Assembly: GCA_903934875.1 (NCBI GenBank)
Contig: CAIZPP010000101.1
Coordinates: 1-64,000 of the forward strand
Direction of reading: 5' to 3'
DNA from: an uncultured Methylococcaceae bacterium
GTDB lineage: Bacteria > Pseudomonadota > Gammaproteobacteria > Methylococcales > Methylococcaceae
Length of the DNA stretch: 64,000 nucleotides
Under the pieces are notes generated by a model. The model made no database searches. It was not told where the DNA came from and saw nothing but the letters and a program-made list of their open reading frames with translations. The translations under genes were made by a program, and so were the position numbers. This document shows, piece after piece, positions 1-64,000 of the stretch. Within the stretch, counting starts at the first letter, position 1. Every line of letters starts with the position of its first letter.

Positions 1-18
1 TACGCCATCACGGGCGCA

Positions 19-116
19 CGGAGTGCGGCGACTCGTCGCCGCCTTTTGCGTCCAGCGGCGACGAGTCGCCGCACTCCACAAGTTGCCATCCTCTAGCGAT
101 GACTGCGTAACATCAG
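19..116. repeat. Partial copy of CTGATGTTACGCA-ended MITE
   Basis: About 98 bp are nearly identical, in inverted orientation, to 38066-38163. The copy contains a long hairpin (arms GGAGTGCGGCGACTCGTCG and its complement) and finishes with TGCGTAACATCAG, the terminal repeat of the family. The other end of the element would lie beyond the left edge of the window. Short reading frames across it are products of the palindrome and are not genes. Confidence 0.85.
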
Positions 117-305
117 TGATTAAAATGTTCAGGTGGTCCGCAGCCCACTGGCAGTCAGCCAGCTTGAGGACCAAGGCCCGGTCCAGTTGGCGGGGGGTGT
201 GCAGGTCTAGGTCTTCGAGGCAGGCCGCCTGTTTCAGCTTGGCGAGGCGCAGGATGCCCAGGCAGGAGCGGTAGCCCTGCTCGGGGTGGCGGCGGTCATG
301 CACCC
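117..305 (-). pseudogene. IS21-type remnant, IstA tail joined to IstB head
   Basis: Read on the minus strand, this piece first gives a segment with HPEQGYRSCLGILRLAK, characteristic of the C-terminal part of IS21-family transposase IstA. It then runs directly into a stretch with LHTPRQLDRALVLKLADC and NILIT, which resembles the start of the helper ATPase IstB just before its Walker A motif. The missing sequence between the two genes implies an internal deletion. The IstB part stops at the MITE end at 116/117. It cannot be functional. The broken TPR gene ends at the upstream junction, so the IS may have truncated it. Recognition is from memory of family motifs. Confidence 0.65.
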
Positions 306-2005
306 ATTCCATATGCCACTCCTCCCTCGTCAGCTAATTGACCCTTGATGGCTAGGGCTGCTAGGAAAGCATGTTCCGCTTCCTCGTAGCGTCCAGTTTC
401 TGCATAAACCCTGCCGATTAAATACCAAATCCCCGCTAAATTGTACCTATCACCGAGTGCATGTAAAATTTCCATCGCTTCCCCATAGGCTAATTGCGCT
501 TCGCTATACCGCTGTTGAAAAACATACACAGAACCAAATTCTGACTTTGCTATCGCAATGGCGTGTCTATCGCCCAGCTTCTCAGATCGACGTATACTTT
601 CCTCGTAGGTGATTGCAGCCTCGTCCCATCGCCCTAACTCACGAAAACTGTCGCCTTGCACTATCAATGTTTTCACAGCCAAACGCTTGGCACGAGGCTC
701 TTGTCCTATCCGTTCAAAACGCTGTTGGGCATCTTGTAAGATGGGCAACGCTTGGTTGGCAACCCCTGCATTTGACAAGGCTTCCCCGAATATCAAACAG
801 GCGACGGCGTTATCGAGCACAGCTTCTGGGTAGGCATTCTCACCAGCCGCCATAACCCGGCGATAAAGCTTCAGCGCAGCGTCTAGGGCTTCTGCCGTCT
901 TCCTGCTAAATTGCCAGCGCTCGATTTGGCTTGCTATTGCCATGAAACGGGCATGGCCTCAGTCACCCTCGTCGATTTCATCATGTAGAGCTTCGACGGC
1001 AACTGGCAAAATAATGGGCTTGCGCAAGCCTGCCATGTTATCCAAGGTTTTCAGCAATGCTTCCGGCAACACGCCACTGTCCGCTGAAAAGTCCAACACC
1101 GCCCGCCGCCATTCCCAAAAATCCGGGGCTTGCAATGCAAACTGTGTGATGAGATGCACCGGCAACCACAACACCACAGGCTTGCGGCAAGCGCTTGCCA
1201 AGGTTTCCCGATGCAGGTTGAAGCCCTGCAAGCGATTTTTGCCTTCCTCCTCTCGCAGCCAGGCATCCAATCCAACTACATGCACCAGATCAACCGTGGC
1301 ACAGGCCGAGATTAATCAGCGCTCAAACTCGGCAAAATCGGCGCAGGGGCGAGCATCGACGCGCCCAGCCAGAGTAACCCAATGGTTGAGGTGGATGATG
1401 AGCTTGTTGCGGTAGTCAGGCGGGTCATTGTAAAGCGCCAACACAAGTTGGATGCCTTGATAATGGCGGATGATCTTTTCCAGCCTCCGCAGACCGTCCG
1501 TGTGCTCGGGACGGGCGGGTGAACTGGGGGCTAGGCTTGGCATTGCTCTGTTATCGGGGCTGCAGAAGTAAAGCGACACAATACTCCCTCTCCCCTCGGC
1601 AGAGGGTTGGGGTGAGGGCGAAGCAAAAGTAGCTTAACCACCGCAGCCGTATATAAGCATTCCCCTGCAAACGATGATGAAAGCGGTAAGCTAACGTCCA
1701 TGGTGCTGGATGCCGGCATCCATGACCGGAATGACGATGGATTCCGGCGCAGCGCGTCCGCCAACGCCAGCAGAATATCGGCATAGATCAGATTGTTAAT
1801 GTTCAGCACGGAGGGCACATCCAAAAACACCACGAAAAACCGCTCGGGGTGGTGCAGGATGTGGCTGAGCCGGCGCGCAGTTCCGTGCTTTTGCCGCAAC
1901 CTCGGTGGCCTAGCAACAATTGATAGACGCGGTAAGGCGGGCTACCTTTGAAGCTGAGGCTGGCGGGGTCGAGAAATAGGCTTTTATACAAGCGGTTGAA
2001 GGTGA
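296..2005 (-). pseudogene. Broken AAA-type ATPase with TPR C-terminus
   Basis: One ancestral gene can be followed on the minus strand. It begins with a P-loop segment (GHRGCGKSTELR, near 1900), shifts frame into a Walker B-like stretch (FFVVFLDV) and continues as an ATPase-like region around 1560-960. It ends in several TPR-like helix pairs (943-296). The frame is broken by a frameshift near 1880, by palindromic insertions (about 1690-1750 and 1559-1647), and by in-frame TGA stops near 1316 and 959. The three downstream segments (1579-1316, 1285-959, 943-296) are all in one frame, separated only by TGA. The family is a signalling-type NTPase with TPRs. Loss of function is inferred. Confidence 0.7.
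1559..1647. repeat. Dispersed GCTGCGG-ended ~90-bp repeat, copy 1
   Basis: About 60 bp (1560-1619) match 46662-46722 in inverted orientation. Both copies encode the same peptide pattern, PHPxPLPxGEGVxCRFTSAA, in the host frame. The outer ends resemble imperfect inverted repeats (GCTGCAGAAGT on one side, CCGCAGC on the other). This copy lies inside the broken ATPase gene. The Pro-rich pattern is a well-known signature of a common bacterial intragenic/intergenic palindromic repeat. Confidence 0.75.
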
Positions 2006-2024
2006 AATTGCATCGCTTAGTTAT

Positions 2025-2411
2025 TCATGCCGCCAAGCCAGTCTGCCCGAACGGCAGGCAGTCGCCAAACCAGAAGGAGAAAACCAATTTCCTATCCCGG
2101 TGACGGGTGGTGTAATGCTTGACTTGGGAGTTCAACTCGCCGGCTTCTTGGAGGATAGGCTCCCCCTGCTTACCCTTCAGCATCACCGTATAGACTAAGC
2201 TTGCACCGCTATCCCTTAGGGTATCAATCACCGACCTCCACTCCAAATCCGGGCAAGTAATGCTGAATTTGCCCTCCTGGCTGACCGCCTCGCCATCGTC
2301 AGGCCCGATGTTTTTCAGGCATTCGATTTCGTAGTGGAAGTCGATCAGTTCCAAGGGTAGGTACAAATCGTTATTCAATGTGTCATAGAACTTAATGTAA
2401 ATGGTGGCCAT
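2025..2411 (-). CDS. Hypothetical protein, 128 aa
   Basis: A complete ORF beginning MATIYIKFYDTLNNDLYLPL and ending in a tail with FGDCLPFGQTGLAA. It has no signal peptide or membrane segment, is mixed alpha/beta in composition, and carries many charged residues. I do not recognise the family. It lies between the broken ATPase gene and gyrB on the same strand as both. Codon use looks ordinary and the start has an AAATGGCC context with a weak upstream purine run. It might have belonged to the same lost locus as the ATPase. The function is unknown. Confidence 0.55.
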   Translation of the reverse strand: MATIYIKFYDTLNNDLYLPLELIDFHYEIECLKNIGPDDGEAVSQEGKFSITCPDLEWRSVIDTLRDSGASLVYTVMLKGKQGEPILQEAGELNSQVKHYTTRHRDRKLVFSFWFGDCLPFGQTGLAA

Positions 2412-2527
2412 TTGTTTATTCCGTTATGCGTTAGTCAATTTTAACCGTCCAAAACCGCCCGGCCCAGACTAAATCCGAGCCGGAGCCGCTTCGTGTTGGT
2501 ATCCATTATTGGCCGACAAGCTTAAAG

Positions 2528-4974
<2,447 letters not shown>

Positions 4975-4984
4975 CTAAGTTAAA

Positions 4985-6061
4985 TCAAACCCGTGTAACC
5001 CGGCCCTTCTCCACTTGGAAAACGGCTGTTTCAGCCAAACCCGCCGGTTCCAAGATGCACGGGTCGGTGGCTGTGATAAAAAACTGCGCCTGGCGCAGTG
5101 TTAAAAATTCAAGCAGCTTGCCCCGGTTGCCGCTGTCCAATTCCGAGGCCAGATCGTCGATCAACACGCAACCCCTGGCACCTAGCGATTCCTCCAGCAA
5201 CTGCGCCTGTGCCAACAACAACGCAAAAACCAACAGCTTCATCTGTCCTCGGGAAAGGTAATTTTTAGCGGACCGGCCAGCGGCCTGGACCTGGAAATCG
5301 CCTTTGTGTGGCCCGGAATGCGTATAGCCATCCCTCAGGTCTTGCGCAAGCTCTGCCCGCAAACTCTCTTGCAGCGGTTTTTCCGTGTCCCATCCGGCTG
5401 TGGTGTGCAAATCGAATGGCCCTTCCCCCAAAAAATGCCCGGCTGCCGCATGGAAATAAGGGCGCAAGCGTTCCACATAGCAAGCCCGTGCGTAATTGAC
5501 TATTGTACCGTACCGTGACAGTTCATGATTCCAAATATCAATGCCCCGGCCGGTGCCGGAACGCAGCAAGGCATTGCGCTGGCTCAAGGCACGGGCGTAG
5601 CCGCGCCAATTGTCCAAAAATCCGCCATCCAGATGGAATGTCCCCCAATCTAGGAACTGCCGCCTAGCTTTCGGCGCACCCTCCAACAAGCCGCTGCTGG
5701 CAGGTTGAATCAGCAACACCGGAAAGGCGCGGATCAACTCGGCACTGGTTTGCAGCCTGGCCCCGGCCAATGCAATTTCCCGCTTGCGCCTGCCCAGCCG
5801 GACACCTAGCGGAATGGGCTCCAAACCCGGCCCGTCCCGGACCCGCCCCGTCACCGTCAGTTCGTCCTGTTGCAAGCGGATGACCAGCCCGGCCTGGGTG
5901 GAACGGAACGAACGCGCACGCCCTAGGATATGGATCGCCTCCAGCAGCGAGGTCTTCCCGCTGCCATTGGGTCCGACAATGAAATTAAGCCGGGGGGATG
6001 GGGCTATGCTCGCAGATGCAATATTGCGGACATTGGAAACATCGAGTTTGGCGAGGGTCAT
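4985..6061 (-). CDS. recF: DNA replication/repair protein RecF
   Basis: A 358-residue SMC-like ATPase that acts with RecO and RecR to load RecA at gapped DNA. The Walker A motif GPNGSGKTSLLEAI is near residue 30. The ABC signature-type segment (YLSRGQMKLL) and the Walker B (VLIDDLASELD) lie toward the C-terminus. The ATG at 6061 (MTLAKLDVSNVRN) is chosen because RecF proteins start just before this strand. The longer frame to 6124 adds residues without homology. It is followed closely by gyrB on the same strand, implying co-transcription. No dnaN precedes it; aroB does. Confidence 0.96.
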   Translation of the reverse strand: MTLAKLDVSNVRNIASASIAPSPRLNFIVGPNGSGKTSLLEAIHILGRARSFRSTQAGLVIRLQQDELTVTGRVRDGPGLEPIPLGVRLGRRKREIALAGARLQTSAELIRAFPVLLIQPASSGLLEGAPKARRQFLDWGTFHLDGGFLDNWRGYARALSQRNALLRSGTGRGIDIWNHELSRYGTIVNYARACYVERLRPYFHAAAGHFLGEGPFDLHTTAGWDTEKPLQESLRAELAQDLRDGYTHSGPHKGDFQVQAAGRSAKNYLSRGQMKLLVFALLLAQAQLLEESLGARGCVLIDDLASELDSGNRGKLLEFLTLRQAQFFITATDPCILEPAGLAETAVFQVEKGRVTRV

Positions 6062-6307
6062 GCAAGATTGGATTCTTGGGATAAATCGGCTTGGCTCATC
6101 GGTAAACTTCCCGCCCGCGGCCAATTTTGACGACTAGCCATCTAAGGTCCGTTTGGCGGAGGGCTTAAGCACAGGCTCATAAGCCATATTCAAGCTTGAC
6201 CGCTGACAGGCTTATTTCCCCAGGTTCTTGCGAGGAGAAAGCCCGTGTTGCTTGGCCTTTGCTCTTTTTCAAATTCACGGTAAGGTGCGCAATGCGCACC
6301 CTACCTA
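6062..6307. other. Gap between aroB and recF with hairpin and repeat end
   Basis: No gene is seen. The stretch holds a short palindrome around 6281-6305 (GTGCGCAATGCGCAC core). At its right edge is an element end (TTTGATGTTG then AAAACGCTGT, 6311-6330) that runs into aroB. A promoter for recF-gyrB would be expected here, but I could not define boxes with confidence. Confidence 0.45.
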
Positions 6308-7396
6308 CTATTTGATGTTGAAAACGCTGTCGTCCAACGTCGCTTTCAACAGGCTCACATCAACGCTGATTGGCAGCGTGGCTTTCCCTATTTTTTCCAG
6401 CAGGATCAGCCGCAGTTTGCCGTCCACGTTCTTTTTGTCCACCGCCATCAGTTCCAAAAATTGCTCGGCATCCAGTTCAGCCGGTGGGGTTATGGGTAGG
6501 CGGGCTTGTTTAAGCAGCCGTGCGATGCGGGCCACATCGGCATCATTCAGCCAGCCTAGGCGACGGGAAAGGTCTGCTGCTTGGCACATGCCGACGGCCA
6601 CAGCTTCGCCGTGCAAAATGGCACCATAGCCCAACCCGGTTTCGATGGCATGGCCGAAGGTATGTCCAAGATTCAACGTGGCGCGTTCGCCGTTTTCCCG
6701 CTCGTCGGCTGCCACCACCTCGGCCTTGTTGGCGCAGGAGCGTTCAATGGCGTAGCTTAGCGCCTCCGCGTCCCGGCTTAACAAAGCTTCGATCTTGCCT
6801 TCCAGCCAGCAAAAGAATTCTGGATCACGAATTAGCCCATATTTGATGACCTCGGCAAGGCCCGCGCAAAGTTCCCGGTCGGGCAGGGTGTTTAACAGGG
6901 TAGTGTCGGCCAATACGCATTGCGGCTGATAAAAAGCGCCAATCATGTTCTTACCCAACGGATGGTTAACCGCCGTTTTACCGCCCACGGACGAGTCCAC
7001 CTGGGCCAATAATGTGGTGGGTATTTGTATGAACGGGATGCCGCGCTGATAGCAAGCGGCGGCAAACCCGGCCAAGTCGCCTATCACCCCTCCGCCTAGG
7101 GCGATGAGGGTGGCGTTGCGGCTGAATTTTAGGCGTAGCAATTCGTCGAAAATCTGCATGGCGGATGCCATGGTTTTGAGGGACTCCCCATCGGGCAGAA
7201 TGACGGTGGCTACCTGCCTTCCTTCCAACTTGGCGATGACCCGGTCCAAGTATAGAGGCGCCACCGTCTCGTTGGCAACGACCATGACTTGCGACGAATG
7301 GATGTGACGGTCAAAAAGATCGGCTTGACCGATGAGGTTTGGGCCAATATAGATGGGATAACTGCGTTGACCCAAGCTTACGATCAGTGTTTTCAT
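6308..7396 (-). CDS. aroB: 3-dehydroquinate synthase
   Basis: A 362-residue enzyme of the shikimate pathway. It converts DAHP to 3-dehydroquinate using NAD and a divalent metal. Diagnostic motifs are the NAD-binding [19 protein letters not shown] and the metal-binding segments around [14 protein letters not shown] and [11 protein letters not shown]. Length is normal for the family. It follows aroK in the conserved pilQ-aroK-aroB order, but a 457-bp repeat composite separates it from aroK. The last codons (SVFNIK and stop) are encoded by the terminal repeat of the same element family. The ATG lies three bases after the other element end (CGCTGTAAG-ATG) with no clear Shine-Dalgarno sequence. 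Confidence 0.97.
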
Positions 7397-7398
7397 CT

Positions 7399-7855
7399 TA
7401 CAGCGTTTTTCAACAACAAAGAGTTACTTGATAGTGGGTATGATAGCACAGGTTATTCGGTTAACTTAAAGGGTTAACTGTATATCCATTATTAGTTATA
7501 TTTTAAATATGAAAACGCTGTACATAAAGAAATACCCATGCTTCATATACCCTTTTCATAAATGTATACAAACCAATCATTTGAACGCATATCATAATTT
7601 ATTCATGGGCTTCCATCAACAGGGTAAGGCACAATAGGCGCAAGCCGTAGCTCTGGCAACTTCTTTTTGTTACCCAACAAAATGACCTATGTACCACTAC
7701 ATCACTAGGAGTTCCGACTTGCATTTATGTGCAGCGTTTACATGTTTACAAACTACCTAAAAATGAATATCCAAAAAATCTCTGATTGAAAAAATATCTT
7801 GCACAAGCACACGCCCCATCAAGTAACTATTTGATGTGGGAAACGCTGCACTGTA
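7399..7855. repeat. Composite TACAGCG-ended element between aroK and aroB
   Basis: This 457-bp intergenic block is framed by inverted ends: TACAGCGTTTTTCAAC on the left, and the complement (ATTTGATGTGGGAAACGCTG) on the right. Its left third matches 61821-61960 and 60298-60430. Its right third matches 59655-59776 (shared TAAAAATGAATA and AAATATCT runs). It contains no gene. It holds internal inverted sequences around GTACATAAA and CATTTATGT. It is AT-rich compared with its neighbours. The composite looks like two short elements in inverted order with a spacer between them. Confidence 0.8.
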
Positions 7856-8360
7856 AGGCTTTTAGTATATGCCGTACGCAACTACGACTAGAATATTCCC
7901 CTGTATCGACGATAAAATCCGCAATGGAATGGTAAATTGGATCGCGCACTTTGAGTAACTCCTGCAAACGCTCCCGGGGATTGCCAGTTTTAAGCAGAGG
8001 CCGGTTAGAGTCTTTTTGAGTACGTTCCAATTGCGTGTCGACCGGGCACTGCAAGTAGACTACAAATCCCCGCTGGCGCAAGATTTGTTGGTTTTCGGGG
8101 AGGATGACCGAACCTCCGCCCGTTGCGAGGACGATGGGGCTTAAGGAGGTTAAATCGGCCAGAATTTCCGCTTCGCGCTTTCTGAATCCAAACTCGCCTT
8201 CGTACTCGAAAATCATCGGGATGCTTACCCCTGTTCTTTGCTCGATTTCCTTATCACTGTCTAGGAATTCTTGCCCTAAGGCTTTTGCCAAAAGCCTTCC
8301 TATCGTTGTTTTGCCCGCACCCATAGGCCCGACCAAAAAGATGTTTCCGTTGAGCTTCAT
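7827..8360 (-). CDS. aroK: Shikimate kinase
   Basis: A 177-residue kinase that phosphorylates shikimate with ATP. The P-loop GPMGAGKTTIGR begins near residue 11. The DSDKEIE segment binds shikimate/Mg, and the GGGS motif (ATGGGSVI) and the lid segment TQKDSNRPLL are present. It is downstream of pilQ, as in many gammaproteobacteria. Its last ten residues (LQCSVSHIK and stop) are read from the terminal repeat of the element that separates it from aroB, and aroB ends in a similar tail. The start is preceded by another element end and lacks a strong ribosome binding site. Confidence 0.96.
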   Translation of the reverse strand: MKLNGNIFLVGPMGAGKTTIGRLLAKALGQEFLDSDKEIEQRTGVSIPMIFEYEGEFGFRKREAEILADLTSLSPIVLATGGGSVILPENQQILRQRGFVVYLQCPVDTQLERTQKDSNRPLLKTGNPRERLQELLKVRDPIYHSIADFIVDTGEYSSRSCVRHILKALQCSVSHIK

Positions 8361-8366
8361 CGACTT

Positions 8367-8390
8367 TACAGCGTTTTTAATATCAAATCA
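8367..8390. repeat. Solo TACAGCG-type element end between pilQ and aroK
   Basis: The sequence TACAGCGTTTTTAATATC is the terminal repeat of the family found at the mxa genes. On the minus strand it starts with the TGA stop of pilQ and ends six bases before the aroK ATG. It therefore fills the whole pilQ-aroK junction. There is no matching second end inside the gap. Confidence 0.7.
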
Positions 8391-10637
8391 ACGTTGCCCC
8401 ATATTCTGTTTAATGACCTTGGGGGTTATGAAAATCAGCAACTCACTTTTGTTATCCTGCACAGCGTTATAGCGAAACATGAAGCCTATGCCCGGCAAGT
8501 CACCTAAAAACGGCACTTTATTGGTGTTAGTGATCTTGGTATTGTCATAGACGCCCCCGAGAACCACAGTGTCGCCATTGGTCACTTGTACGCTGGTGGT
8601 GATCTCGCGTGTGTCGATTTCTGGGTTACCGTTTAAGACAACACCATTCGGGTTGTCTTTTTTGATCATCAACTCCATCCTGATATTATCGTTCGGAGTG
8701 ATGTGTGGGGTGACATCCAACTCCAATACGACATCCTTGTATGTCACGCTGGCCACGGTGGTGGCCGTGCTACCCGAGGATACGGGGATTTGGTTACCCT
8801 GTTTGATGATGGCTTTGGTCTGGTCGGCAGTCATCAGCCGTGGGTTGGAGATGATTTCCGACCGGCCTTCGGCTTGCGCGGCGGACAATTCCAAGTTGAG
8901 CAGATAATCGCCGACTTTCAGCACGGTCACGCCTAGGGTTGCAGGAGTGCCGGCAATCGCGCCTTGTGCGCCGAGGTCAGCCAGTGCATTGCCCGTTGTG
9001 AAAAAACCATTTGAGGGAATAGACAGCGTTTTAGCATCAAACGTCTTCCCTGTGCTATCGGTGATAGTACGCGTTTGATTGGGGAGTTCATTATTCACAG
9101 CAAAACGGCTGCCTAACTCGCGGGCAAAGCTGTTGCTGGCAATCACCACGCGGGCTTCGATCAATACTTGGCGAATCGGAATATCGAGCTGTTTAATCAA
9201 ATCCCGCACCTTTTCCAAGTTCTTGGCTGTATCCTTGACAATAAGCTGGTTGGTCCTCTTATCGACTGTGACGTTGCCGCGTGTGGTGAGAATCGACTGG
9301 CTGACATCCAGACTCGTCGTTGATGCCGATGTGGCGTTGGGTGCCATCGCGCCGGTGGCTATGTTGGTCTTTGCCATTGTGCCCACCAATACAATTTTGA
9401 CATCTTCGGCATTGGTGTAATTGATCTGGATAATTTCAGTCTTCAGTGGTTCGAGTTCTTCGACCACCTTTTGCTGCTCCAACTCTTCTTTGATCTGTTT
9501 GTTCAGTTCGTCCGCAGGTAAGATTTCAATGATATTGCCCTGTTGGCGCTTGCCAAGGTTTTTCGCCTTAAGCACCAGATCGAGTGCTTGGTCCCACGGC
9601 ACGTCGTTGAGCCTGAGAGTGACATCGCCTGCAACGGTGTCGCTGGCAACAAGGTTCAAACCATTCGGGGGATATTGCTCTTTGGTAAAATCGGCAAGAA
9701 TTTGAAAGACTGACCGCACCGGAATATTCTGGAAATTGAGCGACAGTTTTTGCCCGGCATAGGCAAAATTTTTCTTCTTGGCCTCTTCCTTCTCCACTGT
9801 CGTCAGGGGCCTGAATTCTATAGTCAGTAGATTTTCCGACTGGTACGAGGAGTACTCATATTCCTCGGTCACTGGGGTGATGGTCAGTTTGGCACCATTG
9901 CCGTCTTCCGTTGAGTCGATATACTGCACGGGAGTGGCGAAGTCCATCACGTCCAGTCTCCGTGCCAGAGTCAGGGGGAGGCTCGCAGCGGGAAAGCGAG
10001 CGACCACTTTGAGACCCTCTTCGCGAATGTCCGCAATCATCGTCGGGTTGGCGAGCGTTATCAGGATTCTCCCCACGCCTTTTTCACCGCGGCGGAAATC
10101 AATGTTAAGTATGCTTTGCCCTATTGGGTATGCATCCGAAACTGGCCTAGCCGAAGGGCGGGCTGCGACTGGAGCCTGCTGCAAAGATTCGGTCGGCGTG
10201 ATGGCCCTGCCCTTCAGCAAAACGACATAGATACTATTCCCCTCAACCCGGGTATTGTAAGGGACCGACTTGACAAGATTGACGACGACGCGGGTACGGT
10301 CCGCCACCGCAATCGCTTGTATGCTCTGCGCACCCCCCACATTGATAGGAAATTGTTTTTTCTCCAAGCGATTGGATACCCCCGGAAGATCCAAGGCAAT
10401 GCGTGCGGGATTATCTGTATGGAACACGCGGGGAGAAAAGGCGGGCCCACTGAGGGTCAATTGGATTTGCAGGCTATCACCGGGCAATGTGGTGGATTCC
10501 AGCGATAGAAGCTGTAGCGGCTCGGCGTGGGCGAGGGAAGCCCAAGTCAAAAACAACAGCACCGAAATGGGGTGCCACAGATTCTTACCGTTGGGTAGGT
10601 ATTGTCCCAATATAAACGGACCCAAAGATTTTTTCAT
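8388..10637 (-). CDS. pilQ: Type IV pilus secretin PilQ
   Basis: A 749-residue outer-membrane secretin through which type IV pili pass. It has a long N-terminal signal region (about residues 1-40, ending SLAHAEP) and two AMIN-type domains in the first 270 residues. STN/secretin N domains follow (LNFQNIPVRSVFQILADFT; NQLIVKDTAKNLEKVRDLI). The C-terminal secretin domain contains LEARVVIA, ISNPRLMTADQTKAIIKQG and the VVLGGVYDN segment. It overlaps pilP by 4 bp (ATGA), so the genes are translationally coupled. It is the last gene of the pilMNOPQ operon. The stop is supplied by a repeat end. Confidence 0.97.
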   Translation of the reverse strand: MKKSLGPFILGQYLPNGKNLWHPISVLLFLTWASLAHAEPLQLLSLESTTLPGDSLQIQLTLSGPAFSPRVFHTDNPARIALDLPGVSNRLEKKQFPINVGGAQSIQAIAVADRTRVVVNLVKSVPYNTRVEGNSIYVVLLKGRAITPTESLQQAPVAARPSARPVSDAYPIGQSILNIDFRRGEKGVGRILITLANPTMIADIREEGLKVVARFPAASLPLTLARRLDVMDFATPVQYIDSTEDGNGAKLTITPVTEEYEYSSYQSENLLTIEFRPLTTVEKEEAKKKNFAYAGQKLSLNFQNIPVRSVFQILADFTKEQYPPNGLNLVASDTVAGDVTLRLNDVPWDQALDLVLKAKNLGKRQQGNIIEILPADELNKQIKEELEQQKVVEELEPLKTEIIQINYTNAEDVKIVLVGTMAKTNIATGAMAPNATSASTTSLDVSQSILTTRGNVTVDKRTNQLIVKDTAKNLEKVRDLIKQLDIPIRQVLIEARVVIASNSFARELGSRFAVNNELPNQTRTITDSTGKTFDAKTLSIPSNGFFTTGNALADLGAQGAIAGTPATLGVTVLKVGDYLLNLELSAAQAEGRSEIISNPRLMTADQTKAIIKQGNQIPVSSGSTATTVASVTYKDVVLELDVTPHITPNDNIRMELMIKKDNPNGVVLNGNPEIDTREITTSVQVTNGDTVVLGGVYDNTKITNTNKVPFLGDLPGIGFMFRYNAVQDNKSELLIFITPKVIKQNMGQR

Positions 10638-11206
10638 TTTTTTCCACCACTCGCTTCAGTCAACTCAATGGCTGCTTTGCGCTCGCGCCATCCCCCAGGA
10701 CTGTCGGGTATGATCTCAAGCAATTCTATTTGATTTTCTTTGATACGGATGATTTTACCGTAGTTGCGGCCAACGTAATTTCCTATGCGGACGCGGTGTA
10801 TGGTTCCGTCGTTCGCCCTGATCAACCCCCATAATTGGCCTTCTTGGTTGATCGTTCCCACCATGCGAAGAGTATCGAGTTCGTAAGTCTCCAACTCTTC
10901 CTTCGACCGCGTTGTGTCGGGGCGAATGCCGTTGTCACCCTTGGATTCCTCGGGAATTTCACTTTTTTCGCTTTGCATGAACGGATCCCGTATATCTTCG
11001 GGTTTAAATAAAAATGGCTCCACGGTTTTAATTTCAGGCAGAGGCTCAACCACTCCCTTTTGCCTTTTTTTTACGCTGTCTACCCACTCACGCAGGTCGC
11101 TAATATTATTGTCACCGCAAGCTGAAAGCATAGTTGCAATGAGCGCTATGGCTAAACGCTTGTGACTGGATTGCTTGGGAGGTGTGCTCAAATATCTATC
11201 CTTCAT
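10634..11206 (-). CDS. pilP: Type IV pilus assembly lipoprotein PilP
   Basis: A 190-residue inner-membrane lipoprotein that links PilN/PilO to the secretin. The N-terminus ends in a lipobox-like LSAC (near residue 30). A flexible charged region follows, and then a C-terminal beta domain that contains VGTINQEGQLWGLIRANDGTIHRV and YGKIIRI, typical of the family. It overlaps pilQ by 4 bp and touches pilO by 1 bp, so it lies inside a tightly coupled operon. Confidence 0.93.
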   Translation of the reverse strand: MKDRYLSTPPKQSSHKRLAIALIATMLSACGDNNISDLREWVDSVKKRQKGVVEPLPEIKTVEPFLFKPEDIRDPFMQSEKSEIPEESKGDNGIRPDTTRSKEELETYELDTLRMVGTINQEGQLWGLIRANDGTIHRVRIGNYVGRNYGKIIRIKENQIELLEIIPDSPGGWRERKAAIELTEASGGKK

Positions 11207-11841
11207 TACTGCTTCCTGCTTCTTTTGACTGGATCTGCCGCAGCACTGCCTTCTTCCAAATAGCGGTAAGTCTTGACTTGCGCATCCATCGACAATGGTT
11301 TGATTTTTGTTCCTGCAGGCGAATCCTTTCTTGGGGTGATTCTAATGTTATGAATCGTCACAATACGGGGCAAGGCGGCCAAGCCGCTAATGAAAGTGCC
11401 AAATTCCATGTAAGATCCCAACACTCTAATGTCTATTGGAAGTTCAGCATAGAAATCCTTTTGGGTTTCGTTGCCTGGTTTGAAAAGTTCAAATTCCAAT
11501 CCACTTGCCAGACCGGTTTGGGACACATCCACCAACAAATCGGGAACTTGAGTTTTATCAGGCAATTGCCGCAATAAATCGCCAAAAGATTTTTCTATTT
11601 CATCGAGTTGCTGCCGGTATTCATCAAGATTGACAGCTTTTTTTTGTTTAGCCTCGAAGTTGTTTTTTAATTCCTGTTCCTTGGCTTGATAAGCGTACAG
11701 CCCAGCCAGTTGATCTTGAGTATCAAAATAGTACACCAGTCCTGTGATAAAACCGCACAGGATTAACACCACAGTTGCTTTTATCGCGACAGGCCATGAG
11801 CCTATGTTATTAATATCCAAATTGAGGTTAGACAGGTTCAT
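11206..11841 (-). CDS. pilO: Type IV pilus alignment protein PilO
   Basis: A 211-residue bitopic inner-membrane protein that pairs with PilN to form the alignment complex. It has one transmembrane segment (about residues 22-40), then a coiled-coil-forming stretch (KEQELKNNFEAKQKKAVNLDEYR) and a ferredoxin-like C-terminal domain (LPIDIRVLGSYMEFGTFISGLAALPRIV). It overlaps pilN by 4 bp and shares one base with pilP. Family and position agree. Confidence 0.94.
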   Translation of the reverse strand: MNLSNLNLDINNIGSWPVAIKATVVLILCGFITGLVYYFDTQDQLAGLYAYQAKEQELKNNFEAKQKKAVNLDEYRQQLDEIEKSFGDLLRQLPDKTQVPDLLVDVSQTGLASGLEFELFKPGNETQKDFYAELPIDIRVLGSYMEFGTFISGLAALPRIVTIHNIRITPRKDSPAGTKIKPLSMDAQVKTYRYLEEGSAAADPVKRSRKQ

Positions 11842-12422
11842 GGTGCGCCTTTTCTTTTGCCTTCAACCTTTTCAATTGATTGTTTAATCTGTAGCGAAAA
11901 CTCGCTCTGACGCTCTTTTCTGTTGTCTTTGCTTTGCGTCTTGGTTTCAATGATATTAAGGACGGGATCCTTAAGCCATGCCGAAGACTCCAAATTACGC
12001 ATGTACGCTGAAACCCGCGCATTGGATTGGGCCACACCTTTGACGGCTAGGTTTTTATCCGATTGGGTCAAATCCGTCAAATAAAGCCCTTCCGGTATCG
12101 TGCGTCCTAGTTCGTCAAAAAGATGGACAATTTCCGGGCGGCTTGCCTGCAACTCCTGAATCACATCCATTTTAGCGAGCAGGCGTTTTTTCTTAACTTC
12201 AAGATCCTGGATTTCTTTGATCTTGTTATCCAGGGAATTTATTTCCTTATCTAAATACTGGTTGCGCTCAATTTGATAATCCACCCTAGCACTGATATTG
12301 AGGTGCAATAGAAGCAACAGCAACAAGGTAACGGCAACGCCGACCCCGGTTACGGCGACAAAGTCCTGTTGCCGCTGCTTGCGAAGTTCTATCCGCCATG
12401 GCAGGAGATTGAAGTGAGCCAT
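11838..12422 (-). CDS. pilN: Type IV pilus assembly protein PilN
   Basis: A 194-residue protein of the pilus alignment subcomplex. It begins MAHFNLLPWRIELRKQRQQ, the conserved cytoplasmic N-terminus (NLLPWR) that binds PilM. One membrane span follows (about residues 25-45), then a periplasmic coiled coil and a ferredoxin-like domain. It overlaps pilM by one base and pilO by four. Confidence 0.95.
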   Translation of the reverse strand: MAHFNLLPWRIELRKQRQQDFVAVTGVGVAVTLLLLLLLHLNISARVDYQIERNQYLDKEINSLDNKIKEIQDLEVKKKRLLAKMDVIQELQASRPEIVHLFDELGRTIPEGLYLTDLTQSDKNLAVKGVAQSNARVSAYMRNLESSAWLKDPVLNIIETKTQSKDNRKERQSEFSLQIKQSIEKVEGKRKGAP

Positions 12423-13483
12423 CAGTCGAAGCTCCGTAGCGCCAATCCGCAGGCCGTCAACATGGCCGACGAATCATTGCTTATATTAAGCGGCTTTACC
12501 CTGCTCGAAAGCGACATGTTGATGAACGGATTGGCGATGATGGTCGGAATGCCCAGGCTTTGTTGGACAAAATGGTCGAGTCCTGAAATCGATGCGCAGC
12601 CACCGGCAAGCACCAAATGGTCAATCCCCTTTTGAGATGAGGATGAGAGAAAAAATTGCAAGGCTCGACTGACTTGCTGTGCCAATGCTTGCTTGAAGGG
12701 GTCTAGTACCTCGGGTAGATAATTGTCCGGCAAGCCGCCGACTTTCTTGGCAAGGCCCGCTTCTTCATAGGACAGGCCGTAGCGGCGTTGAATTTCCTCG
12801 GTAAGTTGCTTTCCCCCAAACGCCTGTTCACGCGAATAAACATGGCGGCTGCTGTGCAACACATTAAGCGTGGTCATAGTGGCACCAATATCCGCAATGG
12901 CAATGGTCATTTTTTCTGCGCCTGCCGGTAACTGGTCGACAATCAGAGGGAATGCGTTTTCCAGCGCATAGGACTCTATATCGACGATTACCGTCTTAAG
13001 GCCAGCCAGTTCCATGGCGGCGACACGGTCCTCCACATTTTCTTTTCGTGACGCGACCACTAAAACGTCAACCAATTCCGGCTTTTTTTCATTAATGCCC
13101 TGTATTTCGAAGTCAAGGCTGACTTCATCCAATGGATAAGGGATGAACTGGTCAGCTTCGAGTTCGATTTGCGCTTCCATCTCGTCTTCGGTGAGATTGT
13201 TTGGCAAACTAATCAGCTTAGGTATGACAGCGGAAGCGGCCACGGCCACTGCCACATGCCTCAATTTTGTGCCAGACTGGGCCACAACGGCCTTGACGCT
13301 GTTGCCAATAGCTTCTACATTGACTATGGTTTTTTCCACAACTGCATCTTGGGGCAAAGGTACCACGCCAAAGCTCTCTACGCGATAGCGGGTATCGGTT
13401 TTGCCCAACTCAAGCAACTTTATGGCAGCAGTGCTGATATCGATACCTAGCAAGATTTGCTTTTTACGCTTTAAAAATAACAT
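12422..13483 (-). CDS. pilM: Type IV pilus actin-like ATPase PilM
   Basis: A 353-residue cytoplasmic actin-like protein that binds the PilN N-terminus. It shows the FtsA-like nucleotide-binding motifs GIDISTAAIKLLEL (near residue 12), ADIGATMTTLNVL and the LAGGCASISGL segment near the C-terminus. I start at 13483 (MLFLKRKKQILLGIDIS). A longer frame to 13678 adds an unrelated 65-residue tail that covers the promoter region. A purine-rich GGAAT lies just upstream of this ATG. It is the first gene of pilMNOPQ and divergent from ponA. Confidence 0.95.
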   Translation of the reverse strand: MLFLKRKKQILLGIDISTAAIKLLELGKTDTRYRVESFGVVPLPQDAVVEKTIVNVEAIGNSVKAVVAQSGTKLRHVAVAVAASAVIPKLISLPNNLTEDEMEAQIELEADQFIPYPLDEVSLDFEIQGINEKKPELVDVLVVASRKENVEDRVAAMELAGLKTVIVDIESYALENAFPLIVDQLPAGAEKMTIAIADIGATMTTLNVLHSSRHVYSREQAFGGKQLTEEIQRRYGLSYEEAGLAKKVGGLPDNYLPEVLDPFKQALAQQVSRALQFFLSSSSQKGIDHLVLAGGCASISGLDHFVQQSLGIPTIIANPFINMSLSSRVKPLNISNDSSAMLTACGLALRSFD

Positions 13484-13594
13484 GTTGGAATTCCTTGCGC
13501 ATTTCCCCAAAGAAAAAAACCGCCGCTGTTTGCGCAACGGTTGCGGCCAGCGCCTAACGAATAGACTTTCACGAGATTTAACCGTTTTGCTGTA

Positions 13595-13624
13595 GTATAT
13601 TATCACTGAAAGATTTCTATCAAA
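13595..13624 (-). promoter_or_regulatory. Candidate sigma-70 promoter for pilM
   Basis: On the minus strand, TTGATA is followed after 18 bases by TATACT, about 110 bases upstream of the pilM ATG. The boxes fit the vegetative consensus fairly well, and the AT-rich divergent gap (13484-13703) is where both pilM and ponA promoters should lie. This is a motif match only. Confidence 0.4.
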
Positions 13625-13703
13625 AAAAATTGGCTCGTGACGTGCGATAAGTGCGAAAACGAGCGAAAATGCATCCACATAGACTCATAAAAAAGATAAG
13701 CGA

Positions 13704-16199
13704 GTGGTTAGAACCAAGATAAAAACACGCCAATCTAGGCCCCTGCGCAACTTCACCCTATTTTTTTCCGCTCTTTTTTTTGCTGCGGTGATTGTCGGTG
13801 GTGCTGGTTCTTACATTTTGTATCGCATCATAGAGCCGCAATTGCCGGACATTGATTCGCTGCTGGATGTCCGGTATCAGATTCCAATGAGCGTATACAG
13901 CCGTGACGGCAAGCTGATCGGGCATTACGGCGAAAAAAAGCGAAGTCCGATGAACTATGCAGAAATTCCGCGTCCGACCATACAAGCCTTTCTGGCGGCT
14001 GAGGATGATCGGTTTTTCGAGCATCCTGGAGTGGATTACCAAGGGTTGCTGCGCGCCGTGTTTGAATTTGTCCGCACCGGCGAGAAGCGGCAGGGTGGAA
14101 GCACCATCACCATGCAGGTGGCAAGAAATTTTTTTCTTAGCAACGAAAAGACATTTTTCCGCAAGCTCACGGAAATCATGCTGGCCATGAAGATCGAGTC
14201 TAAGCTTACCAAGGAGCAAATCCTTGAACTGTACCTGAACAAGATATACTTCGGCCAGCATGCCTACGGCATTGATGCAGCGGCGCAGGTTTACTACGGC
14301 AAACATGTGCCAGAGCTTACCCTAGGCGAAACCGCGATGATCGCCGGATTGCCCAAAGCACCCTCCACCTTCAATCCCGTTGCCAATCCCGAGCGGGCAA
14401 CGCTACGCAGGGACTATGTTCTCAGGCGGATGTTGGTGCAAGACTATATCGATCAGGCGCAATACAACGCGGCCATTCAAGAACCTGTGAACGTGAGCCT
14501 GCATTTCCCAGTCATTGAGTTGGATGCCCCCTATACGGCTGAAATGGTACGTAGCGAGATGTTTCAACGCTATGGTGATGAGGCCTATACCAATGGTTAT
14601 AAGGTTTATACAACCCTTGACAGTCGCTTGCAGGTAGCTTCCGACAAGGCATTGCGGCAGGCTTTGCACGACTACGACGAGCGCCACGGTTACCGGGGGA
14701 CAAAACAGCGGATCGACTTGGCAATTTTGAAAACCGACAAAGAGTGGGACGAACAGTTGGCCAACATGCCAGATGAGGGCGACACGGTGCCCGGCATTGT
14801 CCTGTCCGTTAAGGAACGCTCGGCAGAAGTTTACCTGGGCCGGTCAGGAATCGTGCCCCTGAACTGGGATGGGGCGAAATGGGCGCACAAATTCCTTAAC
14901 CAAGATGCCCAGGGAGCCTACCCCCGCAGCGTCAAAGACCTGATTAAGCCAGGCGATGTCATTCGCCTACGGTTGACGGAGAATGGCGAATGGAGGCTGA
15001 CGCAAACTCCTAAGGTCGAGGGCGCGTTGGTTGCCATCAACGCAAAAAATGGGGCCATTCTGTCCATGTCAGGAGGGTTCGATTTTTACCATAGCAGTTT
15101 CAACCGCGTCACCCAGGCGCAACGACAGCCGGGGTCCGGCTTCAAACCGGTGCTCTATGCCGCCGCCCTCGACGCGGGCTACACACCTTCCAGCGTTATC
15201 AACGATGCCCCCATTACTTTCCACGACCCTACCCAAACGGGAGGGGAATGGAGACCGCAGAATTTTAGCGGTCGGTATTACGGGCCGACCCGTTTGCGCG
15301 ATGCCTTGGTAAAATCCAGAAATTTGGTGTCTATCCGTCTGCTGCGTGAAATTGGCTTGGACAAGGCGATAGAAACAGCCAAATTGTTCGGCTTCGTCGA
15401 TAGCGAACTGCCGAGGTCACTGACTCTGGCTCTAGGTAGCGGAAGTGCGACGCCGCTTAAAATGGCGCAAGTTTTTGCCGTCTTCGCCAACGGGGGGTTC
15501 CGGGTCGACCCGTATATGATTGAGCGCATTGAAACCCAAGACGGCGGTGTTGTTTTCCAGGCCACGCCCTTAGTTGCCTGTACGAATTGTGATGATGAGG
15601 AGAATAAGCCAGCCAACGAGGCTCCACGCATCCTCACACCCCAAGTCCATTCCATGATGAACTCCATGTTGCAAGACGTGATTCGCTACGGAACCGCGAC
15701 CAAAGCCTTGGAGTTGAGGCGTTCCGACATAGCAGGCAAGACCGGCACGACCAACGAACAGCGTGATGCGTGGTTCAACGGCTATTCCCCCGGCCTAGTC
15801 GCCGTCAGTTGGCTGGGCTTCGATTCGCCTAAACCTTTGGGGGAAGGTGAGACTGGGGGCCATACGGCTTTGCCTATGTGGATGTACTTCATGAAAGAAG
15901 CGCTCAATGGCATTCCCGAAACTGGCTTCACCAAAGCGGAAGGGTCGGCTGCGTCATCCAATGGCTTGCCGGTCAAGAGGAAGAGTGCCAGCGGGATGGG
16001 AGAATACTACCCATCTAATCCAGCCCATAAGCGTTCCTCTGCCGCGGCCAAGAAAAAGCCACAGAAAGCCCGCCGCCGTAGCGATTCCGGCGCTGACACA
16101 ACGCCTAGGGATGGAGGAGTCGATTCGGACGAAGGGGGTGGCTATTCGCCTCCGCCCTCGCGGGAAGGCGGGGGCAAGAGCGTCGACCCCCTATTTTAG
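13704..16199 (+). CDS. mrcA: Penicillin-binding protein 1A
   Basis: An 831-residue bifunctional peptidoglycan synthase. An N-terminal membrane anchor (about residues 17-40) is followed by the GT51 glycosyltransferase domain (AEDDRFFEHPGVDYQGLLRA; GGSTITMQVARNFFL). An OB-like insert follows, then the transpeptidase with the SGFKP active-site serine, the SRN motif and AGKTGTTNEQRDAWF. The start is GTG at 13704 with a weak upstream purine run. The C-terminal 60 residues are basic and then Ser/Gly/Pro-rich, an extra low-complexity tail. The divergent arrangement with pilMNOPQ is conserved in gammaproteobacteria. Confidence 0.96.
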   Translation: MVRTKIKTRQSRPLRNFTLFFSALFFAAVIVGGAGSYILYRIIEPQLPDIDSLLDVRYQIPMSVYSRDGKLIGHYGEKKRSPMNYAEIPRPTIQAFLAAEDDRFFEHPGVDYQGLLRAVFEFVRTGEKRQGGSTITMQVARNFFLSNEKTFFRKLTEIMLAMKIESKLTKEQILELYLNKIYFGQHAYGIDAAAQVYYGKHVPELTLGETAMIAGLPKAPSTFNPVANPERATLRRDYVLRRMLVQDYIDQAQYNAAIQEPVNVSLHFPVIELDAPYTAEMVRSEMFQRYGDEAYTNGYKVYTTLDSRLQVASDKALRQALHDYDERHGYRGTKQRIDLAILKTDKEWDEQLANMPDEGDTVPGIVLSVKERSAEVYLGRSGIVPLNWDGAKWAHKFLNQDAQGAYPRSVKDLIKPGDVIRLRLTENGEWRLTQTPKVEGALVAINAKNGAILSMSGGFDFYHSSFNRVTQAQRQPGSGFKPVLYAAALDAGYTPSSVINDAPITFHDPTQTGGEWRPQNFSGRYYGPTRLRDALVKSRNLVSIRLLREIGLDKAIETAKLFGFVDSELPRSLTLALGSGSATPLKMAQVFAVFANGGFRVDPYMIERIETQDGGVVFQATPLVACTNCDDEENKPANEAPRILTPQVHSMMNSMLQDVIRYGTATKALELRRSDIAGKTGTTNEQRDAWFNGYSPGLVAVSWLGFDSPKPLGEGETGGHTALPMWMYFMKEALNGIPETGFTKAEGSAASSNGLPVKRKSASGMGEYYPSNPAHKRSSAAAKKKPQKARRRSDSGADTTPRDGGVDSDEGGGYSPPPSREGGGKSVDPLF

Positions 16200-16214
16200 C
16201 GAAAACACACCACT

Positions 16215-16823
16215 ATGGTTTTCGATGACCGATTGAGGGCGCGCATTGCCTTGGAAGCTGCCCGCATCATGGCGGAAGAAGGCATAGAAGAACCCGGCCT
16301 GGCAAAAAAAAAGGCGGTGGCCCGGTTGGGCGTCGCCACCCAGCGCAATTTGCCGCGCCGGGAAGAAATCGAGGCGGCGCTGCTCGAACACCAGCGCCTG
16401 TTCGGCCAATATGACCAGCCGCAACGGCTGGCAAGGCTGCGCAAGCTGGCACTTGAGGCGATGCGGTTTCTGGCCGTATTCTCGCCTGTTTTGGCGGGCA
16501 GTGTTTGGAGCGGAAGCGCGGGGAAGCACAGCCCCATACGCCTGTACCTGTATCCACACGCCCCGGAAGAGGTCATCCGCAAATTATTGGACGCACATAT
16601 TCCCTTTGAAGAAAAATCCCATAGCGTGTCGCGGGATGCGGAAACCCTGGCTGGCCAGCCCGCGTTTCATTTCCATGTGGACGGCGTCCGCGTTGAACTC
16701 CTGTTGCTCCCCCACTCATGGAAAAGCAACAAGCTACACAAGCAAAGCTCGGCGTTGGCAGGGGGAGGGATTAAAGAGTTGGAAAGGTTGATTGGCGCAG
16801 GGGTGGGTTCCAAACCAGCCTAA
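16215..16823 (+). CDS. Conserved hypothetical, possible nucleotidyltransferase fold
   Basis: A 202-residue soluble protein 15 bp after ponA on the same strand. The N-terminus (DRLRARIALEAARIMAEEG) is helical and basic. The middle segment (LALEAMRFLAVFSPVLAGSVWSGSAGKHSPIRLYLYPHAPEEVIRKLL) has the outline of minimal nucleotidyltransferases, in which a GS-type turn and acidic strand follow a helix. The catalytic aspartates are not clearly preserved (SPIRLYL in place of a D-x-D strand). Many proteobacteria have a protein of this type. The exact function is unknown to me. Confidence 0.7.
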   Translation: MVFDDRLRARIALEAARIMAEEGIEEPGLAKKKAVARLGVATQRNLPRREEIEAALLEHQRLFGQYDQPQRLARLRKLALEAMRFLAVFSPVLAGSVWSGSAGKHSPIRLYLYPHAPEEVIRKLLDAHIPFEEKSHSVSRDAETLAGQPAFHFHVDGVRVELLLLPHSWKSNKLHKQSSALAGGGIKELERLIGAGVGSKPA

Positions 16824-16833
16824 AACACCTGAC

Positions 16834-16906
16834 GCGGGTCGGGATTTGTAATCCCGACCCGAACGTTATGTCCACAGACCACAGTTTTGCCGTTGCACAA
16901 AACGTT
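16834..16906 (+). repeat. 73-bp repeat, left inverted copy bordering island
   Basis: Starts with a palindrome (GGGTCGGGATT and AATCCCGACCC) and runs to ACAAAACGTT. It matches 21337-21409 in the opposite orientation, with the first 50 bp essentially identical and a few differences in the rest. A further palindrome (GACGGGATT and AATCCCGTC) follows at about 16911-16931. The two copies enclose the accessory island. Confidence 0.8.
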
Positions 16907-16980
16907 ACGGACGGGATTACAAATCCCGTCAGGCGGAGAGGCGATTTCCAAAAAAGCCGGGGCGGGCGCTGCTTTTTACG

Positions 16981-17040
16981 CCCGACGTTTCGGCGGTTGA
17001 TGCCTATGGCGTTCGGCAAATGCTACGCTGGCGGTTGAAG
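16981..17040 (+). repeat. Island-border repeat, copy a
   Basis: The core is CCCGACGTTTCGGCGGTTGA, followed by a CTATGGCGTTCGGCAAATGC run. Related copies are at 17898-17975, 19021-19090 and 21443-21523. Each copy sits in a gap between modules of the 16.8-22.2 kb island. Confidence 0.7.
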
Positions 17041-17069
17041 CAGGGGTTGTGCAAAGGGCGATTATTGTA

Positions 17070-17879
17070 ATGGGCGACAAAGATATCATTTCCAAGCAGA
17101 TTTTCAAGCGCCTAGTACGGGACTTCGCCACCGTGTTGTTTGGCCTACCCGTCACCGACGTTGAACTTTTGGAGACTTCTCACTTACGCATCGAAGACCG
17201 CCGCGCCGACTTGGTTGCCAAAGTCTGGCTTCCCGATGGACAAGTGTTCATACTGCACACCGAAATCCAGAACGATAACCAGCGTGTCTTCCCTATCCGC
17301 ATGTTGCGCTACCTGACGGATATTCTGCTGGAAAACTTAGGTCTGCCGGTGCGGCAATATCTTGTCTACATAGGCCGGGAACCCTTGCGCATGGCAGACG
17401 GGCTAAATCTGCCGGACTTGTTGGAATACCGCCATAAAATCATTGATATGCACCAAATAGACTGTGCAGACCTGTTGCGGAAAGACTCTCCCGATGCTTG
17501 GGTGCTGGCGGTATTATGTGATTTCCACGAGCGGCAATCCCGCGCCGTCATCCATGAAATCCTAGCCCGACTGATGCAACGTTTCCAAGACCAGCCGTCC
17601 ACATTGCGGGAATATGTGGTCATGCTGGAAATACTGTCCGACAACCGGGACCTGAACTTAGACATACGCGAGGAATTAGACATGTTGGCCATTAACCTTG
17701 AAAAATTGCCGAGTTACCAGATTGGTAAAACAGAAGGTGTCCATGAGCAGTCGCTCACGATTGCGGCCAAACTGTTGGCTGAAGGCAATGAAGCAGACTG
17801 GATTGCCTCGATTACTGGCTTGCCGCAGGCCGAAGTCGAGCGCCTGAAGGTAATGCCGAAGCCCTCAAAATTGGATTAA
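17070..17879 (+). CDS. Rpn-type PD-(D/E)XK nuclease/putative transposase
   Basis: A 269-residue protein of the recombination-promoting nuclease (Rpn) / putative-transposase group. The N-terminus (DIISKQIFKRLVRDFATVLFG) and the core RRADLVAKVWLPDGQVFILHTEIQND fit the PD-(D/E)XK nuclease fold: an acidic residue in RRADL, then E-I-Q. A helical region follows, and a short C-terminal segment (AKLLAEGNEADWIASITGLPQAEVERLK) typical of these proteins. The ATG at 17070 is preferred; a GTG at 17049 would add seven residues. It lies between copies of the island-border repeat, without a visible partner gene. Confidence 0.8.
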   Translation: MGDKDIISKQIFKRLVRDFATVLFGLPVTDVELLETSHLRIEDRRADLVAKVWLPDGQVFILHTEIQNDNQRVFPIRMLRYLTDILLENLGLPVRQYLVYIGREPLRMADGLNLPDLLEYRHKIIDMHQIDCADLLRKDSPDAWVLAVLCDFHERQSRAVIHEILARLMQRFQDQPSTLREYVVMLEILSDNRDLNLDIREELDMLAINLEKLPSYQIGKTEGVHEQSLTIAAKLLAEGNEADWIASITGLPQAEVERLKVMPKPSKLD

Positions 17880-17897
17880 CAGGGTTTGTCAATACAA

Positions 17898-17975
17898 CCC
17901 GACATTTCGGCGGTTGATGATGCCAATGGCGTTTGGTAAATGCTACGCTGTCGATAGTTCGGTGCGGTGATGTCT
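17898..17975 (+). repeat. Island-border repeat, copy b
   Basis: This is the longest copy. It starts CCCGACATTTCGGCGGTTGA and ends GGTGCGGTGATGTCT. It shares its order of blocks with copies at 16981, 19021 and 21443. It separates the Rpn gene from the BrnA-like gene. Confidence 0.75.
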
Positions 17976-18039
17976 ACATGGCACTTGGCATGGTTGGGGC
18001 ATTTATTTATCATGATTTCAGCATGGAGGGCAGAACCCC

Positions 18040-18345
18040 ATGAACGACGAACCTACTGGCAGCGGGTTGGAATCTAACAGCGGCACTGATTGGGAGCGGT
18101 TGCGGTGTATGAGTGATGCTGCAATTCATGCCGCCATAGAGGCCGACCCCGAGGCCATGCCCACGGATGAAGGGTTTTGGAAAAGCGCGGCGGTCGTCTT
18201 GCCGCGCCGTAAAGAAGTTGTCACCATGCGGCTGGACGCTGATGTTTTAGAATGGTTTCGGAAGGATCGCGGTTATCAAACGCGCATCAATGCTATTTTG
18301 CAAGCCTATATGAAGGCACACACGTCGCGACACAACCAAGAATAA
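18040..18345 (+). CDS. BrnA-type antitoxin-like protein, no toxin beside it
   Basis: A 101-residue protein. The C-terminal half (KEVVTMRLDADVLEWFRKDRGYQTRINAILQAYM) matches the ribbon-helix-helix-like core of BrnA/DUF4415 antitoxins. The first half is acidic. BrnA normally follows a brnT toxin gene, but no brnT-like frame is seen in the upstream 160 bp, which instead hold repeat copy b. It may therefore be an orphan or a solitary regulator. A GGAGGG-type purine run at 18023-18028 precedes the ATG. Confidence 0.75.
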   Translation: MNDEPTGSGLESNSGTDWERLRCMSDAAIHAAIEADPEAMPTDEGFWKSAAVVLPRRKEVVTMRLDADVLEWFRKDRGYQTRINAILQAYMKAHTSRHNQE

Positions 18346-18535
18346 CCCGACATTGGGTTCACAAATTGCGAAACGCCGCCCAAGTTTGATTATTAGCAAT
18401 AATCGTGCATCTGATACAGCCACTATCGTTCCGACTACCTCAAACATCGAACATGTTTACCCTTTCGAGGTTTTTCTGGCGGCAGGTGACAGTGGCTTGC
18501 CCAAACCATCCAAAGCTATAACTTAGGAGTGCAGC

Positions 18536-18784
18536 ATGGCTGCTTTAAACATTACCGTTCCCGATTCATCACTCTCTGCTTTGCGGCGTTCGCCCACCGA
18601 ATTTGTTCGTGAAATGAAGCTCGCGGCTGCGATGCATTGGTACCAGCAAGGAACTATGTCGCAAGAGCGGGCAGCCGAATTGGCAGGATACAACCGGCGT
18701 GATTTCATCCGTGCCTTGGCGCGTGAAAACATGGATGTGTTTGTTGTGGACGATGAAAGTTTGGCGCGGGAGAATCTTCAGTGA
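18536..18784 (+). CDS. UPF0175-family antitoxin-like protein
   Basis: An 82-residue protein with the UPF0175 pattern: an N-terminal beta strand (ALNITVPDS), then FVREMKLAAAMHWYQQGTMSQERAAELAGYNRRDFIRAL, a helix-turn-helix-like stretch that ends in a short acidic tail. Members usually pair with a DUF3368 (PIN-like) toxin encoded just downstream. Here the stop overlaps the GTG of the next frame (GTGA), which is only part of a DUF3368 gene. A GGAG run lies 10 bp upstream of the ATG. Confidence 0.85.
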   Translation: MAALNITVPDSSLSALRRSPTEFVREMKLAAAMHWYQQGTMSQERAAELAGYNRRDFIRALARENMDVFVVDDESLARENLQ

Positions 18785-19053
18785 TTGCCCTCGCGCGATC
18801 ATTGCCGGGAAGCATGGCGGTTATCGACGATTTGGCGGGACGGCGTTGTGCGGAGGCTCTGGGTTTGCCATTGCGGGGAACGGTGGGGCTGGTTCTTGCG
18901 GCAAAGCGTGTAGGGCGTATCCAGGCTGCACGACCTATTTTGGAACAGTTGCGGGATCACGGCATGTATTTATCGGATGCAGTCTTGAATCGGTCGCTCA
19001 GATGGGTGGGGAGTAGGCCATTTGACGGTTGGAATGCCAATGGCATTGGGTGA
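18781..19053 (+). pseudogene. Truncated DUF3368 PIN-like toxin
   Basis: This 90-residue frame contains only the C-terminal half of a DUF3368 protein: AVIDDLAGRRCAEALGLPLRGTVGLVLAAKRVGRI, followed by the usual helical tail. Complete family members have about 150-170 residues, and their N-terminal half carries the first acidic residues of the PIN active site. That half is absent, and the frame begins directly at the overlap with the UPF0175 gene. The C-terminus runs into repeat copy c. The toxin is probably inactive. Confidence 0.7.
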
Positions 19054-19090
19054 GCGTTACGGTGCCGATGGTTTGGTGCTTTGATGTCGG
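19021..19090 (+). repeat. Island-border repeat, copy c
   Basis: A diverged copy with the blocks GGAATGCCAATGGCATTGGG and GGTGCCGATGGTTTGGTGCT. It overlaps the end of the truncated DUF3368 frame and precedes the AT-rich cassette. Confidence 0.6.
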
Positions 19091-19242
19091 GCAACGATGA
19101 AGCAGGTTGCTCGACCTACAAGGCTTATAAAATTGAGCCTCTCAAGATATTTGCCCCGATACGCTATACTTGATTGAATTATGCTTTCTCTTGTTTAAAT
19201 GAAGATATACGCCTACCTGATAGCTCAATGTCGAGACTAAAA

Positions 19243-19587
19243 ATGCTAACCATAACACCAGCACAATTCAAAAATATGCAGCAAGCGCAACTTCAAGGTT
19301 TTGTCGCTACTATGAATGGGCATCTTGAACGTTTCTATCCTGATAAGTGCATGTCTGTAGGCTCCAAAGTTGATAATATCATCCATATGGGAATCAACAA
19401 AGCATCTGGCTATGGTATTAATACTCAAGCCGATGTCTGTCTTTTTATTACTTTGATGTTTGAGTTTGGTCTAAATTTTGACACCGACTCACGCTTACCT
19501 TGGGTCAAGGCCATTTTGCTTGACTCTTTTCCAGGCAAAATGCCTAGACTCTACCGCATGGCTATTTATTATGTCGAATACCACTAA
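19243..19587 (+). CDS. Small soluble protein, first gene of unknown cassette
   Basis: A 114-residue protein starting MLTITPAQFKNMQQAQLQGF. It is predicted helical, with a conserved-looking centre (GINKASGYGINTQADVCLFITLMFEFGLNFDTDSRLPWVKAIL). I have seen this pattern in small proteins encoded near type VI secretion or phage-tail accessory genes, but no known domain name is certain. I chose the ATG at 19243; the frame could begin at 19228 or at a TTG at 19174. It overlaps the next gene by 17 bp. The DNA is clearly more AT-rich than the flanking housekeeping genes. Confidence 0.6.
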   Translation: MLTITPAQFKNMQQAQLQGFVATMNGHLERFYPDKCMSVGSKVDNIIHMGINKASGYGINTQADVCLFITLMFEFGLNFDTDSRLPWVKAILLDSFPGKMPRLYRMAIYYVEYH

Positions 19588-20443
19588 TGGAGCGAACGCC
19601 TGTGTTGACCGCCTGAATAGTGCTGGACTTGCAGCTAAAAAGTTTCCAGATAGTAAGGTGGGGGAGATTGTTGCCACTTGCCCCTTATATAATTGTCAAC
19701 AATTATGGGATCAGGTAAATAAAGAAACCAAAGATATAGTAGATACATCCGACCCTTTGCAGCGCAATACCAAAATTACCTCAGCTTACGCCAAACTTAA
19801 TCAGGAAAATCCTGAAAAAATGCAATGGGCAGGATTGGCTGCGATTGTTTCACGTCAAGCAGGGTGCGCTATGCAGGTTGCAGACAACGCTAACATTGTT
19901 GCAAAAATAACGGGGTATCCTCAAGATGCTCATGATGCGCTAGTCGATGGCAACAAAGCTATTTTTTCCGACATTTACCCACCGCTCAGATTCTATCAGA
20001 TCAATGGACTGGAAAAACTCAAGCAGTGTCCATCAACAGATGCTAAAGGAGATAAAAGATATTCTCAGCAAATCTTACCAGCCCTTGAGCTTATTGACAC
20101 AGGCGACCCAGAATTTGTACGGCTAGGGTCAGATAAAATAGCGGAGTATGAACAGAAAGATATTATTCAGGATAAAGTCTACAGTGTAGAGAAATACAAA
20201 AAAGCTTTGAAGTCCAACGAGGACTATGAGAAGCACTGGTATGGTCGGTTAGGTGGTGCCCAAAAGGCAGAAATCCCCTTATCAGCGGACTGCGGAGCAA
20301 AACCCACTATTCCACTTGATGGCTCGATATTGAAGGCAGAGGTACGAGTGAAATACTACAACACACTGATGGATGGTTTTTTGAAAAAAACACCCTCTGA
20401 GCTGACTGGAATCATGAACAAAGCCTCGACACCTTGGCCATGA
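19571..20443 (+). CDS. DUF2515-like protein, second gene of cassette
   Basis: A 290-residue soluble protein. The segment NPEKMQWAGLAAIVSRQAGCAMQ (near residue 80) resembles the core of DUF2515 (YppC-like) proteins, in which an H/Q-W-A-x-L-A and V-S-R-x-A-G pattern is conserved. This assignment is from memory. The N-terminus (ATCPLYNCQQLWDQVNKET) and the rest are unfamiliar. No signal peptide or membrane span is visible. Its start lies within the first gene of the cassette, and its stop overlaps the start of the third gene (ATGA), so the three are translationally coupled. The activity is unknown. Confidence 0.6.
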   Translation: MSNTTNGANACVDRLNSAGLAAKKFPDSKVGEIVATCPLYNCQQLWDQVNKETKDIVDTSDPLQRNTKITSAYAKLNQENPEKMQWAGLAAIVSRQAGCAMQVADNANIVAKITGYPQDAHDALVDGNKAIFSDIYPPLRFYQINGLEKLKQCPSTDAKGDKRYSQQILPALELIDTGDPEFVRLGSDKIAEYEQKDIIQDKVYSVEKYKKALKSNEDYEKHWYGRLGGAQKAEIPLSADCGAKPTIPLDGSILKAEVRVKYYNTLMDGFLKKTPSELTGIMNKASTPWP

Positions 20444-21168
20444 AACCCATTTGCAGTTACTTTTTGGCAAGTGCTGGCGTTTTGCTTATTGCGTTAGCCA
20501 TTTATTTATTTTTCAGGAATGAAGCTATTGATATGAACAAAATTCCCACACTCAAGCTAACGCTGGGGCAGAATATTTTCGTGATACTGCGCGATAACCA
20601 TTATGACCACGATATAAGCCGTCATGATGATAACACGCCAGTGATTATCGAAAGCCCCGTACAACTGGATTTTGCCGAGCCAAATATTGGCTTCAAGCTA
20701 CCCCCAACGCGCTATTTGTGGCTCACTCAATATGCTGGGATTGTGACTAGTCTGAGCACTTCGCCGCAGTTGGAGTACTGGAATCTCGAAAAAGCCCATG
20801 AATTTGCAACTCAGATGATGAATAAGCTTGTTAAGCTAGGCTGGGTTGTTCATCGTGAATATCCGCTTAGCTATGAGGAAGTCAGGGATATGTTTGACAA
20901 GAGCAAAGCCAAAAATGAGAAATTTTGGAAAGACTATGGAGATTACAGTAGCGGGGATATTACTCTGAATATCGACATTAAACAGATTATCCTCCCGGAA
21001 ACTGGCAATAACTTGACTGAGAAAGATGCTATTTTTTTGCTCAATATTCACATCAATAATGAAGAGCTATCTAAACGACAGGGAAAAATTACTTATGGAC
21101 AGCGCAGGAAAGTCAATGGCACAGCCAACGATCCCCTACCGCTATCGTATTGGCACAATGCCCCTTGA
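20440..21168 (+). CDS. Membrane-anchored protein, third gene of cassette
   Basis: A 242-residue protein with an N-terminal hydrophobic segment (about residues 3-24: ICSYFLASAGVLLIALAIYLFF) that serves as an uncleaved anchor or signal sequence. The remainder would lie in the periplasm. The middle part (GIVTSLSTSPQLEYWNLEKAHEFATQMMNKLVKLGW) has the outline of proteins often found as partners or candidate immunity proteins in type VI secretion-associated islands. That comparison is tentative. The ATG at 20440 overlaps the previous stop. A TTG six bases earlier is possible but unlikely. Confidence 0.6.
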   Translation: MKPICSYFLASAGVLLIALAIYLFFRNEAIDMNKIPTLKLTLGQNIFVILRDNHYDHDISRHDDNTPVIIESPVQLDFAEPNIGFKLPPTRYLWLTQYAGIVTSLSTSPQLEYWNLEKAHEFATQMMNKLVKLGWVVHREYPLSYEEVRDMFDKSKAKNEKFWKDYGDYSSGDITLNIDIKQIILPETGNNLTEKDAIFLLNIHINNEELSKRQGKITYGQRRKVNGTANDPLPLSYWHNAP

Positions 21169-21336
21169 TGCCACCCCATTCCCCACAACTCCGTTAGATG
21201 CGGTAAAGTATTAAATTTTTGCTCGTTCCCAAGCTCCAGCTTGGGAATGCGGTATCAGAAGCTCCTGCTTCCTGAGACCCGACAAGTTAGAGCTTGTAAG
21301 GTAAGGGTTCCCAAGCTGGAGCTTGGGAACCAGCGG

Positions 21337-21409
21337 AACGTTTTGTGCCACGGCAGGACTGTGGTCTGTGGACATAACGTTCGGGTCGGGATTACAAATC
21401 CCGACCCGC
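21337..21409 (-). repeat. 73-bp repeat, right inverted copy bordering island
   Basis: The reverse complement matches 16834-16906, including the GGGTCGGGATT palindrome and the ATGTCCACAGACCACAG run. Its opposite orientation to the first copy means that 16.8-21.4 kb is enclosed by inverted repeats. Confidence 0.8.
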
Positions 21410-21442
21410 ATCAGTCCGGTCGGGCGCGTCTCTTTGCGTTGC

Positions 21443-21523
21443 GCCCGACACTATAGCGGTTGGTTATGCCAATGACATTGGGTAAATACCACGGTGTCGA
21501 TGATTCGGTGCTGTAGTTTGTCT
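21443..21523 (+). repeat. Island-border repeat, copy d
   Basis: The block order CCCGACACTATAGCGGTTGG, ATGCCAATGACATTGGGTAA and GATTCGGTGCTGTAGTTTGT corresponds to copies a to c. It precedes the PIN toxin module. Confidence 0.7.
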
Positions 21524-21605
21524 ACAGGATGACAAATTTGAGAGAATTATTTTTCTTTTTAATTACAATGTTTTTATGTCCAAACAAATTAAACGAGACA
21601 ATACT

Positions 21606-21791
21606 ATGCAAACACTAGATTTAGATAGATTACCCGGCTTTGCTCAAAACGAATTATGTGATTTTTATCAGTTCCTATTGCAGAAATATACAGTGCAATC
21701 ACCGCCCAAACAAGAGGCAAATGGCCCACTCGCACCCCGCTTAGTGAAACCGTTTGAGCCGCTATCTCGCGAAGAAGTCTATGAGCGATAA
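21606..21791 (+). CDS. Antitoxin of PIN module (DUF2281-like)
   Basis: A 61-residue acidic/Pro-rich protein (MQTLDLDRLPGFAQNELCDFYQFLLQKY, then KPFEPLSREEVYER). The small size, the helical N-terminus, the trailing positively charged tail and the overlap with a PIN-domain gene fit a VapB/DUF2281-like antitoxin. The ATG at 21606, which has a GAGAC purine run upstream, is preferred to the one at 21576. Confidence 0.7.
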   Translation: MQTLDLDRLPGFAQNELCDFYQFLLQKYTVQSPPKQEANGPLAPRLVKPFEPLSREEVYER

Positions 21792-22203
21792 GTTTTTTGT
21801 TGATTCCAATATTTGGCTGTATGCTTTCATGGATACCACTTCAAGCAAGCAGGAGAAAGCCATGCAACTCATTGATAATAATGATATAGTGTTGAGTACG
21901 CAGGTCGTCAACGAGGTTTGTGCCAATCTCCTGCGCAAAGCCAGCTACACCGAACCTGAGATACAGCAAACCATTGAAAATTTTCAGGCTAGGTATTCTA
22001 TTTTCATTGTGACAACAGATATTATCCGACAGGCTTCTGTGCTGCGAACCTCATACCGTTTGTCATATTGGGACAGCGTTGTCATCGCCACTGCGATGAG
22101 TGCGAAATGCACTATCGTTTATTCAGAGGATATGCAAAATGGGCAACGCATTGACAACTTGTTGACTATAAAAAATCCTTTTATTGGATGTAGTGGCACA
22201 TAG
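21781..22203 (+). CDS. PIN-domain toxin (VapC-like)
   Basis: A 140-residue protein with PIN fold features. The first acidic residue is in KFFVDSNIWLYAF. A central acidic residue lies in STQVVNEVCANLL, and the third is in YWDSVVIATAMSAKCTIVYSEDMQNGQ. PIN toxins are ribonucleases that cut tRNA or rRNA. The start overlaps the antitoxin gene by 11 bp, the usual toxin-antitoxin arrangement. All key acidic positions are kept, so it may be active. Confidence 0.88.
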   Translation: MSDKFFVDSNIWLYAFMDTTSSKQEKAMQLIDNNDIVLSTQVVNEVCANLLRKASYTEPEIQQTIENFQARYSIFIVTTDIIRQASVLRTSYRLSYWDSVVIATAMSAKCTIVYSEDMQNGQRIDNLLTIKNPFIGCSGT

Positions 22204-22280
22204 GCCGTCCGATGTTGAAAACACTGTCAGTGCGGGTTTGGAGCCTACCCCTAAGAATTCATTATCCCTTGTGAAAATCA

Positions 22281-23348
22281 ATGATAACACTTAAAAACGA
22301 TTGTTTTATCCGCGCCCTGCTTAGACAACCCGTGGAGCGCACACCCGTCTGGATGATGCGCCAGGCTGGGCGCTACCTGCCCGAATATCGGCGCGTCCGC
22401 GAACAGGCCGGGAGTTTCATGAATCTGTGCACCAACCCGGAACTGGCCTGCGAAGTCACCCTCCAACCCTTGGACCGTTTCCGCCTGGATGCCGCCATCC
22501 TGTTTTCCGATATTCTGACCATCCCCGATGCGATGGGATTGGGACTGCATTTTGTCGAAGGGGAAGGCCCCCGTTTCAGCCGCCCCATCCAGACCGAGGC
22601 GGATATCCGCACGCTGGCAGTGCCCGACCCGGAAGAAAGCCTAGGCTATGTGACGGATGCGGTGCGCCTGATTCAGCGGGAATTGCAAGGCAGGGTGCCG
22701 CTCATAGGGTTTTCCGGCAGCCCTTGGACACTCGCCACTTACATGGTTGAAGGCGGAAGCAGCAAAGATTTCCGTAAGGTGAAGGCCATGCTTTATGACC
22801 GGCCTGAGCTGTTGCATGAACTGCTGGACAAGCTAGCCGATGCCGTCGCCGCCTACCTCAACGCCCAAATCAAAGCCGGGGTCAATGCTGTCATGCTGTT
22901 CGACACCTGGGGCGGTTCCCTGTCCACCGGGCACTACCGGGATTTTTCTCTAGCCTACTCCAAGCGCATCTTCGACCAACTCCGGATCAAGCAAGGCGAC
23001 CGGACGATTCCGGCCATACTGTTCACCAAGGGCGGCGGTTTGTGGCTGGAAGCGATGGCGGAAACAGGCTACCACGCCCTAGGTCTGGATTGGCAGACCC
23101 CTATCGCCGATGCGCGTAGGCGCGTCGGCGGCAAAGTGGCGCTGCAGGGCAATCTGGACCCGGTGGCCTTGTATGCCTCGCCGGAGTCCATACGGAGCGA
23201 AGTAAAAAAGATATTGGCCGATTTTGGCCAGGGTTCCGGCCATGTGTTTAATTTGGGGCACGGCGTACACCCGGACATACAGCCCGAACATGTTGGCGCG
23301 ATGATCGAAGCAGTGCATGAGTTCAGCCCGGAGTTCCACCCGCTTTAG
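22281..23348 (+). CDS. hemE: Uroporphyrinogen decarboxylase
   Basis: A 355-residue heme-pathway enzyme that converts uroporphyrinogen III to coproporphyrinogen III in the cytoplasm. The N-terminal signature [16 protein letters not shown] is near residue 23. The second signature, [17 protein letters not shown], is near residue 150. [10 protein letters not shown] and [10 protein letters not shown] also fit. Length is normal. It stands alone between the PIN module and the convergent glgA gene. Confidence 0.98.
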
Positions 23349-23363
23349 GATGCTGAAAGTGAG

Positions 23364-23470
23364 TGACGGGGCTGCAAACCCCGGGCTATCAACTTAAAGC
23401 CGTTCATGGTTCGACAAGCTCACCACGAACGGCTTAAGTCCCGGCTTAAGTGGGTAGCCAAACCCCGTCA
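23364..23470. repeat. Nested palindromes between convergent hemE and glgA
   Basis: The outer arms TGACGGGG and CCCCGTCA surround an inner palindrome whose arms contain CCGTTCATGGTTCGACAAGC and ACGAACGG. The inner part is a repeat seen in many proteobacterial genomes. It could act as a bidirectional transcription stop, but there is no clear T-tract. Confidence 0.5.
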
Positions 23471-23485
23471 TCCTGCGGAATTGAC

Positions 23486-25588
23486 CTACTTCTCGCGAAT
23501 GAAATCGTAAATGTTCAAATAATCCTGCCCTGGGTTTTTCCATGAATAATCGCTACGCATGGCGTTTTTGATCGTTTCGCGGAAATGCTCAGGGAATTCA
23601 TAGTAGCAACTGATTGCCCGGCCCAATGCGGACTCCAGCCCCGCCTCGTCGTAATCCCTGAACACAAAACCATTGCGTTCGTGCAAAGGCCTCCAGGAAA
23701 AATCCTTGTCGATGACGGTGTCCGCCAAACCGCCGACCTCACGGACGACGGGAACTGTCCCGTAGCGCATGGCGATCAACTGGGCTAAGCCGCAGGGTTC
23801 AAAACGGCTGGGTACGATCATCATATCTGCGCCGGCATAAATCAAATGGGACAATTCCTCGTTGAAGCCGATTTCAATATGGCAATCAGGGTTGTCATTA
23901 AGCTGATTCTTCAGCGTCCAAAAGTAATTGTTGATCTGGCCTTCGGGGCTGGAGCCTAGCAGCACGAATTGCCCGCCCCTGCTCAAGGTATAAAAGATGG
24001 CGTGGCGTATCAACTCAAGCCCTTTTTGCGGGTCCAGCCGGCCCACAAAGGCCACGATTGGTTTTTGATTGTCAGCGAGCATCAAACGGTGGCGCAAAGC
24101 CCGTTTGTTATCGTATTTGCCATCGACATTATCGACGGTGTAATGCACAGGAATGAGCGGGTCGATTTCCGGGTTCCAAACCGAGTAGTCGACGCCATTG
24201 ACCACTCCGCCGAACTTGCGGTGATGGATGTGCAAGGTTGGCTCAAGCTCAAACCCTTGGCCTTGGTCTTTGGCTTCCAGTGCGTGGTGGGGGGAGACGG
24301 TGGTGATGAAATTGGAATAGACCACCCCGGCCTTCATCAGATTTAGCGCCTGCGGGACCTGGTTGTCTCTGAGGCGGTCGTAATGATAATAGTATTCTGG
24401 CCGGTTCAAGCCGGTAGCTTGCAGAATCTGTGCCCCGGTCCTTCCTTGATGCTTGAAATTATGAATGGTAAAGCAGACACGGGGATGCCTCATTCCCAAA
24501 TGCTGGTATATCTCGAATAGAAACACGGGGGCTAATGCCGTCTGCCAATCATGGCAATGAATAATGTCAGGGTTCTTTCCCGATTTCCAAATGAATTCCA
24601 TGGCCGCGCGGGTGAAGAACGCGAAGCGCATTACATCGTCTTTGAAACCATAGACGGAACCCCGATTGAAGAAATTATCAGAGGAATGGGGTTCGATGAA
24701 AAAGCACTTGCGTCCGTGGACAAAGCCAAAAAACACTGTGCAGTGAATCGCACCCTCGAACCAGGGCACCCAAAGATCATTGTAAGTTTCGCAGAGTCCC
24801 CAGATATTGTCATAACGCAGGCAATCGTATTTGGGCAAGATAATTTCGACGCTGTTGCCGCGAATCTCCAACTCATTGCTCAACCCGTATACCACGTCTG
24901 CCAAGCCGCCCACTTTCGCAACCGGGGACAATTCGGGGGATATCTGGATGATGAACATGCGGGGGAGTTCCGGGCCGTCATACCGGTTTTCCGGTTCTGG
25001 CGCTTGGTAATAATCGTTCACGGGTTCAGGCTCCGGTTCATTATTGTTATTATTTTGAGGCTCAGCCGCCAGTTCAGCTTGTTTGGCTGTTTCTGGGGAC
25101 GGGGCCGGAGCTGGGGTTGGGGCGAGTGCCGGGGCCGCATCTTCAATCGCTTCGTTTGCGCCAAGGAATAACTCAAACTGGGCCTCCACATCCCGGAGCA
25201 GTTCCCGTTTTGCAATTTCGTCCTCGTTGACCTCGGTAGGCAATGGGGCTAGTCCCGCCACGAAATCAACTTCGGAGGGAAGGTGAAGTTCGCTGGGTAT
25301 AACCGAGGTTTCCTCTGCCACTGGCTTTGCAGCGGGGGGCTGCGCGGACAGGTCCTCTGTGGCCGGAACAGTCGGTTCTGGCTTTTCGGGGGCAACTTTG
25401 GCTGTTGCGGCGGGCGGGGTGCTTGCCTTGGTTTCCTTGGTAGTCGGCGTAGCAGGGGCAGCAGGCGTGCTTGCCTTGTGAGCCGGGGCGGTCGGTGCCT
25501 TGCTAGCAGGGGTTTTCTTGTCCGTCACATCCGGGGACTTCGTTTTATTTTGCTGCGCTTCTGTGTTCGGTGATTTTTTATTGACCAT
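23486..25588 (-). CDS. glgA: Glycogen synthase with long disordered N-terminal extension
   Basis: A 700-residue GT5-type glycogen/starch synthase that transfers glucose from ADP-glucose. The catalytic core begins near residue 210 with ISPELSPVAKVGGLADVVYGLS (ADP-glucose-binding KVGGL motif). It contains GVVNGVDYSVWNP, FVGRLDPQKGLELI and VPSRFEPCGLAQLIAMRYGTVPVVREVGGLADTV. Ordinary GlgA proteins have about 480 residues. Here the first 200 residues are rich in Ala, Pro, Thr, Lys and Glu, with a four-Asn run, and look disordered. The start has no strong competitor, because the low-complexity reading frame is open throughout. Confidence 0.92.
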   Translation of the reverse strand: MVNKKSPNTEAQQNKTKSPDVTDKKTPASKAPTAPAHKASTPAAPATPTTKETKASTPPAATAKVAPEKPEPTVPATEDLSAQPPAAKPVAEETSVIPSELHLPSEVDFVAGLAPLPTEVNEDEIAKRELLRDVEAQFELFLGANEAIEDAAPALAPTPAPAPSPETAKQAELAAEPQNNNNNEPEPEPVNDYYQAPEPENRYDGPELPRMFIIQISPELSPVAKVGGLADVVYGLSNELEIRGNSVEIILPKYDCLRYDNIWGLCETYNDLWVPWFEGAIHCTVFFGFVHGRKCFFIEPHSSDNFFNRGSVYGFKDDVMRFAFFTRAAMEFIWKSGKNPDIIHCHDWQTALAPVFLFEIYQHLGMRHPRVCFTIHNFKHQGRTGAQILQATGLNRPEYYYHYDRLRDNQVPQALNLMKAGVVYSNFITTVSPHHALEAKDQGQGFELEPTLHIHHRKFGGVVNGVDYSVWNPEIDPLIPVHYTVDNVDGKYDNKRALRHRLMLADNQKPIVAFVGRLDPQKGLELIRHAIFYTLSRGGQFVLLGSSPEGQINNYFWTLKNQLNDNPDCHIEIGFNEELSHLIYAGADMMIVPSRFEPCGLAQLIAMRYGTVPVVREVGGLADTVIDKDFSWRPLHERNGFVFRDYDEAGLESALGRAISCYYEFPEHFRETIKNAMRSDYSWKNPGQDYLNIYDFIREK

Positions 25589-25703
25589 GTCTATTCCAGA
25601 TTATAAGTAGGAATTAAAAATTGACGGTAGTTTAAGCCATCTTCCCGTCGCTGCAAGAGCGAAAACATTTAAAGGCTGCATAGGCTAGCTTATTTGGCAC
25701 GGT

Positions 25704-28358
25704 TTACGCCAAACTTTTCGTCGCCACTTCGTATACATCCTTGGAAATCCCTTCGCTTAAGGCAATACGCTGCAACTGTTCCCGCATCAGGTTCTGGCGT
25801 CCTTCGTCGTAACGCCGCCAATGGGTAAGCGCCCCCACCATACGGGCGGAGATTTGCGGGTTGATGCTGTTTAGTGTGATGATATGGTCACCTAGGAAAC
25901 AGTAGCCTGACCCATCAGGCGTATGAAAATTGACTGGATTGTACTGAGTGAATGCCCCGATCACCGACCGCACGCGATTGGGACTGCCGAGTTCGAAGGC
26001 GGGATGTGCAAGCAGATTTTGCACAGTGGCCAAACCGCCCGGCAAATGGCAGGAAGCCTGTAATCCAAACCATTTGTCAATGACTAGCGCCTCATCTTTC
26101 CATTGTTCGTAGAAGGCATCCAAGCATCGTTTTTTCGCAGGGTTTTGGCTGTTGACTATGCAAGATAAGGCGGCAATTTGGTCGGTCATGTTACGCGCTT
26201 CAGAAAACTGGCGGACACAAAGTTCATGCGCTGTTGCTGTATCCAACTCGGACAGATAATTTAGGCAGAGGTTTTTCAGGCTCCGCCGGCCAATGGACTT
26301 GGCATCGAACCGCCCCGATTCATCCCTGTGATTGGCTTGGTACAAGGCCAAAAGTTCGCCACCTAAGTCTGTCGCTATGCCAACTTTAAGTTTTCGTCTG
26401 GCTGCATGGATCGCATCAGGATCAATGATTTTCATCAGCGCACTGACATATTCCTCGGACGGCAGGGTAAGTAGCAGCGCCAGATAGGAGAGATCGTCCC
26501 ATTGCTGGGTGAGCGCTTGGCGATAGGCATCCACCAGATGGGGGGCGGCTTTGTTCGGATGCTCCCCTTCGATGATCTGTTCAGCCAGATTGAGAATGAT
26601 GCGGCTGGCGAGCATCTGCCCCGCGTCCCAACGGTTGAAATGATCGCTGTCATGAGCTAGGAGGAAGGCCAATTCCTCATAATTATGGTGCAGATGCAAG
26701 CGTACCGGGGCCGAAAAGCCTCGCAGCGCTGAAATCACCGGTTTTTGTGGAAGATTGACGAAACGGAAGCGTTGTTGTGCATCCTTTATTTCTAGGACGC
26801 GGGTGGTGGCGCCAGGCTCTGCCTCGCCTTCCAGTTGCAAAGGGCAATCCTGGCCATCCTCGCCGAGCAAGCCAAGAGCCAGGGGGATGTGCAGAGGCTC
26901 CTTGGTTACTTGCCCCGGCGTAGACGGACAAGTTTGCCTGATCTTCAAATCCAGACAATGCTGCAAGGCGTTGTATTCACCATTGACAAACAGCTCCGGT
27001 GTGCCGGCCTGGCTATACCAACGGCGAAATTGACCTAGATCGATACCATTGGCATCTTCCATCGCAAGGACAAAATCGTCGCAAGTTACCGCCTGCCCGT
27101 CGTGGCGCTGGAAATACAGATCCGTGCCCTTACGGAACCCTTCCTTACCGAGCAGCGTGTGCATCATCCGCACGACTTCCGCGCCCTTTTCATAGACCGT
27201 CACGGTATAGAAATTATTGATTTCAATATAAGCGTCGGGACGGACTGGGTGGGCCAGCGGACCGGCATCCTCGGCAAACTGGCGGATGCGCAGCACATCC
27301 ACATCCTCAATGCGCTTGACTGGCCTGGAAGTGCGGTCAGCGGTGAATTCTTGGTCGCGAAATACGGTCAGCCCTTCCTTGAGGCTCAATTGGAACCAGT
27401 CCCGGCAGGTGATGCGATTGCCTGTCCAATTGTGAAAGTATTCATGGGCGATGACCCCTTCCACATGCCCATAGTCGGCATCGGTGGCCGTGTCAGGTCG
27501 GGCCAGGACGTACTTAGTATTGAATATATTAAGCCCCTTGTTCTCCATGGCACCCATATTGAAGTGGCTCACGGCGACGATCATATACAAATCCAGATCA
27601 TATTCCCTACCGTAGACGGCTTCGTCCCAGGCCATGGCATGTTTTAGCGACTGCATGGCATGGCTGCATTTGTCAATGTCATGGCCTTCAACGAAAATTT
27701 GCAGTTGCACCTCCCGTCCCGAAGCCGTTGTGTAGGCATCCTCGACGCACTCCAGCCGCCCTGCCACCAAGGCGAACAAATAACAAGGTTTGGGGAAAGG
27801 GTCTTCCCATTTGACCCAGTGGCGGTTGTGTTTCAACTCCCCTGTGGCGATTTTATTGCCGTTTGACAGCATCACTGGATGGCGTGTTTTGTCGCCGATC
27901 AGTAGTACCGAAAATTTTGCCATTACGTCCGGTCGGTCAGGATAATACGTGATCCTGCGGAAGCCCTGCGCCTCGCATTGTGTGCAGAGCATGTCTTTCG
28001 ATAGATAAAGCCCATCCAAGGCGCTATTGGACTTGGGGTTGATACGGGTTTGGATTTCCAGTGTGAAGACATCCACTTTGGGTGCGCCGGGAATGGTCAG
28101 GCTTTCCGGCGAAACCTCATACATTTCCCCTGCCAGCGGTTGGCCGTTGAGCTTTACAGACTCCAGCTTCAATTCCTCTCCGTCCAACACCAGAGGGGCA
28201 TTGGCATTGAGGCTGTCGCGGTTTTTTTGCAGGGTCAGCCGCGCAGTGACGCAGGTATCCTCGTCGTCCAGCATGAAAGTCAATTCGATCTGGCCTACTA
28301 TATACTCCGGCTGTGCATAGTCCTTAAGATATACTGTCGTTGGGATGGGTTCGCGCAT
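25704..28358 (-). CDS. pepN: Aminopeptidase N
   Basis: An 884-residue M1-family zinc aminopeptidase that removes N-terminal residues from peptides in the cytoplasm. The exopeptidase motif GAMENKGLN is near residue 269. The zinc motif HEYFHNWTGNR is near 305, with the second zinc-binding glutamate in LKEGLTVFRDQEF. Length agrees with E. coli PepN (870). I start at the ATG at 28358; an upstream TTG at 28373 is in frame. It is divergent from phoB. Confidence 0.97.
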   Translation of the reverse strand: MREPIPTTVYLKDYAQPEYIVGQIELTFMLDDEDTCVTARLTLQKNRDSLNANAPLVLDGEELKLESVKLNGQPLAGEMYEVSPESLTIPGAPKVDVFTLEIQTRINPKSNSALDGLYLSKDMLCTQCEAQGFRRITYYPDRPDVMAKFSVLLIGDKTRHPVMLSNGNKIATGELKHNRHWVKWEDPFPKPCYLFALVAGRLECVEDAYTTASGREVQLQIFVEGHDIDKCSHAMQSLKHAMAWDEAVYGREYDLDLYMIVAVSHFNMGAMENKGLNIFNTKYVLARPDTATDADYGHVEGVIAHEYFHNWTGNRITCRDWFQLSLKEGLTVFRDQEFTADRTSRPVKRIEDVDVLRIRQFAEDAGPLAHPVRPDAYIEINNFYTVTVYEKGAEVVRMMHTLLGKEGFRKGTDLYFQRHDGQAVTCDDFVLAMEDANGIDLGQFRRWYSQAGTPELFVNGEYNALQHCLDLKIRQTCPSTPGQVTKEPLHIPLALGLLGEDGQDCPLQLEGEAEPGATTRVLEIKDAQQRFRFVNLPQKPVISALRGFSAPVRLHLHHNYEELAFLLAHDSDHFNRWDAGQMLASRIILNLAEQIIEGEHPNKAAPHLVDAYRQALTQQWDDLSYLALLLTLPSEEYVSALMKIIDPDAIHAARRKLKVGIATDLGGELLALYQANHRDESGRFDAKSIGRRSLKNLCLNYLSELDTATAHELCVRQFSEARNMTDQIAALSCIVNSQNPAKKRCLDAFYEQWKDEALVIDKWFGLQASCHLPGGLATVQNLLAHPAFELGSPNRVRSVIGAFTQYNPVNFHTPDGSGYCFLGDHIITLNSINPQISARMVGALTHWRRYDEGRQNLMREQLQRIALSEGISKDVYEVATKSLA

Positions 28359-28525
28359 GATGTTGTACCGCAAGTCGTTAGTTGGAGTCGCTTGGAAAAA
28401 GAGTGCTAGTTTACCAATAGGAAAGGCAAAACAGCTTAAAAACCGGAAAAAATGATTGCCGCTACCCTATACTTAAGCCACCCGCATATGAAACGGCTGG
28501 CAGCAAACTTGGCATTTTAACCCGG

Positions 28526-28545
28526 ATGTAACAAAATCGTCATAA
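28526..28545 (+). promoter_or_regulatory. Possible Pho box upstream of phoB
   Basis: The sequence ATGTAACAAAATCGTCATAA lies 36 bp before the phoB ATG. It resembles two tandem TGT(C/A)A-type half sites separated by an AT-rich stretch, as in Pho boxes. Autoregulation of phoB is common. This is a motif resemblance only. Confidence 0.35.
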
Positions 28546-28580
28546 GATTGAACCTTTAAGCTTTAATTTGAGAATCGAAA

Positions 28581-29273
28581 ATGCCCGAAATCAATTTGCT
28601 CGTGGTGGAAGATGAAGAGGCCATACGCGAGATGTTAACAATGGTGTTGGAGCAGGCAGATTTTACCGTGCATGCGGTGGCTGACGCACAGATGGCGACG
28701 GCAACCTTGGAGGAGATAACACCCGATCTAATCCTCTTGGACTGGATGCTTCCTGGCATCAGCGGGGTGGAATGGGCAAGGCGCCTAAAAAAGGGAGATG
28801 CCCATGGGGAGATTCCGATAATACTGCTTACCGCGCGGGGCGAGGAGGAGGACAAGGTCAGGGGGCTTGATGTCGGTGCTGACGACTATATCACCAAGCC
28901 TTTTTCGCCGCGTGAACTCGTTGCCCGCATTCGTGCCGTGTTGCGGCGGACTGGAAAATTCGGCAAGGGTGGCAAGATCGAATTGGGGGGGGTCTCACTT
29001 GACATTGAACAGCATCGCGTCAATATTAGCGGGGCCGAATTGGCGGTAAGCCCCACCGAATACCGGCTGCTGGAGTTCTTCCTGACCCATCCAGGAAGAG
29101 TCTATAGCCGCACACAGTTACTTGATCAGGTTTGGGGGCGCAGCACTTACATTGAGGAGCGTACCGTCGATGTCCATATCCGGCGTTTACGCAAGATTCT
29201 GGCCGAGCACAATCGCGAAGAACTGATCCAGACTGTGCGTGGCTTCGGTTACCGTTTTTCAGACACCATTTGA
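28581..29273 (+). CDS. phoB: Phosphate response regulator PhoB
   Basis: A 230-residue OmpR-type response regulator. The receiver domain has the acidic pair at residues 11-12, the phospho-acceptor Asp54 (LILLDWMLPG), the LLTARG threonine and the YITKPF lysine. The winged-helix DNA-binding domain fills the C-terminal half (VSPTEYRLLEFFLTHPGRVYSR; RTVDVHIRRLRKIL). It lies 4 bp upstream of phoR, its cognate sensor kinase. It activates phosphate-starvation genes. Confidence 0.96.
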   Translation: MPEINLLVVEDEEAIREMLTMVLEQADFTVHAVADAQMATATLEEITPDLILLDWMLPGISGVEWARRLKKGDAHGEIPIILLTARGEEEDKVRGLDVGADDYITKPFSPRELVARIRAVLRRTGKFGKGGKIELGGVSLDIEQHRVNISGAELAVSPTEYRLLEFFLTHPGRVYSRTQLLDQVWGRSTYIEERTVDVHIRRLRKILAEHNREELIQTVRGFGYRFSDTI

Positions 29274-29276
29274 TTC

Positions 29277-30563
29277 ATGGTCAGTTCTTGGCGTTCAGAA
29301 TTTTTTTGGCTAGCGGTTCTTGTTTTAGTCGGCCTGTTCGTCAGCAAAGTCTCAGGGCTGTATTTTTGCAGCTTGTTCCTGTGTGTCCTAGCTTACTTAA
29401 TCCGGCATATTTATCACCTCAACCGGCTGGTGTTATGGTTGCGCAATGGCGGGAAGCCACCGCGCAGCAGCGGCATCTGGGATGACATCTATTATCTCAT
29501 CTACCGGTTGCGCCGCCGCAATAAAAGCCGTAAAAAACGGCTGCTCGCCATGCTGGAACGCTTCCGCACAGCAACGGCGGCACTTCCCGATGCCACTGTT
29601 GTGCTGAGTGCGAGGGATGAAATAGACTGGTTCAACGAGGCGGCGGAGCGCTTGCTGGGATTGCGCAAAGGCGATATCGGCCAACCCATTGGCAATTTGC
29701 TGCGCAACCCCAGGTTCGCGGAATTTTTGCGGGGGTCGATTTACGAGGCTACGGTTAACATCGCTTCTCCTGTGCTAGACAAGGGGCAATTGGAAATCCG
29801 CATCGTACCCTACGGCGAGAATTTGCGGCTGCTAATTGCCCAAGACGTTACCCGCATCCGTTTCATGGAAAAGGTACGCAGCGATTTCGTCTCCAACGTC
29901 TCGCATGAGTTGCGTACCCCGCTCACGGTATTGCGGGGTTATGTGGAGACGCTTGGAGACGCCGATGAGGACTTGCCGCTGCATTATCAAAAGATCATCC
30001 GCCGCATGGACGAACAAACCACTAGGATGCAGAAACTGATTGACGGCTTGCTTTCCCTGACCAAGCTCGAAACGGGGACATTGGCACCCAGTAAGCGTGT
30101 GGATACTGTGTTGCTTATTAATAACGTCTGCGAGGAAGCGCGCATATTAATGAAAGAAGGACAAATTTTGGATTTGCGCCTAGAGTCCGACGCTGATTTG
30201 TTGGGGACCGAGTCGGAATTGCGCAGCGCATTATCCAATCTGGTCGTCAATGCGTTAAAATATGCACGGGGAGACGGTACTATAACGGTGTGTTGGCGCG
30301 ACGAAGCAAGCGGTGCCGCGCTTGAAGTGGGCGATGACGGTCCGGGCATCGCCGCCGAACACTTGCCCCGCCTGACCGAACGTTTTTACCGGGCGGAACC
30401 GGGTAAAAGTGACGGCAACAAAGGTATCGGACTGGGTTTGGCGATTGTCAAGCATGTGATGACACGACACGAAGGCGAGCTGAAAATTACCAGCACACTT
30501 GGCATAGGAAGTTGTTTTAGTTGCAAATTCCCCGAAAAGCGTTTGTTAAGAGGGCCGTCTTGA
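29277..30563 (+). CDS. phoR: Phosphate sensor histidine kinase PhoR
   Basis: A 428-residue membrane histidine kinase. There are two N-terminal membrane spans in residues 8-45, then a charged linker and a PAS domain (residues about 95-190). The dimerisation/phospho-acceptor motif FVSNVSHELRTPLTVLRGYVE has the histidine at residue 210. The ATPase domain carries the N box (LVVNALKYARG) and G boxes (VGDDGPGIAAEHL; GIGLGLAIVKHV). The very short periplasmic loop is typical of PhoR. It is co-transcribed with phoB. Confidence 0.95.
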   Translation: MVSSWRSEFFWLAVLVLVGLFVSKVSGLYFCSLFLCVLAYLIRHIYHLNRLVLWLRNGGKPPRSSGIWDDIYYLIYRLRRRNKSRKKRLLAMLERFRTATAALPDATVVLSARDEIDWFNEAAERLLGLRKGDIGQPIGNLLRNPRFAEFLRGSIYEATVNIASPVLDKGQLEIRIVPYGENLRLLIAQDVTRIRFMEKVRSDFVSNVSHELRTPLTVLRGYVETLGDADEDLPLHYQKIIRRMDEQTTRMQKLIDGLLSLTKLETGTLAPSKRVDTVLLINNVCEEARILMKEGQILDLRLESDADLLGTESELRSALSNLVVNALKYARGDGTITVCWRDEASGAALEVGDDGPGIAAEHLPRLTERFYRAEPGKSDGNKGIGLGLAIVKHVMTRHEGELKITSTLGIGSCFSCKFPEKRLLRGPS

Positions 30564-30713
30564 CTGTTCCGGGTGCTTGATTGGCATCAATTTCTTTTTT
30601 TTTACCAATAAAATAGCTACAAGGGGTTTGCAATACTGGCCCAATGGCTATATCATGGAAACTGTTGTTATTTGCGTTAAATATTGTTGCTAATTCGTTA
30701 CAGGAGCACAACC

Positions 30714-31856
30714 ATGAATAGAAAACATTTTTTTGCACTAGCCCTTACCGGGTTGGCGGCATACACTTCTGCGCAGGCGGCCGATGAATTTCTGGATGAT
30801 CGGTTCTACGCAGCACCTTTCGGAACTTACGTGCATGGGGGTGGCGACCGTAACTCCTTTGATGGCTGGGGCGGCGGTTTGGCAGTCGGCAAGATACTCA
30901 ACGAGTCTTTCAACGTTGAAGTTAGAGGCTTCTGGCAGTCCTTCGGTGGCCAGCCCAACAGCTTGCTGGGTCCGCGCTATCAGGATGCCGCTCGCTATAA
31001 TGCCGATTTGACGGGTGGCACGATCGATCTGCAATACTACTTTTTCCGCGATGCCTTCTCCCCGTACGTCGTCGCTGGCGTAGGCGGTATGAATACCAGT
31101 CAGCGCTACCAAGGGATTGGGCCGTACACGGGTAACTTTAGTGCCACGGGCACAAGGTTTAACGCGGGCGGCTCTGTAGCCTCATTCATTTTTGAAACGG
31201 GTGTCGGCGCAACCTATGAACTTCTGGACAACTTCCTGTTGCGTGCCGATGTGCGCTACCGCTTAGACACTGCTCCGAGTTCAGTTAACACCAGCATTGG
31301 GCAGAATAGAAGGCCCGACGTGTTCAACGACCTGCTCGTCAATGTTGGCTTCGTGGTTCCGTTCGGCGACAAGCCGGTAAGAACTGCCCCAGTTGTCGCG
31401 CCGGTGGTTGCAGAGTGCTCCACGCGTGACAGCGACCATGACGGTGTCAACGATTGCGATGACAAATGCCCAGGCACCGCCAAGGGAACCAAGGTTGATG
31501 AATATGGCTGCCCGATCCGCATTGAGTTGAAAGGTGTCAATTTCAAATATGACTCGGCCGAGTTGACCGAAACCGCCAAGTCTATCCTGAACAAGACGGC
31601 TTCCGATTTGAGTGTCTACCCGCTGAAGAAGACCATTGAAGTCAGAGGCCATGCCAGCAGCGAAGGCTCCGATGAATACAACTTGCGTCTGTCCCAGCGC
31701 CGTTCGCAGTCTGTGGCCGATTACCTGAAGGCTAAGGGCGTTAGCAATAAGCTGGTCGCCAAAGGCTATGGCGAGGCTTATCCGATTGCCGACAACGCCA
31801 CCGAGGCGGGCCGGGAAAAGAACCGCCGCGTCGAGTTGGTTTGGATCGGTGAATAA
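30714..31856 (+). CDS. OmpA-family outer-membrane protein
   Basis: A 380-residue protein with a signal peptide (about residues 1-22, ending SAQA) and an N-terminal beta-barrel of about 200 residues with alternating aromatic strands. A thrombospondin type-3 Ca-binding segment (DSDHDGVNDCDDKCPG) comes next. A C-terminal OmpA/MotB peptidoglycan-binding domain (IEVRGHASSEGSDEYNLRLSQRRSQSVADYL) completes it. The architecture resembles OprF-like porins. The ATG at 30714 has an AGGAG run 9 bp upstream. A strong hairpin terminator follows the stop. Confidence 0.93.
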   Translation: MNRKHFFALALTGLAAYTSAQAADEFLDDRFYAAPFGTYVHGGGDRNSFDGWGGGLAVGKILNESFNVEVRGFWQSFGGQPNSLLGPRYQDAARYNADLTGGTIDLQYYFFRDAFSPYVVAGVGGMNTSQRYQGIGPYTGNFSATGTRFNAGGSVASFIFETGVGATYELLDNFLLRADVRYRLDTAPSSVNTSIGQNRRPDVFNDLLVNVGFVVPFGDKPVRTAPVVAPVVAECSTRDSDHDGVNDCDDKCPGTAKGTKVDEYGCPIRIELKGVNFKYDSAELTETAKSILNKTASDLSVYPLKKTIEVRGHASSEGSDEYNLRLSQRRSQSVADYLKAKGVSNKLVAKGYGEAYPIADNATEAGREKNRRVELVWIGE

Positions 31857-31905
31857 CACGCCCCTCCTTGGCGGATGACTCCGCCGGTTGACCGTTAAGA
31901 AACGC

Positions 31906-31934
31906 AAACCCGCTCTAGTAGCGGGTTTGTCATT
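31906..31934 (+). terminator. Intrinsic terminator after the OmpA-family gene
   Basis: A 9-bp perfect stem (AAACCCGCT and AGCGGGTTT) with a 5-base loop, followed by GTCATTTT. It lies 50 bp after the porin stop codon. Confidence 0.8.
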
Positions 31935-32034
31935 TTAAACATGCTGAATCAAGCAACAAACCTTTTGCCACCTGTTACACTGTCAACATGAAATCCCCGC
32001 GTTCTTGGAGGTTTCTGACCAATGAGGAAAATTG

Positions 32035-33090
32035 ATGAAGAAAAGACATTTGCTAGCGGCTATCCTGTCCGCCCAATTAATCGCTAGTGCGGTGCTGGCC
32101 GATGGGCCGAGGAATTACCTGTACATTGTCGGCTCGACCACCATCGCGCCGTTTGCGGAGGAAGTTGCCAGCCGAATCGCCAAAAGCGCCAAGTTCAAAC
32201 GCCCGCTGCACGAATCCAATGGCACCAACGGCGGCTTTACGATGTTTTGCGAGGGAACGGGGATGGACTACCCGGATATTATCGATGCCTCCCGTCCAAT
32301 CAAAAAGTCAGAATTTACGACTTGCCAAAACAACGGCGTAGGGGACATTGTGGAAGTCAAAATTGGCTATGACGGCTTGGTAATCGCTAGTAACAAAAAA
32401 GCCAAGCCAATGGAATTGACCAGAAAAGACCTCTACTTAGCCTTGGCCAAAATGGTGCCGGATGCCGCCTGCAAGGAAGCCTGCGATAAATTGATCCCCA
32501 ACCCTTATAAAACTTGGAAACAGGTCAACCCTGGCTTGCCGGACGTAAAAATCGATGTCTATGGCCCTCCGTTCAATGCGGGAAGTAGCGAAGTTTTTGC
32601 CGAAGCCGTGCTGGAGTCGGGTTGCAACAGCTTTCCGTGGCTGCGCACAATGAGAACGAAAAATGAGAAGGAATACAACAGAGATTGCCACAATTTCCGC
32701 GAGGACGGGGCCTATACCCAGGAAAGCGCGGAATTGATACCCGCTAGACTGGACGATAGCTTGGATGCAATAGGCATCATCAACTTCAACAGGTTGAAGG
32801 AAAATGCCGCCCATCTACAGGCAGCTAAGCTCGAAGGCGTGGCCCCCACTTATGAAACCATTGCCGCGCAGAGCTATGGGATTGCCCGCCCCTTGTTTTT
32901 TTATGTCAAAAAGGCCCATTTCAACAGAATACCCGGCTTTGGGGCCTACTTAACTGAATTTACCAGCGAAAAAGCCTCGGGGGCAAAAGGCTATCTGCTC
33001 GCCAAAGGGCTGGTCGGCATGTCGCCGCAGGAACTGAAAGACATGGCGGCGGATGTCAAAGCGCTGAAACCGTTGACACTGGCAAACTAA
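32035..33090 (+). CDS. PstS-like phosphate-binding protein
   Basis: A 351-residue periplasmic solute-binding protein with a signal peptide (about residues 1-22, ending VLA). The motif YIVGSTTIAPFAEEVA and the later ESNGTNGGFTMFCEGTG and DIIDASRPIKKSEF fit the PstS family, in which the GSTT and SNGTNGG segments bind phosphate. The ATG at 32035 has GAGGA 7 bp upstream. The pst permease genes are not adjacent. Its nearness to phoBR suggests phosphate control, but it may be a stand-alone member. Confidence 0.9.
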   Translation: MKKRHLLAAILSAQLIASAVLADGPRNYLYIVGSTTIAPFAEEVASRIAKSAKFKRPLHESNGTNGGFTMFCEGTGMDYPDIIDASRPIKKSEFTTCQNNGVGDIVEVKIGYDGLVIASNKKAKPMELTRKDLYLALAKMVPDAACKEACDKLIPNPYKTWKQVNPGLPDVKIDVYGPPFNAGSSEVFAEAVLESGCNSFPWLRTMRTKNEKEYNRDCHNFREDGAYTQESAELIPARLDDSLDAIGIINFNRLKENAAHLQAAKLEGVAPTYETIAAQSYGIARPLFFYVKKAHFNRIPGFGAYLTEFTSEKASGAKGYLLAKGLVGMSPQELKDMAADVKALKPLTLAN

Positions 33091-33097
33091 ACGCCCC

Positions 33098-34375
33098 TCA
33101 CTCGCCCCAAAATCCATAAGCAACGGTCAAAAACGCCAGGCCGGCCAGTATGCCGCCGGCCAGGCATCCTGTGCGGCGGCTGCCTAGTGCGAATGCATAG
33201 ACGGCTTTAAGCAAGTTATTGCTGGCCGTGGCGGTGACGATGGCCTTGAGGAGTATGCTTTGCCCGGCGATGAACTTGCCTTGTAGCAGAGACAACACGA
33301 AAGGATCAATATCCGCAAAGCCGGCGAAAAATGACATCCAAATCAAGCCTCGGTCGGCATAAAGGCCGATGCTGTATTGGGTCACTGCGGTAATCACCAT
33401 GAACAGGAAGGCGAACAGTAAAGCCGAGCTCAATTCCAACGGGTTTTTTGGGCTGGTGGTCATCGTTGGGGCGGTATTGGGTATGGCGTTGCCGCGTGTC
33501 AGCCAAAAAGCAATACCGCCGCTTAGGACTGTCAACATCAAAAAAGCCGGCAGCAAAGCGACAGCCAGGGACAACTTGAAAATCCCCACCACGGCCAGCA
33601 GACGCGGATACATCATCGCGGTCGCCAACACAATGGCGGCGGCGGGCGCGTTGGAGCCTGACGGATAGGCTTTCGATTGTCTCGCCAGCACCACTGTGGT
33701 AGCCGTGCTGGAGTAGACCCCGCCGATGGCACCGGTCAGCAATAGGCCTTGCCCCTTCAGCAGATAGGTCTGCACTAAATAGCCCAAATAGGAAATGCCA
33801 CTGATCACCACGACCGCCAGCCAAGTTTGGTAGAATGAAACCGGGATGAAGTCAGCGATGGGCGTTTGCGGCGTCAGCGGCAAGATAACCCCGGACAGCA
33901 CTAGGAACTTGCCTAGGCTGATAATCTCCTCGTTGTCCAGGTTTTCCGTTAGCCGATTGATTTTTTCCTTGGCATTCAGCACGAACAGGGTTGAAATAGT
34001 GAACAGTATCAGAAACCAGCCGGGAAATCCTAGGGCAATTGGACCAATCAGATAGCATAAAAAGGCGATCAGAATTCCGATCATCCCCGGCTGTTGCTGG
34101 GCCGCCCTGGCGTGGTAGTAAATGCCCATCAATAACGTTAAAGTTAGAAGCCCGCCTAAGTAAAACTCTCCGTTCGGTTGCAGTTGAAACAGCACGAAAC
34201 CTAAGATGCCAATCAAGGTGCAGGTGCGGGTGGAGCCGAAATAATAGCTTTTCTTGGCGACCAAGTAATACTCGCGCAATCCTAAGCCCAGCAGAAAGCT
34301 CATCGCCAAGGTTAGCATGAAAGCGCTAAGTAGTGTCGGCAGCAAGGGAGCGGTAGGCGGAAGGGGCGGTTCCAT
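33098..34375 (-). CDS. MgtC/SapB-type membrane protein with DUF4010
   Basis: A 425-residue multi-pass membrane protein (about 11-12 predicted spans). The N-terminal third (SAFMLTLAMSFLLGLGLREY, YFGSTRTCTLIGILGFVLF) resembles MgtC/SapB membrane domains. The rest is DUF4010-like (GLLLTGAIGGVYSSTATTVVLARQSK; GIYHARAAQ-type linker). The function of the group is not established. The ATG at 34375 is chosen; a TTG at 34405 is in frame. It is convergent with the PstS-like gene and divergent from the GTPase gene, with about 150 bp between the chosen starts. Confidence 0.85.
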   Translation of the reverse strand: MEPPLPPTAPLLPTLLSAFMLTLAMSFLLGLGLREYYLVAKKSYYFGSTRTCTLIGILGFVLFQLQPNGEFYLGGLLTLTLLMGIYYHARAAQQQPGMIGILIAFLCYLIGPIALGFPGWFLILFTISTLFVLNAKEKINRLTENLDNEEIISLGKFLVLSGVILPLTPQTPIADFIPVSFYQTWLAVVVISGISYLGYLVQTYLLKGQGLLLTGAIGGVYSSTATTVVLARQSKAYPSGSNAPAAAIVLATAMMYPRLLAVVGIFKLSLAVALLPAFLMLTVLSGGIAFWLTRGNAIPNTAPTMTTSPKNPLELSSALLFAFLFMVITAVTQYSIGLYADRGLIWMSFFAGFADIDPFVLSLLQGKFIAGQSILLKAIVTATASNNLLKAVYAFALGSRRTGCLAGGILAGLAFLTVAYGFWGE

Positions 34376-34531
34376 GACATACACTCTTGGATTAGGAAAT
34401 GGCAATTGTACCTAATCATTACGCTTTTGCATGGGGTTTTTCCGGAAATGAGAAGTAGAGCCAGACTGCCTGCCCCTCGTCCCCGCAACGCCATCGTGTA
34501 CAATAGGTGTTTAACTTTCCCCGCTAGCCCT

Positions 34532-36280
34532 GTGAACCAAACCGCATCCCTTTCTGCTTGCGTCACCTTGCTCCGACAGCGCCACGAATGCGTGCGGAAA
34601 GCCCTAGGTTTTGGACCCTCTTCCCGCAGCTTGGAGGAAAACCTAAAGTCTTTGCGTTTGGCCGAGGCGTTTCTTGAGAAAACTGACATGCATCGGCAAC
34701 GGCCGGGGCACCCGGTGCAAATCGCCGTGATCGGCCCAACCCAGTCGGGCAAGAGTTCGCTGGTAAATTTCTTGCTGGGGGAAGGCCGGGCGCGGGTCAG
34801 TCCGCTGGCGGGTTACACGGTCCATCCGCAAGGATTTCCACTGAATACGGGCAATATGGCCTGGGATTGGCTGGATAGTTATTTCAGCGACTACCGCCGT
34901 TGCCACATTGACGATCTGCCCGAGGGGCGTTACGATTTTTTTACCTTGGACGAGCCGCTAGTCCACACCGGCCATCGTTTACCCCCAGCCGTCATTTGGG
35001 ACACGCCTGATTTCGATTCGGTGGACGCGGCAGACTACCGCACCGCCGTGTTGCGGACGGCGGCATTGGCCGATGTCATTCTGTTGGTGGTCAGCAAGGA
35101 CAAATACGCCGACCAGGCGGTATGGGACATGATGGGTTTGCTAGAGCCTTTGGGGCAACCGGCGGTGGTTTGCATAAACAAGCTAAACGCCGCCTCGCGT
35201 GACACTCTGCTGCGCTCCCTGGGCGAGAAATGGCGGGCGGCACGGCGTGACGAAGTTGCCCCGGCAGCGGTTATGCCCTGGGTCGAAGACCACCGAGTCG
35301 CCTTCAACGACGCAGAAGGCAGAATTCTTTTCGACTTATTGGCGCAAGCCAGTGCCAAAGTGGACCGGCAAAATTTGGCAGAACGGGCGCGGCGGCTGGT
35401 TGAAGTGCATTGGCAAGACTGGCTGGGGCCAATCCGGCAGGAACTGTCGGCGAGAGCAGAGTGGGAAGGCTTGGTGGAGTCCGCCCTAAACGATGCCTTG
35501 ACCATTTACCGGCGTGATTTTCTCGACCCCCCCCATCACTTCGATACATTCCAGCGGGCCTTGGCCGAACTGCTAACCCTGCTGGAAATCCCCGGTTTGG
35601 CCGGCGGCATGGTCGCCGCCCGCAAGTTGCTGACCTGGCCGGTGCGGCAACTGGCCCGCATTGGGAAAAGCTTCAGTGCCACGGAAACACTTGGCCAGGA
35701 AACACTGGTGCTGAACCGCATCTTGGGGCATTTGTTTATCCAGCTTGGCCAGTCGCTGTTGGAGCGTGGCGGAATGGATAGCGTGATGACCGTCTATTGG
35801 CGGGAACTGGGCACTTTGCTGCGGGAAGAGCACAGGCGCGGCGAGGCTGCCCGCGCTGCCGCGCTGGCCCGCCATGTGGCGGATTTCTGGCCGGAGATCG
35901 AGCGCACTGCCCATCAGCTTCACGACAAGTTGCGGGAACACCCTGCCGTACTTAACGGGCTGCGAGCCACCCGTGCGACGGCTGACGCGGCGGCTTTGGG
36001 TCTGGCTTTGCACACCGGGGGCATCGGTTTGCAGGATTTCATCATCGCCCCGGCGATCCTCTCCGTCACCAGTTTGCTGGCGGAAAGCGCCTTAGGGCAT
36101 TTTTTGCACAGGGCGGAGGCGGAATTGAAGGAGCGCCAATTCCGTGAGACCAAAAAGCTATTTGTAGAGATATTTGGACCCGTGTTGAAAAGCCTGCCCG
36201 GCAGGATGAACCAGACGGTTCGTTTTAATATTCCGGGGGAAATGGTGGATAATATTGAACGGATGCTGTTTTTGGCATGA
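34532..36280 (+). CDS. Large GTPase of the 50S-binding/dynamin-like class
   Basis: A protein of about 582 residues with a G domain near its N-terminus. P-loop GPTQSGKSSLVNFLLGEG is G1, WDTPDFDSVD is G3, and CINKLNA is G4. The C-terminal two thirds are helical, with a segment that may associate with membrane (GLQDFIIAPAILSVTSLLAES). No ribosome binding site decides the start. The GTG at 34532 leaves all recognisable sequence; TTG 34406 or ATG 34448 are alternatives. The partner process is unknown. It is not one of the universal GTPases (Era, Der, ObgE, BipA). Confidence 0.8.
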   Translation: MNQTASLSACVTLLRQRHECVRKALGFGPSSRSLEENLKSLRLAEAFLEKTDMHRQRPGHPVQIAVIGPTQSGKSSLVNFLLGEGRARVSPLAGYTVHPQGFPLNTGNMAWDWLDSYFSDYRRCHIDDLPEGRYDFFTLDEPLVHTGHRLPPAVIWDTPDFDSVDAADYRTAVLRTAALADVILLVVSKDKYADQAVWDMMGLLEPLGQPAVVCINKLNAASRDTLLRSLGEKWRAARRDEVAPAAVMPWVEDHRVAFNDAEGRILFDLLAQASAKVDRQNLAERARRLVEVHWQDWLGPIRQELSARAEWEGLVESALNDALTIYRRDFLDPPHHFDTFQRALAELLTLLEIPGLAGGMVAARKLLTWPVRQLARIGKSFSATETLGQETLVLNRILGHLFIQLGQSLLERGGMDSVMTVYWRELGTLLREEHRRGEAARAAALARHVADFWPEIERTAHQLHDKLREHPAVLNGLRATRATADAAALGLALHTGGIGLQDFIIAPAILSVTSLLAESALGHFLHRAEAELKERQFRETKKLFVEIFGPVLKSLPGRMNQTVRFNIPGEMVDNIERMLFLA

Positions 36281-36319
36281 ATAAGACTTACGCCAGGCCC
36301 CGTTCGTGCTGTTTTAAAG

Positions 36320-36450
36320 GGGTGTGATTAAAAGTGATGCAGACGAATCGGGAGGTCGTTGAATTTACACCTGGAGTGCAAGGCCTGCCTTGCCCTTAGA
36401 TGCCCTCGCAAGGCAGGCCTTGCACTCCCGCATCCCTTTTAATCGCACCC
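36320..36450. mobile_element. MITE with GGGTGYGATTAAAAG ends
   Basis: The 131-bp element has 21-bp imperfect inverted ends (GGGTGTGATTAAAAG and CTTTTAATCGCACCC, with an outer GATGC). Inside is a hairpin (GGAGTGCAAGGCCTGCCTTG and complement). The flanks GTTTTAAAG (36311-36319) and GTTTTAGAG (36451-36459) agree at 8 of 9 positions and may be the target duplication. It lies between the GTPase and hldE genes. Confidence 0.7.
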
Positions 36451-36481
36451 GTTTTAGAGATGAAAACGCCGTACCTCAAGT

Positions 36482-37972
36482 TTATTGGTGGTCATTTCCG
36501 AGGAGGCTGATGATCTTACTGCTACTGCGGCCGGGAACCACAGGCACCAGCGCGACATGGCCTCCCCAATTTTTCACCTCGTCTCCACCGACTACCTGGT
36601 CTTCGCGATAGTCATCGCCTTTGACCAGCACATCAGGGCGTATGGAACGAATCAGTTCAAGGGGAGTTTCGCTATCGAATAGGATGACGGCATCGACTGC
36701 CGCCAAGGCAGCCAGAACCCGCGCCCTGTCCACTTCGTGGATTACGGGCCGACTCTCCCCTTTCAGAACTCGCACCGAGCGGTCGGTGTTGAGTCCGACC
36801 ACCAGCCGGTCCCCGAATCTGCGTGCTTTTTCCAGGTAGGTGACATGGCCGGCATGGAGCAAATCGAAGCATCCATTGGTGAATACGATGCGGACACCTT
36901 TCTGCCGCCATTCAGCAACCCGGAACAGTAGCTGGTTCAATTCGCAAATCTTGTCAGCCTGCTCCACAACCTCACGGCGTTCGAGTTCCAATAGCAATTC
37001 CGTGCGGGAGATGGGCGTGGTGCCCACCTTGCCAACGACCACGCCGGCGGCAAAATTGGCGAGTTCAAGCGATTCGGCGGGTTGCAGCCCGGATACCAGG
37101 CCAGCAGCCAAGGTGGCGATGACCGTGTCGCCCGCGCCGGAAACATCGAATACCTGCCGAGCTGTGACAGGAAGATGCAGGGGCGGCTGTCCGGGTCGAA
37201 GCAGGGATATGCCCGCCTCGCCGCGGGTGAGGGCGAGGAAGTCGAGGTCGAGCTCCCGTACGAGTTGCTCGCCCGCCGCCAGCATCCCCTCGGTATCGGT
37301 GGATAAAACCCCGCACATTGCAGACAGTTCTTGCAGGTTTGGCGTCAGCGTAGTTGCTCCCCGGTATTTACTGATATCGCGGCCTTTGGGGTCGATCAGG
37401 ACAGGAATGCCTAAGGCGCGGGAAGAGTCGATGATGGCCCGACAAATCGGCGCGGTGAGTGCGCCTTTGGCGTAGTCAGAAAGCACCACAGCAGCCGGTT
37501 GGCGGCGTTCGATCAGGTCCAGAACACGGACGGTCAGCGCCTGCTCGCTTGCCGGCGAAGATTGGACTGGCCGTTCACGGTCAATTCTAAGCATCTGCTG
37601 ATGACCACCGATGACGCGGATCTTGCAAACAGTTGGGCTATCCGCACATTCAACCAGCCCAGACGTATCAATGCCCGCTTCGGTGAGCAGAGCACCCAGG
37701 CGCGCGCCTTCGGCATCGACTCCGACTGGACCGGCGACAATGGTCTCAACGCCAAGCCCAACCAAGTTGGCCGCCACGTTGCCGGCACCGCCGACGCGGT
37801 CGGTTTCTCTAGTCAGCCTAACGATGGGCACGGGCGCCTCAGGAGAGATACGCACAACCTCCCCCCACAGATAGCGGTCAAGCATGAGGTCGCCGACCAC
37901 GAGCACGGCCCTTGGCGTACCCGTGCCGGGCACGAACCCACGCTGTACCGCTTCGGTCAATTCACATTTCAT
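36482..37972 (-). CDS. hldE: Bifunctional heptose kinase/adenylyltransferase HldE
   Basis: A 496-residue enzyme of ADP-heptose synthesis for lipopolysaccharide. The N-terminal ribokinase-like domain (to about residue 320) has LVVGDLMLDRYLWGEV, the GGAGNVAANL motif and the DVSGAGDTVIATLAAGL motif with the catalytic Asp. The C-terminal domain is a nucleotidyltransferase (FTNGCFDLLHAGHVTYLEKARR, with the HxGH motif). Length agrees with E. coli HldE (477). Confidence 0.97.
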   Translation of the reverse strand: MKCELTEAVQRGFVPGTGTPRAVLVVGDLMLDRYLWGEVVRISPEAPVPIVRLTRETDRVGGAGNVAANLVGLGVETIVAGPVGVDAEGARLGALLTEAGIDTSGLVECADSPTVCKIRVIGGHQQMLRIDRERPVQSSPASEQALTVRVLDLIERRQPAAVVLSDYAKGALTAPICRAIIDSSRALGIPVLIDPKGRDISKYRGATTLTPNLQELSAMCGVLSTDTEGMLAAGEQLVRELDLDFLALTRGEAGISLLRPGQPPLHLPVTARQVFDVSGAGDTVIATLAAGLVSGLQPAESLELANFAAGVVVGKVGTTPISRTELLLELERREVVEQADKICELNQLLFRVAEWRQKGVRIVFTNGCFDLLHAGHVTYLEKARRFGDRLVVGLNTDRSVRVLKGESRPVIHEVDRARVLAALAAVDAVILFDSETPLELIRSIRPDVLVKGDDYREDQVVGGDEVKNWGGHVALVPVVPGRSSSKIISLLGNDHQ

Positions 37973-38065
37973 TCCTCTCCCCTAAGCGTGTCCGCGCAAG
38001 CGGACAAGAATATTGCTGCAAACTTTTTTCTCCCAAGCATGATACCGTACATTTGACATTAATAA

Positions 38066-38203
38066 CTGATGTTACGCAGTCATCGCTAGAGGATGGCAAC
38101 TTGTGGAGTGCGGCGACTCGTCGCCGCTGGACGCAAAAGGCGGCGACGAGTCGCCGCACTCCACAACATCCGGGCTACAGCCTACACGGTTGCGCAACAT
38201 CAG
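38066..38203. mobile_element. CTGATGTTACGCA-ended MITE, full copy
   Basis: The 138-bp element starts CTGATGTTACGCA and ends TGCGCAACATCAG. It contains a perfect long hairpin (38105-38163) built from GGAGTGCGGCGACTCGTCG-type arms. The flanks TTAATAA and TTAATAC are a nearly matching direct repeat of 7 bp. The remaining sequence of the gap 37973-38333 shows no gene and no other feature I can name. Confidence 0.8.
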
Positions 38204-38333
38204 TTAATACACCTAGCTAGCATCCGCGCCACTGCTGAACCTAAGGTCGGTTTCGATAGATTCTATGATGAGGGCGGACCCGCACAGAGCTTAGCCCAAT
38301 GCAGTCCAATCAAACCGTTCGTCCCGCCTTGGG

Positions 38334-39323
38334 TTAGCACCCCCAGCGCAACGCTGCCGTGTGGACTGGCGCATCCCAATGGCGCGTCAATTCATCATCC
38401 AGCAAGCTTATGGTGATGGAAGCACCTGCCATGTCCAGTGACGTGGTAAAATTACCGACTAATGAACGGGTGACCTCCACGCCGCGCTGTTCCCAGAATT
38501 GGCGGGCTATATCGTAAAGCAGGTAAAGCTCGATCAAGGGTGTCGCACCGAAGCCATTGACATGCAATAAGACAGGCTGGCCCTTGGCTGGTTTCAGTTC
38601 TTCGTTTAGGGTCTGTGCGAGCTGTTCGACAATGGCCTTGGCATTCAGCAGCCCAACCCGTTCGCGGCCTTTTTCGCCATGAATGCCCACACCGAGTTCC
38701 ATCTCGTTGTCGGCAATGTCGAAGGTGGGTTTGCCTAAAGCAGGAACGGTGCAACTGGTGAGCGCCACCCCCATGGATGCCGTGGCGCGGACAACCCGCT
38801 CCCCAAGGGCTTTGCAGTCGTCCAGTCCCATGCCCGCTTCCGCAGCGGCACCGACGATTTTTTCGACAATCGTCGTTCCCGCCACGCCGCGCCGCCCCAT
38901 GCCTTGGTGTTCAGGAATTGACACATCGTCATGGACTAGCAGTGATGCGTTCGGGCAGTCCAGCATTTCGCTGGCGATCTCGAAATTCATGACATCGCCG
39001 GCGTAATTTTTGACAATAAACAGGATGCCGCCGCCGTTTTCCACCGCAGCGGCTGCGGCAAGCATCTGCTCCGGCGTGGGCGAAGTGAATATCTGGCCCG
39101 GACAGGCGGCATCCAGCATCCCCAAGCCGACAAAGCCCGTGTGCAAGGGTTCGTGCCCCGAACCGCCACCGGAAATCAGCGCTACTTTTCCCGCCTGGCA
39201 GGGGGCTAGGCGGGCAAGGTACCGGGGTTCTGGGCTGAAGCGGATAATATCGGCATGGGCCTGGGCAAAGCCCCGCAGACTTTCATGCAGCAGGCTTTCA
39301 ACAGAATTGATGAATTTCTTCAT
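38334..39323 (-). CDS. dhaK: Dihydroxyacetone kinase subunit DhaK
   Basis: A 329-residue dihydroxyacetone-binding subunit. The N-terminal GSGHEPLHTGFVGLGMLDAACPG motif is present. The covalent substrate-binding histidine is kept in the ELGVGIHGEKGRERV segment. PTS-dependent or ATP-dependent kinases of this type also need DhaL, which is not encoded in the neighbourhood. The ATG at 39323 has an AGGAAA run upstream; the frame to 39389 would overlap corA. It is divergent from corA. Confidence 0.9.
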   Translation of the reverse strand: MKKFINSVESLLHESLRGFAQAHADIIRFSPEPRYLARLAPCQAGKVALISGGGSGHEPLHTGFVGLGMLDAACPGQIFTSPTPEQMLAAAAAVENGGGILFIVKNYAGDVMNFEIASEMLDCPNASLLVHDDVSIPEHQGMGRRGVAGTTIVEKIVGAAAEAGMGLDDCKALGERVVRATASMGVALTSCTVPALGKPTFDIADNEMELGVGIHGEKGRERVGLLNAKAIVEQLAQTLNEELKPAKGQPVLLHVNGFGATPLIELYLLYDIARQFWEQRGVEVTRSLVGNFTTSLDMAGASITISLLDDELTRHWDAPVHTAALRWGC

Positions 39324-39354
39324 GATAAAGCAGTTTCCTTTTTGAGTTAATGTT

Positions 39355-40386
39355 ATGAACGAACCTTCCCTACTCGATACAAGCGCCACTGGTGGCAGTG
39401 CCAGGGCCTACCAAGCGATGGTAATGAAATGTGTTGCCTATACCAATGGTCGACGCATGGGGAAGGACATCGGCATTGAACAGATCAGCGAAGCCCTCGC
39501 CCGTGACAACACTTTTGTCTGGCTGGGTCTACGGGAACCCAATGGGGCGTTGCTGGATAAAATCCAGGAAGAGTTTGGCTTGCATGAACTGGCAATTGAA
39601 GACACCCGCAGCGCCCATCAGCGACCCAAGCTGGAAGAGTACGGGGATTCGCTGTTCTTAGTGGTGCAAACCGCACAATTTTATCGCAACTCTGTGCAGT
39701 TTGGGGAAACCCATGTGTTTGTCGGTCCGCGCTTCATCGTGACCGTCCGCCATGGCACCCCCTTGAGCTTCAGCAAGGTCCGCGAGCGTTGCGAAAACAT
39801 GCCGGAAAGCCTGGCCAAAGGCCCGGGTTTTGCGCTCTACGCACTCATAGACTTTATCGTTGACAACTATATGCCCGTGGTCGATAGCCTGCAAGAACGC
39901 TTCGAGCGTCTGGAAGAAGACGTATTCAAACACCGCTTCAATCAGCAGACACTTGAAAAGCTCTACGACTTGAAGCACGAACTTTTGCTATTGCGCGGGG
40001 CGACCACGCCGTTGCTGGATATTTGCAACGAACTAATGAGGTTCCATGGCAATATCATCGGCCAGGATATCCAATTCTATTACCGCGATATCTCCGATCA
40101 TGTGAAACGTATCAACCAAGCCATTGACGGAATGAGGGAGATGCTGACTGCCGCCATGCACGTCTACCTTGCCATGGTCACCGTGGGGCAGAATGAAATT
40201 GTCAAACGGCTGGCGGGATGGGGTGCGATATTGGCGTTTCCAACGATGGTTTTCAGCCTCTATGGCATGAACTTCAAGACCATGCCCGAATTGGACTGGC
40301 CCTACAGCTATCCAACGGTTCTCGGTGTCTTGGCGTTGGCCTGTGCTTTGCTATATGGAAAGTTAAAAAAGGCGGGCTGGTTATAG
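39355..40386 (+). CDS. corA: CorA-type Mg/Co transporter
   Basis: A 343-residue inner-membrane channel for magnesium and related ions. A long cytoplasmic N-terminal domain ends in the stalk helix. Two C-terminal membrane spans follow, the first ending in the YGMNF signature (GMN filter) and the second near the C-terminus (GVLALACALLYGKLKKAGWL). Length is typical. The ATG at 39355 is 31 bp from the dhaK start on the other strand. Confidence 0.95.
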   Translation: MNEPSLLDTSATGGSARAYQAMVMKCVAYTNGRRMGKDIGIEQISEALARDNTFVWLGLREPNGALLDKIQEEFGLHELAIEDTRSAHQRPKLEEYGDSLFLVVQTAQFYRNSVQFGETHVFVGPRFIVTVRHGTPLSFSKVRERCENMPESLAKGPGFALYALIDFIVDNYMPVVDSLQERFERLEEDVFKHRFNQQTLEKLYDLKHELLLLRGATTPLLDICNELMRFHGNIIGQDIQFYYRDISDHVKRINQAIDGMREMLTAAMHVYLAMVTVGQNEIVKRLAGWGAILAFPTMVFSLYGMNFKTMPELDWPYSYPTVLGVLALACALLYGKLKKAGWL

Positions 40387-40527
40387 ATGGCAACCATTCC
40401 CAGCCTTGGGTGTCGTACCAGTGAAAGATGCTATAAAAAGGCACAGAAGGTATTTACACAAGCCATTCATCCAATGATATATTGATACCTTAAGAACGGT
40501 TACTGATTTTAAGAGGCGCAATCTGAG

Positions 40528-40848
40528 ATGTCACAAAGCCCTGATCACCATCTCAATGACGAGCTTGATGTCCAGGAGGCCCGGCCGCAGCTTAAGCGGC
40601 CTCCCATGTTCAAGGTACTGTTGTTGAACGATGATTTCACCCCTATGGAGTTCGTCGTACTGGTGTTGAAAAGTTTTTTCGGTATGAACGATGAAAAAGC
40701 CACGCAAGTCATGCTCCATGTCCACACGCGGGGCGTCGGCGTATGCGGGGTGTTTTCCAGGGATGTGGCAGAAACGAAAGTAAAACAGGTCAGCGACTTT
40801 TCCCGCAAACACCAACACCCTCTTTTATGCACGATGGAAGAAGCCTAG
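40528..40848 (+). CDS. clpS: ATP-dependent Clp protease adaptor ClpS
   Basis: A 106-residue adaptor that delivers N-degron substrates to ClpAP. The core [27 protein letters not shown] carries the conserved NDD(F/Y)TPM substrate pocket. [12 protein letters not shown] also fits the family. It lies 13 bp upstream of clpA, the usual operon. Confidence 0.97.
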
Positions 40849-40861
40849 GCGGAGCACATAA

Positions 40862-43135
40862 ATGTTAAGCAAAGAACTCGAATTTTCGCTGAATGCCGCA
40901 TTTCGTGCGGCTTACGACAAACGCCACGAATTCATTACCGTAGAGCACCTGCTGCTATGCATGTTGGATAACCAATCGGCGGTGGAGGTATTACACGCGT
41001 GCGGGGCCAACATAGAACAATTGCGCAAGGAGCTTCAAGAGTTTCTCCATGAGACCACGCCTCTTATTCCCGCCGGGGTGAAGCGCGACACCCAGCCGAC
41101 GCTGGGTTTCCAGCGTGTGCTGCAGCGTGCCGCCTTCCATGTCCAGTCTGCAGGCAAGAAGGAAGTGACAGGCGCCAACATTCTCGTCGCTATTTTCAGC
41201 GAACAGGATTCACAGGCGGTCTATCTGCTTGGCAAGCAAGACATAACCCGACTGGATATCGTCAACTACATTTCCCACGGCATTTCCAAATTGCACGATG
41301 AATCCGACGGAGGCCCCAGGGGCGCTGCGGCAGAGGGCGAGGAAGGCGATGCCGGCGCATCCGCCAACCCGCTGGAAAAATTCGCATCCAACCTCAATGA
41401 ACTGGCAAAGAAGGGCAAAATAGACCCGCTGATTGGACGCAAGGACGAGGTGGAAAGAACCATCCAGGTTCTTTGCCGCCGCCGCAAGAACAATCCTCTA
41501 TTGGTAGGCGAGGCCGGTGTGGGCAAGACCGCCATTGCCGAAGGGCTGGCGAAAAAAATTGTCGACAAAGAAGTGCCCGATATCCTCCAAGACAGCGTGA
41601 TTTACGCCTTGGACTTGGGTTCGCTAGTGGCGGGGACCAAATACCGCGGCGATTTCGAGAAGCGCCTTAAATCCTTGTTGGCGCAGTTGAAAAGGGAACC
41701 CCAGTCGATCCTGTTCATTGATGAAATCCATACCATCATTGGCGCAGGCTCCGCCTCCGGCGGTGTCATGGATGCCTCCAATCTGATCAAACCCATGTTG
41801 GCCTCCGGCGAAATGCGTTGCATAGGCTCAACCACCTACCAGGAATTTCGCGGGGTTTTTGAAAAAGACCGTGCCTTGGCGCGTCGTTTCCAAAAGATTG
41901 ACATTCAAGAACCTAGCGTGGACGAAACCTATCAGATTCTGCGGGGCTTGAAGTCGCGCTTCGAACAACACCATGATGTCAAATATTCCTTGTCGGCCCT
42001 GCGCACGGCTGCGGAATTGTCCAGCCGTTACATCAATGACCGGCACCTGCCGGACAAGGCCATTGATGTGATTGACGAGGCTGGAGCCTGCCAGCGGCTA
42101 TTGCCGGTGTCGCGGCGAAAAAAGTTGATCGGAACCTTGGAAATTGAAGATATCGTCGCGAAGATTGCCCGCATCCCGCCCAAGACAATCTCCACCAATG
42201 ACAAAGACAAATTGAAGGATCTGGAAAAACACCTGAAATTGCTCGTTTTTGGCCAAGACGAGGCAATCTCAGCCCTGTCCTCATCCATCAAGCTATCGCG
42301 TGCGGGCCTGCGGGAACTGCAAAAACCGGTCGGGTCGTTCCTCTTCGCCGGGCCTACCGGCGTTGGTAAAACCGAAGTCAGCCGGCAGCTTGCCAAAGTG
42401 ATGGGGATAGAATTGATCCGCTTCGACATGTCGGAATACATGGAGCGCCACACGGTCTCGCGTCTGATTGGGGCACCGCCCGGCTATGTCGGGTTTGACC
42501 AAGGCGGATTGTTGACCGAAGCAGTCACCAAAACGCCCCATGCGGTGCTGTTGCTGGATGAAGTCGAAAAGGCCCACCCGGATGTGTTCAATCTGCTGCT
42601 ACAGGTCATGGACCATGGAACGCTGACCGACAACAACGGGCGCAAGGCTGATTTCCGCAACATTGTGCTGATTATGACAACCAACGCCGGGGCGGCGGAT
42701 GTTGACCGCGCCTCGATAGGCTTTACCCCACAGGACCACACCACCGACGCAATGAAGGCCATAGAACGCCTGTTTGCGCCCGAGTTCCGCAATCGCCTGG
42801 ACGGCATCATCCAGTTCAAGCCGCTCAATATGGATATTATCCGTCAGGTGGTGGATAAATTCATCTTCGAGCTGGAATCGCAACTTTCGGAAAAGCGCGT
42901 TTCGCTCGCACTGGAACCCGACGCTAGAGAATGGCTGGCCGTTCACGGCTGCGACCCCAAGATGGGGGCTAGGCCCATGTCGCGGGTGATTCAGGAAAAC
43001 ATCAAGAAACCGCTTGCCGACGAAATTCTCTTTGGCAAGCTGGCCGGGGGCGGCATGGTAAGAATCAGCGTTGAAGACGGCAAACTGTCATTCGCTATCG
43101 TGAGCTTGCGCGAACAGGCACCGGAGACAGCTTGA
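40862..43135 (+). CDS. clpA: ATP-dependent Clp protease ATP-binding subunit ClpA
   Basis: A 757-residue AAA+ unfoldase that works with ClpP. The N-domain ([24 protein letters not shown]) binds ClpS. The two AAA+ modules have Walker A motifs GEAGVGKTA (near residue 217) and GPTGVGKTE (near 500). [10 protein letters not shown] and [10 protein letters not shown] are the Walker B regions. A ClpP-binding IGF/IGL-like loop was not checked in detail. Length matches E. coli ClpA (758). Confidence 0.98.
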
Positions 43136-43147
43136 TAGGGCTGCCTT

Positions 43148-43366
43148 TCAGCGCTGGCGGAACGTAATTCTGCCCTTGGTCAGATCATAAGGGGTCATTT
43201 CGACTTTAACCCGGTCTCCGGTCAGGATGCGTATGTAATGTTTGCGCATCTTGCCGGAAATATGGGCGATAATCACATGACCGTTGTCCAACTCTACGCG
43301 GAATGTGGTATTGGGCAAGGTTTCAATCACCTTGCCTTCCATTTCTATTTGATCTTCTTTAGACAT
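43148..43366 (-). CDS. infA: Translation initiation factor IF-1
   Basis: A 72-residue OB-fold protein ([40 protein letters not shown]) that binds the 30S A site during initiation. It is convergent with clpA and lies beside the two transferases bpt and aat, the typical gammaproteobacterial neighbourhood. Confidence 0.98.
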
Positions 43367-43428
43367 AAAACTCCACTGGTAAACCGGAACCCATAAGCTA
43401 GGGCGATATAATCATCAATCTTAACATA

Positions 43429-44148
43429 TCAGGCACTAATCTTCTCGCCCTTTTCAAATCTCTTCCAACAGTTCCCGATCATCGCCTCCAACGGGCGGAA
43501 ATTGTCTTTGTAGTTCATTTTCTTGCAGGCGCCAATCCAATAGCCCAAATAAAGCCAATCAAGCCCCAGACGTTTCGACTCTTCGATTTGCCAGAGGACT
43601 GCCAAGGTTCCTAGCCCGCGTATGCTGAAGGCGGGATCGAAGAAGGTATAGACCGCCGACATCCCTTGCACAAGCCGGTCCACTATCGCGACACTGACGA
43701 GTTGTTCTTCCAATCTGAACTCAACGAACCAAGTATCGGCCCAAGAGGAACCCAGAAAGCCGATGTAGTCTTGCGGTGACGAGTCGGCCATGCCACTGCC
43801 TTCATGCCGACTGGTCTGATAACGCATGAACAGCTTATAATGCTCTTCGACAAATTCTGCCGGTTTGGGTACGATTTTTATATCCGTATTATTACTGAGT
43901 GTGCGCAATTGTGAGCGATTGGGCGCAAATTGCGCCACTGGCAAGCGTATCGGCACACAGGCCGAGCATGACCTGCAATAGGGGCGGTAGACCATATCGC
44001 CGCTGCGGCGGAAACCCAGCGCGGCCAGGCCGGAATAGGTCGGAACATCAAGCTCAAGGTGGGTGTCGACATAAGCCGAACGCGACAACTGCTCTGGCAG
44101 GTAGGAGCAGGTCTGTTCCTGCCCTTGGAAAAGTTGGATGTGCTTCAT
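43429..44148 (-). CDS. bpt: Aspartate/glutamate leucyltransferase
   Basis: A 239-residue aminoacyl-tRNA-protein transferase (Bpt/ATE type). It adds Leu to N-terminal Asp or Glu, creating degrons recognised by ClpS. A cysteine-rich N-terminal part (CSYLPEQLSRSAYV; YRPYCRSCSACVPIRLP) and the conserved FVRYQTSRH-like segment (FMRYQTSRHEGSGM) are present, as is GLDWLYLGYWI near the C-terminus. It overlaps aat by 4 bp. Confidence 0.95.
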   Translation of the reverse strand: MKHIQLFQGQEQTCSYLPEQLSRSAYVDTHLELDVPTYSGLAALGFRRSGDMVYRPYCRSCSACVPIRLPVAQFAPNRSQLRTLSNNTDIKIVPKPAEFVEEHYKLFMRYQTSRHEGSGMADSSPQDYIGFLGSSWADTWFVEFRLEEQLVSVAIVDRLVQGMSAVYTFFDPAFSIRGLGTLAVLWQIEESKRLGLDWLYLGYWIGACKKMNYKDNFRPLEAMIGNCWKRFEKGEKISA

Positions 44149-44840
44149 TTCTTTTTATGCCATGCGGAAACCGAAACCGGCAGATCGCAAAAATCATCCA
44201 GCAGGCCGATGAATGCCGCACGGGGTATTTCCTCCGCGCCCAAGGAAGCCAGATGGGCGGTGTAAACTTGGCAGTCGATCAGGCGGTAGCCCCATTGCAG
44301 CAACTGGCCCACTGCGAAGGCAAATGCGGCCTTGGAGGCGTTGCTCGCCCGGTGGAACATGGATTCGCCAAAGAACACCCCGCCTAAGCTCAAGCCGTAC
44401 AATCCCCCAACCAAGCGGCCATCCTGCCACGCCTCAAAGGAGTGCGCCAAACCCAGTTGGTGCAATTGGCAGTAAGCCTGCTTGATTTCGGGGGAAATCC
44501 AAGTGGCATCGGCATAGGTGCGGGGTTCTGCGCAGGCGGTGATGACCTGCTCGAAACAATGGTCGTAACTAAAGCTGAAACCGCCATTTTTCAGCGTTTT
44601 ACGCAGGCTGCGGGAGACCGTCAACTGTTCTGGAAACAACACCAGCCGAGGGTCGGGCGACCACCACAATATCGGCTCGCCCTCCCCGTACCATGGGAAG
44701 ATGCCATGCCGGTAGGCGTTGGCCAAGCGGCGCGGAGACAGGCAACCTCCAACCGCCAGCAGGCCGTTGGGGTCGACTAGCGCCTCGGACACGTTGGGAA
44801 ACGGCTGGTTGCGGTCGTAAGGGTTGAGGGCGGTTAGCAT
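44145..44840 (-). CDS. aat: Leucyl/phenylalanyl-tRNA-protein transferase
   Basis: A 231-residue enzyme that adds Leu or Phe to proteins with N-terminal Lys or Arg. Motifs are FPNVSEALVDPNGLLAVGG, YRHGIFPWYGEGEPILWWSPDPR and GGLYGLSLGGVFFGESMF. I start at the ATG at 44840 (MLTALNPYDRNQPFP), not at 44891, because family members begin close to this point. Its stop overlaps the bpt start. Confidence 0.95.
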   Translation of the reverse strand: MLTALNPYDRNQPFPNVSEALVDPNGLLAVGGCLSPRRLANAYRHGIFPWYGEGEPILWWSPDPRLVLFPEQLTVSRSLRKTLKNGGFSFSYDHCFEQVITACAEPRTYADATWISPEIKQAYCQLHQLGLAHSFEAWQDGRLVGGLYGLSLGGVFFGESMFHRASNASKAAFAFAVGQLLQWGYRLIDCQVYTAHLASLGAEEIPRAAFIGLLDDFCDLPVSVSAWHKKK

Positions 44841-45416
44841 AGGCCAGTAGGTTTTGCGGGTTTCATGCACTTTACACGATATTCGCCTCATTGTTCAATG
44901 GTCGCAGGCACTGCCAGCAATTCTCATTTTGGGCCAAGGTGTGAGAAATAGCCCATCATTCCGGCCTGAATTGACCAGCTTTTTTGGTATCATCGTCTAA
45001 GCGATGCCATTGACGGAATGGATGAATTCGCCTAAATTGCATCCAATTGAAAAGGGAATCAAAAGCGTCAAATCAATTGTGTCTGACCCCTTTGATTAGG
45101 CGTAAGCGTTCACCCCCCCTCGCCCTGCGGGAGAGGGGCTGGGGGTGAGGGGATTTCCGGTAGGGGGTGAACGCTTACGATTAGGCTTGCCTGCTTTGCT
45201 CCAACCTGACAAGCCAAACGTTATTAAAATTGTTGGGGCCATTATCGAGAAATACAAATGACACATTCTCAATACAATAGTGGTTCTGTAACTGAGACTG
45301 TCGCTTTATACTAAAGGGCCGGTCTTTTAACCCTACCCGTAAGCGCATGGCGGATTCGGAGCGCCAGCGACAATCCGCCATTTGCCCCGGACTAAACGAT
45401 GTTGAAAAAGCCATAA
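44841..45416. other. 576-bp gap upstream of the ATP-grasp gene
   Basis: I see no supported gene here. A 77-codon frame on the minus strand at 45181-45414 has no recognisable features. The gap holds a small MITE (45101-45179). The rest may include the promoter of the C1-cofactor cluster, but no clear boxes were found. Confidence 0.5.
45101..45179. mobile_element. 79-bp MITE with CGTAAGCGTTCACCCCC ends
   Basis: Inverted ends of 17-18 bp (CGTAAGCGTTCACCCCCC and AGGGGGTGAACGCTTACG) surround a GC-rich core of the CCCTCNCCC type. The flanks carry a perfect 6-bp direct repeat, ATTAGG (45095-45100 and 45180-45185), as expected for a target duplication. Confidence 0.85.
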
Positions 45417-46334
45417 ATGCTCAAAATCGCCATCTTCACCGACGACCCCGGCTGGCATGGGGCGCGGCTCAAACGGGCTTTTGCGGCACGCCGCGTGGAT
45501 TCCTGTTATGCGTCCCTCACCGCCTGCCGCCTGAATTTGGACGGCAGCGACCCCTCCATTGCCATCCCAGGCTTCGCGGAAAGTTTGCCGGCTGGCGCGT
45601 TCGTGCGCGGCGTTCCGGGTGGTTCGCTAGAGCAGGTGACATTCTATCTGGATATTTTGCACGGCCTTAAACTGCTGGGAATTCCAGTCTACAACGATGC
45701 ACATGCCATTGAGCGCACGGTTGACAAGGGCATGACCAGCTTCTTGCTGCGCCAAGCAGGCCTGCCCACGCCCCCCGCTTGGGTCGTGAACAGCCGCGAA
45801 GACGCGCAGGACTTGGCTAAACGGGAGATTGATCAGGGTCATCAAATCGTCAGCAAGCCCTTGTTCGGCTCGCAAGGCGAGGGCTTGCAGCGCCATCAGA
45901 AAACGGAAGACTTGGAGTTTCTGGCCGAAAGCAACGGCGTTTTCTATTTGCAACGCTTTGTCCATTGTGGCGAGCAATCCCATGATTTTAGGGTATTCGT
46001 CATCCGTGGCAAGACCGTGGCGGCCATGCGGCGTTGTGGCCAAAGTTGGCTCAACAATGTCGCCCAAGGCGGGCGTTGCGAGCCGGTGCGCCTGAATGAT
46101 TTGCTGCTGTGCCGACTCGCCGAAGATGCGGCAAGCGCCATCGGCATGGCTTATGCCGGGGTGGATATCATTTGCGATACCCAAGGCCGCTATAGCGTCA
46201 TCGAGGTCAACAGTGTGCCGGCCTGGAAGGGCTTGCAAAGCGTCAGTGAGCTTGTCATTGCCGATTTGCTGGCGGACGATTTCCTCTCGCTGTGCGCAGA
46301 TTCTGCTGTCCGTCAGCAAGCGTCGGCACCCTAG
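45417..46334 (+). CDS. RimK/MptN-like ATP-grasp ligase (C1 cofactor)
   Basis: A 305-residue ATP-grasp protein. The N-terminal Rossmann-like part (MLKIAIFTDDPGWHGARLKRAF) leads to the ATP-grasp fold: VSKPLFGSQGEGLQR, DFRVFVIRGKTVAAMRR and the metal-binding AGVDIICDTQGRYSVIEVNSVPAWKGLQ. RimK-type members add glutamates. In archaea MptN glutamylates tetrahydromethanopterin. Its position before the CitG-like gene and fae suggests a similar role in the H4MPT-dependent formaldehyde pathway. The substrate is inferred. Confidence 0.8.
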   Translation: MLKIAIFTDDPGWHGARLKRAFAARRVDSCYASLTACRLNLDGSDPSIAIPGFAESLPAGAFVRGVPGGSLEQVTFYLDILHGLKLLGIPVYNDAHAIERTVDKGMTSFLLRQAGLPTPPAWVVNSREDAQDLAKREIDQGHQIVSKPLFGSQGEGLQRHQKTEDLEFLAESNGVFYLQRFVHCGEQSHDFRVFVIRGKTVAAMRRCGQSWLNNVAQGGRCEPVRLNDLLLCRLAEDAASAIGMAYAGVDIICDTQGRYSVIEVNSVPAWKGLQSVSELVIADLLADDFLSLCADSAVRQQASAP

Positions 46335-46336
46335 CG

Positions 46337-47296
46337 ATGAACCTCATCAACCCGGAATCACTGCAACAAGCCTATCTTGATGCTTGCGAAGCCGAGTTAC
46401 AGGCATTCAAACCGGGCAATGTCAGCATCCATTCTGCAGGCCACGGCATGTCGGTGGAGGATTTTCGCCAAAGCGCCAAAGCCAGCGCCCCACCGCTTTG
46501 CGACCCGGCGCTATCTTTGGGCGAGAAAATTCTCCATGCCATTGCCGCGACCCGGAACGCTGTGGGCTGCAACACCAACTTAGGCATCGTGCTGTTAGCC
46601 GCACCCTTGATGGAGGCTTGTTTAAATGTTGACGGCAGCGGAAGTGTAGAGACTTGCGATAGCCCTCACCCCGGCCCTCTCCCGGAGGGAGAGGGAGTAT
46701 CGTGTCGCTTTACTTCCGCAGCACTCAAAAGAACAAAAGAAACGCCATTGAGGGAGAATTTGCGGCATGTGCTGGCCCACACCACGCGGGAAGATGCCGC
46801 TTGGGTATACCGCGCCATCCGCCTTGCCGCACCCGGTGGCTTGGGCGAATCTGCGGAGGAGGATGTCCGATCAGATCCCACTGTGACCCTTTTGGAGGCC
46901 ATGCAAATCGCCGAGGGACGGGATCGCATTGCTTGGCAATATACTAATAACTACAGAAATGTTTTTGATTTGGCAATTCCACGTTATCATAGGTGGCTAA
47001 ATCTATGGGGTGATGAACAATGGGCTACTTTGGCCGTGTTCACCGGGTTGCTGTTGGCGTTCCCGGATAGCCATATAGAGCGCAAGTTTGGAGACCGCTG
47101 CACTAGGAGGGTGGTGAACAGAATGACGCTGGTCGAGCAAGCGATAGCCGTTTCCGGCAGACCTGAGCAAGCCATGCGGATTATTCGAAAGGTGGATGCC
47201 GAGTTCAAGTCGGCCGGGATCAATCCTGGCACGACGGCAGACCTCACGGTGGCCTGCCTTCTAGCGGTACGGCTGGACAGGCTCTTTGAAGGCTAA
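46337..47296 (+). CDS. CitG-like H4MPT-pathway protein with in-frame repeat
   Basis: A 320-residue protein of the triphosphoribosyl-dephospho-CoA synthase (CitG/MdcB) superfamily, as found next to fae in methylotrophs. Landmarks are AFKPGNVSIHSAGHGM, AVGCNTNLGIVLLAAPLMEA, AIRLAAPGGLGES and KFGDRCTRRVVNRM. The methylotroph protein probably acts in methylofuran or H4MPT formation, not citrate lyase. About 30 residues near 100-130, with SPHPGPLPEGEGVSC, are encoded by a dispersed DNA repeat and interrupt the conserved sequence without breaking the frame. The start is 3 bp after the previous stop. Confidence 0.82.
   Translation: MNLINPESLQQAYLDACEAELQAFKPGNVSIHSAGHGMSVEDFRQSAKASAPPLCDPALSLGEKILHAIAATRNAVGCNTNLGIVLLAAPLMEACLNVDGSGSVETCDSPHPGPLPEGEGVSCRFTSAALKRTKETPLRENLRHVLAHTTREDAAWVYRAIRLAAPGGLGESAEEDVRSDPTVTLLEAMQIAEGRDRIAWQYTNNYRNVFDLAIPRYHRWLNLWGDEQWATLAVFTGLLLAFPDSHIERKFGDRCTRRVVNRMTLVEQAIAVSGRPEQAMRIIRKVDAEFKSAGINPGTTADLTVACLLAVRLDRLFEG
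46635..46722. repeat. Dispersed ~90-bp repeat inside the CitG-like gene
   Basis: The inverted ends GCAGCGGAAGT and ACTTCCGCAGC surround a core of CCCTCACCCCGGCCCTCTCC type. The piece 46662-46722 matches 1560-1619 (inverted), which lies in a broken ATPase gene. In both places the reading frame gives PHPxPLPxGEGVxCRFTSAA. In this host gene the insertion leaves the frame open. Confidence 0.8.
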
Positions 47297-47381
47297 CTTG
47301 AGCATCCTGTTCGCGGGTCTAGCTTAAGCTAAAATACGACATTGTATTTTTTTAAAATAAAAACTAGGCGATGTCGTAGAC

Positions 47382-47418
47382 TATAAAATACTGACCATTT
47401 TTAAATTACAACAGGAGA
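47382..47418 (+). promoter_or_regulatory. AT-rich leader and strong RBS of fae
   Basis: A TATAAAAT sequence at 47382-47389 is a plausible -10 box, though no good -35 box was found at the right distance. The sequence CAGGAGA at 47412-47418 is a strong ribosome binding site, 5 bp before the fae ATG. This suits the very high expression expected of Fae. Confidence 0.45.
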
Positions 47419-47423
47419 AGCAA

Positions 47424-47933
47424 ATGGCGAAAATTGATAAGTTGCTGATAGGCGAGTCTTTGGTGGGTGATGGCAATGAAATCGCCCATATTGACCTAAT
47501 CTTGGGTCCACGTGGCAGTAGCGCGGAAACGGCGTTCGCAAACGCCTTGGTGAATAACAAGGATGGCTTCAGCACCCTGCTGGCTGTCGTCGCCCCGAAC
47601 TTGGCCGTCAAACCAAGCACTATCCTATTCAACAAAGTCACCATCAAAAACGGCAAACAGGCCGTGCAGATGTTCGGGCCTGCACAGCGCGGGGTCGCCT
47701 TGGCAGTTGCCGATTCCGTTGAAGATGGCACCATTCCCGCCGCGGAAGCCGACGATATTTTCATTTGCGTAGGTGTGTTCATCCACTGGCTGGCTGAAGA
47801 CGACGCGAAGATTCAAGAGTTCAACTACAAAGCTACCCGCGAAGCGATCAAACGCGCCGTCCAGGGTTCGCCGACCGCCGCTGAAGTTGTGGCTCAGAAA
47901 GGCTCGATCAAGCACCCCTTCGCTCCGAACTAA
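47424..47933 (+). CDS. fae: Formaldehyde-activating enzyme
   Basis: A 169-residue cytoplasmic enzyme that condenses formaldehyde with tetrahydromethanopterin to methylene-H4MPT. The N-terminus ([30 protein letters not shown]) includes the conserved histidine. [26 protein letters not shown] and the ending [11 protein letters not shown] fit the family. Length is typical of Fae. It is diagnostic for H4MPT-linked formaldehyde oxidation. It is preceded by a 127-bp gap with its own likely promoter. Confidence 0.98.
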
Positions 47934-48032
47934 GGATATATGGCGGAGAACAATTTCCCTGAATTGAGTCTCTGGATGGAATTAGCGCGCTTTTTCCTAG
48001 ACAGGCTTTCTGGAAGTTGTTTTTACCTAATC

Positions 48033-48770
48033 CTAAAAAGTAGTAGCGAGATGCAATCGTTGCCCCTCAACTGGGGCAACCTTGCTTTCAAAACTGCGCA
48101 ATACCGATGGATGCAAGGCTCCTGAATGCAAGGCGCTGGCAAGCATAACGCCGCCAATGCCCAGTCCATCCAAGCGAGTCAAATCGTCCTCACTTCTGAC
48201 ACCGCCTGCCGCAATGATGTATTTTTCTGGCCACTGCGCCCGGAACCATTCCAAGCGCGGGAAGTCCGGCCCCTCGTTGGCGCCGACGCGGGAAAGGCTC
48301 ATGCTAATGAGGGTGCCGGGCCAAAGGCCAGCGTCTTCAAGCAGGCTCTTCCCCCCCAGCAAATCGTCCCCCATGAAATCCAGCGAGAGGATGAACTCCC
48401 TGTCCACACTTGACAAGTATCCCCGGTTTTTGCCGACCAGTGACTCGCTGCCTATGACCGGTACCCAGTTCGCTGCGGGGCTAGCCAGTCCCGACGGCGG
48501 CAAGCCTTGGTCTATCCAAAATTGCAACTGGGGGTAATCCCGTTGCAAACGCCCGAGCAATTCATGGTGATCGCCGCTTCCCGTCAGCGCATCCAAATCG
48601 GCGACATAAAGCGTGTTGAAGCCATGCAAACCGAGCAGCCCGTCAATGACCGCATAGGGGGAGGAACCCTTGCACAAAGGCGTTTGTATGGGCCTGTAGT
48701 GGTCACGTTGCCCTTTCTTGGCGTGGACGACGCAGCCGTCCATCAGATCGATCACGGGAATGATTTGCAC
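48033..48770 (-). CDS. HisA/HisF-like TIM-barrel protein of the C1 cluster
   Basis: A 245-residue protein similar to HisA. It begins MQIIPVIDLMDGCVVHAKKG, has ADLDALTG, and toward the C-terminus IIAAGGVRSEDDLTRLDGLGIGGVMLASALHSG, the phosphate-binding pattern. It is not in a histidine operon. HisA-like genes near fae occur in methylotrophs and are thought to serve methylofuran/H4MPT biosynthesis. The reaction is unknown to me. It is convergent with fae, and its start is only 11 bp from the divergent ATP-grasp gene. Confidence 0.8.
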   Translation of the reverse strand: MQIIPVIDLMDGCVVHAKKGQRDHYRPIQTPLCKGSSPYAVIDGLLGLHGFNTLYVADLDALTGSGDHHELLGRLQRDYPQLQFWIDQGLPPSGLASPAANWVPVIGSESLVGKNRGYLSSVDREFILSLDFMGDDLLGGKSLLEDAGLWPGTLISMSLSRVGANEGPDFPRLEWFRAQWPEKYIIAAGGVRSEDDLTRLDGLGIGGVMLASALHSGALHPSVLRSFESKVAPVEGQRLHLATTF

Positions 48771-48781
48771 AGGGTACTCGC

Positions 48782-49783
48782 TTGAAAATACTGCTGTTGG
48801 AATATGTCACCGGCGGAGGGATGCGCCAGGAAGCCATGCCCCACGCTTTGGCGAATGAAGGCGATACGATGCTGCGGGCGCTGGTTGGCGACCTTCTCGC
48901 GCAAGAGCACGGCTTGGAGTTGATTATACTGCGCGACGACCGCCTTCCCTTACCTTTTCACGCTGATGGCGTCCAGGCGGTCATGGTCACTGCCAGCAAT
49001 TCCTTCCAGACCGCCTGGAAGTACTGGATCAGCCACTGCGATGCCATTTGGCCCATCGCGCCTGAAACTGGCGGCATCTTGGAGCAACTCTGCCTAGATG
49101 TGGAAGCCGCCGGAAAAACACTGTTAACCTGCCCAGCCTCCGCCGTCCGCCTTGCCGCCAGCAAACTCAATACGGCCCGGCGTCTTGCGGAGTTTGGCCT
49201 GCCGGTGGTGTGCACCGGCACCCTTGATAATGATAAGCGTCCAGCATGGGAGGCATTCGTCATCAAACCCGACGATGGCGTGGGTTGCGAAGGGGCTTTG
49301 ATCATCCGCGATGCCGGCCAATTGCAAGCATGGACCGGCACGGACGCTTGGATTGCCCAGCCTCTGTTGACAGGCGAGTCAGTCAGTCTTTCGGTCCTGT
49401 TTGCCAATGGCCGGGCGCGGTTATTAAGTTGCAACCGGCAGTGGATTGACCGGGTCGGCGCAGGGTTCGTCTTGCGTGGCGTTACTGTCAACGCCATTGC
49501 AGATGCCGACGGGAGCCTGCAAGCCCTCGCCGAAGGTATCGCCCGCGCCGTGCCCGAACTCTGGGGTTATGCCGGCATTGACCTGATTCTGACCGATGAC
49601 GGGCCGGTCATACTCGAAATCAATCCCCGGCTGACAACTTCCTATGCGGGTTTGCGCTCGGCGCTGGGTGAAAATCCTGCGGCATCGGTGCTGCGACTAT
49701 TAACTACCGGCCAGTTGCATTTTTTACCCGCCCGCACAGGCAAACCCGTGCATATCGACTTAAGGGTAAGCTGTGGCGATTGA
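48782..49783 (+). CDS. ATP-grasp protein, MfnD-like
   Basis: A 333-residue ATP-grasp protein. The N-terminus (KILLLEYVTGGGMRQEAMP) is followed by the ATP-grasp region AFVIKPDDGVGCEGALIIRD, and DLILTDDGPVILEINPRLTTSYAGLRSAL is the metal-binding end. In archaea MfnD, an ATP-grasp enzyme, joins glutamate to tyramine in methanofuran synthesis. The position beside MfnF-like and MfnE-like genes supports a comparable role. The start must be the TTG at 48782, because an in-frame TGA lies 21 bp upstream. It overlaps the next gene by 11 bp. Confidence 0.75.
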   Translation: MKILLLEYVTGGGMRQEAMPHALANEGDTMLRALVGDLLAQEHGLELIILRDDRLPLPFHADGVQAVMVTASNSFQTAWKYWISHCDAIWPIAPETGGILEQLCLDVEAAGKTLLTCPASAVRLAASKLNTARRLAEFGLPVVCTGTLDNDKRPAWEAFVIKPDDGVGCEGALIIRDAGQLQAWTGTDAWIAQPLLTGESVSLSVLFANGRARLLSCNRQWIDRVGAGFVLRGVTVNAIADADGSLQALAEGIARAVPELWGYAGIDLILTDDGPVILEINPRLTTSYAGLRSALGENPAASVLRLLTTGQLHFLPARTGKPVHIDLRVSCGD

Positions 49784-50816
49784 CCTCATTGCTTGGGACA
49801 TAGGTGGCGCCCATCTCAAGGCCGTGGCGCTGGCGGGAGAGCAAATCGCCGCCGTCACCCAAAAATCATGCCCGCTTTGGCTGGGATTGGAGCATTTCCA
49901 CGCTGCCGTTCGCGCTGTCTTCGATGAATTGGAGCTAGTGGCTGCTTGCCGCCACGCTGTCACCATGACCGGAGAATTGGCAGACTTGTTCGCCAACCGC
50001 GAGGAGGGTGTGTTTGGCCTATTGCATGCCTTATGTGAACATGTGCCGGCTGAAACTATCCTAGTTTTTGCCGGTGCGGGTGGCTTTTTACCCGTACGTC
50101 AAGTGCAAGCTAAAGATATCCCAGCCATAGCCTCCGCTAACTGGCTGGCCACTGGCTTCTATGCGGCCTCTAGGCTGGATCAGGGGCTGCTCATCGACAT
50201 CGGCAGTACCACAGCCGATTTTCTGCTATTGCGCCACGGCGAGGTGCTGGCGCGAGGCTATACTGATTACGAGCGTCTGCGTCACGGCGAACTGGTTTAT
50301 TGCGGAGTGGTGCGCACCTCCTTGATGTCACTGGTAAAACACGCCCCGTTTGCGGGCGAGTGGATTGGGCTGATGGCCGAACATTTCGCCACCACGGCCG
50401 ATGTCTACCGTCTGACCGGGGAACTGCCCGAACACGCCGACCAGTCACCCACGGCGGACGGCGGCGGGAAGGCGATCACCGACAGCATCCGGCGCATTGC
50501 CCGGTTGCTGGGGCTGGATATGGAATCGACCACACCCGAGACTTGGCAGCGCTTGGCTTATTATTTTCGCGAACGGCAATTGGAATATCTGACCAAAGCG
50601 TGCATGAGACAATTGTCGCTGGGCTGGCTAAAAGGTGACGCCCCTGTAATCGGTGCTGGCGTTGGACGCTTTCTAGTGCAAGAATTAGCACAAAGACTTG
50701 GACACACTTACTTGGACTTTTCCGACTTGTATCCCATCATTACGCCGACATCAGAATTCAAGCCAGCGGATTGCGCACCCGCGTGGGCAGTGGCTTGTCT
50801 GGCGAGGCTCATCTAA
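49773..50816 (+). CDS. H4MPT-linked C1 pathway protein, MfnF-like
   Basis: A 347-residue protein of the hydantoinase/oxoprolinase-type ASKHA fold, known as an H4MPT-linked C1 transfer pathway protein. The N-terminal phosphate motif AIDLIAWDIGGAHLKAVAL and the second motif GLLIDIGSTTADFLLL are clear. ARGYTDYERLRHGELVYCGVVRTSL is typical of the group. Archaeal MfnF couples the furan and tyramine units of methanofuran, so a role in methylofuran synthesis is inferred. The start is GTG at 49773. Its stop overlaps the pabB start by one base. Confidence 0.85.
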   Translation: MAIDLIAWDIGGAHLKAVALAGEQIAAVTQKSCPLWLGLEHFHAAVRAVFDELELVAACRHAVTMTGELADLFANREEGVFGLLHALCEHVPAETILVFAGAGGFLPVRQVQAKDIPAIASANWLATGFYAASRLDQGLLIDIGSTTADFLLLRHGEVLARGYTDYERLRHGELVYCGVVRTSLMSLVKHAPFAGEWIGLMAEHFATTADVYRLTGELPEHADQSPTADGGGKAITDSIRRIARLLGLDMESTTPETWQRLAYYFRERQLEYLTKACMRQLSLGWLKGDAPVIGAGVGRFLVQELAQRLGHTYLDFSDLYPIITPTSEFKPADCAPAWAVACLARLI

Positions 50817-52231
50817 TGTCAGATACTTTACCCAGAATCGAAGAACTGCCTTATTTTGAGGACAGCGCGGCTTTGTTCATGCCTTGGGCGGATAGCAGTT
50901 GGGCGGTATTTTTAGACAGCGGCTTTCCCCATAGCCGCCAAGGCCGCTTTGATATCATCGCGGCTGACCCCTGCCGCACCTTAATCACCAAGGGCAATTC
51001 CACCGAAATTAAAGCGGGCGGAAACAGTCGGCTGTCAGCAGAAGACCCCTTTCAACTGCTCAAGGAGGCGCTAGGCGAAACCGTGGAAACAGACTCGGAA
51101 TTGCCCTTTTACGGCGGGGCCATTGGTTATTTTGCCTACGATCTGGCGCGGCGCCTGGAGAAGCTGCCGTCTCTTGCCGCCGATGAGGAACACATTCCCG
51201 ATATGGTCGTCGGCATTTACGATTGGGCGGTGGTGGTTGACCATCAGGAACGCCGCTCTTGGCTGGTGGGTGGTGGGCGCGACCCGGCCACCCTCGCCCG
51301 CTGGCCGCACCTGTGCCATAGCTTCAGCCAAATTCCAATCATCAACTGGCCCCGTGAAGGCTTCAGCGTCATTAGTGCAGCCCAGTCCAATATGGACCGT
51401 GCGACTTATACCGAGGCATTCCAACGTATCCAGCACTACATTCGCGAGGGCGATTGCTACCAGGTGAATCTGGCGCAACGCATCCAGGCTGAATGCCGGG
51501 GAAGCCCTTGGACCGCCTACGAAACCCTGCGCCACATCAATCCTGCCCCGTTCAGCGCCTTCCTGAACTTCCCCCTGGTACAGGTATTGAGTTCTTCGCC
51601 CGAACGGTTCCTCAAGGTCAGCGGCGGGACGGTGGAGACCAAACCCATCAAGGGCACACGCCCGCGTTCTCCGAACCCGGAAGAGGACATGTACAGCCTC
51701 CAGGCGCTGCAAGAAAGTCTGAAGGACCGGGCGGAAAATCTAATGATTGTGGATTTGCTGCGCAACGACATCGGCAAGAATTGCCAACCCGGCTCGGTGC
51801 ATGTGCCGCATTTATTCGCCAGCGAAAGTTTCACGACCGTCCACCATCTGGTCAGTACGGTGCGCGGCACCTTGGCAGCAGGCCACCATGCGCTGGATTT
51901 GCTGCGCGACTGTTTCCCCGGCGGGTCCATCACCGGTGCGCCGAAAATTCGGTCGATGGAAATCATCGAAGAACTCGAACCCCACCGGCGTGGTGTCTAT
52001 TGTGGCTCCATCGGCTACATAGGCTACGACGGCAATATGGACAGCAACATCGCCATCCGCACTTTGGTGCACTCTGAAAATAGCATCCGCTTTTGGGCCG
52101 GCGGCGGCATTGTCGTCGATTCGGACCCGGAACGGGAATATCAGGAGTGCTACCATAAAGCCGCTGCGATGTTGACCCTGCTCAATCATTTTAAGGCGGG
52201 AGAGGCCGGTTGGTGGCATGTGGGCGGTTGA
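50816..52231 (+). CDS. pabB: Aminodeoxychorismate synthase component I
   Basis: A 471-residue chorismate-utilising enzyme that makes 4-amino-4-deoxychorismate on the way to p-aminobenzoate. The ending (SNIAIRTLV, WAGGGIVVDSDPEREYQECYHKA) and the segment ETKPIKGTRPRS are diagnostic, the lysine-containing PIKGT motif marking PabB rather than TrpE. p-Aminobenzoate is a precursor of both folate and tetrahydromethanopterin, which explains its place in this cluster. The ATG at 50816 is coupled to the previous stop (TAATG). Confidence 0.93.
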   Translation: MSDTLPRIEELPYFEDSAALFMPWADSSWAVFLDSGFPHSRQGRFDIIAADPCRTLITKGNSTEIKAGGNSRLSAEDPFQLLKEALGETVETDSELPFYGGAIGYFAYDLARRLEKLPSLAADEEHIPDMVVGIYDWAVVVDHQERRSWLVGGGRDPATLARWPHLCHSFSQIPIINWPREGFSVISAAQSNMDRATYTEAFQRIQHYIREGDCYQVNLAQRIQAECRGSPWTAYETLRHINPAPFSAFLNFPLVQVLSSSPERFLKVSGGTVETKPIKGTRPRSPNPEEDMYSLQALQESLKDRAENLMIVDLLRNDIGKNCQPGSVHVPHLFASESFTTVHHLVSTVRGTLAAGHHALDLLRDCFPGGSITGAPKIRSMEIIEELEPHRRGVYCGSIGYIGYDGNMDSNIAIRTLVHSENSIRFWAGGGIVVDSDPEREYQECYHKAAAMLTLLNHFKAGEAGWWHVGG

Positions 52232-52376
52232 TGTTGATTGGCATCTGGCAAAATGTGTAGAACTAACCTCCTTTTTACTATCTAACGGTCATGTCGAAGG
52301 CATCAACTCCCCTGACCATGAAAAGTACCTTCATGGCAACCCAGTATATGGTTCCTTTATGTTTCCGTTTTAAACC

Positions 52377-53537
52377 ATGCTAGAAACATTACAGCAATTC
52401 AACCGCTTAGCTTCTATTGTACCCAGTCGCGAGACTGCGGCACCCTATATTGTTAAGGCAATACGTGCCAAGCATGGTTTTTTGGAGTTTTTTGCCGGTT
52501 CTGGCCTTGTAGCGGAAGGATTCAGTGGTAAGTTTACACCATTATGGGCAAATGATAATTGCGCGAAAAAAGCAGATGTCTATTCGGCAAATCATGGGAA
52601 ACGGCATTTTCAGCTTGGTTCCATTGAGAGTATTCAAGGTGAGTGCCTGCCTGTGGCACCTTTAGCGTGGGCTTCATTCCCTTGTCAAGACCTTTCCTTG
52701 GCGGGTTTGACCGATGGTATTCACGCTTCACGTAGCGGGTTGGTATGGGAGTGGCTTCGCGTTATTGATGAGATGCCTAGCCGCCCTAAGATTCTTGTGG
52801 CTGAGAATGTCACTGGTTTGGTTTCCCTCAATGGGGGGGCACATTATCGGATTCTGCACGAAGCTTTAGTCGAAAGAGGCTACCGTGTCGGTGCCATGCT
52901 TATCAATGCAGAACTGTGGATTCCCCAATCGCGCCCCCGCATATTCATTGTTGCGATTGTCGAAAAAGCTTGCTTGCCTTCATCATTAACTGGAACCGTG
53001 CCAAATTGGTTGCATACAAGTTCCATTATTCGAGCATGTGACAGCTTAAAGGACTGGATTTGGTGGAACTTACCACTTCCTCCGCAACGAAAAATAAGCC
53101 TTGAAGATATTGTTGAGTGGGATGCCATGCCCCAAGATGACGAAACTCAAAAACGGAACCTTGCGCTTATTTCACCAAGACACGCTAAACTACTCGAAAT
53201 GTTGCCGCATAATAAACCCTTTGCTGCTCCTGGTTACAAGCGGACTCGCAATGGTCACCAAGTGCTCGAGCTTCGTTTCGACCATATTGCTGGGTGCTTG
53301 AGAACACCTCAGGGTGGTAGCAGCCGGCAGCTTCTAGTTTTAATTAACAGCGGCCATCTCGTTTGCAGGCTACTAACAGTCAGAGAAGCTGCCAGACTGA
53401 TGGGGGCACCAGACAGCTATAAACTACCCGGCAGCTATAATGACGGTTATAAAGCAATGGGGGATGGAGTTGCAGTGCCCGTGACCCAATGGCTAGCCAA
53501 GCATCTTCTCTTACCCCTTGTAGAAGCCAATGATTAA
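52377..53537 (+). CDS. DNA (cytosine-5-)-methyltransferase
   Basis: A 386-residue C5-methyltransferase. The motifs are in the usual order: motif I FFAGSGLVAEGF, motif IV SFPCQDLSLAG with the catalytic Cys, motif VI VAENVTGL, motif VIII QSRPRIFIVAI, and motifs IX-X near the C-terminus (LTVREAARLMGAPDSYKL; GDGVAVPVTQWLAKHLL). The target-recognition region lies between motifs VIII and IX. Base composition is lower in GC than the cofactor genes on either side. It overlaps the following gene by 8 bp, typical of a restriction-modification pair. Confidence 0.93.
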   Translation: MLETLQQFNRLASIVPSRETAAPYIVKAIRAKHGFLEFFAGSGLVAEGFSGKFTPLWANDNCAKKADVYSANHGKRHFQLGSIESIQGECLPVAPLAWASFPCQDLSLAGLTDGIHASRSGLVWEWLRVIDEMPSRPKILVAENVTGLVSLNGGAHYRILHEALVERGYRVGAMLINAELWIPQSRPRIFIVAIVEKACLPSSLTGTVPNWLHTSSIIRACDSLKDWIWWNLPLPPQRKISLEDIVEWDAMPQDDETQKRNLALISPRHAKLLEMLPHNKPFAAPGYKRTRNGHQVLELRFDHIAGCLRTPQGGSSRQLLVLINSGHLVCRLLTVREAARLMGAPDSYKLPGSYNDGYKAMGDGVAVPVTQWLAKHLLLPLVEAND

Positions 53538-54069
53538 CGAGCATCTTTCCGTCAAGCTCTCAGCGTTTCGAGACAAAAATCAAATCGTCAATGTTGGCTG
53601 GTTGGGTACCGTGCTGGTTATCACTCGCAAAGCGCAAAAGATGGACTTTCCCCTAGACTCGGGAGACTTGATTACTGAAGGTGGTGGACAAGTTGCCGGG
53701 TTGAGCGGGCGAAGCATTAACAAGATTCTTACTGATTTCGTTATTGACGAGGCCATTATCCATTGCACTACTGCACCATCCGAGGCTCTATTGCTGAAAT
53801 GCAGGGCCAATCTGCAATCAGGGAAACGACCGATTATTCTTACGACAGGCAAAGGACTGGTCGCAGCCGAATCTATGGCTGAAAATTTTGGCATTGAGGG
53901 GCGAGTGGAAATCATGGACGCCTTGCAATTTCTAACCTGTAACCTTTACGAAATGAGTTTGTTCAAGGCAGACCAACGCAAGATCACCATCGACAAGCTG
54001 GTCGTAAAATACAACGATATTATCAACGCCCACGAATCGGATGCCAGCTTACGGATTGAAATTGGTTGA
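53530..54069 (+). CDS. DUF4928-like putative restriction partner
   Basis: A 179-residue protein. The segment TVLVITRKAQKMDFPLDSGDLITEGGGQVAGLSGRSINKIL resembles the DUF4928 core, a domain known from operons with C5-methyltransferases and thought to be the restriction component. The usual family length is larger, as I recall it, so this may be a short or truncated member. Nothing resembling a metal-binding nuclease motif is obvious. It overlaps the methyltransferase gene by 8 bp. A 13-bp inverted repeat begins at its stop. Confidence 0.65.
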   Translation: MINEHLSVKLSAFRDKNQIVNVGWLGTVLVITRKAQKMDFPLDSGDLITEGGGQVAGLSGRSINKILTDFVIDEAIIHCTTAPSEALLLKCRANLQSGKRPIILTTGKGLVAAESMAENFGIEGRVEIMDALQFLTCNLYEMSLFKADQRKITIDKLVVKYNDIINAHESDASLRIEIG

Positions 54070-54166
54070 GGGATAACATCCCCGATAAAACATCCGCTTA
54101 CCGTAGCTGTATCAAGAAACATGAACTCAGTGGCCTTAATGCCAATTGTAAAAGGATGTTATCCCT
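54069..54166. repeat. 13-bp perfect inverted repeat pair (AGGGATAACATCC)
   Basis: AGGGATAACATCC at 54069-54081 and its exact complement at 54154-54166 enclose 72 bp with no gene. The left arm begins at the stop of the DUF4928-like gene, and the right arm ends 4 bp before the kinase-like ATG. There is no direct repeat at the flanks. It could be a small element or the border of the inserted methyltransferase module. Confidence 0.65.
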
Positions 54167-54170
54167 AAGG

Positions 54171-54815
54171 ATGTGGGTGGTCAAGCTCGGCGGCAGTTTG
54201 GCGGATTCCCCCCATCTGCCGCACTGGCTGGAAGCGATAAGCCAAACCGATGCCGTCATCGTGCCCGGCGGGGGACCGTTTGCCGATGCGGTGCGGGAGG
54301 CACAACAACGCTGGCAGTTCGACGAACAGACGGCGCATCAAATGGCCATCTTGGCAATGTGGCAATACGGGCGGATGCTGGCCGGGCTTTGCCCCAAACT
54401 CGTTGCGGCAACTGCCTTGAAGGACTTGCGCCAGCATAAGGGCCGGGCAAAAGTCTGGTTGCCCAATCCCGAGGCGCTTGATGCTGCGGGTATACCAGCC
54501 AGTTGGGACATCACTTCTGACAGTCTCGCCGCTTGGCTGGCCGGACAAATCCAAGCCCAGCATTTGCTGCTCGTCAAGTCAGTGGCCGGATTGGACGAAC
54601 CGGCCGGTCAAGCGCGTGAAATATACGTCACACAGGCCGCAGCGGCGGGTTGGGTCGATCCAGCCTTTAGCCATTATGCCATGAACCAAAGTTTCCAAAG
54701 CTGGCTGTGCGGGCCAAGGGCATACGCCAAGCTACTCCGTGGATTGGACGTACCTGCTCATTTTTTCACCTTGTTAACTGATGTTACGCGCGTTGTTAGG
54801 CTAGATTCCCAATAG
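54171..54815 (+). CDS. Amino-acid-kinase-family protein, MfnE-like
   Basis: A 214-residue member of the amino acid kinase family. It starts MWVVKLGGSLADSPHL (phosphate-binding GGSL). PGGGPFADAVREAQQRWQFDE is the second glycine-rich motif, and LLVKSVAGLDEP belongs to the nucleotide site. Archaeal MfnE phosphorylates the furan phosphate intermediate of methanofuran synthesis. The neighbouring MfnD- and MfnF-like genes make a similar role likely. The final 13 codons and the stop lie in the left part of a MITE (from 54778), so the original C-terminus was replaced. Confidence 0.8.
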   Translation: MWVVKLGGSLADSPHLPHWLEAISQTDAVIVPGGGPFADAVREAQQRWQFDEQTAHQMAILAMWQYGRMLAGLCPKLVAATALKDLRQHKGRAKVWLPNPEALDAAGIPASWDITSDSLAAWLAGQIQAQHLLLVKSVAGLDEPAGQAREIYVTQAAAAGWVDPAFSHYAMNQSFQSWLCGPRAYAKLLRGLDVPAHFFTLLTDVTRVVRLDSQ

Positions 54816-55251
54816 GCGCAACCCGTAGGGGCAATGATGCACCGAATGCATCCTGCGTCCAAGCTACTTTGGTAGGGGATGGCGGGCTTAAGTGTACTGT
54901 GGGCCATGGGGATTCTTTGCTCTTAACGTTGCGTCTTAGCGCCGTTGCGTGAGGCAAAAAAATCTATGCCCATTGAGTGACATCCCGGATTGCGCGTAAA
55001 GCAAAAGAAGGCCTCACGCAACGGCGCAGCGACGCAACGTAAAGTGCAAGCAATGGGCGATACGGCAATGTCCAGGTTGAACGTGACGGACCTGAGCTGT
55101 TTTTCCGCCGCAAGCGCTCATTGAGGATAGCACCTTTCTGCGGCGGATAAGTAGGAGCGGCCTTCAGGCCGCGATGGGTGTCTGGTCGCGGGCTAAAGCT
55201 CTTGCCGAAAACGCCCGTAATCGGGCTTATTCCGGCGGTGCGTAACATCAG
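54778..55251. mobile_element. 474-bp element with CTGATGTTACGC ends
   Basis: The left end CTGATGTTACGC overlaps the end of the kinase-like gene, and the right end GCGTAACATCAG is at 55251. Inside are a long inverted pair (ACGTTGCGTCTTAGCGCCGT near 54926 and its near-complement near 55020) and a Pseudomonas-type REP palindrome (GTAGGAGCGGCCTTCAGGCC near 55151). It is larger than other copies and probably holds nested insertions. No gene is seen in it or in 55252-55360, which may contain the ispG promoter. Confidence 0.65.
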
Positions 55252-55360
55252 TTAATGATAATGGCCGCGGAGCACGGGAACGAAAATAAGAAATGCTGTT
55301 CTGCTTTCTGCAATGCACTGTTAAAATGCAAAGACTGCTACACACCTAGAGAGTAATACC

Positions 55361-56578
55361 ATGAATCGTAGAAACACCGTCGGCGTCAAAGTCGGTCGCG
55401 TCCAGATCGGCGGCGGCGCGCCCGTCGTCGTCCAATCCATGACCAACACCGACACCGCCGACATAGACGGCACTGTCCAACAGGTGTATGAACTGGCCCG
55501 TGCCGGTTCGGAACTGGTCCGCATCACCGTGGACCGGGACGAATCCGCCGCCGCCGTGGCGCATATCCGCGAAAAACTGGATGCGCGGGGTTGCGACGTG
55601 CCGCTGATAGGAGACTTCCATTTCAACGGTCATAAATTGCTGGAAGCCTATCCCGACTGCGCAAAGGCGCTGGGCAAGTATCGCATCAACCCCGGCAATG
55701 TGGGCCGTGGCTCCAAGCGCGACCCGCAATTCGCGCAGATGGTTGAATTTGCCTGCCGCTACGATAAGCCGGTGCGCATCGGCGTCAACTGGGGTAGCCT
55801 TGATCAAAGTGTGCTGGCCCGCCTGCTGGATGAAAACGCCCAACTCGCCGAGCCACGGCCCTTGCCGGAAGTGATGCGCGAGGCCGTCATCGCCTCCGCC
55901 TTGGAAAGCGCTGACAAGGCCGTGGAACTGGGCTTGCCCAAAAACCGTATCGTGCTGTCTTGCAAGATGAGCGGGGTGCAGGAATTGATTGCAGTTTACG
56001 AATCTATGGCTGCCCGCAGCGATTATGCCTTGCATTTGGGTTTAACTGAAGCCGGCATGGGTTCCAAGGGCATCGTTGCCTCCACCGCCGCGCTGTCCGT
56101 GCTGATGCAACAAGGCATAGGCGATACCATCCGCATTTCCCTAACCCCGGAACCGGGCGCTGACCGTAGCCTGGAAGTCATCGTCGCCCAGGAAATCCTG
56201 CAAACGCTAGGCATCCGTTCGTTTACCCCGATGGTCATTTCCTGCCCCGGTTGCGGACGCACCACCAGCGATTATTTCCAAAAACTGGCGCAACAGATTC
56301 AAAGCCATATGCGCCACCAGATGCCGATCTGGAAGAAGCAATACAAAGGTGTTGAAGAAATGCATGTGGCGGTGATGGGTTGCGTGGTCAATGGTCCAGG
56401 TGAGAGCAAGAATGCCAATATCGGCATCTCGCTGCCCGGCACTGGCGAACAACCAGTGGCGCCGGTATTCGAGGACGGCGTGAAGACCGTCACCTTGAAG
56501 GGTGATAATATCGCCGGCGATTTCCAGGAGATCGTCGAACGCTACGTGCAAAGCCATTATGGGCATGCGGAGGCTTGA
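55361..56578 (+). CDS. ispG: 4-Hydroxy-3-methylbut-2-enyl diphosphate synthase
   Basis: A 405-residue iron-sulfur enzyme of the MEP isoprenoid pathway. The N-terminal TIM barrel starts with [22 protein letters not shown]. The C-terminal part has the cluster cysteines in SCPGCGRTT and [10 protein letters not shown]. It has the bacterial short form without an inserted domain. Its stop overlaps the mxaS TTG start by 4 bp, an unusual linkage between isoprenoid and methanol-oxidation genes. Confidence 0.97.
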
Positions 56579-57405
56579 TTGTAGAATTCCACTACCACAT
56601 CCCTTGGCGTTCGCTAGGCCACCACCCCGGCCACCATCCGGGTACGCAATCGGGCGGGGGTTTCGAGTTTCGCGGGCTGCTGCCTTTCACCAGCCAGCCC
56701 GACCCGCGCCATCTGGACGTGCGGGCGATGATTGCCGACCCCACCCAAGCCTTGATGGTGAAGAGTTTCCGCCAACGCGCCGCGATCCCGGTTTATTTGC
56801 TGGCCGACCTGTCCGCGTCTATGGGTTTTGCCGGCAAGACGGCTTTGCTGGCGGAATTCGCCGCCGCAACGGCTTGGTCGGCTTGGCGTACCAGCGACCC
56901 GTTTGGTTTTTTTGCCTGTGACAGCCAAATCCGCTGGGACTTGAGTTTGCCCTTGCGTTTGCACAAAGGCATGGCGAGCGAACTGTCGGCACAAATACGA
57001 GCTTTTACGCCCAAGGCCAAAAATGCTTTAGGACTATTGGAAGCCGCCACCTTGTTGGGTCGGCAACGGGCCTTGGTGTTTATGGTTTCCGATTTTCATT
57101 TTCCTTTGGGCCAGATAGAAGCATTGTTTAACGCCTTGGTCCGCCATGACGTGGTGCCTGTGGTGTTGTGGGACAGTGGAGAATATGAGAACCTGCCGCG
57201 CTTTGGCTTGGTGGAATTGCAAGACCCCGAAACCGGCCAGCGCCGCCGCCTGTTCCTGAGGCCGAGTTTGCTGGCAAGGATCAGACAAGGCTTTGCCGAA
57301 CGGCGGGCGGAATTGACGCAGATTTGTATACGCTATGGACGCGAGCCGTTTTTTTTGCTTGATCGCTTTGACCCGGATGCGATGACACGGTATTTTTATT
57401 CATAA
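56575..57405 (+). CDS. mxaS: Methanol dehydrogenase assembly protein MxaS
   Basis: A 276-residue DUF58/VWA-like protein. The conserved N-terminus includes [19 protein letters not shown], and DPRHLDVR is the DUF58 region. [12 protein letters not shown] resembles a MIDAS D-x-S-x-S motif. MxaS is one of the accessory proteins of methanol dehydrogenase maturation, thought to help in calcium incorporation. The start is TTG (overlapping the ispG stop); no better start exists. mxaA, mxaC, mxaK and mxaL follow. No mxaFJGI or mxaR is in the window. Confidence 0.85.
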
Positions 57406-57430
57406 ACTGACTTGGTTAGGAAGAAAAAAA

Positions 57431-57512
57431 TGACACCCATTCAAACCCTTCTGTGTGTGCCTTGCAAAATGATATAACCTGACAAGCAACCTGCGATATT
57501 AAAAACGCTGTA
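57431..57512. repeat. Truncated TACAGCG-family element between mxaS and mxaA
   Basis: Matches the right two thirds of 60844-60965 (shared CTTGCAAAATGATATA and ATATTAAAAACGCTGTA). The right end GCTGTA overlaps the mxaA ATG by one base, so the element forms the whole leader. The left end is missing. Confidence 0.75.
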
Positions 57513-58429
57513 TGAAGAGGTATCCACTGAGTTTGGCAATGCTAAGTTTTGCCTTGGCCTTGCCGGTTTTGGCCGCACCACTTTCGCTTATCCATGCGCT
57601 TGAAGTCTCATCGCCCCGCGACTACGGCATCGTGATGGGGGAAACTTTGCTAGGCGAGATACGGGTGAGGACAGCGGCGGGCCTGGAACTGGAAACGGCA
57701 AGCCTTCCCCAGCCGGGAAGCGCGGTCAATGATTACTTGGAGGTGCGGGCAATCCAGAGTGACCGGCAAACACTGGGCGAGGAAACCCTTTATCGCATCA
57801 CCTTGACCTATCAGGTGTTCAAAGGCGTGCGTGAGGCGGAAACACTCGCCGTCCCTGCCCTCCCACTGCGTTTCCATCACTATGGCGAGATAGTGGAAAC
57901 GACAGCCCCCTCCTGGAATTTCACCCTCACGCCTATCATCCCGGCCAAAACGGCGGACGAGGCGGTGGTTTTGCGCGCCAGCCTGCCTGCGCCCGATAAT
58001 TCCAGCGCCAGCCACTGGCGCTGGCTTTTGGCATTTCTGGCCGGACTGGCCGGACTTGGGATTTACTCGGCTTGGAGACTTGGCCTAGCGCCCTTCCGCC
58101 GCCACATCCCGCCGTTTGCGCGGGCGGCATCTGAGTTGAAAATACTGGTGCGGCAAGCGGGGACACTGGCAAATTACCGGCAGGGCGCGAAACTACTGCA
58201 CGATGCCCTCAATGAAACCGCAGGCCATACCCTGTTCTACGGCCAGTTGCCTCATTGGCTGGAAACCCGTCCCGAATACGCAGGCTCCAAGGCAGAGTTG
58301 GAACAGTTTTTCAGCGTTTCTGAGCGAATATTCTTTATGGCGGACACCGAGTATCCCGCTGACTATCCGTTATCCCGCGTGGAAAACCTATGCCGGAAAC
58401 TCGCATCGGCTTACAGCGTTTTTTCTTAA
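57512..58429 (+). CDS. mxaA: Methanol dehydrogenase assembly protein MxaA
   Basis: A 305-residue protein with a signal peptide (about residues 1-22), a periplasmic domain, one membrane span (about residues 168-190, LLAFLAGLAGLGIYSAW) and a cytoplasmic C-terminal part. It is assigned to MxaA by size, topology and position between mxaS and mxaC. MxaA is required for calcium insertion into methanol dehydrogenase. The start codon lies inside the element end (GCTGT-ATG) without a Shine-Dalgarno sequence. The last codons (SVFS, stop) fall in the next copy of the element. Confidence 0.82.
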   Translation: MKRYPLSLAMLSFALALPVLAAPLSLIHALEVSSPRDYGIVMGETLLGEIRVRTAAGLELETASLPQPGSAVNDYLEVRAIQSDRQTLGEETLYRITLTYQVFKGVREAETLAVPALPLRFHHYGEIVETTAPSWNFTLTPIIPAKTADEAVVLRASLPAPDNSSASHWRWLLAFLAGLAGLGIYSAWRLGLAPFRRHIPPFARAASELKILVRQAGTLANYRQGAKLLHDALNETAGHTLFYGQLPHWLETRPEYAGSKAELEQFFSVSERIFFMADTEYPADYPLSRVENLCRKLASAYSVFS

Positions 58430-58675
58430 CAAACTGTCGTTACGCACAAGGCCCCTGTGCGGTTATTGGCAAAGGATTGCCGACTTGCGGTGATTCGCTT
58501 TGGAGTGTCAAGGCCGGCCTGCCTTGACAGGCAAAGCGAGCTTTGCCACTCCATGCGTAACATCAGTTAACAAAGAATAATAATAAAGGACACTCAATCA
58601 AACCATCCTGTGTATGAACCACTTTGCAAAATGATATAACCCAACAAGTAACTCTTTGATGTTGAAAACGCTGTA
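58412..58675. repeat. TACAGCG-family element carrying a nested MITE
   Basis: Without the nested insertion this copy is 123 bp long and matches 60844-60965. It begins inside the end of mxaA and ends CGCTGTA two bases before the mxaC ATG. The nested MITE occupies 58434-58566. Confidence 0.85.
58434..58566. mobile_element. Nested CTGATGTTACGCA-type MITE with 8-bp target duplication
   Basis: The 133-bp insert begins CTGTCGTTACGCA and ends TGCGTAACATCAG. TTAACAAA occurs on both sides (58426-58433 and 58567-58574) but only once in the uninterrupted copy at 60844-60965. The inserted body has a GGAGTGTCAAGG/CCACTCC hairpin. This is direct evidence of transposition of the family. Confidence 0.9.
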
Positions 58676-58677
58676 AG

Positions 58678-59652
58678 ATGAGTCTGGCTTTTGCGCAACC
58701 TTGGGCCTTGTTGCTTGGCCTGTTGGCGGTCATCCCCCTGTTCAAAAGGGGGCAGCCTACGCTGGCCTATTCCAGTCTGGCACGGCTACCTGAGGACCCT
58801 TTGTCATTATGGATAGACTGGAGCTTGCGGGTTTTGGCAAGTTTGGGCTTGCTGTTGTTGGCCTTGGGCATCGCAGAGCCTTATTTACGCGAACAATGGG
58901 TAGAGAAGATAGGCACCGGGGCGCATATCGTACTGGTGGTGGACCGCAGCAGCAGTATGAACGAAAACTTCTCCGGCACTTATCTAGGCGGGACGGCCCA
59001 TGAAACCAAAAGCGTCCTGGCCGCAAAGTTGCTGGCTGAATTTGTGGACCGGCGCGGGCAAGACTTCTTTGCCGTCGTCGCCTTCAGTGCCGCGCCGATT
59101 TATGTGCTGCCCCTGACCCAAGACCATGAGGCCGTCCGCTCCGCCGTGCTGGCTTTGGGCGGACGCGGGCATGGCATCACCAATATCGCGCCGGGCTTGG
59201 CTATGGCCTTGGCGCATTTCAGCGCTCAGCCGGTCACCGGTTCGCGGATTGTTTTGTTGGTGTCCGACGGCGCGGCTAGAATGGAGCCTGAAACTGCCGA
59301 CGCCCTGCGCCAACAATTCCAAGACCATCAAGCTTCGCTGTATTGGATTTATCTGCGCAACCCGAAAGGGGGAAAACTTGCCGAAGCACCCAAAAACCCC
59401 AATGAAAGCACCACCCCGGAATATTATTTGCACCAGTATTTCCAGTCGCTAGGCGTTCCCTATCAAGCATTTGAAGCCGACAACACCCTCGCTTTACAGG
59501 AGGCCATCACCAAAGTGGAAACATTGGAAAACCATCCCTTGAAATACCGGCAGAAGTTGCCGCGACAGGATATGTCGGGAATTTGTTATGGGGCAGCCCT
59601 CGTGTGTTTGCTAGCTTTGCTTGCTGGTCAAATACTGGAAGTCAATACATGA
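58678..59652 (+). CDS. mxaC: Methanol dehydrogenase assembly protein MxaC
   Basis: A 324-residue membrane protein with two N-terminal spans (about residues 8-22 and 46-64), a VWA domain and a C-terminal span (YGAALVCLLALLAGQIL). The MIDAS metal site begins at LVVDRSSSMNENFS (D-x-S-x-S). The VWA topology is like that of BatA/BatB proteins, used here for methanol dehydrogenase maturation. The leader CGCTGTAAG-ATG is identical in form to that of aroB, and there is no clear Shine-Dalgarno sequence. Confidence 0.85.
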   Translation: MSLAFAQPWALLLGLLAVIPLFKRGQPTLAYSSLARLPEDPLSLWIDWSLRVLASLGLLLLALGIAEPYLREQWVEKIGTGAHIVLVVDRSSSMNENFSGTYLGGTAHETKSVLAAKLLAEFVDRRGQDFFAVVAFSAAPIYVLPLTQDHEAVRSAVLALGGRGHGITNIAPGLAMALAHFSAQPVTGSRIVLLVSDGAARMEPETADALRQQFQDHQASLYWIYLRNPKGGKLAEAPKNPNESTTPEYYLHQYFQSLGVPYQAFEADNTLALQEAITKVETLENHPLKYRQKLPRQDMSGICYGAALVCLLALLAGQILEVNT

Positions 59653-59654
59653 GA

Positions 59655-59776
59655 TGCAGCGTTTTGATGTTTAAAAACTAACTAAAAATGAATAGTAAAA
59701 AAATATCTGATTTAAAAAGATATCCTGCACCACCATACACCTTATCAAGCAACCATTTGATGCTGAAAACGCTGTA
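59655..59776. repeat. TACAGCG-family element between mxaC and mxaK
   Basis: The 122-bp copy starts TGCAGCGTTTTGATG just after the mxaC stop and ends GCTGAAAACGCTGTA inside mxaK. It matches the right third of the aroK-aroB composite (7731-7855). The mxaK ATG at 59760 is within its right terminal repeat. Confidence 0.75.
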
Positions 59777-60293
59777 TGTACTCAGCCTGTTGGCTTTAGG
59801 GGGGGTGGTATACCACGGATTCAAGCTTTACCAACTGGAAACGCTGAAGCGCACTATGGCTAACCCAGACCGGGTGACCGTGGATGAAAATACCCCGGAT
59901 ATTCTGGTCTTTGCCAAAGCCATGCGCTACGAGCAAACCGGCAACACAGGCGAAGCCATCAGGCTTTATGCCAGTCTGCGCAATGCCCAAGACCCCGACC
60001 TGCGCGCACGGGCTTTCCACAACCTAGGCACGATTTATCTGCGCGACGGCGCGGTACACTGGAATGCGCATGGCGTTTTGGATTATGCCCATGTCAGTAG
60101 CCAAATCGAGTTGGCCAAGGAAAACTACCGCGAAGCGCTGCGCCTAAACCCAGACGACTGGGATGCCCGCTTCAACTTGGAATACGCGTGGCGCATTACC
60201 CCTCCGCCTAAGGAAAAACCAAAATCCGACTTTCAAGGCTCCAAGTCCAGCGTCTATTCAACGCTGCCGGGCTTGCCGGGAGGCGGTCCGTGA
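59760..60293 (+). CDS. mxaK: Methanol dehydrogenase assembly protein MxaK
   Basis: A 177-residue protein. One N-terminal span (MLKTLYVLSLLALGGVVYHG) is followed by TPR-like helices (ARAFHNLGTIYLRDGAVHW; ENYREALRLNPDDWDARFNLEYAW) and a Pro-rich tail. Gene order between mxaC and mxaL supports the name. I start at 59760 (MLKTLYVL), where the signal anchor begins. The longer frame from 59688 is the translated repeat. The first codons are within the element end, so the repeat contributes to the N-terminus. Confidence 0.8.
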   Translation: MLKTLYVLSLLALGGVVYHGFKLYQLETLKRTMANPDRVTVDENTPDILVFAKAMRYEQTGNTGEAIRLYASLRNAQDPDLRARAFHNLGTIYLRDGAVHWNAHGVLDYAHVSSQIELAKENYREALRLNPDDWDARFNLEYAWRITPPPKEKPKSDFQGSKSSVYSTLPGLPGGGP

Positions 60294-60297
60294 ACGG

Positions 60298-60965
60298 TAC
60301 AGCATTTTCAACATCAAAGAGTTACTTGATAACTGGCATGAAAAGGCAAGATATTTAGTTAACTCGAAACGTTATCTGAATATCCTTTATTAGGTATATT
60401 GTAAAGATGAAAATGCTGTACATGTAGAAATTCCCATGCTTCACATACCATTTTCATGAATGTATGCCAACTAAGCATTTACTCCAGTATCACTCTAAAA
60501 ACAGCTTATTGATAGGATGGGCAAAGACCGCTAGGCCGTGACCATCTTGGGCGGTTTGATGGGCACGGCCTAGCGGCCTTTGCCCATCCTACACTTTGTC
60601 CAATTTTGTAGTGATTAGGGAGTAAACGCATATCATAATTACATCATTCCCACGCTCCGAGTGGGAATGCCTCCACGGTGACTCTGCGTCCGACTGTTTG
60701 TTTGAGGGGAAAGGAATGGTCACTGGAGATAAACTCAACGTAGAGCGTTGAAGGCAGTATTCCCAGGGTGATAAAAAAACATCTTGCTAATCTGGATGGC
60801 CTGTGTGTTAATACATCGCAAGGAGTCCCGGTTTGCATTTATGTACAGCGTTTTTTCTTAACAAAGAATAATAATAAAGGACACTCAATCAAACCATCCT
60901 GTGTATGAAATACTTGCAAAATGATATATCCCAACAAGTAACTATTAGATATTAAAAACGCTGTA
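60298..60965. repeat. Large composite element between mxaK and mxaL
   Basis: This 668-bp gene-free block begins TACAGCATTTTCAACATC and ends ATTAAAAACGCTGTA. Its left part matches 7399-7530 and 61821-61960, and its right part (60844-60965) is the uninterrupted 122-bp copy. Compared with the aroK-aroB composite, its middle contains an extra insertion (60481-60623) and a REP-like hairpin (ATTCCCACGC and complement, from about 60646). Confidence 0.8.
60481..60623. mobile_element. Nested hairpin element inside the mxaK-mxaL composite
   Basis: The outer inverted ends ACTCCAGTATCACT and AGTGATTAGGGAGT match at 11 of 14 positions. A 27-of-28 inverted pair (TAGGATGGGCAAAG-type arms, 60513-60591) lies inside. 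The sequence on both sides (CATTT and AACGCATATCATAATT) is continuous at 7583-7602, so this is an insertion relative to that copy. Confidence 0.75.
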
Positions 60966-60967
60966 AC

Positions 60968-61852
60968 ATGAACCTCGCTGTTAATCTGAGTTGGCGCTTC
61001 TGGTCACTGCTCAGTGCCGTAATACTGCTGGCCATCTGCCTAACCCACCCTACCCTGCCGTTGAAACGTCCGGTGTTTCGCTACCTGTTCGTCATCGACA
61101 TCACCCAAAGCATGAACGCCAGTGACTACCACCAAGCCGGATTGCCCGCAGACCGGTTGGGTTTCGTCAAGGCATCCATCCGGCAAGCCTTGGACAAACT
61201 GCCTTGCGGCTCGGAAGTAGGGCTGGGTTTATTCACCACCCGCAATAGCCAAGTGCTGTTTGAACCCATAGAGGTCTGCGGGCACTTCCCGCTCATCGCC
61301 GACGTGCTGGACCACATAGACTGGCGCATGGCTTGGGCCGCAGACAGCCACATTGCCCGTGGCGTCTATACCGCGCTGCGCGAGACGGCTGCACGAGGCG
61401 GTGACACACGCCTAGTCTTTTTCAGCGACGGCCAGCAATTCCCTCCGGAACCTGATTTTCCACCTTTCGACGGAAAACCCGGGGCAATAAGCGGCCTACT
61501 CGTCGGCGTCGGTGGCTCCTTGCCCGTCCCGATCCCTCGTTTGGACAAAGAAAACCGCCCGTTGGGGTTTTGGGAGTATGTGGATTTGCGCGACTATTTA
61601 CCGCTTTCGGCCATGCCGAAAGACGGTTCTAGCCTCTATCTTTCCCGACTTGACGAGCAAGCCTTAACGCGTCTATCTGCGACCACGGGTTTAGGCTACC
61701 TTCGCCTGGAAACCCCGGAGAGCCTCACCCGCGCACTGCTGGCCCGAAACCTGACGACGGAACGTATTGTTGCCGTTGATATTCGTTGGATGTTGGCTTC
61801 ACTAGCGTTATTATTGCTTTTACAGCGTTTTCAACCTCAAAGAGTTACTTGA
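60968..61852 (+). CDS. mxaL: Methanol dehydrogenase assembly protein MxaL
   Basis: A 294-residue VWA protein. There is one N-terminal span, then the metal site in FVIDITQSMNASDY (D-x-T-x-S), and a C-terminal span (WMLASLALLLLL). It is thought to act with MxaC, MxaK and MxaA in calcium loading of methanol dehydrogenase. The final residues QRFQPQRVT and the stop TGA are encoded by the left end of the next element. The leader CGCTGTAAC-ATG lacks a Shine-Dalgarno sequence. Confidence 0.83.
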   Translation: MNLAVNLSWRFWSLLSAVILLAICLTHPTLPLKRPVFRYLFVIDITQSMNASDYHQAGLPADRLGFVKASIRQALDKLPCGSEVGLGLFTTRNSQVLFEPIEVCGHFPLIADVLDHIDWRMAWAADSHIARGVYTALRETAARGGDTRLVFFSDGQQFPPEPDFPPFDGKPGAISGLLVGVGGSLPVPIPRLDKENRPLGFWEYVDLRDYLPLSAMPKDGSSLYLSRLDEQALTRLSATTGLGYLRLETPESLTRALLARNLTTERIVAVDIRWMLASLALLLLLQRFQPQRVT

Positions 61853-62389
61853 TAGTGGGTATGTAAGCGCAGGTTATTCGGTTAATCTGAAGAGTTAATG
61901 GAATGCCTTTTTTAGGTATATTTTTAAGATGAAAACGCTGTACATAAAGATATTCCCATGCGTCTTATACCATTTCCATAAATGTACCTGGTTAGGAAGT
62001 TTCTTCAGCTATTCCGATTTAGGCATGGACCGCCTGACAAATTCGTCTGGAACGAATTTGGACGCGCGTAGCGCGGGGCCTAGCCCGAACCGCATGGACG
62101 CGGTGAGCCATCCAGATAGCAGGGATGCCCAAAGTGCCGCCGTACATGGAGCCTAGGTTCCGGCGGTTCATGCCGGAACGACGGCGTTCTGGGTTTTTCT
62201 GAAACATCTTCCTAATCTGGTTGGCCTATGTGTTAATACATCGCAAGGAGTCCCGGTTTGTATTTATGTACAGCATTTTTATCTTACAAAGGATAATAAT
62301 AAAGGACGCTCAATTAGACCATCTTGTGTGTATGTGCCTAGCAAAATGATATAACCTAAAAGTAACTCTTTGATGTTAAAAATGCTGTA
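61821..62389. repeat. Large composite element downstream of mxaL
   Basis: The 569-bp block begins TACAGCGTTTTCAACCTC inside the end of mxaL and ends TTAAAAATGCTGTA. It is built like the composites at 7399 and 60298: a left copy, a spacer with its own palindromes (TTCCGGCGG and ATGCCGGAA near 62157-62176), and an inverted right copy. The flanking dinucleotide TA is present at both ends. No gene is seen in it. Confidence 0.8.
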
Positions 62390-62464
62390 TTCTGACCAAT
62401 ATTCCCGGTACAATCATATCGGCTGATATTACACACCGAACCGTCAATAACGTAAGGATAAACT

Positions 62465-63241
62465 ATGAAATCGTCTTGTTTTAGGATCGGCCAAGGGCTA
62501 TGGCCGCTGGCCTCGATGCTGGGGCTGGCTCTGGCCTTATCCCTGACCGGCTGTGGCAGCACCAAACAAGCCCGCAGCGTCACCGCCTCGGGCTTTCTTG
62601 GAGATTATTCGCAACTGAAGCCGGGCAGCGGCAACGCCGACGATCCCCTGTTGATTTACGCCAACCCCAACGCCGATTGCAGGAAGTACAAGAGCATCCT
62701 GCTCGACCCAGTCACACTATGGGGGAAGGCCGACGGCTCGTCCTTCGCCAAGCTTGAACCGGCAGACCGCACGTTTCTGACGACGACCTTCGACAAAGAG
62801 CTTAGGGAAACGGTGGCCAAGGGCGGCTACCCGGTCGTCACCACGCCAGGGGCGGATGTCATGCGTCTGCGGGTCGCCCTCACCGAGGCGCAAAAATCGA
62901 ATGTGCTCATGAAGGAACTCTCCGTCGTCGCCCCCTATGCCAGCGGTGCCGCCACCGTGTGGTCCGAGGCCAAAGGCCAGGCCCTGTTCACCGGGGACGT
63001 GGCTTTTGAATTGGAAGTCCTCGACTCGGTGACTGGTGAGCGCCTGTATGCCGCCGCCGACAAGCGCGTCGGCAAAATGGACCCGAGGAATTACCATTCT
63101 TGGGACGATGTGACGGAATCCATCAAGGCGTGGAGCGAACGCGGTGTCAGGCGGCTGACCCATTGCCGGGTGACCGGCTCCTTCGCAATGACGCCAAAAG
63201 AGCAGAGTTTTAGTGATAAAGTCGACAAGTACATGCCCTAA
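62465..63241 (+). CDS. DUF3313-family lipoprotein
   Basis: A 258-residue lipoprotein. The signal peptide ends in the lipobox LTGC (near residue 30). The mature part (ASGFLGDYSQLKPGSGNADDPLLIY; DDVTESIKAWSERGVRRL) fits DUF3313, a periplasmic family of unknown role. An AAGGAT ribosome binding site lies 6 bp before the ATG, unlike the mxa genes. Its position after mxaL is probably coincidental or a loose operon end. Confidence 0.85.
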   Translation: MKSSCFRIGQGLWPLASMLGLALALSLTGCGSTKQARSVTASGFLGDYSQLKPGSGNADDPLLIYANPNADCRKYKSILLDPVTLWGKADGSSFAKLEPADRTFLTTTFDKELRETVAKGGYPVVTTPGADVMRLRVALTEAQKSNVLMKELSVVAPYASGAATVWSEAKGQALFTGDVAFELEVLDSVTGERLYAAADKRVGKMDPRNYHSWDDVTESIKAWSERGVRRLTHCRVTGSFAMTPKEQSFSDKVDKYMP

Positions 63242-63302
63242 ACGCAGCATCTACCCGGAGTGCAGGGACTCGTCACCGCCATTTTGGTCAGGTTTGCGTC
63301 TC

Positions 63303-63360
63303 TGGAGTGCGGCGACTTGTCGCCGCCTTCCTAGGTGTCCGGCGACAAGCCGCCGCGTTC
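63303..63360. repeat. GGAGTGCGGCGAC-type hairpin
   Basis: The arms GGAGTGCGGCGACTTGTCGC and GGCGACAAGCCGCCGCGTTC form a hairpin similar to those inside the MITE copies at 19-116 and 38066-38203. It has no matching CTGATGTTACGCA ends here. Confidence 0.65.
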
Positions 63361-63400
63361 CATATGAATTTTAAACACCATCGTTAATAAGGCAGGTTTT

Positions 63401-64000
63401 ATGAAAGATAGAAAGAATTGGTCCTTGCTCGGTTCCACCGCACTGGTTACCGCCACGCTGTTATTGGGCTGTTCCCATGCGGACAAGAAACCCATCCCCG
63501 AACCCGTGGCACCGCAAGAAGCAGCCCCCGCAGCGGCCGACAAGCCAGCCGGGGCGGATGCCGAATTGATCACCGTCACCGCGACCGTCACAGCAATAGA
63601 CAAGAAAAAGCGGGTGGTCACGCTGCAATTCCCTGACGGTAAGGTGAAAAAAGTCAAATGCGGGCCGGAAGTACGCAACTTCCCGCAAATTCGCGTTGGC
63701 GACGATGTCAAGGCACAGTTTTTGGAGTCAATCGAATTAGTCGTAGGCGGGCCGGGTGAGAAACCGTCAGTGGAACGTGAACAGGAAGTCGCCCGCGCAC
63801 CGCTAGGCAAAAAACCCGGCGTTGCAGGCATAGATGCCGTTGAAGTGACCGCCACCGTCCAGACCATCAATTACCAGACTAGGGATGTCACCCTGTTGGG
63901 ACCGGAAGGCAAAACCTTCAAACTGAAAGCCGGGCCTGAGGTGAAACGCTTCAACGAAGTGAAGCAGGGCGATACCGTGCTGGCGCGTTTGACCAAGGCG
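63401..64000 (+). CDS. Lipoprotein with two similar domains (partial)
   Basis: The frame is open to the window end (200 codons seen). The N-terminal signal peptide ends in the lipobox LLLGC (near residue 24). A Pro/Ala-rich linker follows, and then two similar units of about 60 residues: one from ITVTATVTAIDKKKRVVTLQ, the other from VEVTATVQTINYQTRDVTLL. Both have the x-G-P-E-V and G-D-x-V pattern of small OB-like beta domains, reminiscent of DUF5666-type proteins. The function is unknown. A weak AAGGCAGG precedes the ATG. Confidence 0.75.
   Translation, partial: MKDRKNWSLLGSTALVTATLLLGCSHADKKPIPEPVAPQEAAPAAADKPAGADAELITVTATVTAIDKKKRVVTLQFPDGKVKKVKCGPEVRNFPQIRVGDDVKAQFLESIELVVGGPGEKPSVEREQEVARAPLGKKPGVAGIDAVEVTATVQTINYQTRDVTLLGPEGKTFKLKAGPEVKRFNEVKQGDTVLARLTKA

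Follow-up and report, generated by a model that had tools for sequence, protein, structure and literature searches.

A putative orphan type VI secretion cassette built around a DUF2515 protein in an uncultured Methylococcaceae bacterium

Three overlapping genes in a 64,000-nucleotide stretch of DNA from an uncultured Methylococcaceae bacterium (the whole stretch is called the window here) very probably form an orphan adaptor-effector-immunity cassette of the type VI secretion system (T6SS), whose toxin would be delivered in trans and act in the periplasm of the target cell. We call the three genes and their products P1, P2 and P3, in the order of transcription. An earlier note, made from the letters of the sequence, had seen in the trio a vague likeness to the effector, accessory and immunity sets that lie near type VI genes. 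This likeness gained substance, as relatives of the DUF2515 protein P2 were found in T6SS loci, P3-like genes were found as their partners, and P1 was found to resemble a domain of T6SS adaptors.

The cassette and its islet

The P1 gene (19243..19587, + strand, ATG to TAA) encodes 114 amino acids, which appear to be a stand-alone C-terminal domain of DUF4123-type T6SS adaptors and which we propose to be a co-adaptor or effector loader. The P2 gene (19571..20443, + strand, ATG to TGA) encodes a DUF2515 (PF10720) protein of 290 amino acids, a proposed periplasm-acting T6SS antibacterial toxin, and the P3 gene (20440..21168, + strand, ATG to TGA) encodes a proposed membrane-anchored immunity protein of 242 amino acids with a periplasmic domain. 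All three open reading frames (ORFs) are intact. The overlaps of 17 bp between P1 and P2 (19571-19587) and of 4 bp between P2 and P3 (20440-20443, ATGA) were read from the ORF coordinates and agree with the three-gene arrangement described in the earlier note. We placed the start of P1 at the ATG at 19243 and not at the upstream TTG at 19174, because the relatives of P1 also begin with "MLTI". Since relatives of P1, P2 and P3 were all found elsewhere, the three are true genes and not chance ORFs.

The cassette was also said to be AT-rich, and its GC content is indeed 42.4% vs 53.2% for the window. No stretch of the window is richer in AT: among 621 segments of the same size, 0.3% had a GC content as low, and each of the lowest overlaps the cassette. 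The third-codon GC of the cassette genes is 0.39-0.46 vs 0.70 for hemE and 0.62 for the PBP1A gene.

The cassette arrived within a small islet of ~5.4 kb that is specific to the species (16824..22280, unstranded) and lies between a gene for a 202-aa protein (16215-16823) and hemE (22281-23348). The 202-aa gene directly adjoins hemE in 6/6 other species of the genus searched, and nucleotide alignments with six sister species stop at ~16.8 kb and restart at ~22.23-22.29 kb. Because the flanking genes are adjacent in the six sister species, the ~5.4 kb between them is specific to this one. The islet contains an Rpn-type gene, BrnA antitoxin, UPF0175-DUF3368, the cassette and a PIN-toxin pair, and dispersed repeats lie in the gaps; the toxin-antitoxin genes and repeats around the cassette are therefore as the earlier note had described them. 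The Rpn-type gene lies in the left part of the islet (17049-17879) and matches TIGR01784 below the cut-off.

A 55-bp dispersed repeat of family D1 is found on the left of the cassette (19034..19088, + strand; 0 expected by chance), and the repeat search placed a copy of the same family on its right (21466..21520, + strand). Copies of this repeat stand between the islet modules, at 17000, 17920, 19034 and 21466 of the window; in the genome, BLAST gave 6 matches vs 1 by the strict pattern. The repeat could be a site of recombination or else belong to the intergenic repeats of the genus. Palindromic intergenic repeats were also observed at 16829-16935 and 21221-21414 (GTTCCCAAGCTCCAGCTTGGGAA; CGGGTCGGGATTTGTAATCCCGACCCG), and an 81-nt inverted pair of 94% identity (16829-16909 / 21334-21414) encloses most of the islet.

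The location among toxin-antitoxin genes and the same dispersed repeats might suggest that the cassette is of the same sort as its BrnA, UPF0175-DUF3368 and PIN-toxin neighbours, namely a toxin-antitoxin or genome-stabilising element whose proteins are not secreted. We regard this as very improbable, because P3 looks exported and anchored, unlike a cytoplasmic antitoxin, and because the relatives lie in T6SS loci and P1 resembles an adaptor domain. None of P1-P3 matched a toxin-antitoxin family in Pfam or NCBIfam, and a type II toxin-antitoxin identity was rejected on the topology of P3 together with the T6SS context. An accessory islet, a high AT content and a small operon would also suit a co-expressed three-protein anti-phage defence system, as the earlier note had suggested. 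This suggestion found no support and is to our mind the least probable of the readings; the PADLOC models gave no match for P1, P2 or P3, on which ground the identity was rejected, and the relatives found lie in T6SS contexts, none of them in a defence context.

The DUF2515 protein and its partner P3

The earlier reading of the second protein as DUF2515-like was right: P2 matches PF10720 with E 2e-23 and 83.6 bits vs the Pfam cut-off of 24.3, and is by that cut-off a clear member of the family, which is here coupled to T6SS loci and to an immunity gene. Homologues are few overall. A survey of 299 genomes from across the phylum detected PF10720 in 1 other genome, P2 was absent from 60/60 relatives searched, and no relative of P2 was found in viral contigs. 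DUF2515 was present in Bacillus subtilis, in a protein that we take to be YppC (control search). Bacillus subtilis has no T6SS, and the domain is therefore not specific to T6SS.

Besides the window, 7/7 loci with DUF2515 adjoin a gene for a T6SS adaptor (DUF4123 or DUF2169) and vgrG and/or PAAR. On plasmid pB19.1.4b of Agrobacterium vaccinii the order is vgrG, DUF4123, DUF2515 and a P3-like gene, and in Allorhizobium taibaishanense it is DUF4123, DUF2515, two P3-like genes and PAAR. In Mesorhizobium, vgrG and DUF2169 are followed by a gene in which the proposed toxin domain is fused to a T6SS structural domain (Tox-PAAR-like PF13665 with DUF2515), and then by a P3-like gene and Rhs. The four remaining loci, from the same family as Mesorhizobium (G543, G559, G641 and G524), have DUF4123 and vgrG and/or PAAR beside DUF2515 and a P3-like gene; part of their gene names were assigned by eye from the translations, and in G641 and G524 the assembly has an interrupted DUF2515 frame. 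Both DUF4123 and DUF2169 are T6SS adaptors, and DUF2169 serves DUF4150-type PAAR domains (PMC8546570, PMC13373197). Judging from this context, DUF2515 is a predicted T6SS effector domain. The earlier note had held that the genes not co-occurring elsewhere, or one of them being a fragment of a well-known system, would speak against its proposal. Neither objection was borne out: the P2-P3 pair is present together in seven other loci, five of which have a P1-like domain in the adjacent adaptor.

Two further loci were observed. In another Rhizobiales contig (L008, 4922-8609), the front of DUF2515 has given way to a transposase-like gene, and the P3-like and DUF4123-type genes remain; this is probably an effector remnant with its immunity gene. 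In Flavobacterium (L010, 30-8621), a 2863-aa SpvB/Rhs-like protein carries two short DUF2515 motifs at its C-terminus and is followed by a membrane-anchored protein. It came up in a search for relatives of P2, and a profile built without it gave only E 0.35 with the two short motifs, so that it is at most a possible relative.

An alignment of P2 with its proteobacterial relatives showed four invariant cysteines (C42, C99, C153 and C241) and a set of invariant polar residues (Q96, N128, E194-Q195, Y204 and R259), and the P2 of the window retains every one of them. The four cysteines would suit folding in an oxidising compartment. The predicted model of P2 is all-helical and of moderate confidence (pLDDT 74, pTM 0.76; four-row alignment). 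A fold search with it gave no match at E<=0.001, neither in the PDB nor among viral folds. Long-helix pore-formers (AhlC, ClyA) appeared at E 0.5-2 with a probability <0.1 and were not taken as evidence. Searching the sequences of P1, P2 and P3 against solved structures yielded no useful match; P3 drew Gla/factor X at E>1, which was discarded as chance.

Every other DUF2515 locus has a relative of P3 immediately downstream of the DUF2515 gene. These relatives share only 20-25% identity with P3, whose C-terminus is ~35-50 residues short of their ends. Consistent with the membrane anchor proposed earlier, P3 has one N-terminal hydrophobic segment (residues 7-25, KD 2.32) with positive charge ahead of it, and 8 of 2000 shuffled sequences were equally hydrophobic. 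The AlphaFold model (pLDDT 75) consists of a helix at residues 4-26 and an alpha/beta domain, for which the fold search found no solved counterpart at E<=0.001. The relatives of P3 have an N-terminus of the exported, anchored type, and one of them (L056) begins with a twin-arginine-like SNRRKF motif. P3 is thus probably a membrane-anchored immunity protein whose domain lies in the periplasm. Because an exported immunity protein is expected to meet its toxin there, P2 would act in the periplasm, and the location of its action in turn suggests an envelope substrate. The invariant residues Q96, N128, E194-Q195, Y204 and R259 make an enzyme plausible. Our leading guess, to which we would give roughly even chances, is an enzyme that attacks peptidoglycan or a different envelope component; disruption of the membrane is a second and distinctly more doubtful guess.

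P1 and the orphan trios of the host genome

P1 matched nothing in Pfam, NCBIfam or PADLOC, and to our knowledge no family has been published for it. The rhizobial DUF4123 proteins that stand beside DUF2515 bear an extra C-terminal domain of ~120 aa, and in 5/7 of the other loci the adaptor beside the P2-P3 pair has such a P1-like C-terminal domain. When the P1 family was aligned with these C-termini, hhalign gave a probability of 95.8% (E 6.5e-9), vs 0.1-1.3% for the controls (the DUF4123 core, effectors and immunity proteins). P1 is therefore identified, by profile comparison, as a homologue of the C-terminal domain of some DUF4123 adaptors that has become detached and lacks the DUF4123 core (PF13503).

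A profile search with P1 matched 8/369 genomes of the class, the window's genome included. Three other genomes have between them four loci in which the match falls on the C-terminal end of a DUF4123 protein, and in two of these loci vgrG lies just upstream. Stand-alone copies of P1 were found directly upstream of genes for a Pesticin-type lysozyme, Amidase_2, a WHH/colicin DNase and Rhs proteins, and also ahead of an M90-like metalloprotease (below the cut-off), a peptidoglycan-binding protein and several proteins without a named family; DUF4123 and vgrG often stand in front of such loci. That P1 and DUF4123 are fused in some proteins and split in others suggests a joint function. P1-headed loci in sister species (L028, L029, L030 and L031) have middle proteins without a Pfam match, which may be regarded as further effector candidates.

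As the earlier note had stated, no vgrG, PAAR or hcp gene is present near the cassette; neither these nor adaptor genes were found among the ORFs of 16-25 kb in the window, and the vgrG, DUF4123 and TssC genes of the genome lie on other contigs only. A TssC family match with neighbouring core-type genes was found on contig C188 of the same genome (G000), vgrG on C40 (with a PAAR-TNT protein) and on C186, and DUF4123 genes on C186. From this gene content, the host could deliver P2 via a T6SS.

The same genome holds at least three intact P1-headed trios. One, at C174 (L027, 4746-6660), consists of a P1-like gene, a Pesticin-type lysozyme (PF16754) and a partner with a signal-peptide-like N-terminus, and adjoins dnaA-dnaN. 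Another, at C208 (L095, 1222-3261), consists of a P1-like gene, a 369-aa protein without a named family and a lipoprotein-like partner. With such trios at C174 and C208 as well, P1-effector-immunity units that lack vgrG are no rarity in this organism. The C174 trio shares with the window trio the gene order, the exported-looking partner and the lack of vgrG, and differs from it in that its toxin is a recognised lysozyme-type domain where the window trio has DUF2515.

It might still be that the cassette is a relic, an effector-immunity pair that recombined in and was kept mainly for its immunity gene, with P2 no longer delivered since vgrG and the adaptor are missing. The lack of an adjacent vgrG or DUF4123 gene, the accessory islet shared with toxin-antitoxin genes, and the P1 copies elsewhere in the genome, one of which is clearly decayed (C104) and another without a clean ORF (C143), all point this way. 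Against it, the three ORFs are intact with their overlaps preserved, P2 retains all invariant residues, and orphan trios are common in the genus. We therefore consider a relic unlikely, and prefer a working cassette delivered in trans.

Proposed working and comparison with known systems

We infer that P1 would bind P2 and help to load it onto a VgrG or PAAR spike; the spike, and the DUF4123 adaptor with which P1 would act, would be encoded at other places in the genome. The T6SS would then inject P2 into neighbouring Gram-negative cells, where the protein would fold with disulfides in the periplasm and damage the envelope. In the producer, P3 would sit anchored in the inner membrane and neutralise, with its periplasmic domain, the P2 that arrives from sister cells. 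Delivery in trans is assumed because no vgrG, PAAR or DUF4123 gene adjoins the copy in the window. The absence of an adjoining vgrG, PAAR or adaptor gene is common for T6SS cargo effectors, and adjacency to such genes does not define T6SS effectors as a whole.

T6SS effector-immunity pairs are of a known kind. The closest likeness is to the vgrG-tap-effector-immunity islands, such as the accessory vgrG loci of Agrobacterium (PMC8546570), in which the effector and then the immunity gene follow the adaptor as in our cassette, and one such locus itself contains DUF2515. In contrast to these islands, the cassette of the window has no vgrG, PAAR or full-length adaptor and holds only the detached adaptor-like domain. 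In TecT/co-TecT of P. aeruginosa, as described in PMC6560169 (citing Burkinshaw 2018), delivery of one effector involves a co-adaptor alongside the DUF4123 adaptor. By that description P1 may be likened to co-TecT as an extra protein acting with a DUF4123 adaptor, and differs in that no DUF4123 gene adjoins the window cassette.

The name "DUF2515" occurs in no paper of the open literature searched, a search outside of which most subscription papers lie, and the papers that came up under yppC seemed, from titles and abstracts, to have no bearing on the family. Within that literature, both a T6SS effector role for DUF2515 and the detachable P1 domain provisionally appear to be undescribed. A bolder reading, which we put forward tentatively and think somewhat less probable than its opposite, combines two points: DUF2515 would be a new class of T6SS toxin that acts in the periplasm and differs from known effectors in fold and activity, and P1 would be a detachable module that makes plug-in trios without vgrG, served in trans by a compatible spike.

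The cassette offers a directly testable role, that of an antibacterial effector, for a Pfam domain of no assigned function. Searches seeded with vgrG, PAAR or DUF4123 overlook orphan effectors, and P1 may serve as a marker gene for effector-immunity pairs that lie far from any vgrG or T6SS locus.

What the first reader, a model, noticed from the sequence alone, without database searches (positions are those of the whole stretch)
58412..58675. Filled and empty sites of a MITE in one window
The copy at 60844-60965 shows the empty site, and 58412-58675 shows the same element with a 133-bp insertion flanked by TTAACAAA twice. This defines the ends (CTGATGTTACGCA type) and the 8-bp target duplication of the second family.
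Basis: seen in the sequence. Interest (0 to 1): 0.65.

Follow-up and report, generated by a model that had tools for sequence, protein, structure and literature searches.

The report
Nested MITE and its parent transposon
The 133-base insert is a real miniature transposon that jumped into another small repeat; the full-size transposon with the same ends exists in a sister species and in distant bacteria, and its miniature copies share only 13-base ends around unrelated, mostly hairpin-forming fillings.

Summary
Window 58434-58566 is a 133-bp element flanked by TTAACAAA twice, inside a family-1 repeat (58412-58675); the paralogous copy at 60844-60965 has the site once. Five of five sister orthologs of this gene junction carry neither element. 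The 8 bp is target, not element: it varies between copies and is 7 bp (33) or 8 bp (16), consensus TTA-N(1-2)-TAA.

The genome has 604 ends (CTGATGTTACGCA, at most one mismatch; reversed control 1). The parent was found: a 1134-bp insertion sequence with these ends and a 351-aa transposase (NCBIfam 'IS701 family'), whole in Ca. Methylumidiphilus alinenensis, in pieces here. Relatives in Ca. Parabeggiatoa, Thioploca and a Chloroflexota MAG have 12-13 of 13 matching end bases and 7-bp TTANTRA duplications.

Unexpected: the miniature elements share only the 13-bp ends. Interiors are unrelated but mostly palindromic, REP-like and different in each host; miniature pairs occur in five of twelve genomes holding the IS. 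A MITE system of known kind with a modular, hairpin-filled design; why palindromes recur is untested.

The parts
58412..58675 (+). family-1 repeat (TACAGCGTTTT...AAAACGCTGTA) interrupted by the insert
58426..58433 (.). target duplication copy 1, TTAACAAA; holds the TAA stop (58427-58429) of the upstream ORF
58434..58566 (.). 133-bp miniature element, interior type A (32 of 92 sampled elements)
58434..58446 (+). left terminal inverted repeat, variant CTGTCGTTACGCA
58554..58566 (-). right terminal inverted repeat CTGATGTTACGCA
58567..58574 (.). target duplication copy 2, TTAACAAA
60844..60965 (+). uninterrupted paralogous family-1 repeat; single TTAACAAA at 60858-60865
57512..58429 (+). upstream ORF whose last residues and stop codon come from the family-1 repeat
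58678..59652 (+). downstream von Willebrand factor A domain gene; in sister genomes it overlaps the end of the upstream gene
38066..38203 (.). 138-bp element of interior type B, same ends; duplication TTAATAA/TTAATAC (one mismatch)
54778..55251 (.). 474-bp stretch between two matching ends (CTGATGTTACGCG / CTGATGTTACGCA); no duplication found
1..116 (.). element of type B interior cut by the window start; its right end is 104-116
2539..2551 (-). solitary end CTGATGTTACGCA with no partner found

Best explanation
The insert is a non-autonomous miniature transposon moved in trans by a DDE transposase of the IS4/IS701 superfamily. Shown: the same 13-bp ends bound a 1134-bp IS with a 351-aa transposase in a sister species, and the same or nearly the same ends bound intact IS copies with 7-bp duplications in distant bacteria; miniature copies with 7-8-bp duplications of TTA-N(1-2)-TAA are numerous in the window's genome; this copy interrupted a family-1 repeat that had itself entered between two overlapping genes. 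Inferred: the transposase recognises little more than the 13-bp ends, cuts the target with a 7-8-bp stagger, and tolerates almost any filling, so that short DNA bounded by two ends moves. The transposase was not shown to be intact or active in this genome: its two halves lie at the ends of two contigs.
For: Filled and unfilled copies; sister loci without either element, 5 of 5 orthologs, 5 of 6 sister genomes having one. Ends 302+302 versus 0+1 control; 94 exact pairs in this genome. In a 1.43-Mb sample (81 pieces, not random) 50 of 83 pairs with both flanks have exact duplications of 6-8 bp, against 1.5 on average and at most 8 in 1000 shuffles. Parent IS: L087/L111 bases 1-1134, ends 13/13; halves in G000 at C157 (IS 1-763) and C42 (769-1134), truncated copy in C185 (1-436). 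NCBIfam IS701_2 351.5 bits, cut-off 250. Intact IS with duplications TTAATAA, TTATTGA, TTATTAA, TTACTAA in L202, L203, L206, L209.
Against: No complete IS copy is seen in this genome's assembly; flanks of the two halves do not form a matching duplication. The full copy in the sister starts at a contig end, so its duplication cannot be read. 33 of 83 flanked pairs lack an exact duplication, from decay, recombination or mis-assembly. Beyond base 13 the miniature elements here hardly match the IS, so descent from it by simple internal deletion is not shown.
Confidence: 0.92

Rival explanations
1. The 133-bp unit is a REP doublet (REPIN/BIME) moved by a RAYT (Y1) transposase, and the flanking repeats are incidental.
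For: The interiors hold inverted palindromes, some of which also occur outside such elements (D 11, E 4, G 35 places), and the genome has three Y1_Tnp matches.
Against: Target duplications and 13-bp inverted ends are typical of a DDE element (general knowledge); the ends are shared by an IS with a DDE transposase; types A and C interiors outside paired elements are few and the printed ones mostly look like decayed elements.
Confidence: 0.04
2. The 264-bp form is ancestral and the 122-bp form arose by deletion between the two TTAACAAA words.
For: Deletion between short direct repeats would give the same pair of structures.
Against: Dozens of elements with the same ends lie in unrelated sites, each with its own duplicated word; sister loci lack the whole region.
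Confidence: 0.02
3. A sub-question, compatible with the best explanation: the elements are relics of a transposase now lost from this genome, and nothing moves today.
For: No complete transposase in the assembly.
Against: The two halves end 5 bp apart in IS coordinates, as a contig break would give; 138-bp copies are near identical in the printed lists.
Confidence: 0.3

Closest known systems
IS701 family (NCBIfam NF049921; ISTth8 as listed in PMC6352166)
   Same: Transposase scores 351.5 bits over a cut-off of 250.
   Different: Duplication 7-8 bp and length 1134 bp here, against 4 bp and 1400-1550 bp in that paper's table (passages read).
IS4 family (Tn5/IS10 type)
   Same: Y-2-R-3-E-6-K spacing at Y272, R275, E279, K286 (my reading; motif recalled); the only PDB relative found is Tn5 transposase, E 0.006.
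   Different: IS4 NCBIfam models stay below their cut-offs, best 94 of 250 bits.
REPINs / BIMEs with RAYT transposases (PMC3116915, PMC2817692, search listing only)
   Same: Interiors are pairs of inverted palindromic repeats.
   Different: These are bounded by IS-type inverted ends and target duplications.
TIMEs, Tn3-derived miniature elements (PMC4133298, search listing only)
   Same: Miniature elements that keep transposon ends and yield mosaics.
   Different: Other transposase family; here only 13 bp are kept and fillings are host palindromes.

Membership tests
MITE | short, non-coding, inverted ends, target duplication | tested here: met
   133 bp; no transposase in it; ends and TTAACAAA duplication; 50 of 83 sampled pairs with exact duplication
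MITE | ends shared with an autonomous element | tested here: met
   13/13 with the 1134-bp IS of the sister genome
IS701 family | transposase sequence family | tested here: met
   NF049921 351.5 bits, cut-off 250
IS701 family | 4-bp target duplication (per PMC6352166) | tested here: not met
   7 or 8 bp
IS701 family | length 1400-1550 bp (per PMC6352166) | tested here: not met
   1134 bp; relatives 1113-1270 bp
IS4 family | YREK signature | tested here: met
   read by eye from the translation; motif recalled
IS4 family | NCBIfam IS4 model over its cut-off | tested here: not met
   best 94.0 of 250 bits
REPIN/RAYT | mobility without target duplication by a Y1 transposase | tested here: not met
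   duplications present; Y1 matches exist in the genome but no link was tested
active transposition | movement in cells | not testable with these tools
   sequence only

The most novel reading that the evidence does not exclude
One IS lineage, spread across several orders and at least two phyla, repeatedly gives rise to miniature elements that keep only its 13-bp ends and are refilled with each host's own palindromic repeats. The hairpin filling would be functional: a cruciform or foldback brings the two ends together and favours synapsis, so palindromic fillings are the ones that amplify. In Parabeggiatoa-type hosts both MITE ends resemble the left IS end, which would fit birth by inverted duplication of one end.
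Probability: 0.35. Interest if true: 0.68.

Novelty: new variant of a known kind. Interest (0 to 1): 0.5.

Why it matters
It links a large burst of small repeats (302 ends in each orientation in 5.4 Mb) to a definite transposase, and suggests that 13 bp may be all an IS needs to move unrelated DNA. If the palindromic filling matters for movement, it offers a simple test of why bacterial MITEs and REP-like repeats are so often hairpins. It also warns that contig breaks in such genomes fall in these elements.

Tried and rejected
PF01609 family search for the transposase in the genome found two genes without these ends; the parent was found instead by reading past unpaired ends. Site preference for family-1 repeats: 30 of 212 ends with 45 bp of flank lie in family-1-like sequence, 15 of them at exact TTAACAAA/TTTGTTAA, but 39 of 433 target-like words in the sample also do, so the excess is small, and the two ends of one element are not independent. 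Terminator role: no terminator-like site in 58350-58750, one weak promoter-like match (0.4 expected). Link to the TAACTGA heptamer repeats of Beggiatoaceae (PMC4679880, passages read): 216 TAACTGA in the sample, 102 of them TAACTGATG (as at element junctions), but no tandem TAACTGATAACTGA, so not pursued. Origin by plain internal deletion of the IS: among 30 end classes two match the IS for five or more further bases; one is the IS's own right end (GTGAGCCGTTGA, from C42) and one, CGGACACTGAAT, a possible relic; shuffles average 0.09. Literature: searches listed no paper that, by title and abstract start, describes these elements; 'miniature inverted-repeat' with 'Methylococcales' 0 papers, five-term MITE query 0 papers. 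PMC4853749 (Thiomargarita MITEs) was read in passages only. This is not proof that nothing is in print.

Full report
What is there. Window 58434-58566 is a 133-bp block with inverted ends CTGTCGTTACGCA and TGCGTAACATCAG, flanked by TTAACAAA at 58426-58433 and 58567-58574. Family-1 repeats are common: 50 matches of 100 bp or more in 1.43 Mb (whose later part crashed).

History of this site. In sister genomes the downstream von Willebrand-domain gene follows its upstream neighbour without a gap: five orthologs (L189-L193) show overlapping stop and start (my reading); G027 has only a distant match. So both repeats most simply entered this junction in the lineage of the window's genome. The upstream ORF now ends at TAA 58427-58429, a codon supplied by family 1 and lying in the duplicated word; the second insertion left it intact.

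The family. At one mismatch or fewer the genome has 302 forward and 302 reverse ends, reversed control 0 and 1, and 94 exact pairs 111-141 bp long. In the sampled 1.43 Mb, 222 such ends gave 92 pairs; 33 have an exact 7-bp, 16 an exact 8-bp and one a 6-bp duplication, 42 none, some for lack of flank. Of 83 pairs with both flanks, 50 have a duplication; shuffled flanks give 1.5 on average, 8 at most. The words read TTA-N-TAA or TTA-NN-TAA. So the 8 bp here is one of two lengths. Among the genomes of the same taxonomic family only genus members have exact pairs: 5 of 38 genomes, all of one genus.

The parent. An end on contig C42 runs into a transposase C-terminus whose stop codon lies in the end itself. 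The sister G025, which the scan names Candidatus Methylumidiphilus alinenensis AMbin10 (the same place appears under G025 and G048), holds it whole: 1134 bp, ends 13/13, 351 aa. In the window's genome bases 1-763 and 769-1134 lie at the ends of two contigs and a third copy is truncated at 436; the flanks of the two halves do not match, so I cannot say they are one copy. NCBIfam calls the protein IS701 family (351.5 bits, cut-off 250); Pfam gives DDE_Tnp_1 and DDE_5. A scan of genome contigs found 21 loci. Four intact copies outside the genus have exact 7-bp duplications: two Ca. Parabeggiatoa (TTAATAA, TTATTGA), a Chloroflexota MAG (TTATTAA; one end GTGATGTTACGCA) and Thioploca (TTACTAA; ends CTGAAGTTACGCA). 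The other 17 loci are partial, cut by contig ends, or gave no exact duplication in that test.

The unexpected part. Pairs in this genome fall into 16 interior clusters at 68% identity, the largest of 37 and 32 members. Among 33 classes of ends, bases 1-13 are nearly invariant and from base 14 to 30 no base exceeds 17 of 33. The interiors are not alike, but nearly all fold: 26 of 29 class representatives or elements from other genomes have z below -2 (median -5.9), against 12 of 60 random segments of this genome (median -0.5) (several of the 29 share the same hairpin, so they are not independent, and L064, L220 and L224 do not pass). RNA energies were used only as a measure of palindromes. The fold of the window copy is modest, z -3.4 and -4.7 on the two strands, while the 38066-38203 element reaches -11.0. 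Some hairpins occur outside the elements too.

Elsewhere. Of twelve genomes holding relatives of the IS, five have exact miniature pairs: 56 in Parabeggiatoa sp. HSG14, 13 in a Thiotrichaceae MAG, 9 in M. alinenensis, 2 in Latescibacteria, 1 in Thioploca; seven have none. Their fillings differ from those here, except one M. alinenensis pair of type A, and often repeat a palindrome; in HSG14 the palindrome GGAGTGCAAAATTTATTTTGC has 126+132 matches, and 27 of the 30 fetched lie within about 190 bp of an inward end, 3 do not. In seven elements of HSG14 and the Thiotrichaceae MAG, 12 of 14 ends match the Parabeggiatoa IS left end better than its right end over bases 14-31 (related elements, not independent).

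How it works. Shown: ends, duplications, parent, insertion history. Inferred: trans-mobilisation by the IS transposase. Speculative: that the hairpin helps the ends meet. The alternative, that palindromes are simply the most abundant short DNA available and tolerated between ends, is not excluded.

Known or new. A MITE with an IS parent is an ordinary thing. The IS departs from the IS701 description seen in PMC6352166 (4-bp duplication, 1400-1550 bp). The modular, hairpin-filled design carried by one IS lineage in several hosts was not met in my searches, which cover only an open-access library.

Noticed in passing
window 57400-62390: About seven family-1 repeats (near 57386-57513, 58412-58675, 59657-59776, 60298-60423, 60844-60965, 61821-61942, 62269-62389, from the repeat table) fill the gaps of one operon of DUF58, VWA and TPR genes; the ends look like TA-flanked inverted repeats.
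   Followed up: partly
window 54066-54815: The last residues and stop of an amino-acid-kinase ORF are encoded by the left end of the 474-bp stretch at 54778-55251.
   Followed up: no
window 52377-54069: C-5 cytosine methylase next to a DUF4928 protein, possibly a restriction-modification pair (pairing is my inference).
   Followed up: no
L132 18896-19193: A 298-bp pair looks like a mosaic: left part type B, a REP-like middle, right part type A; both outer flanks lie in family-1 repeats.
   Followed up: partly
G000 contig ends (e.g. C44, C53, C123, C148, C159): Many contigs begin or end inside these elements, so the assembly is broken at them.
   Followed up: no
Beggiatoaceae (PMC4679880): The junction of target and element reads TAA|CTGA, the same letters as the TAACTGA heptamer described in Beggiatoaceae, relatives of which also carry this IS; no tandem heptamers were seen in the sample or in six relative loci.
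   Followed up: partly
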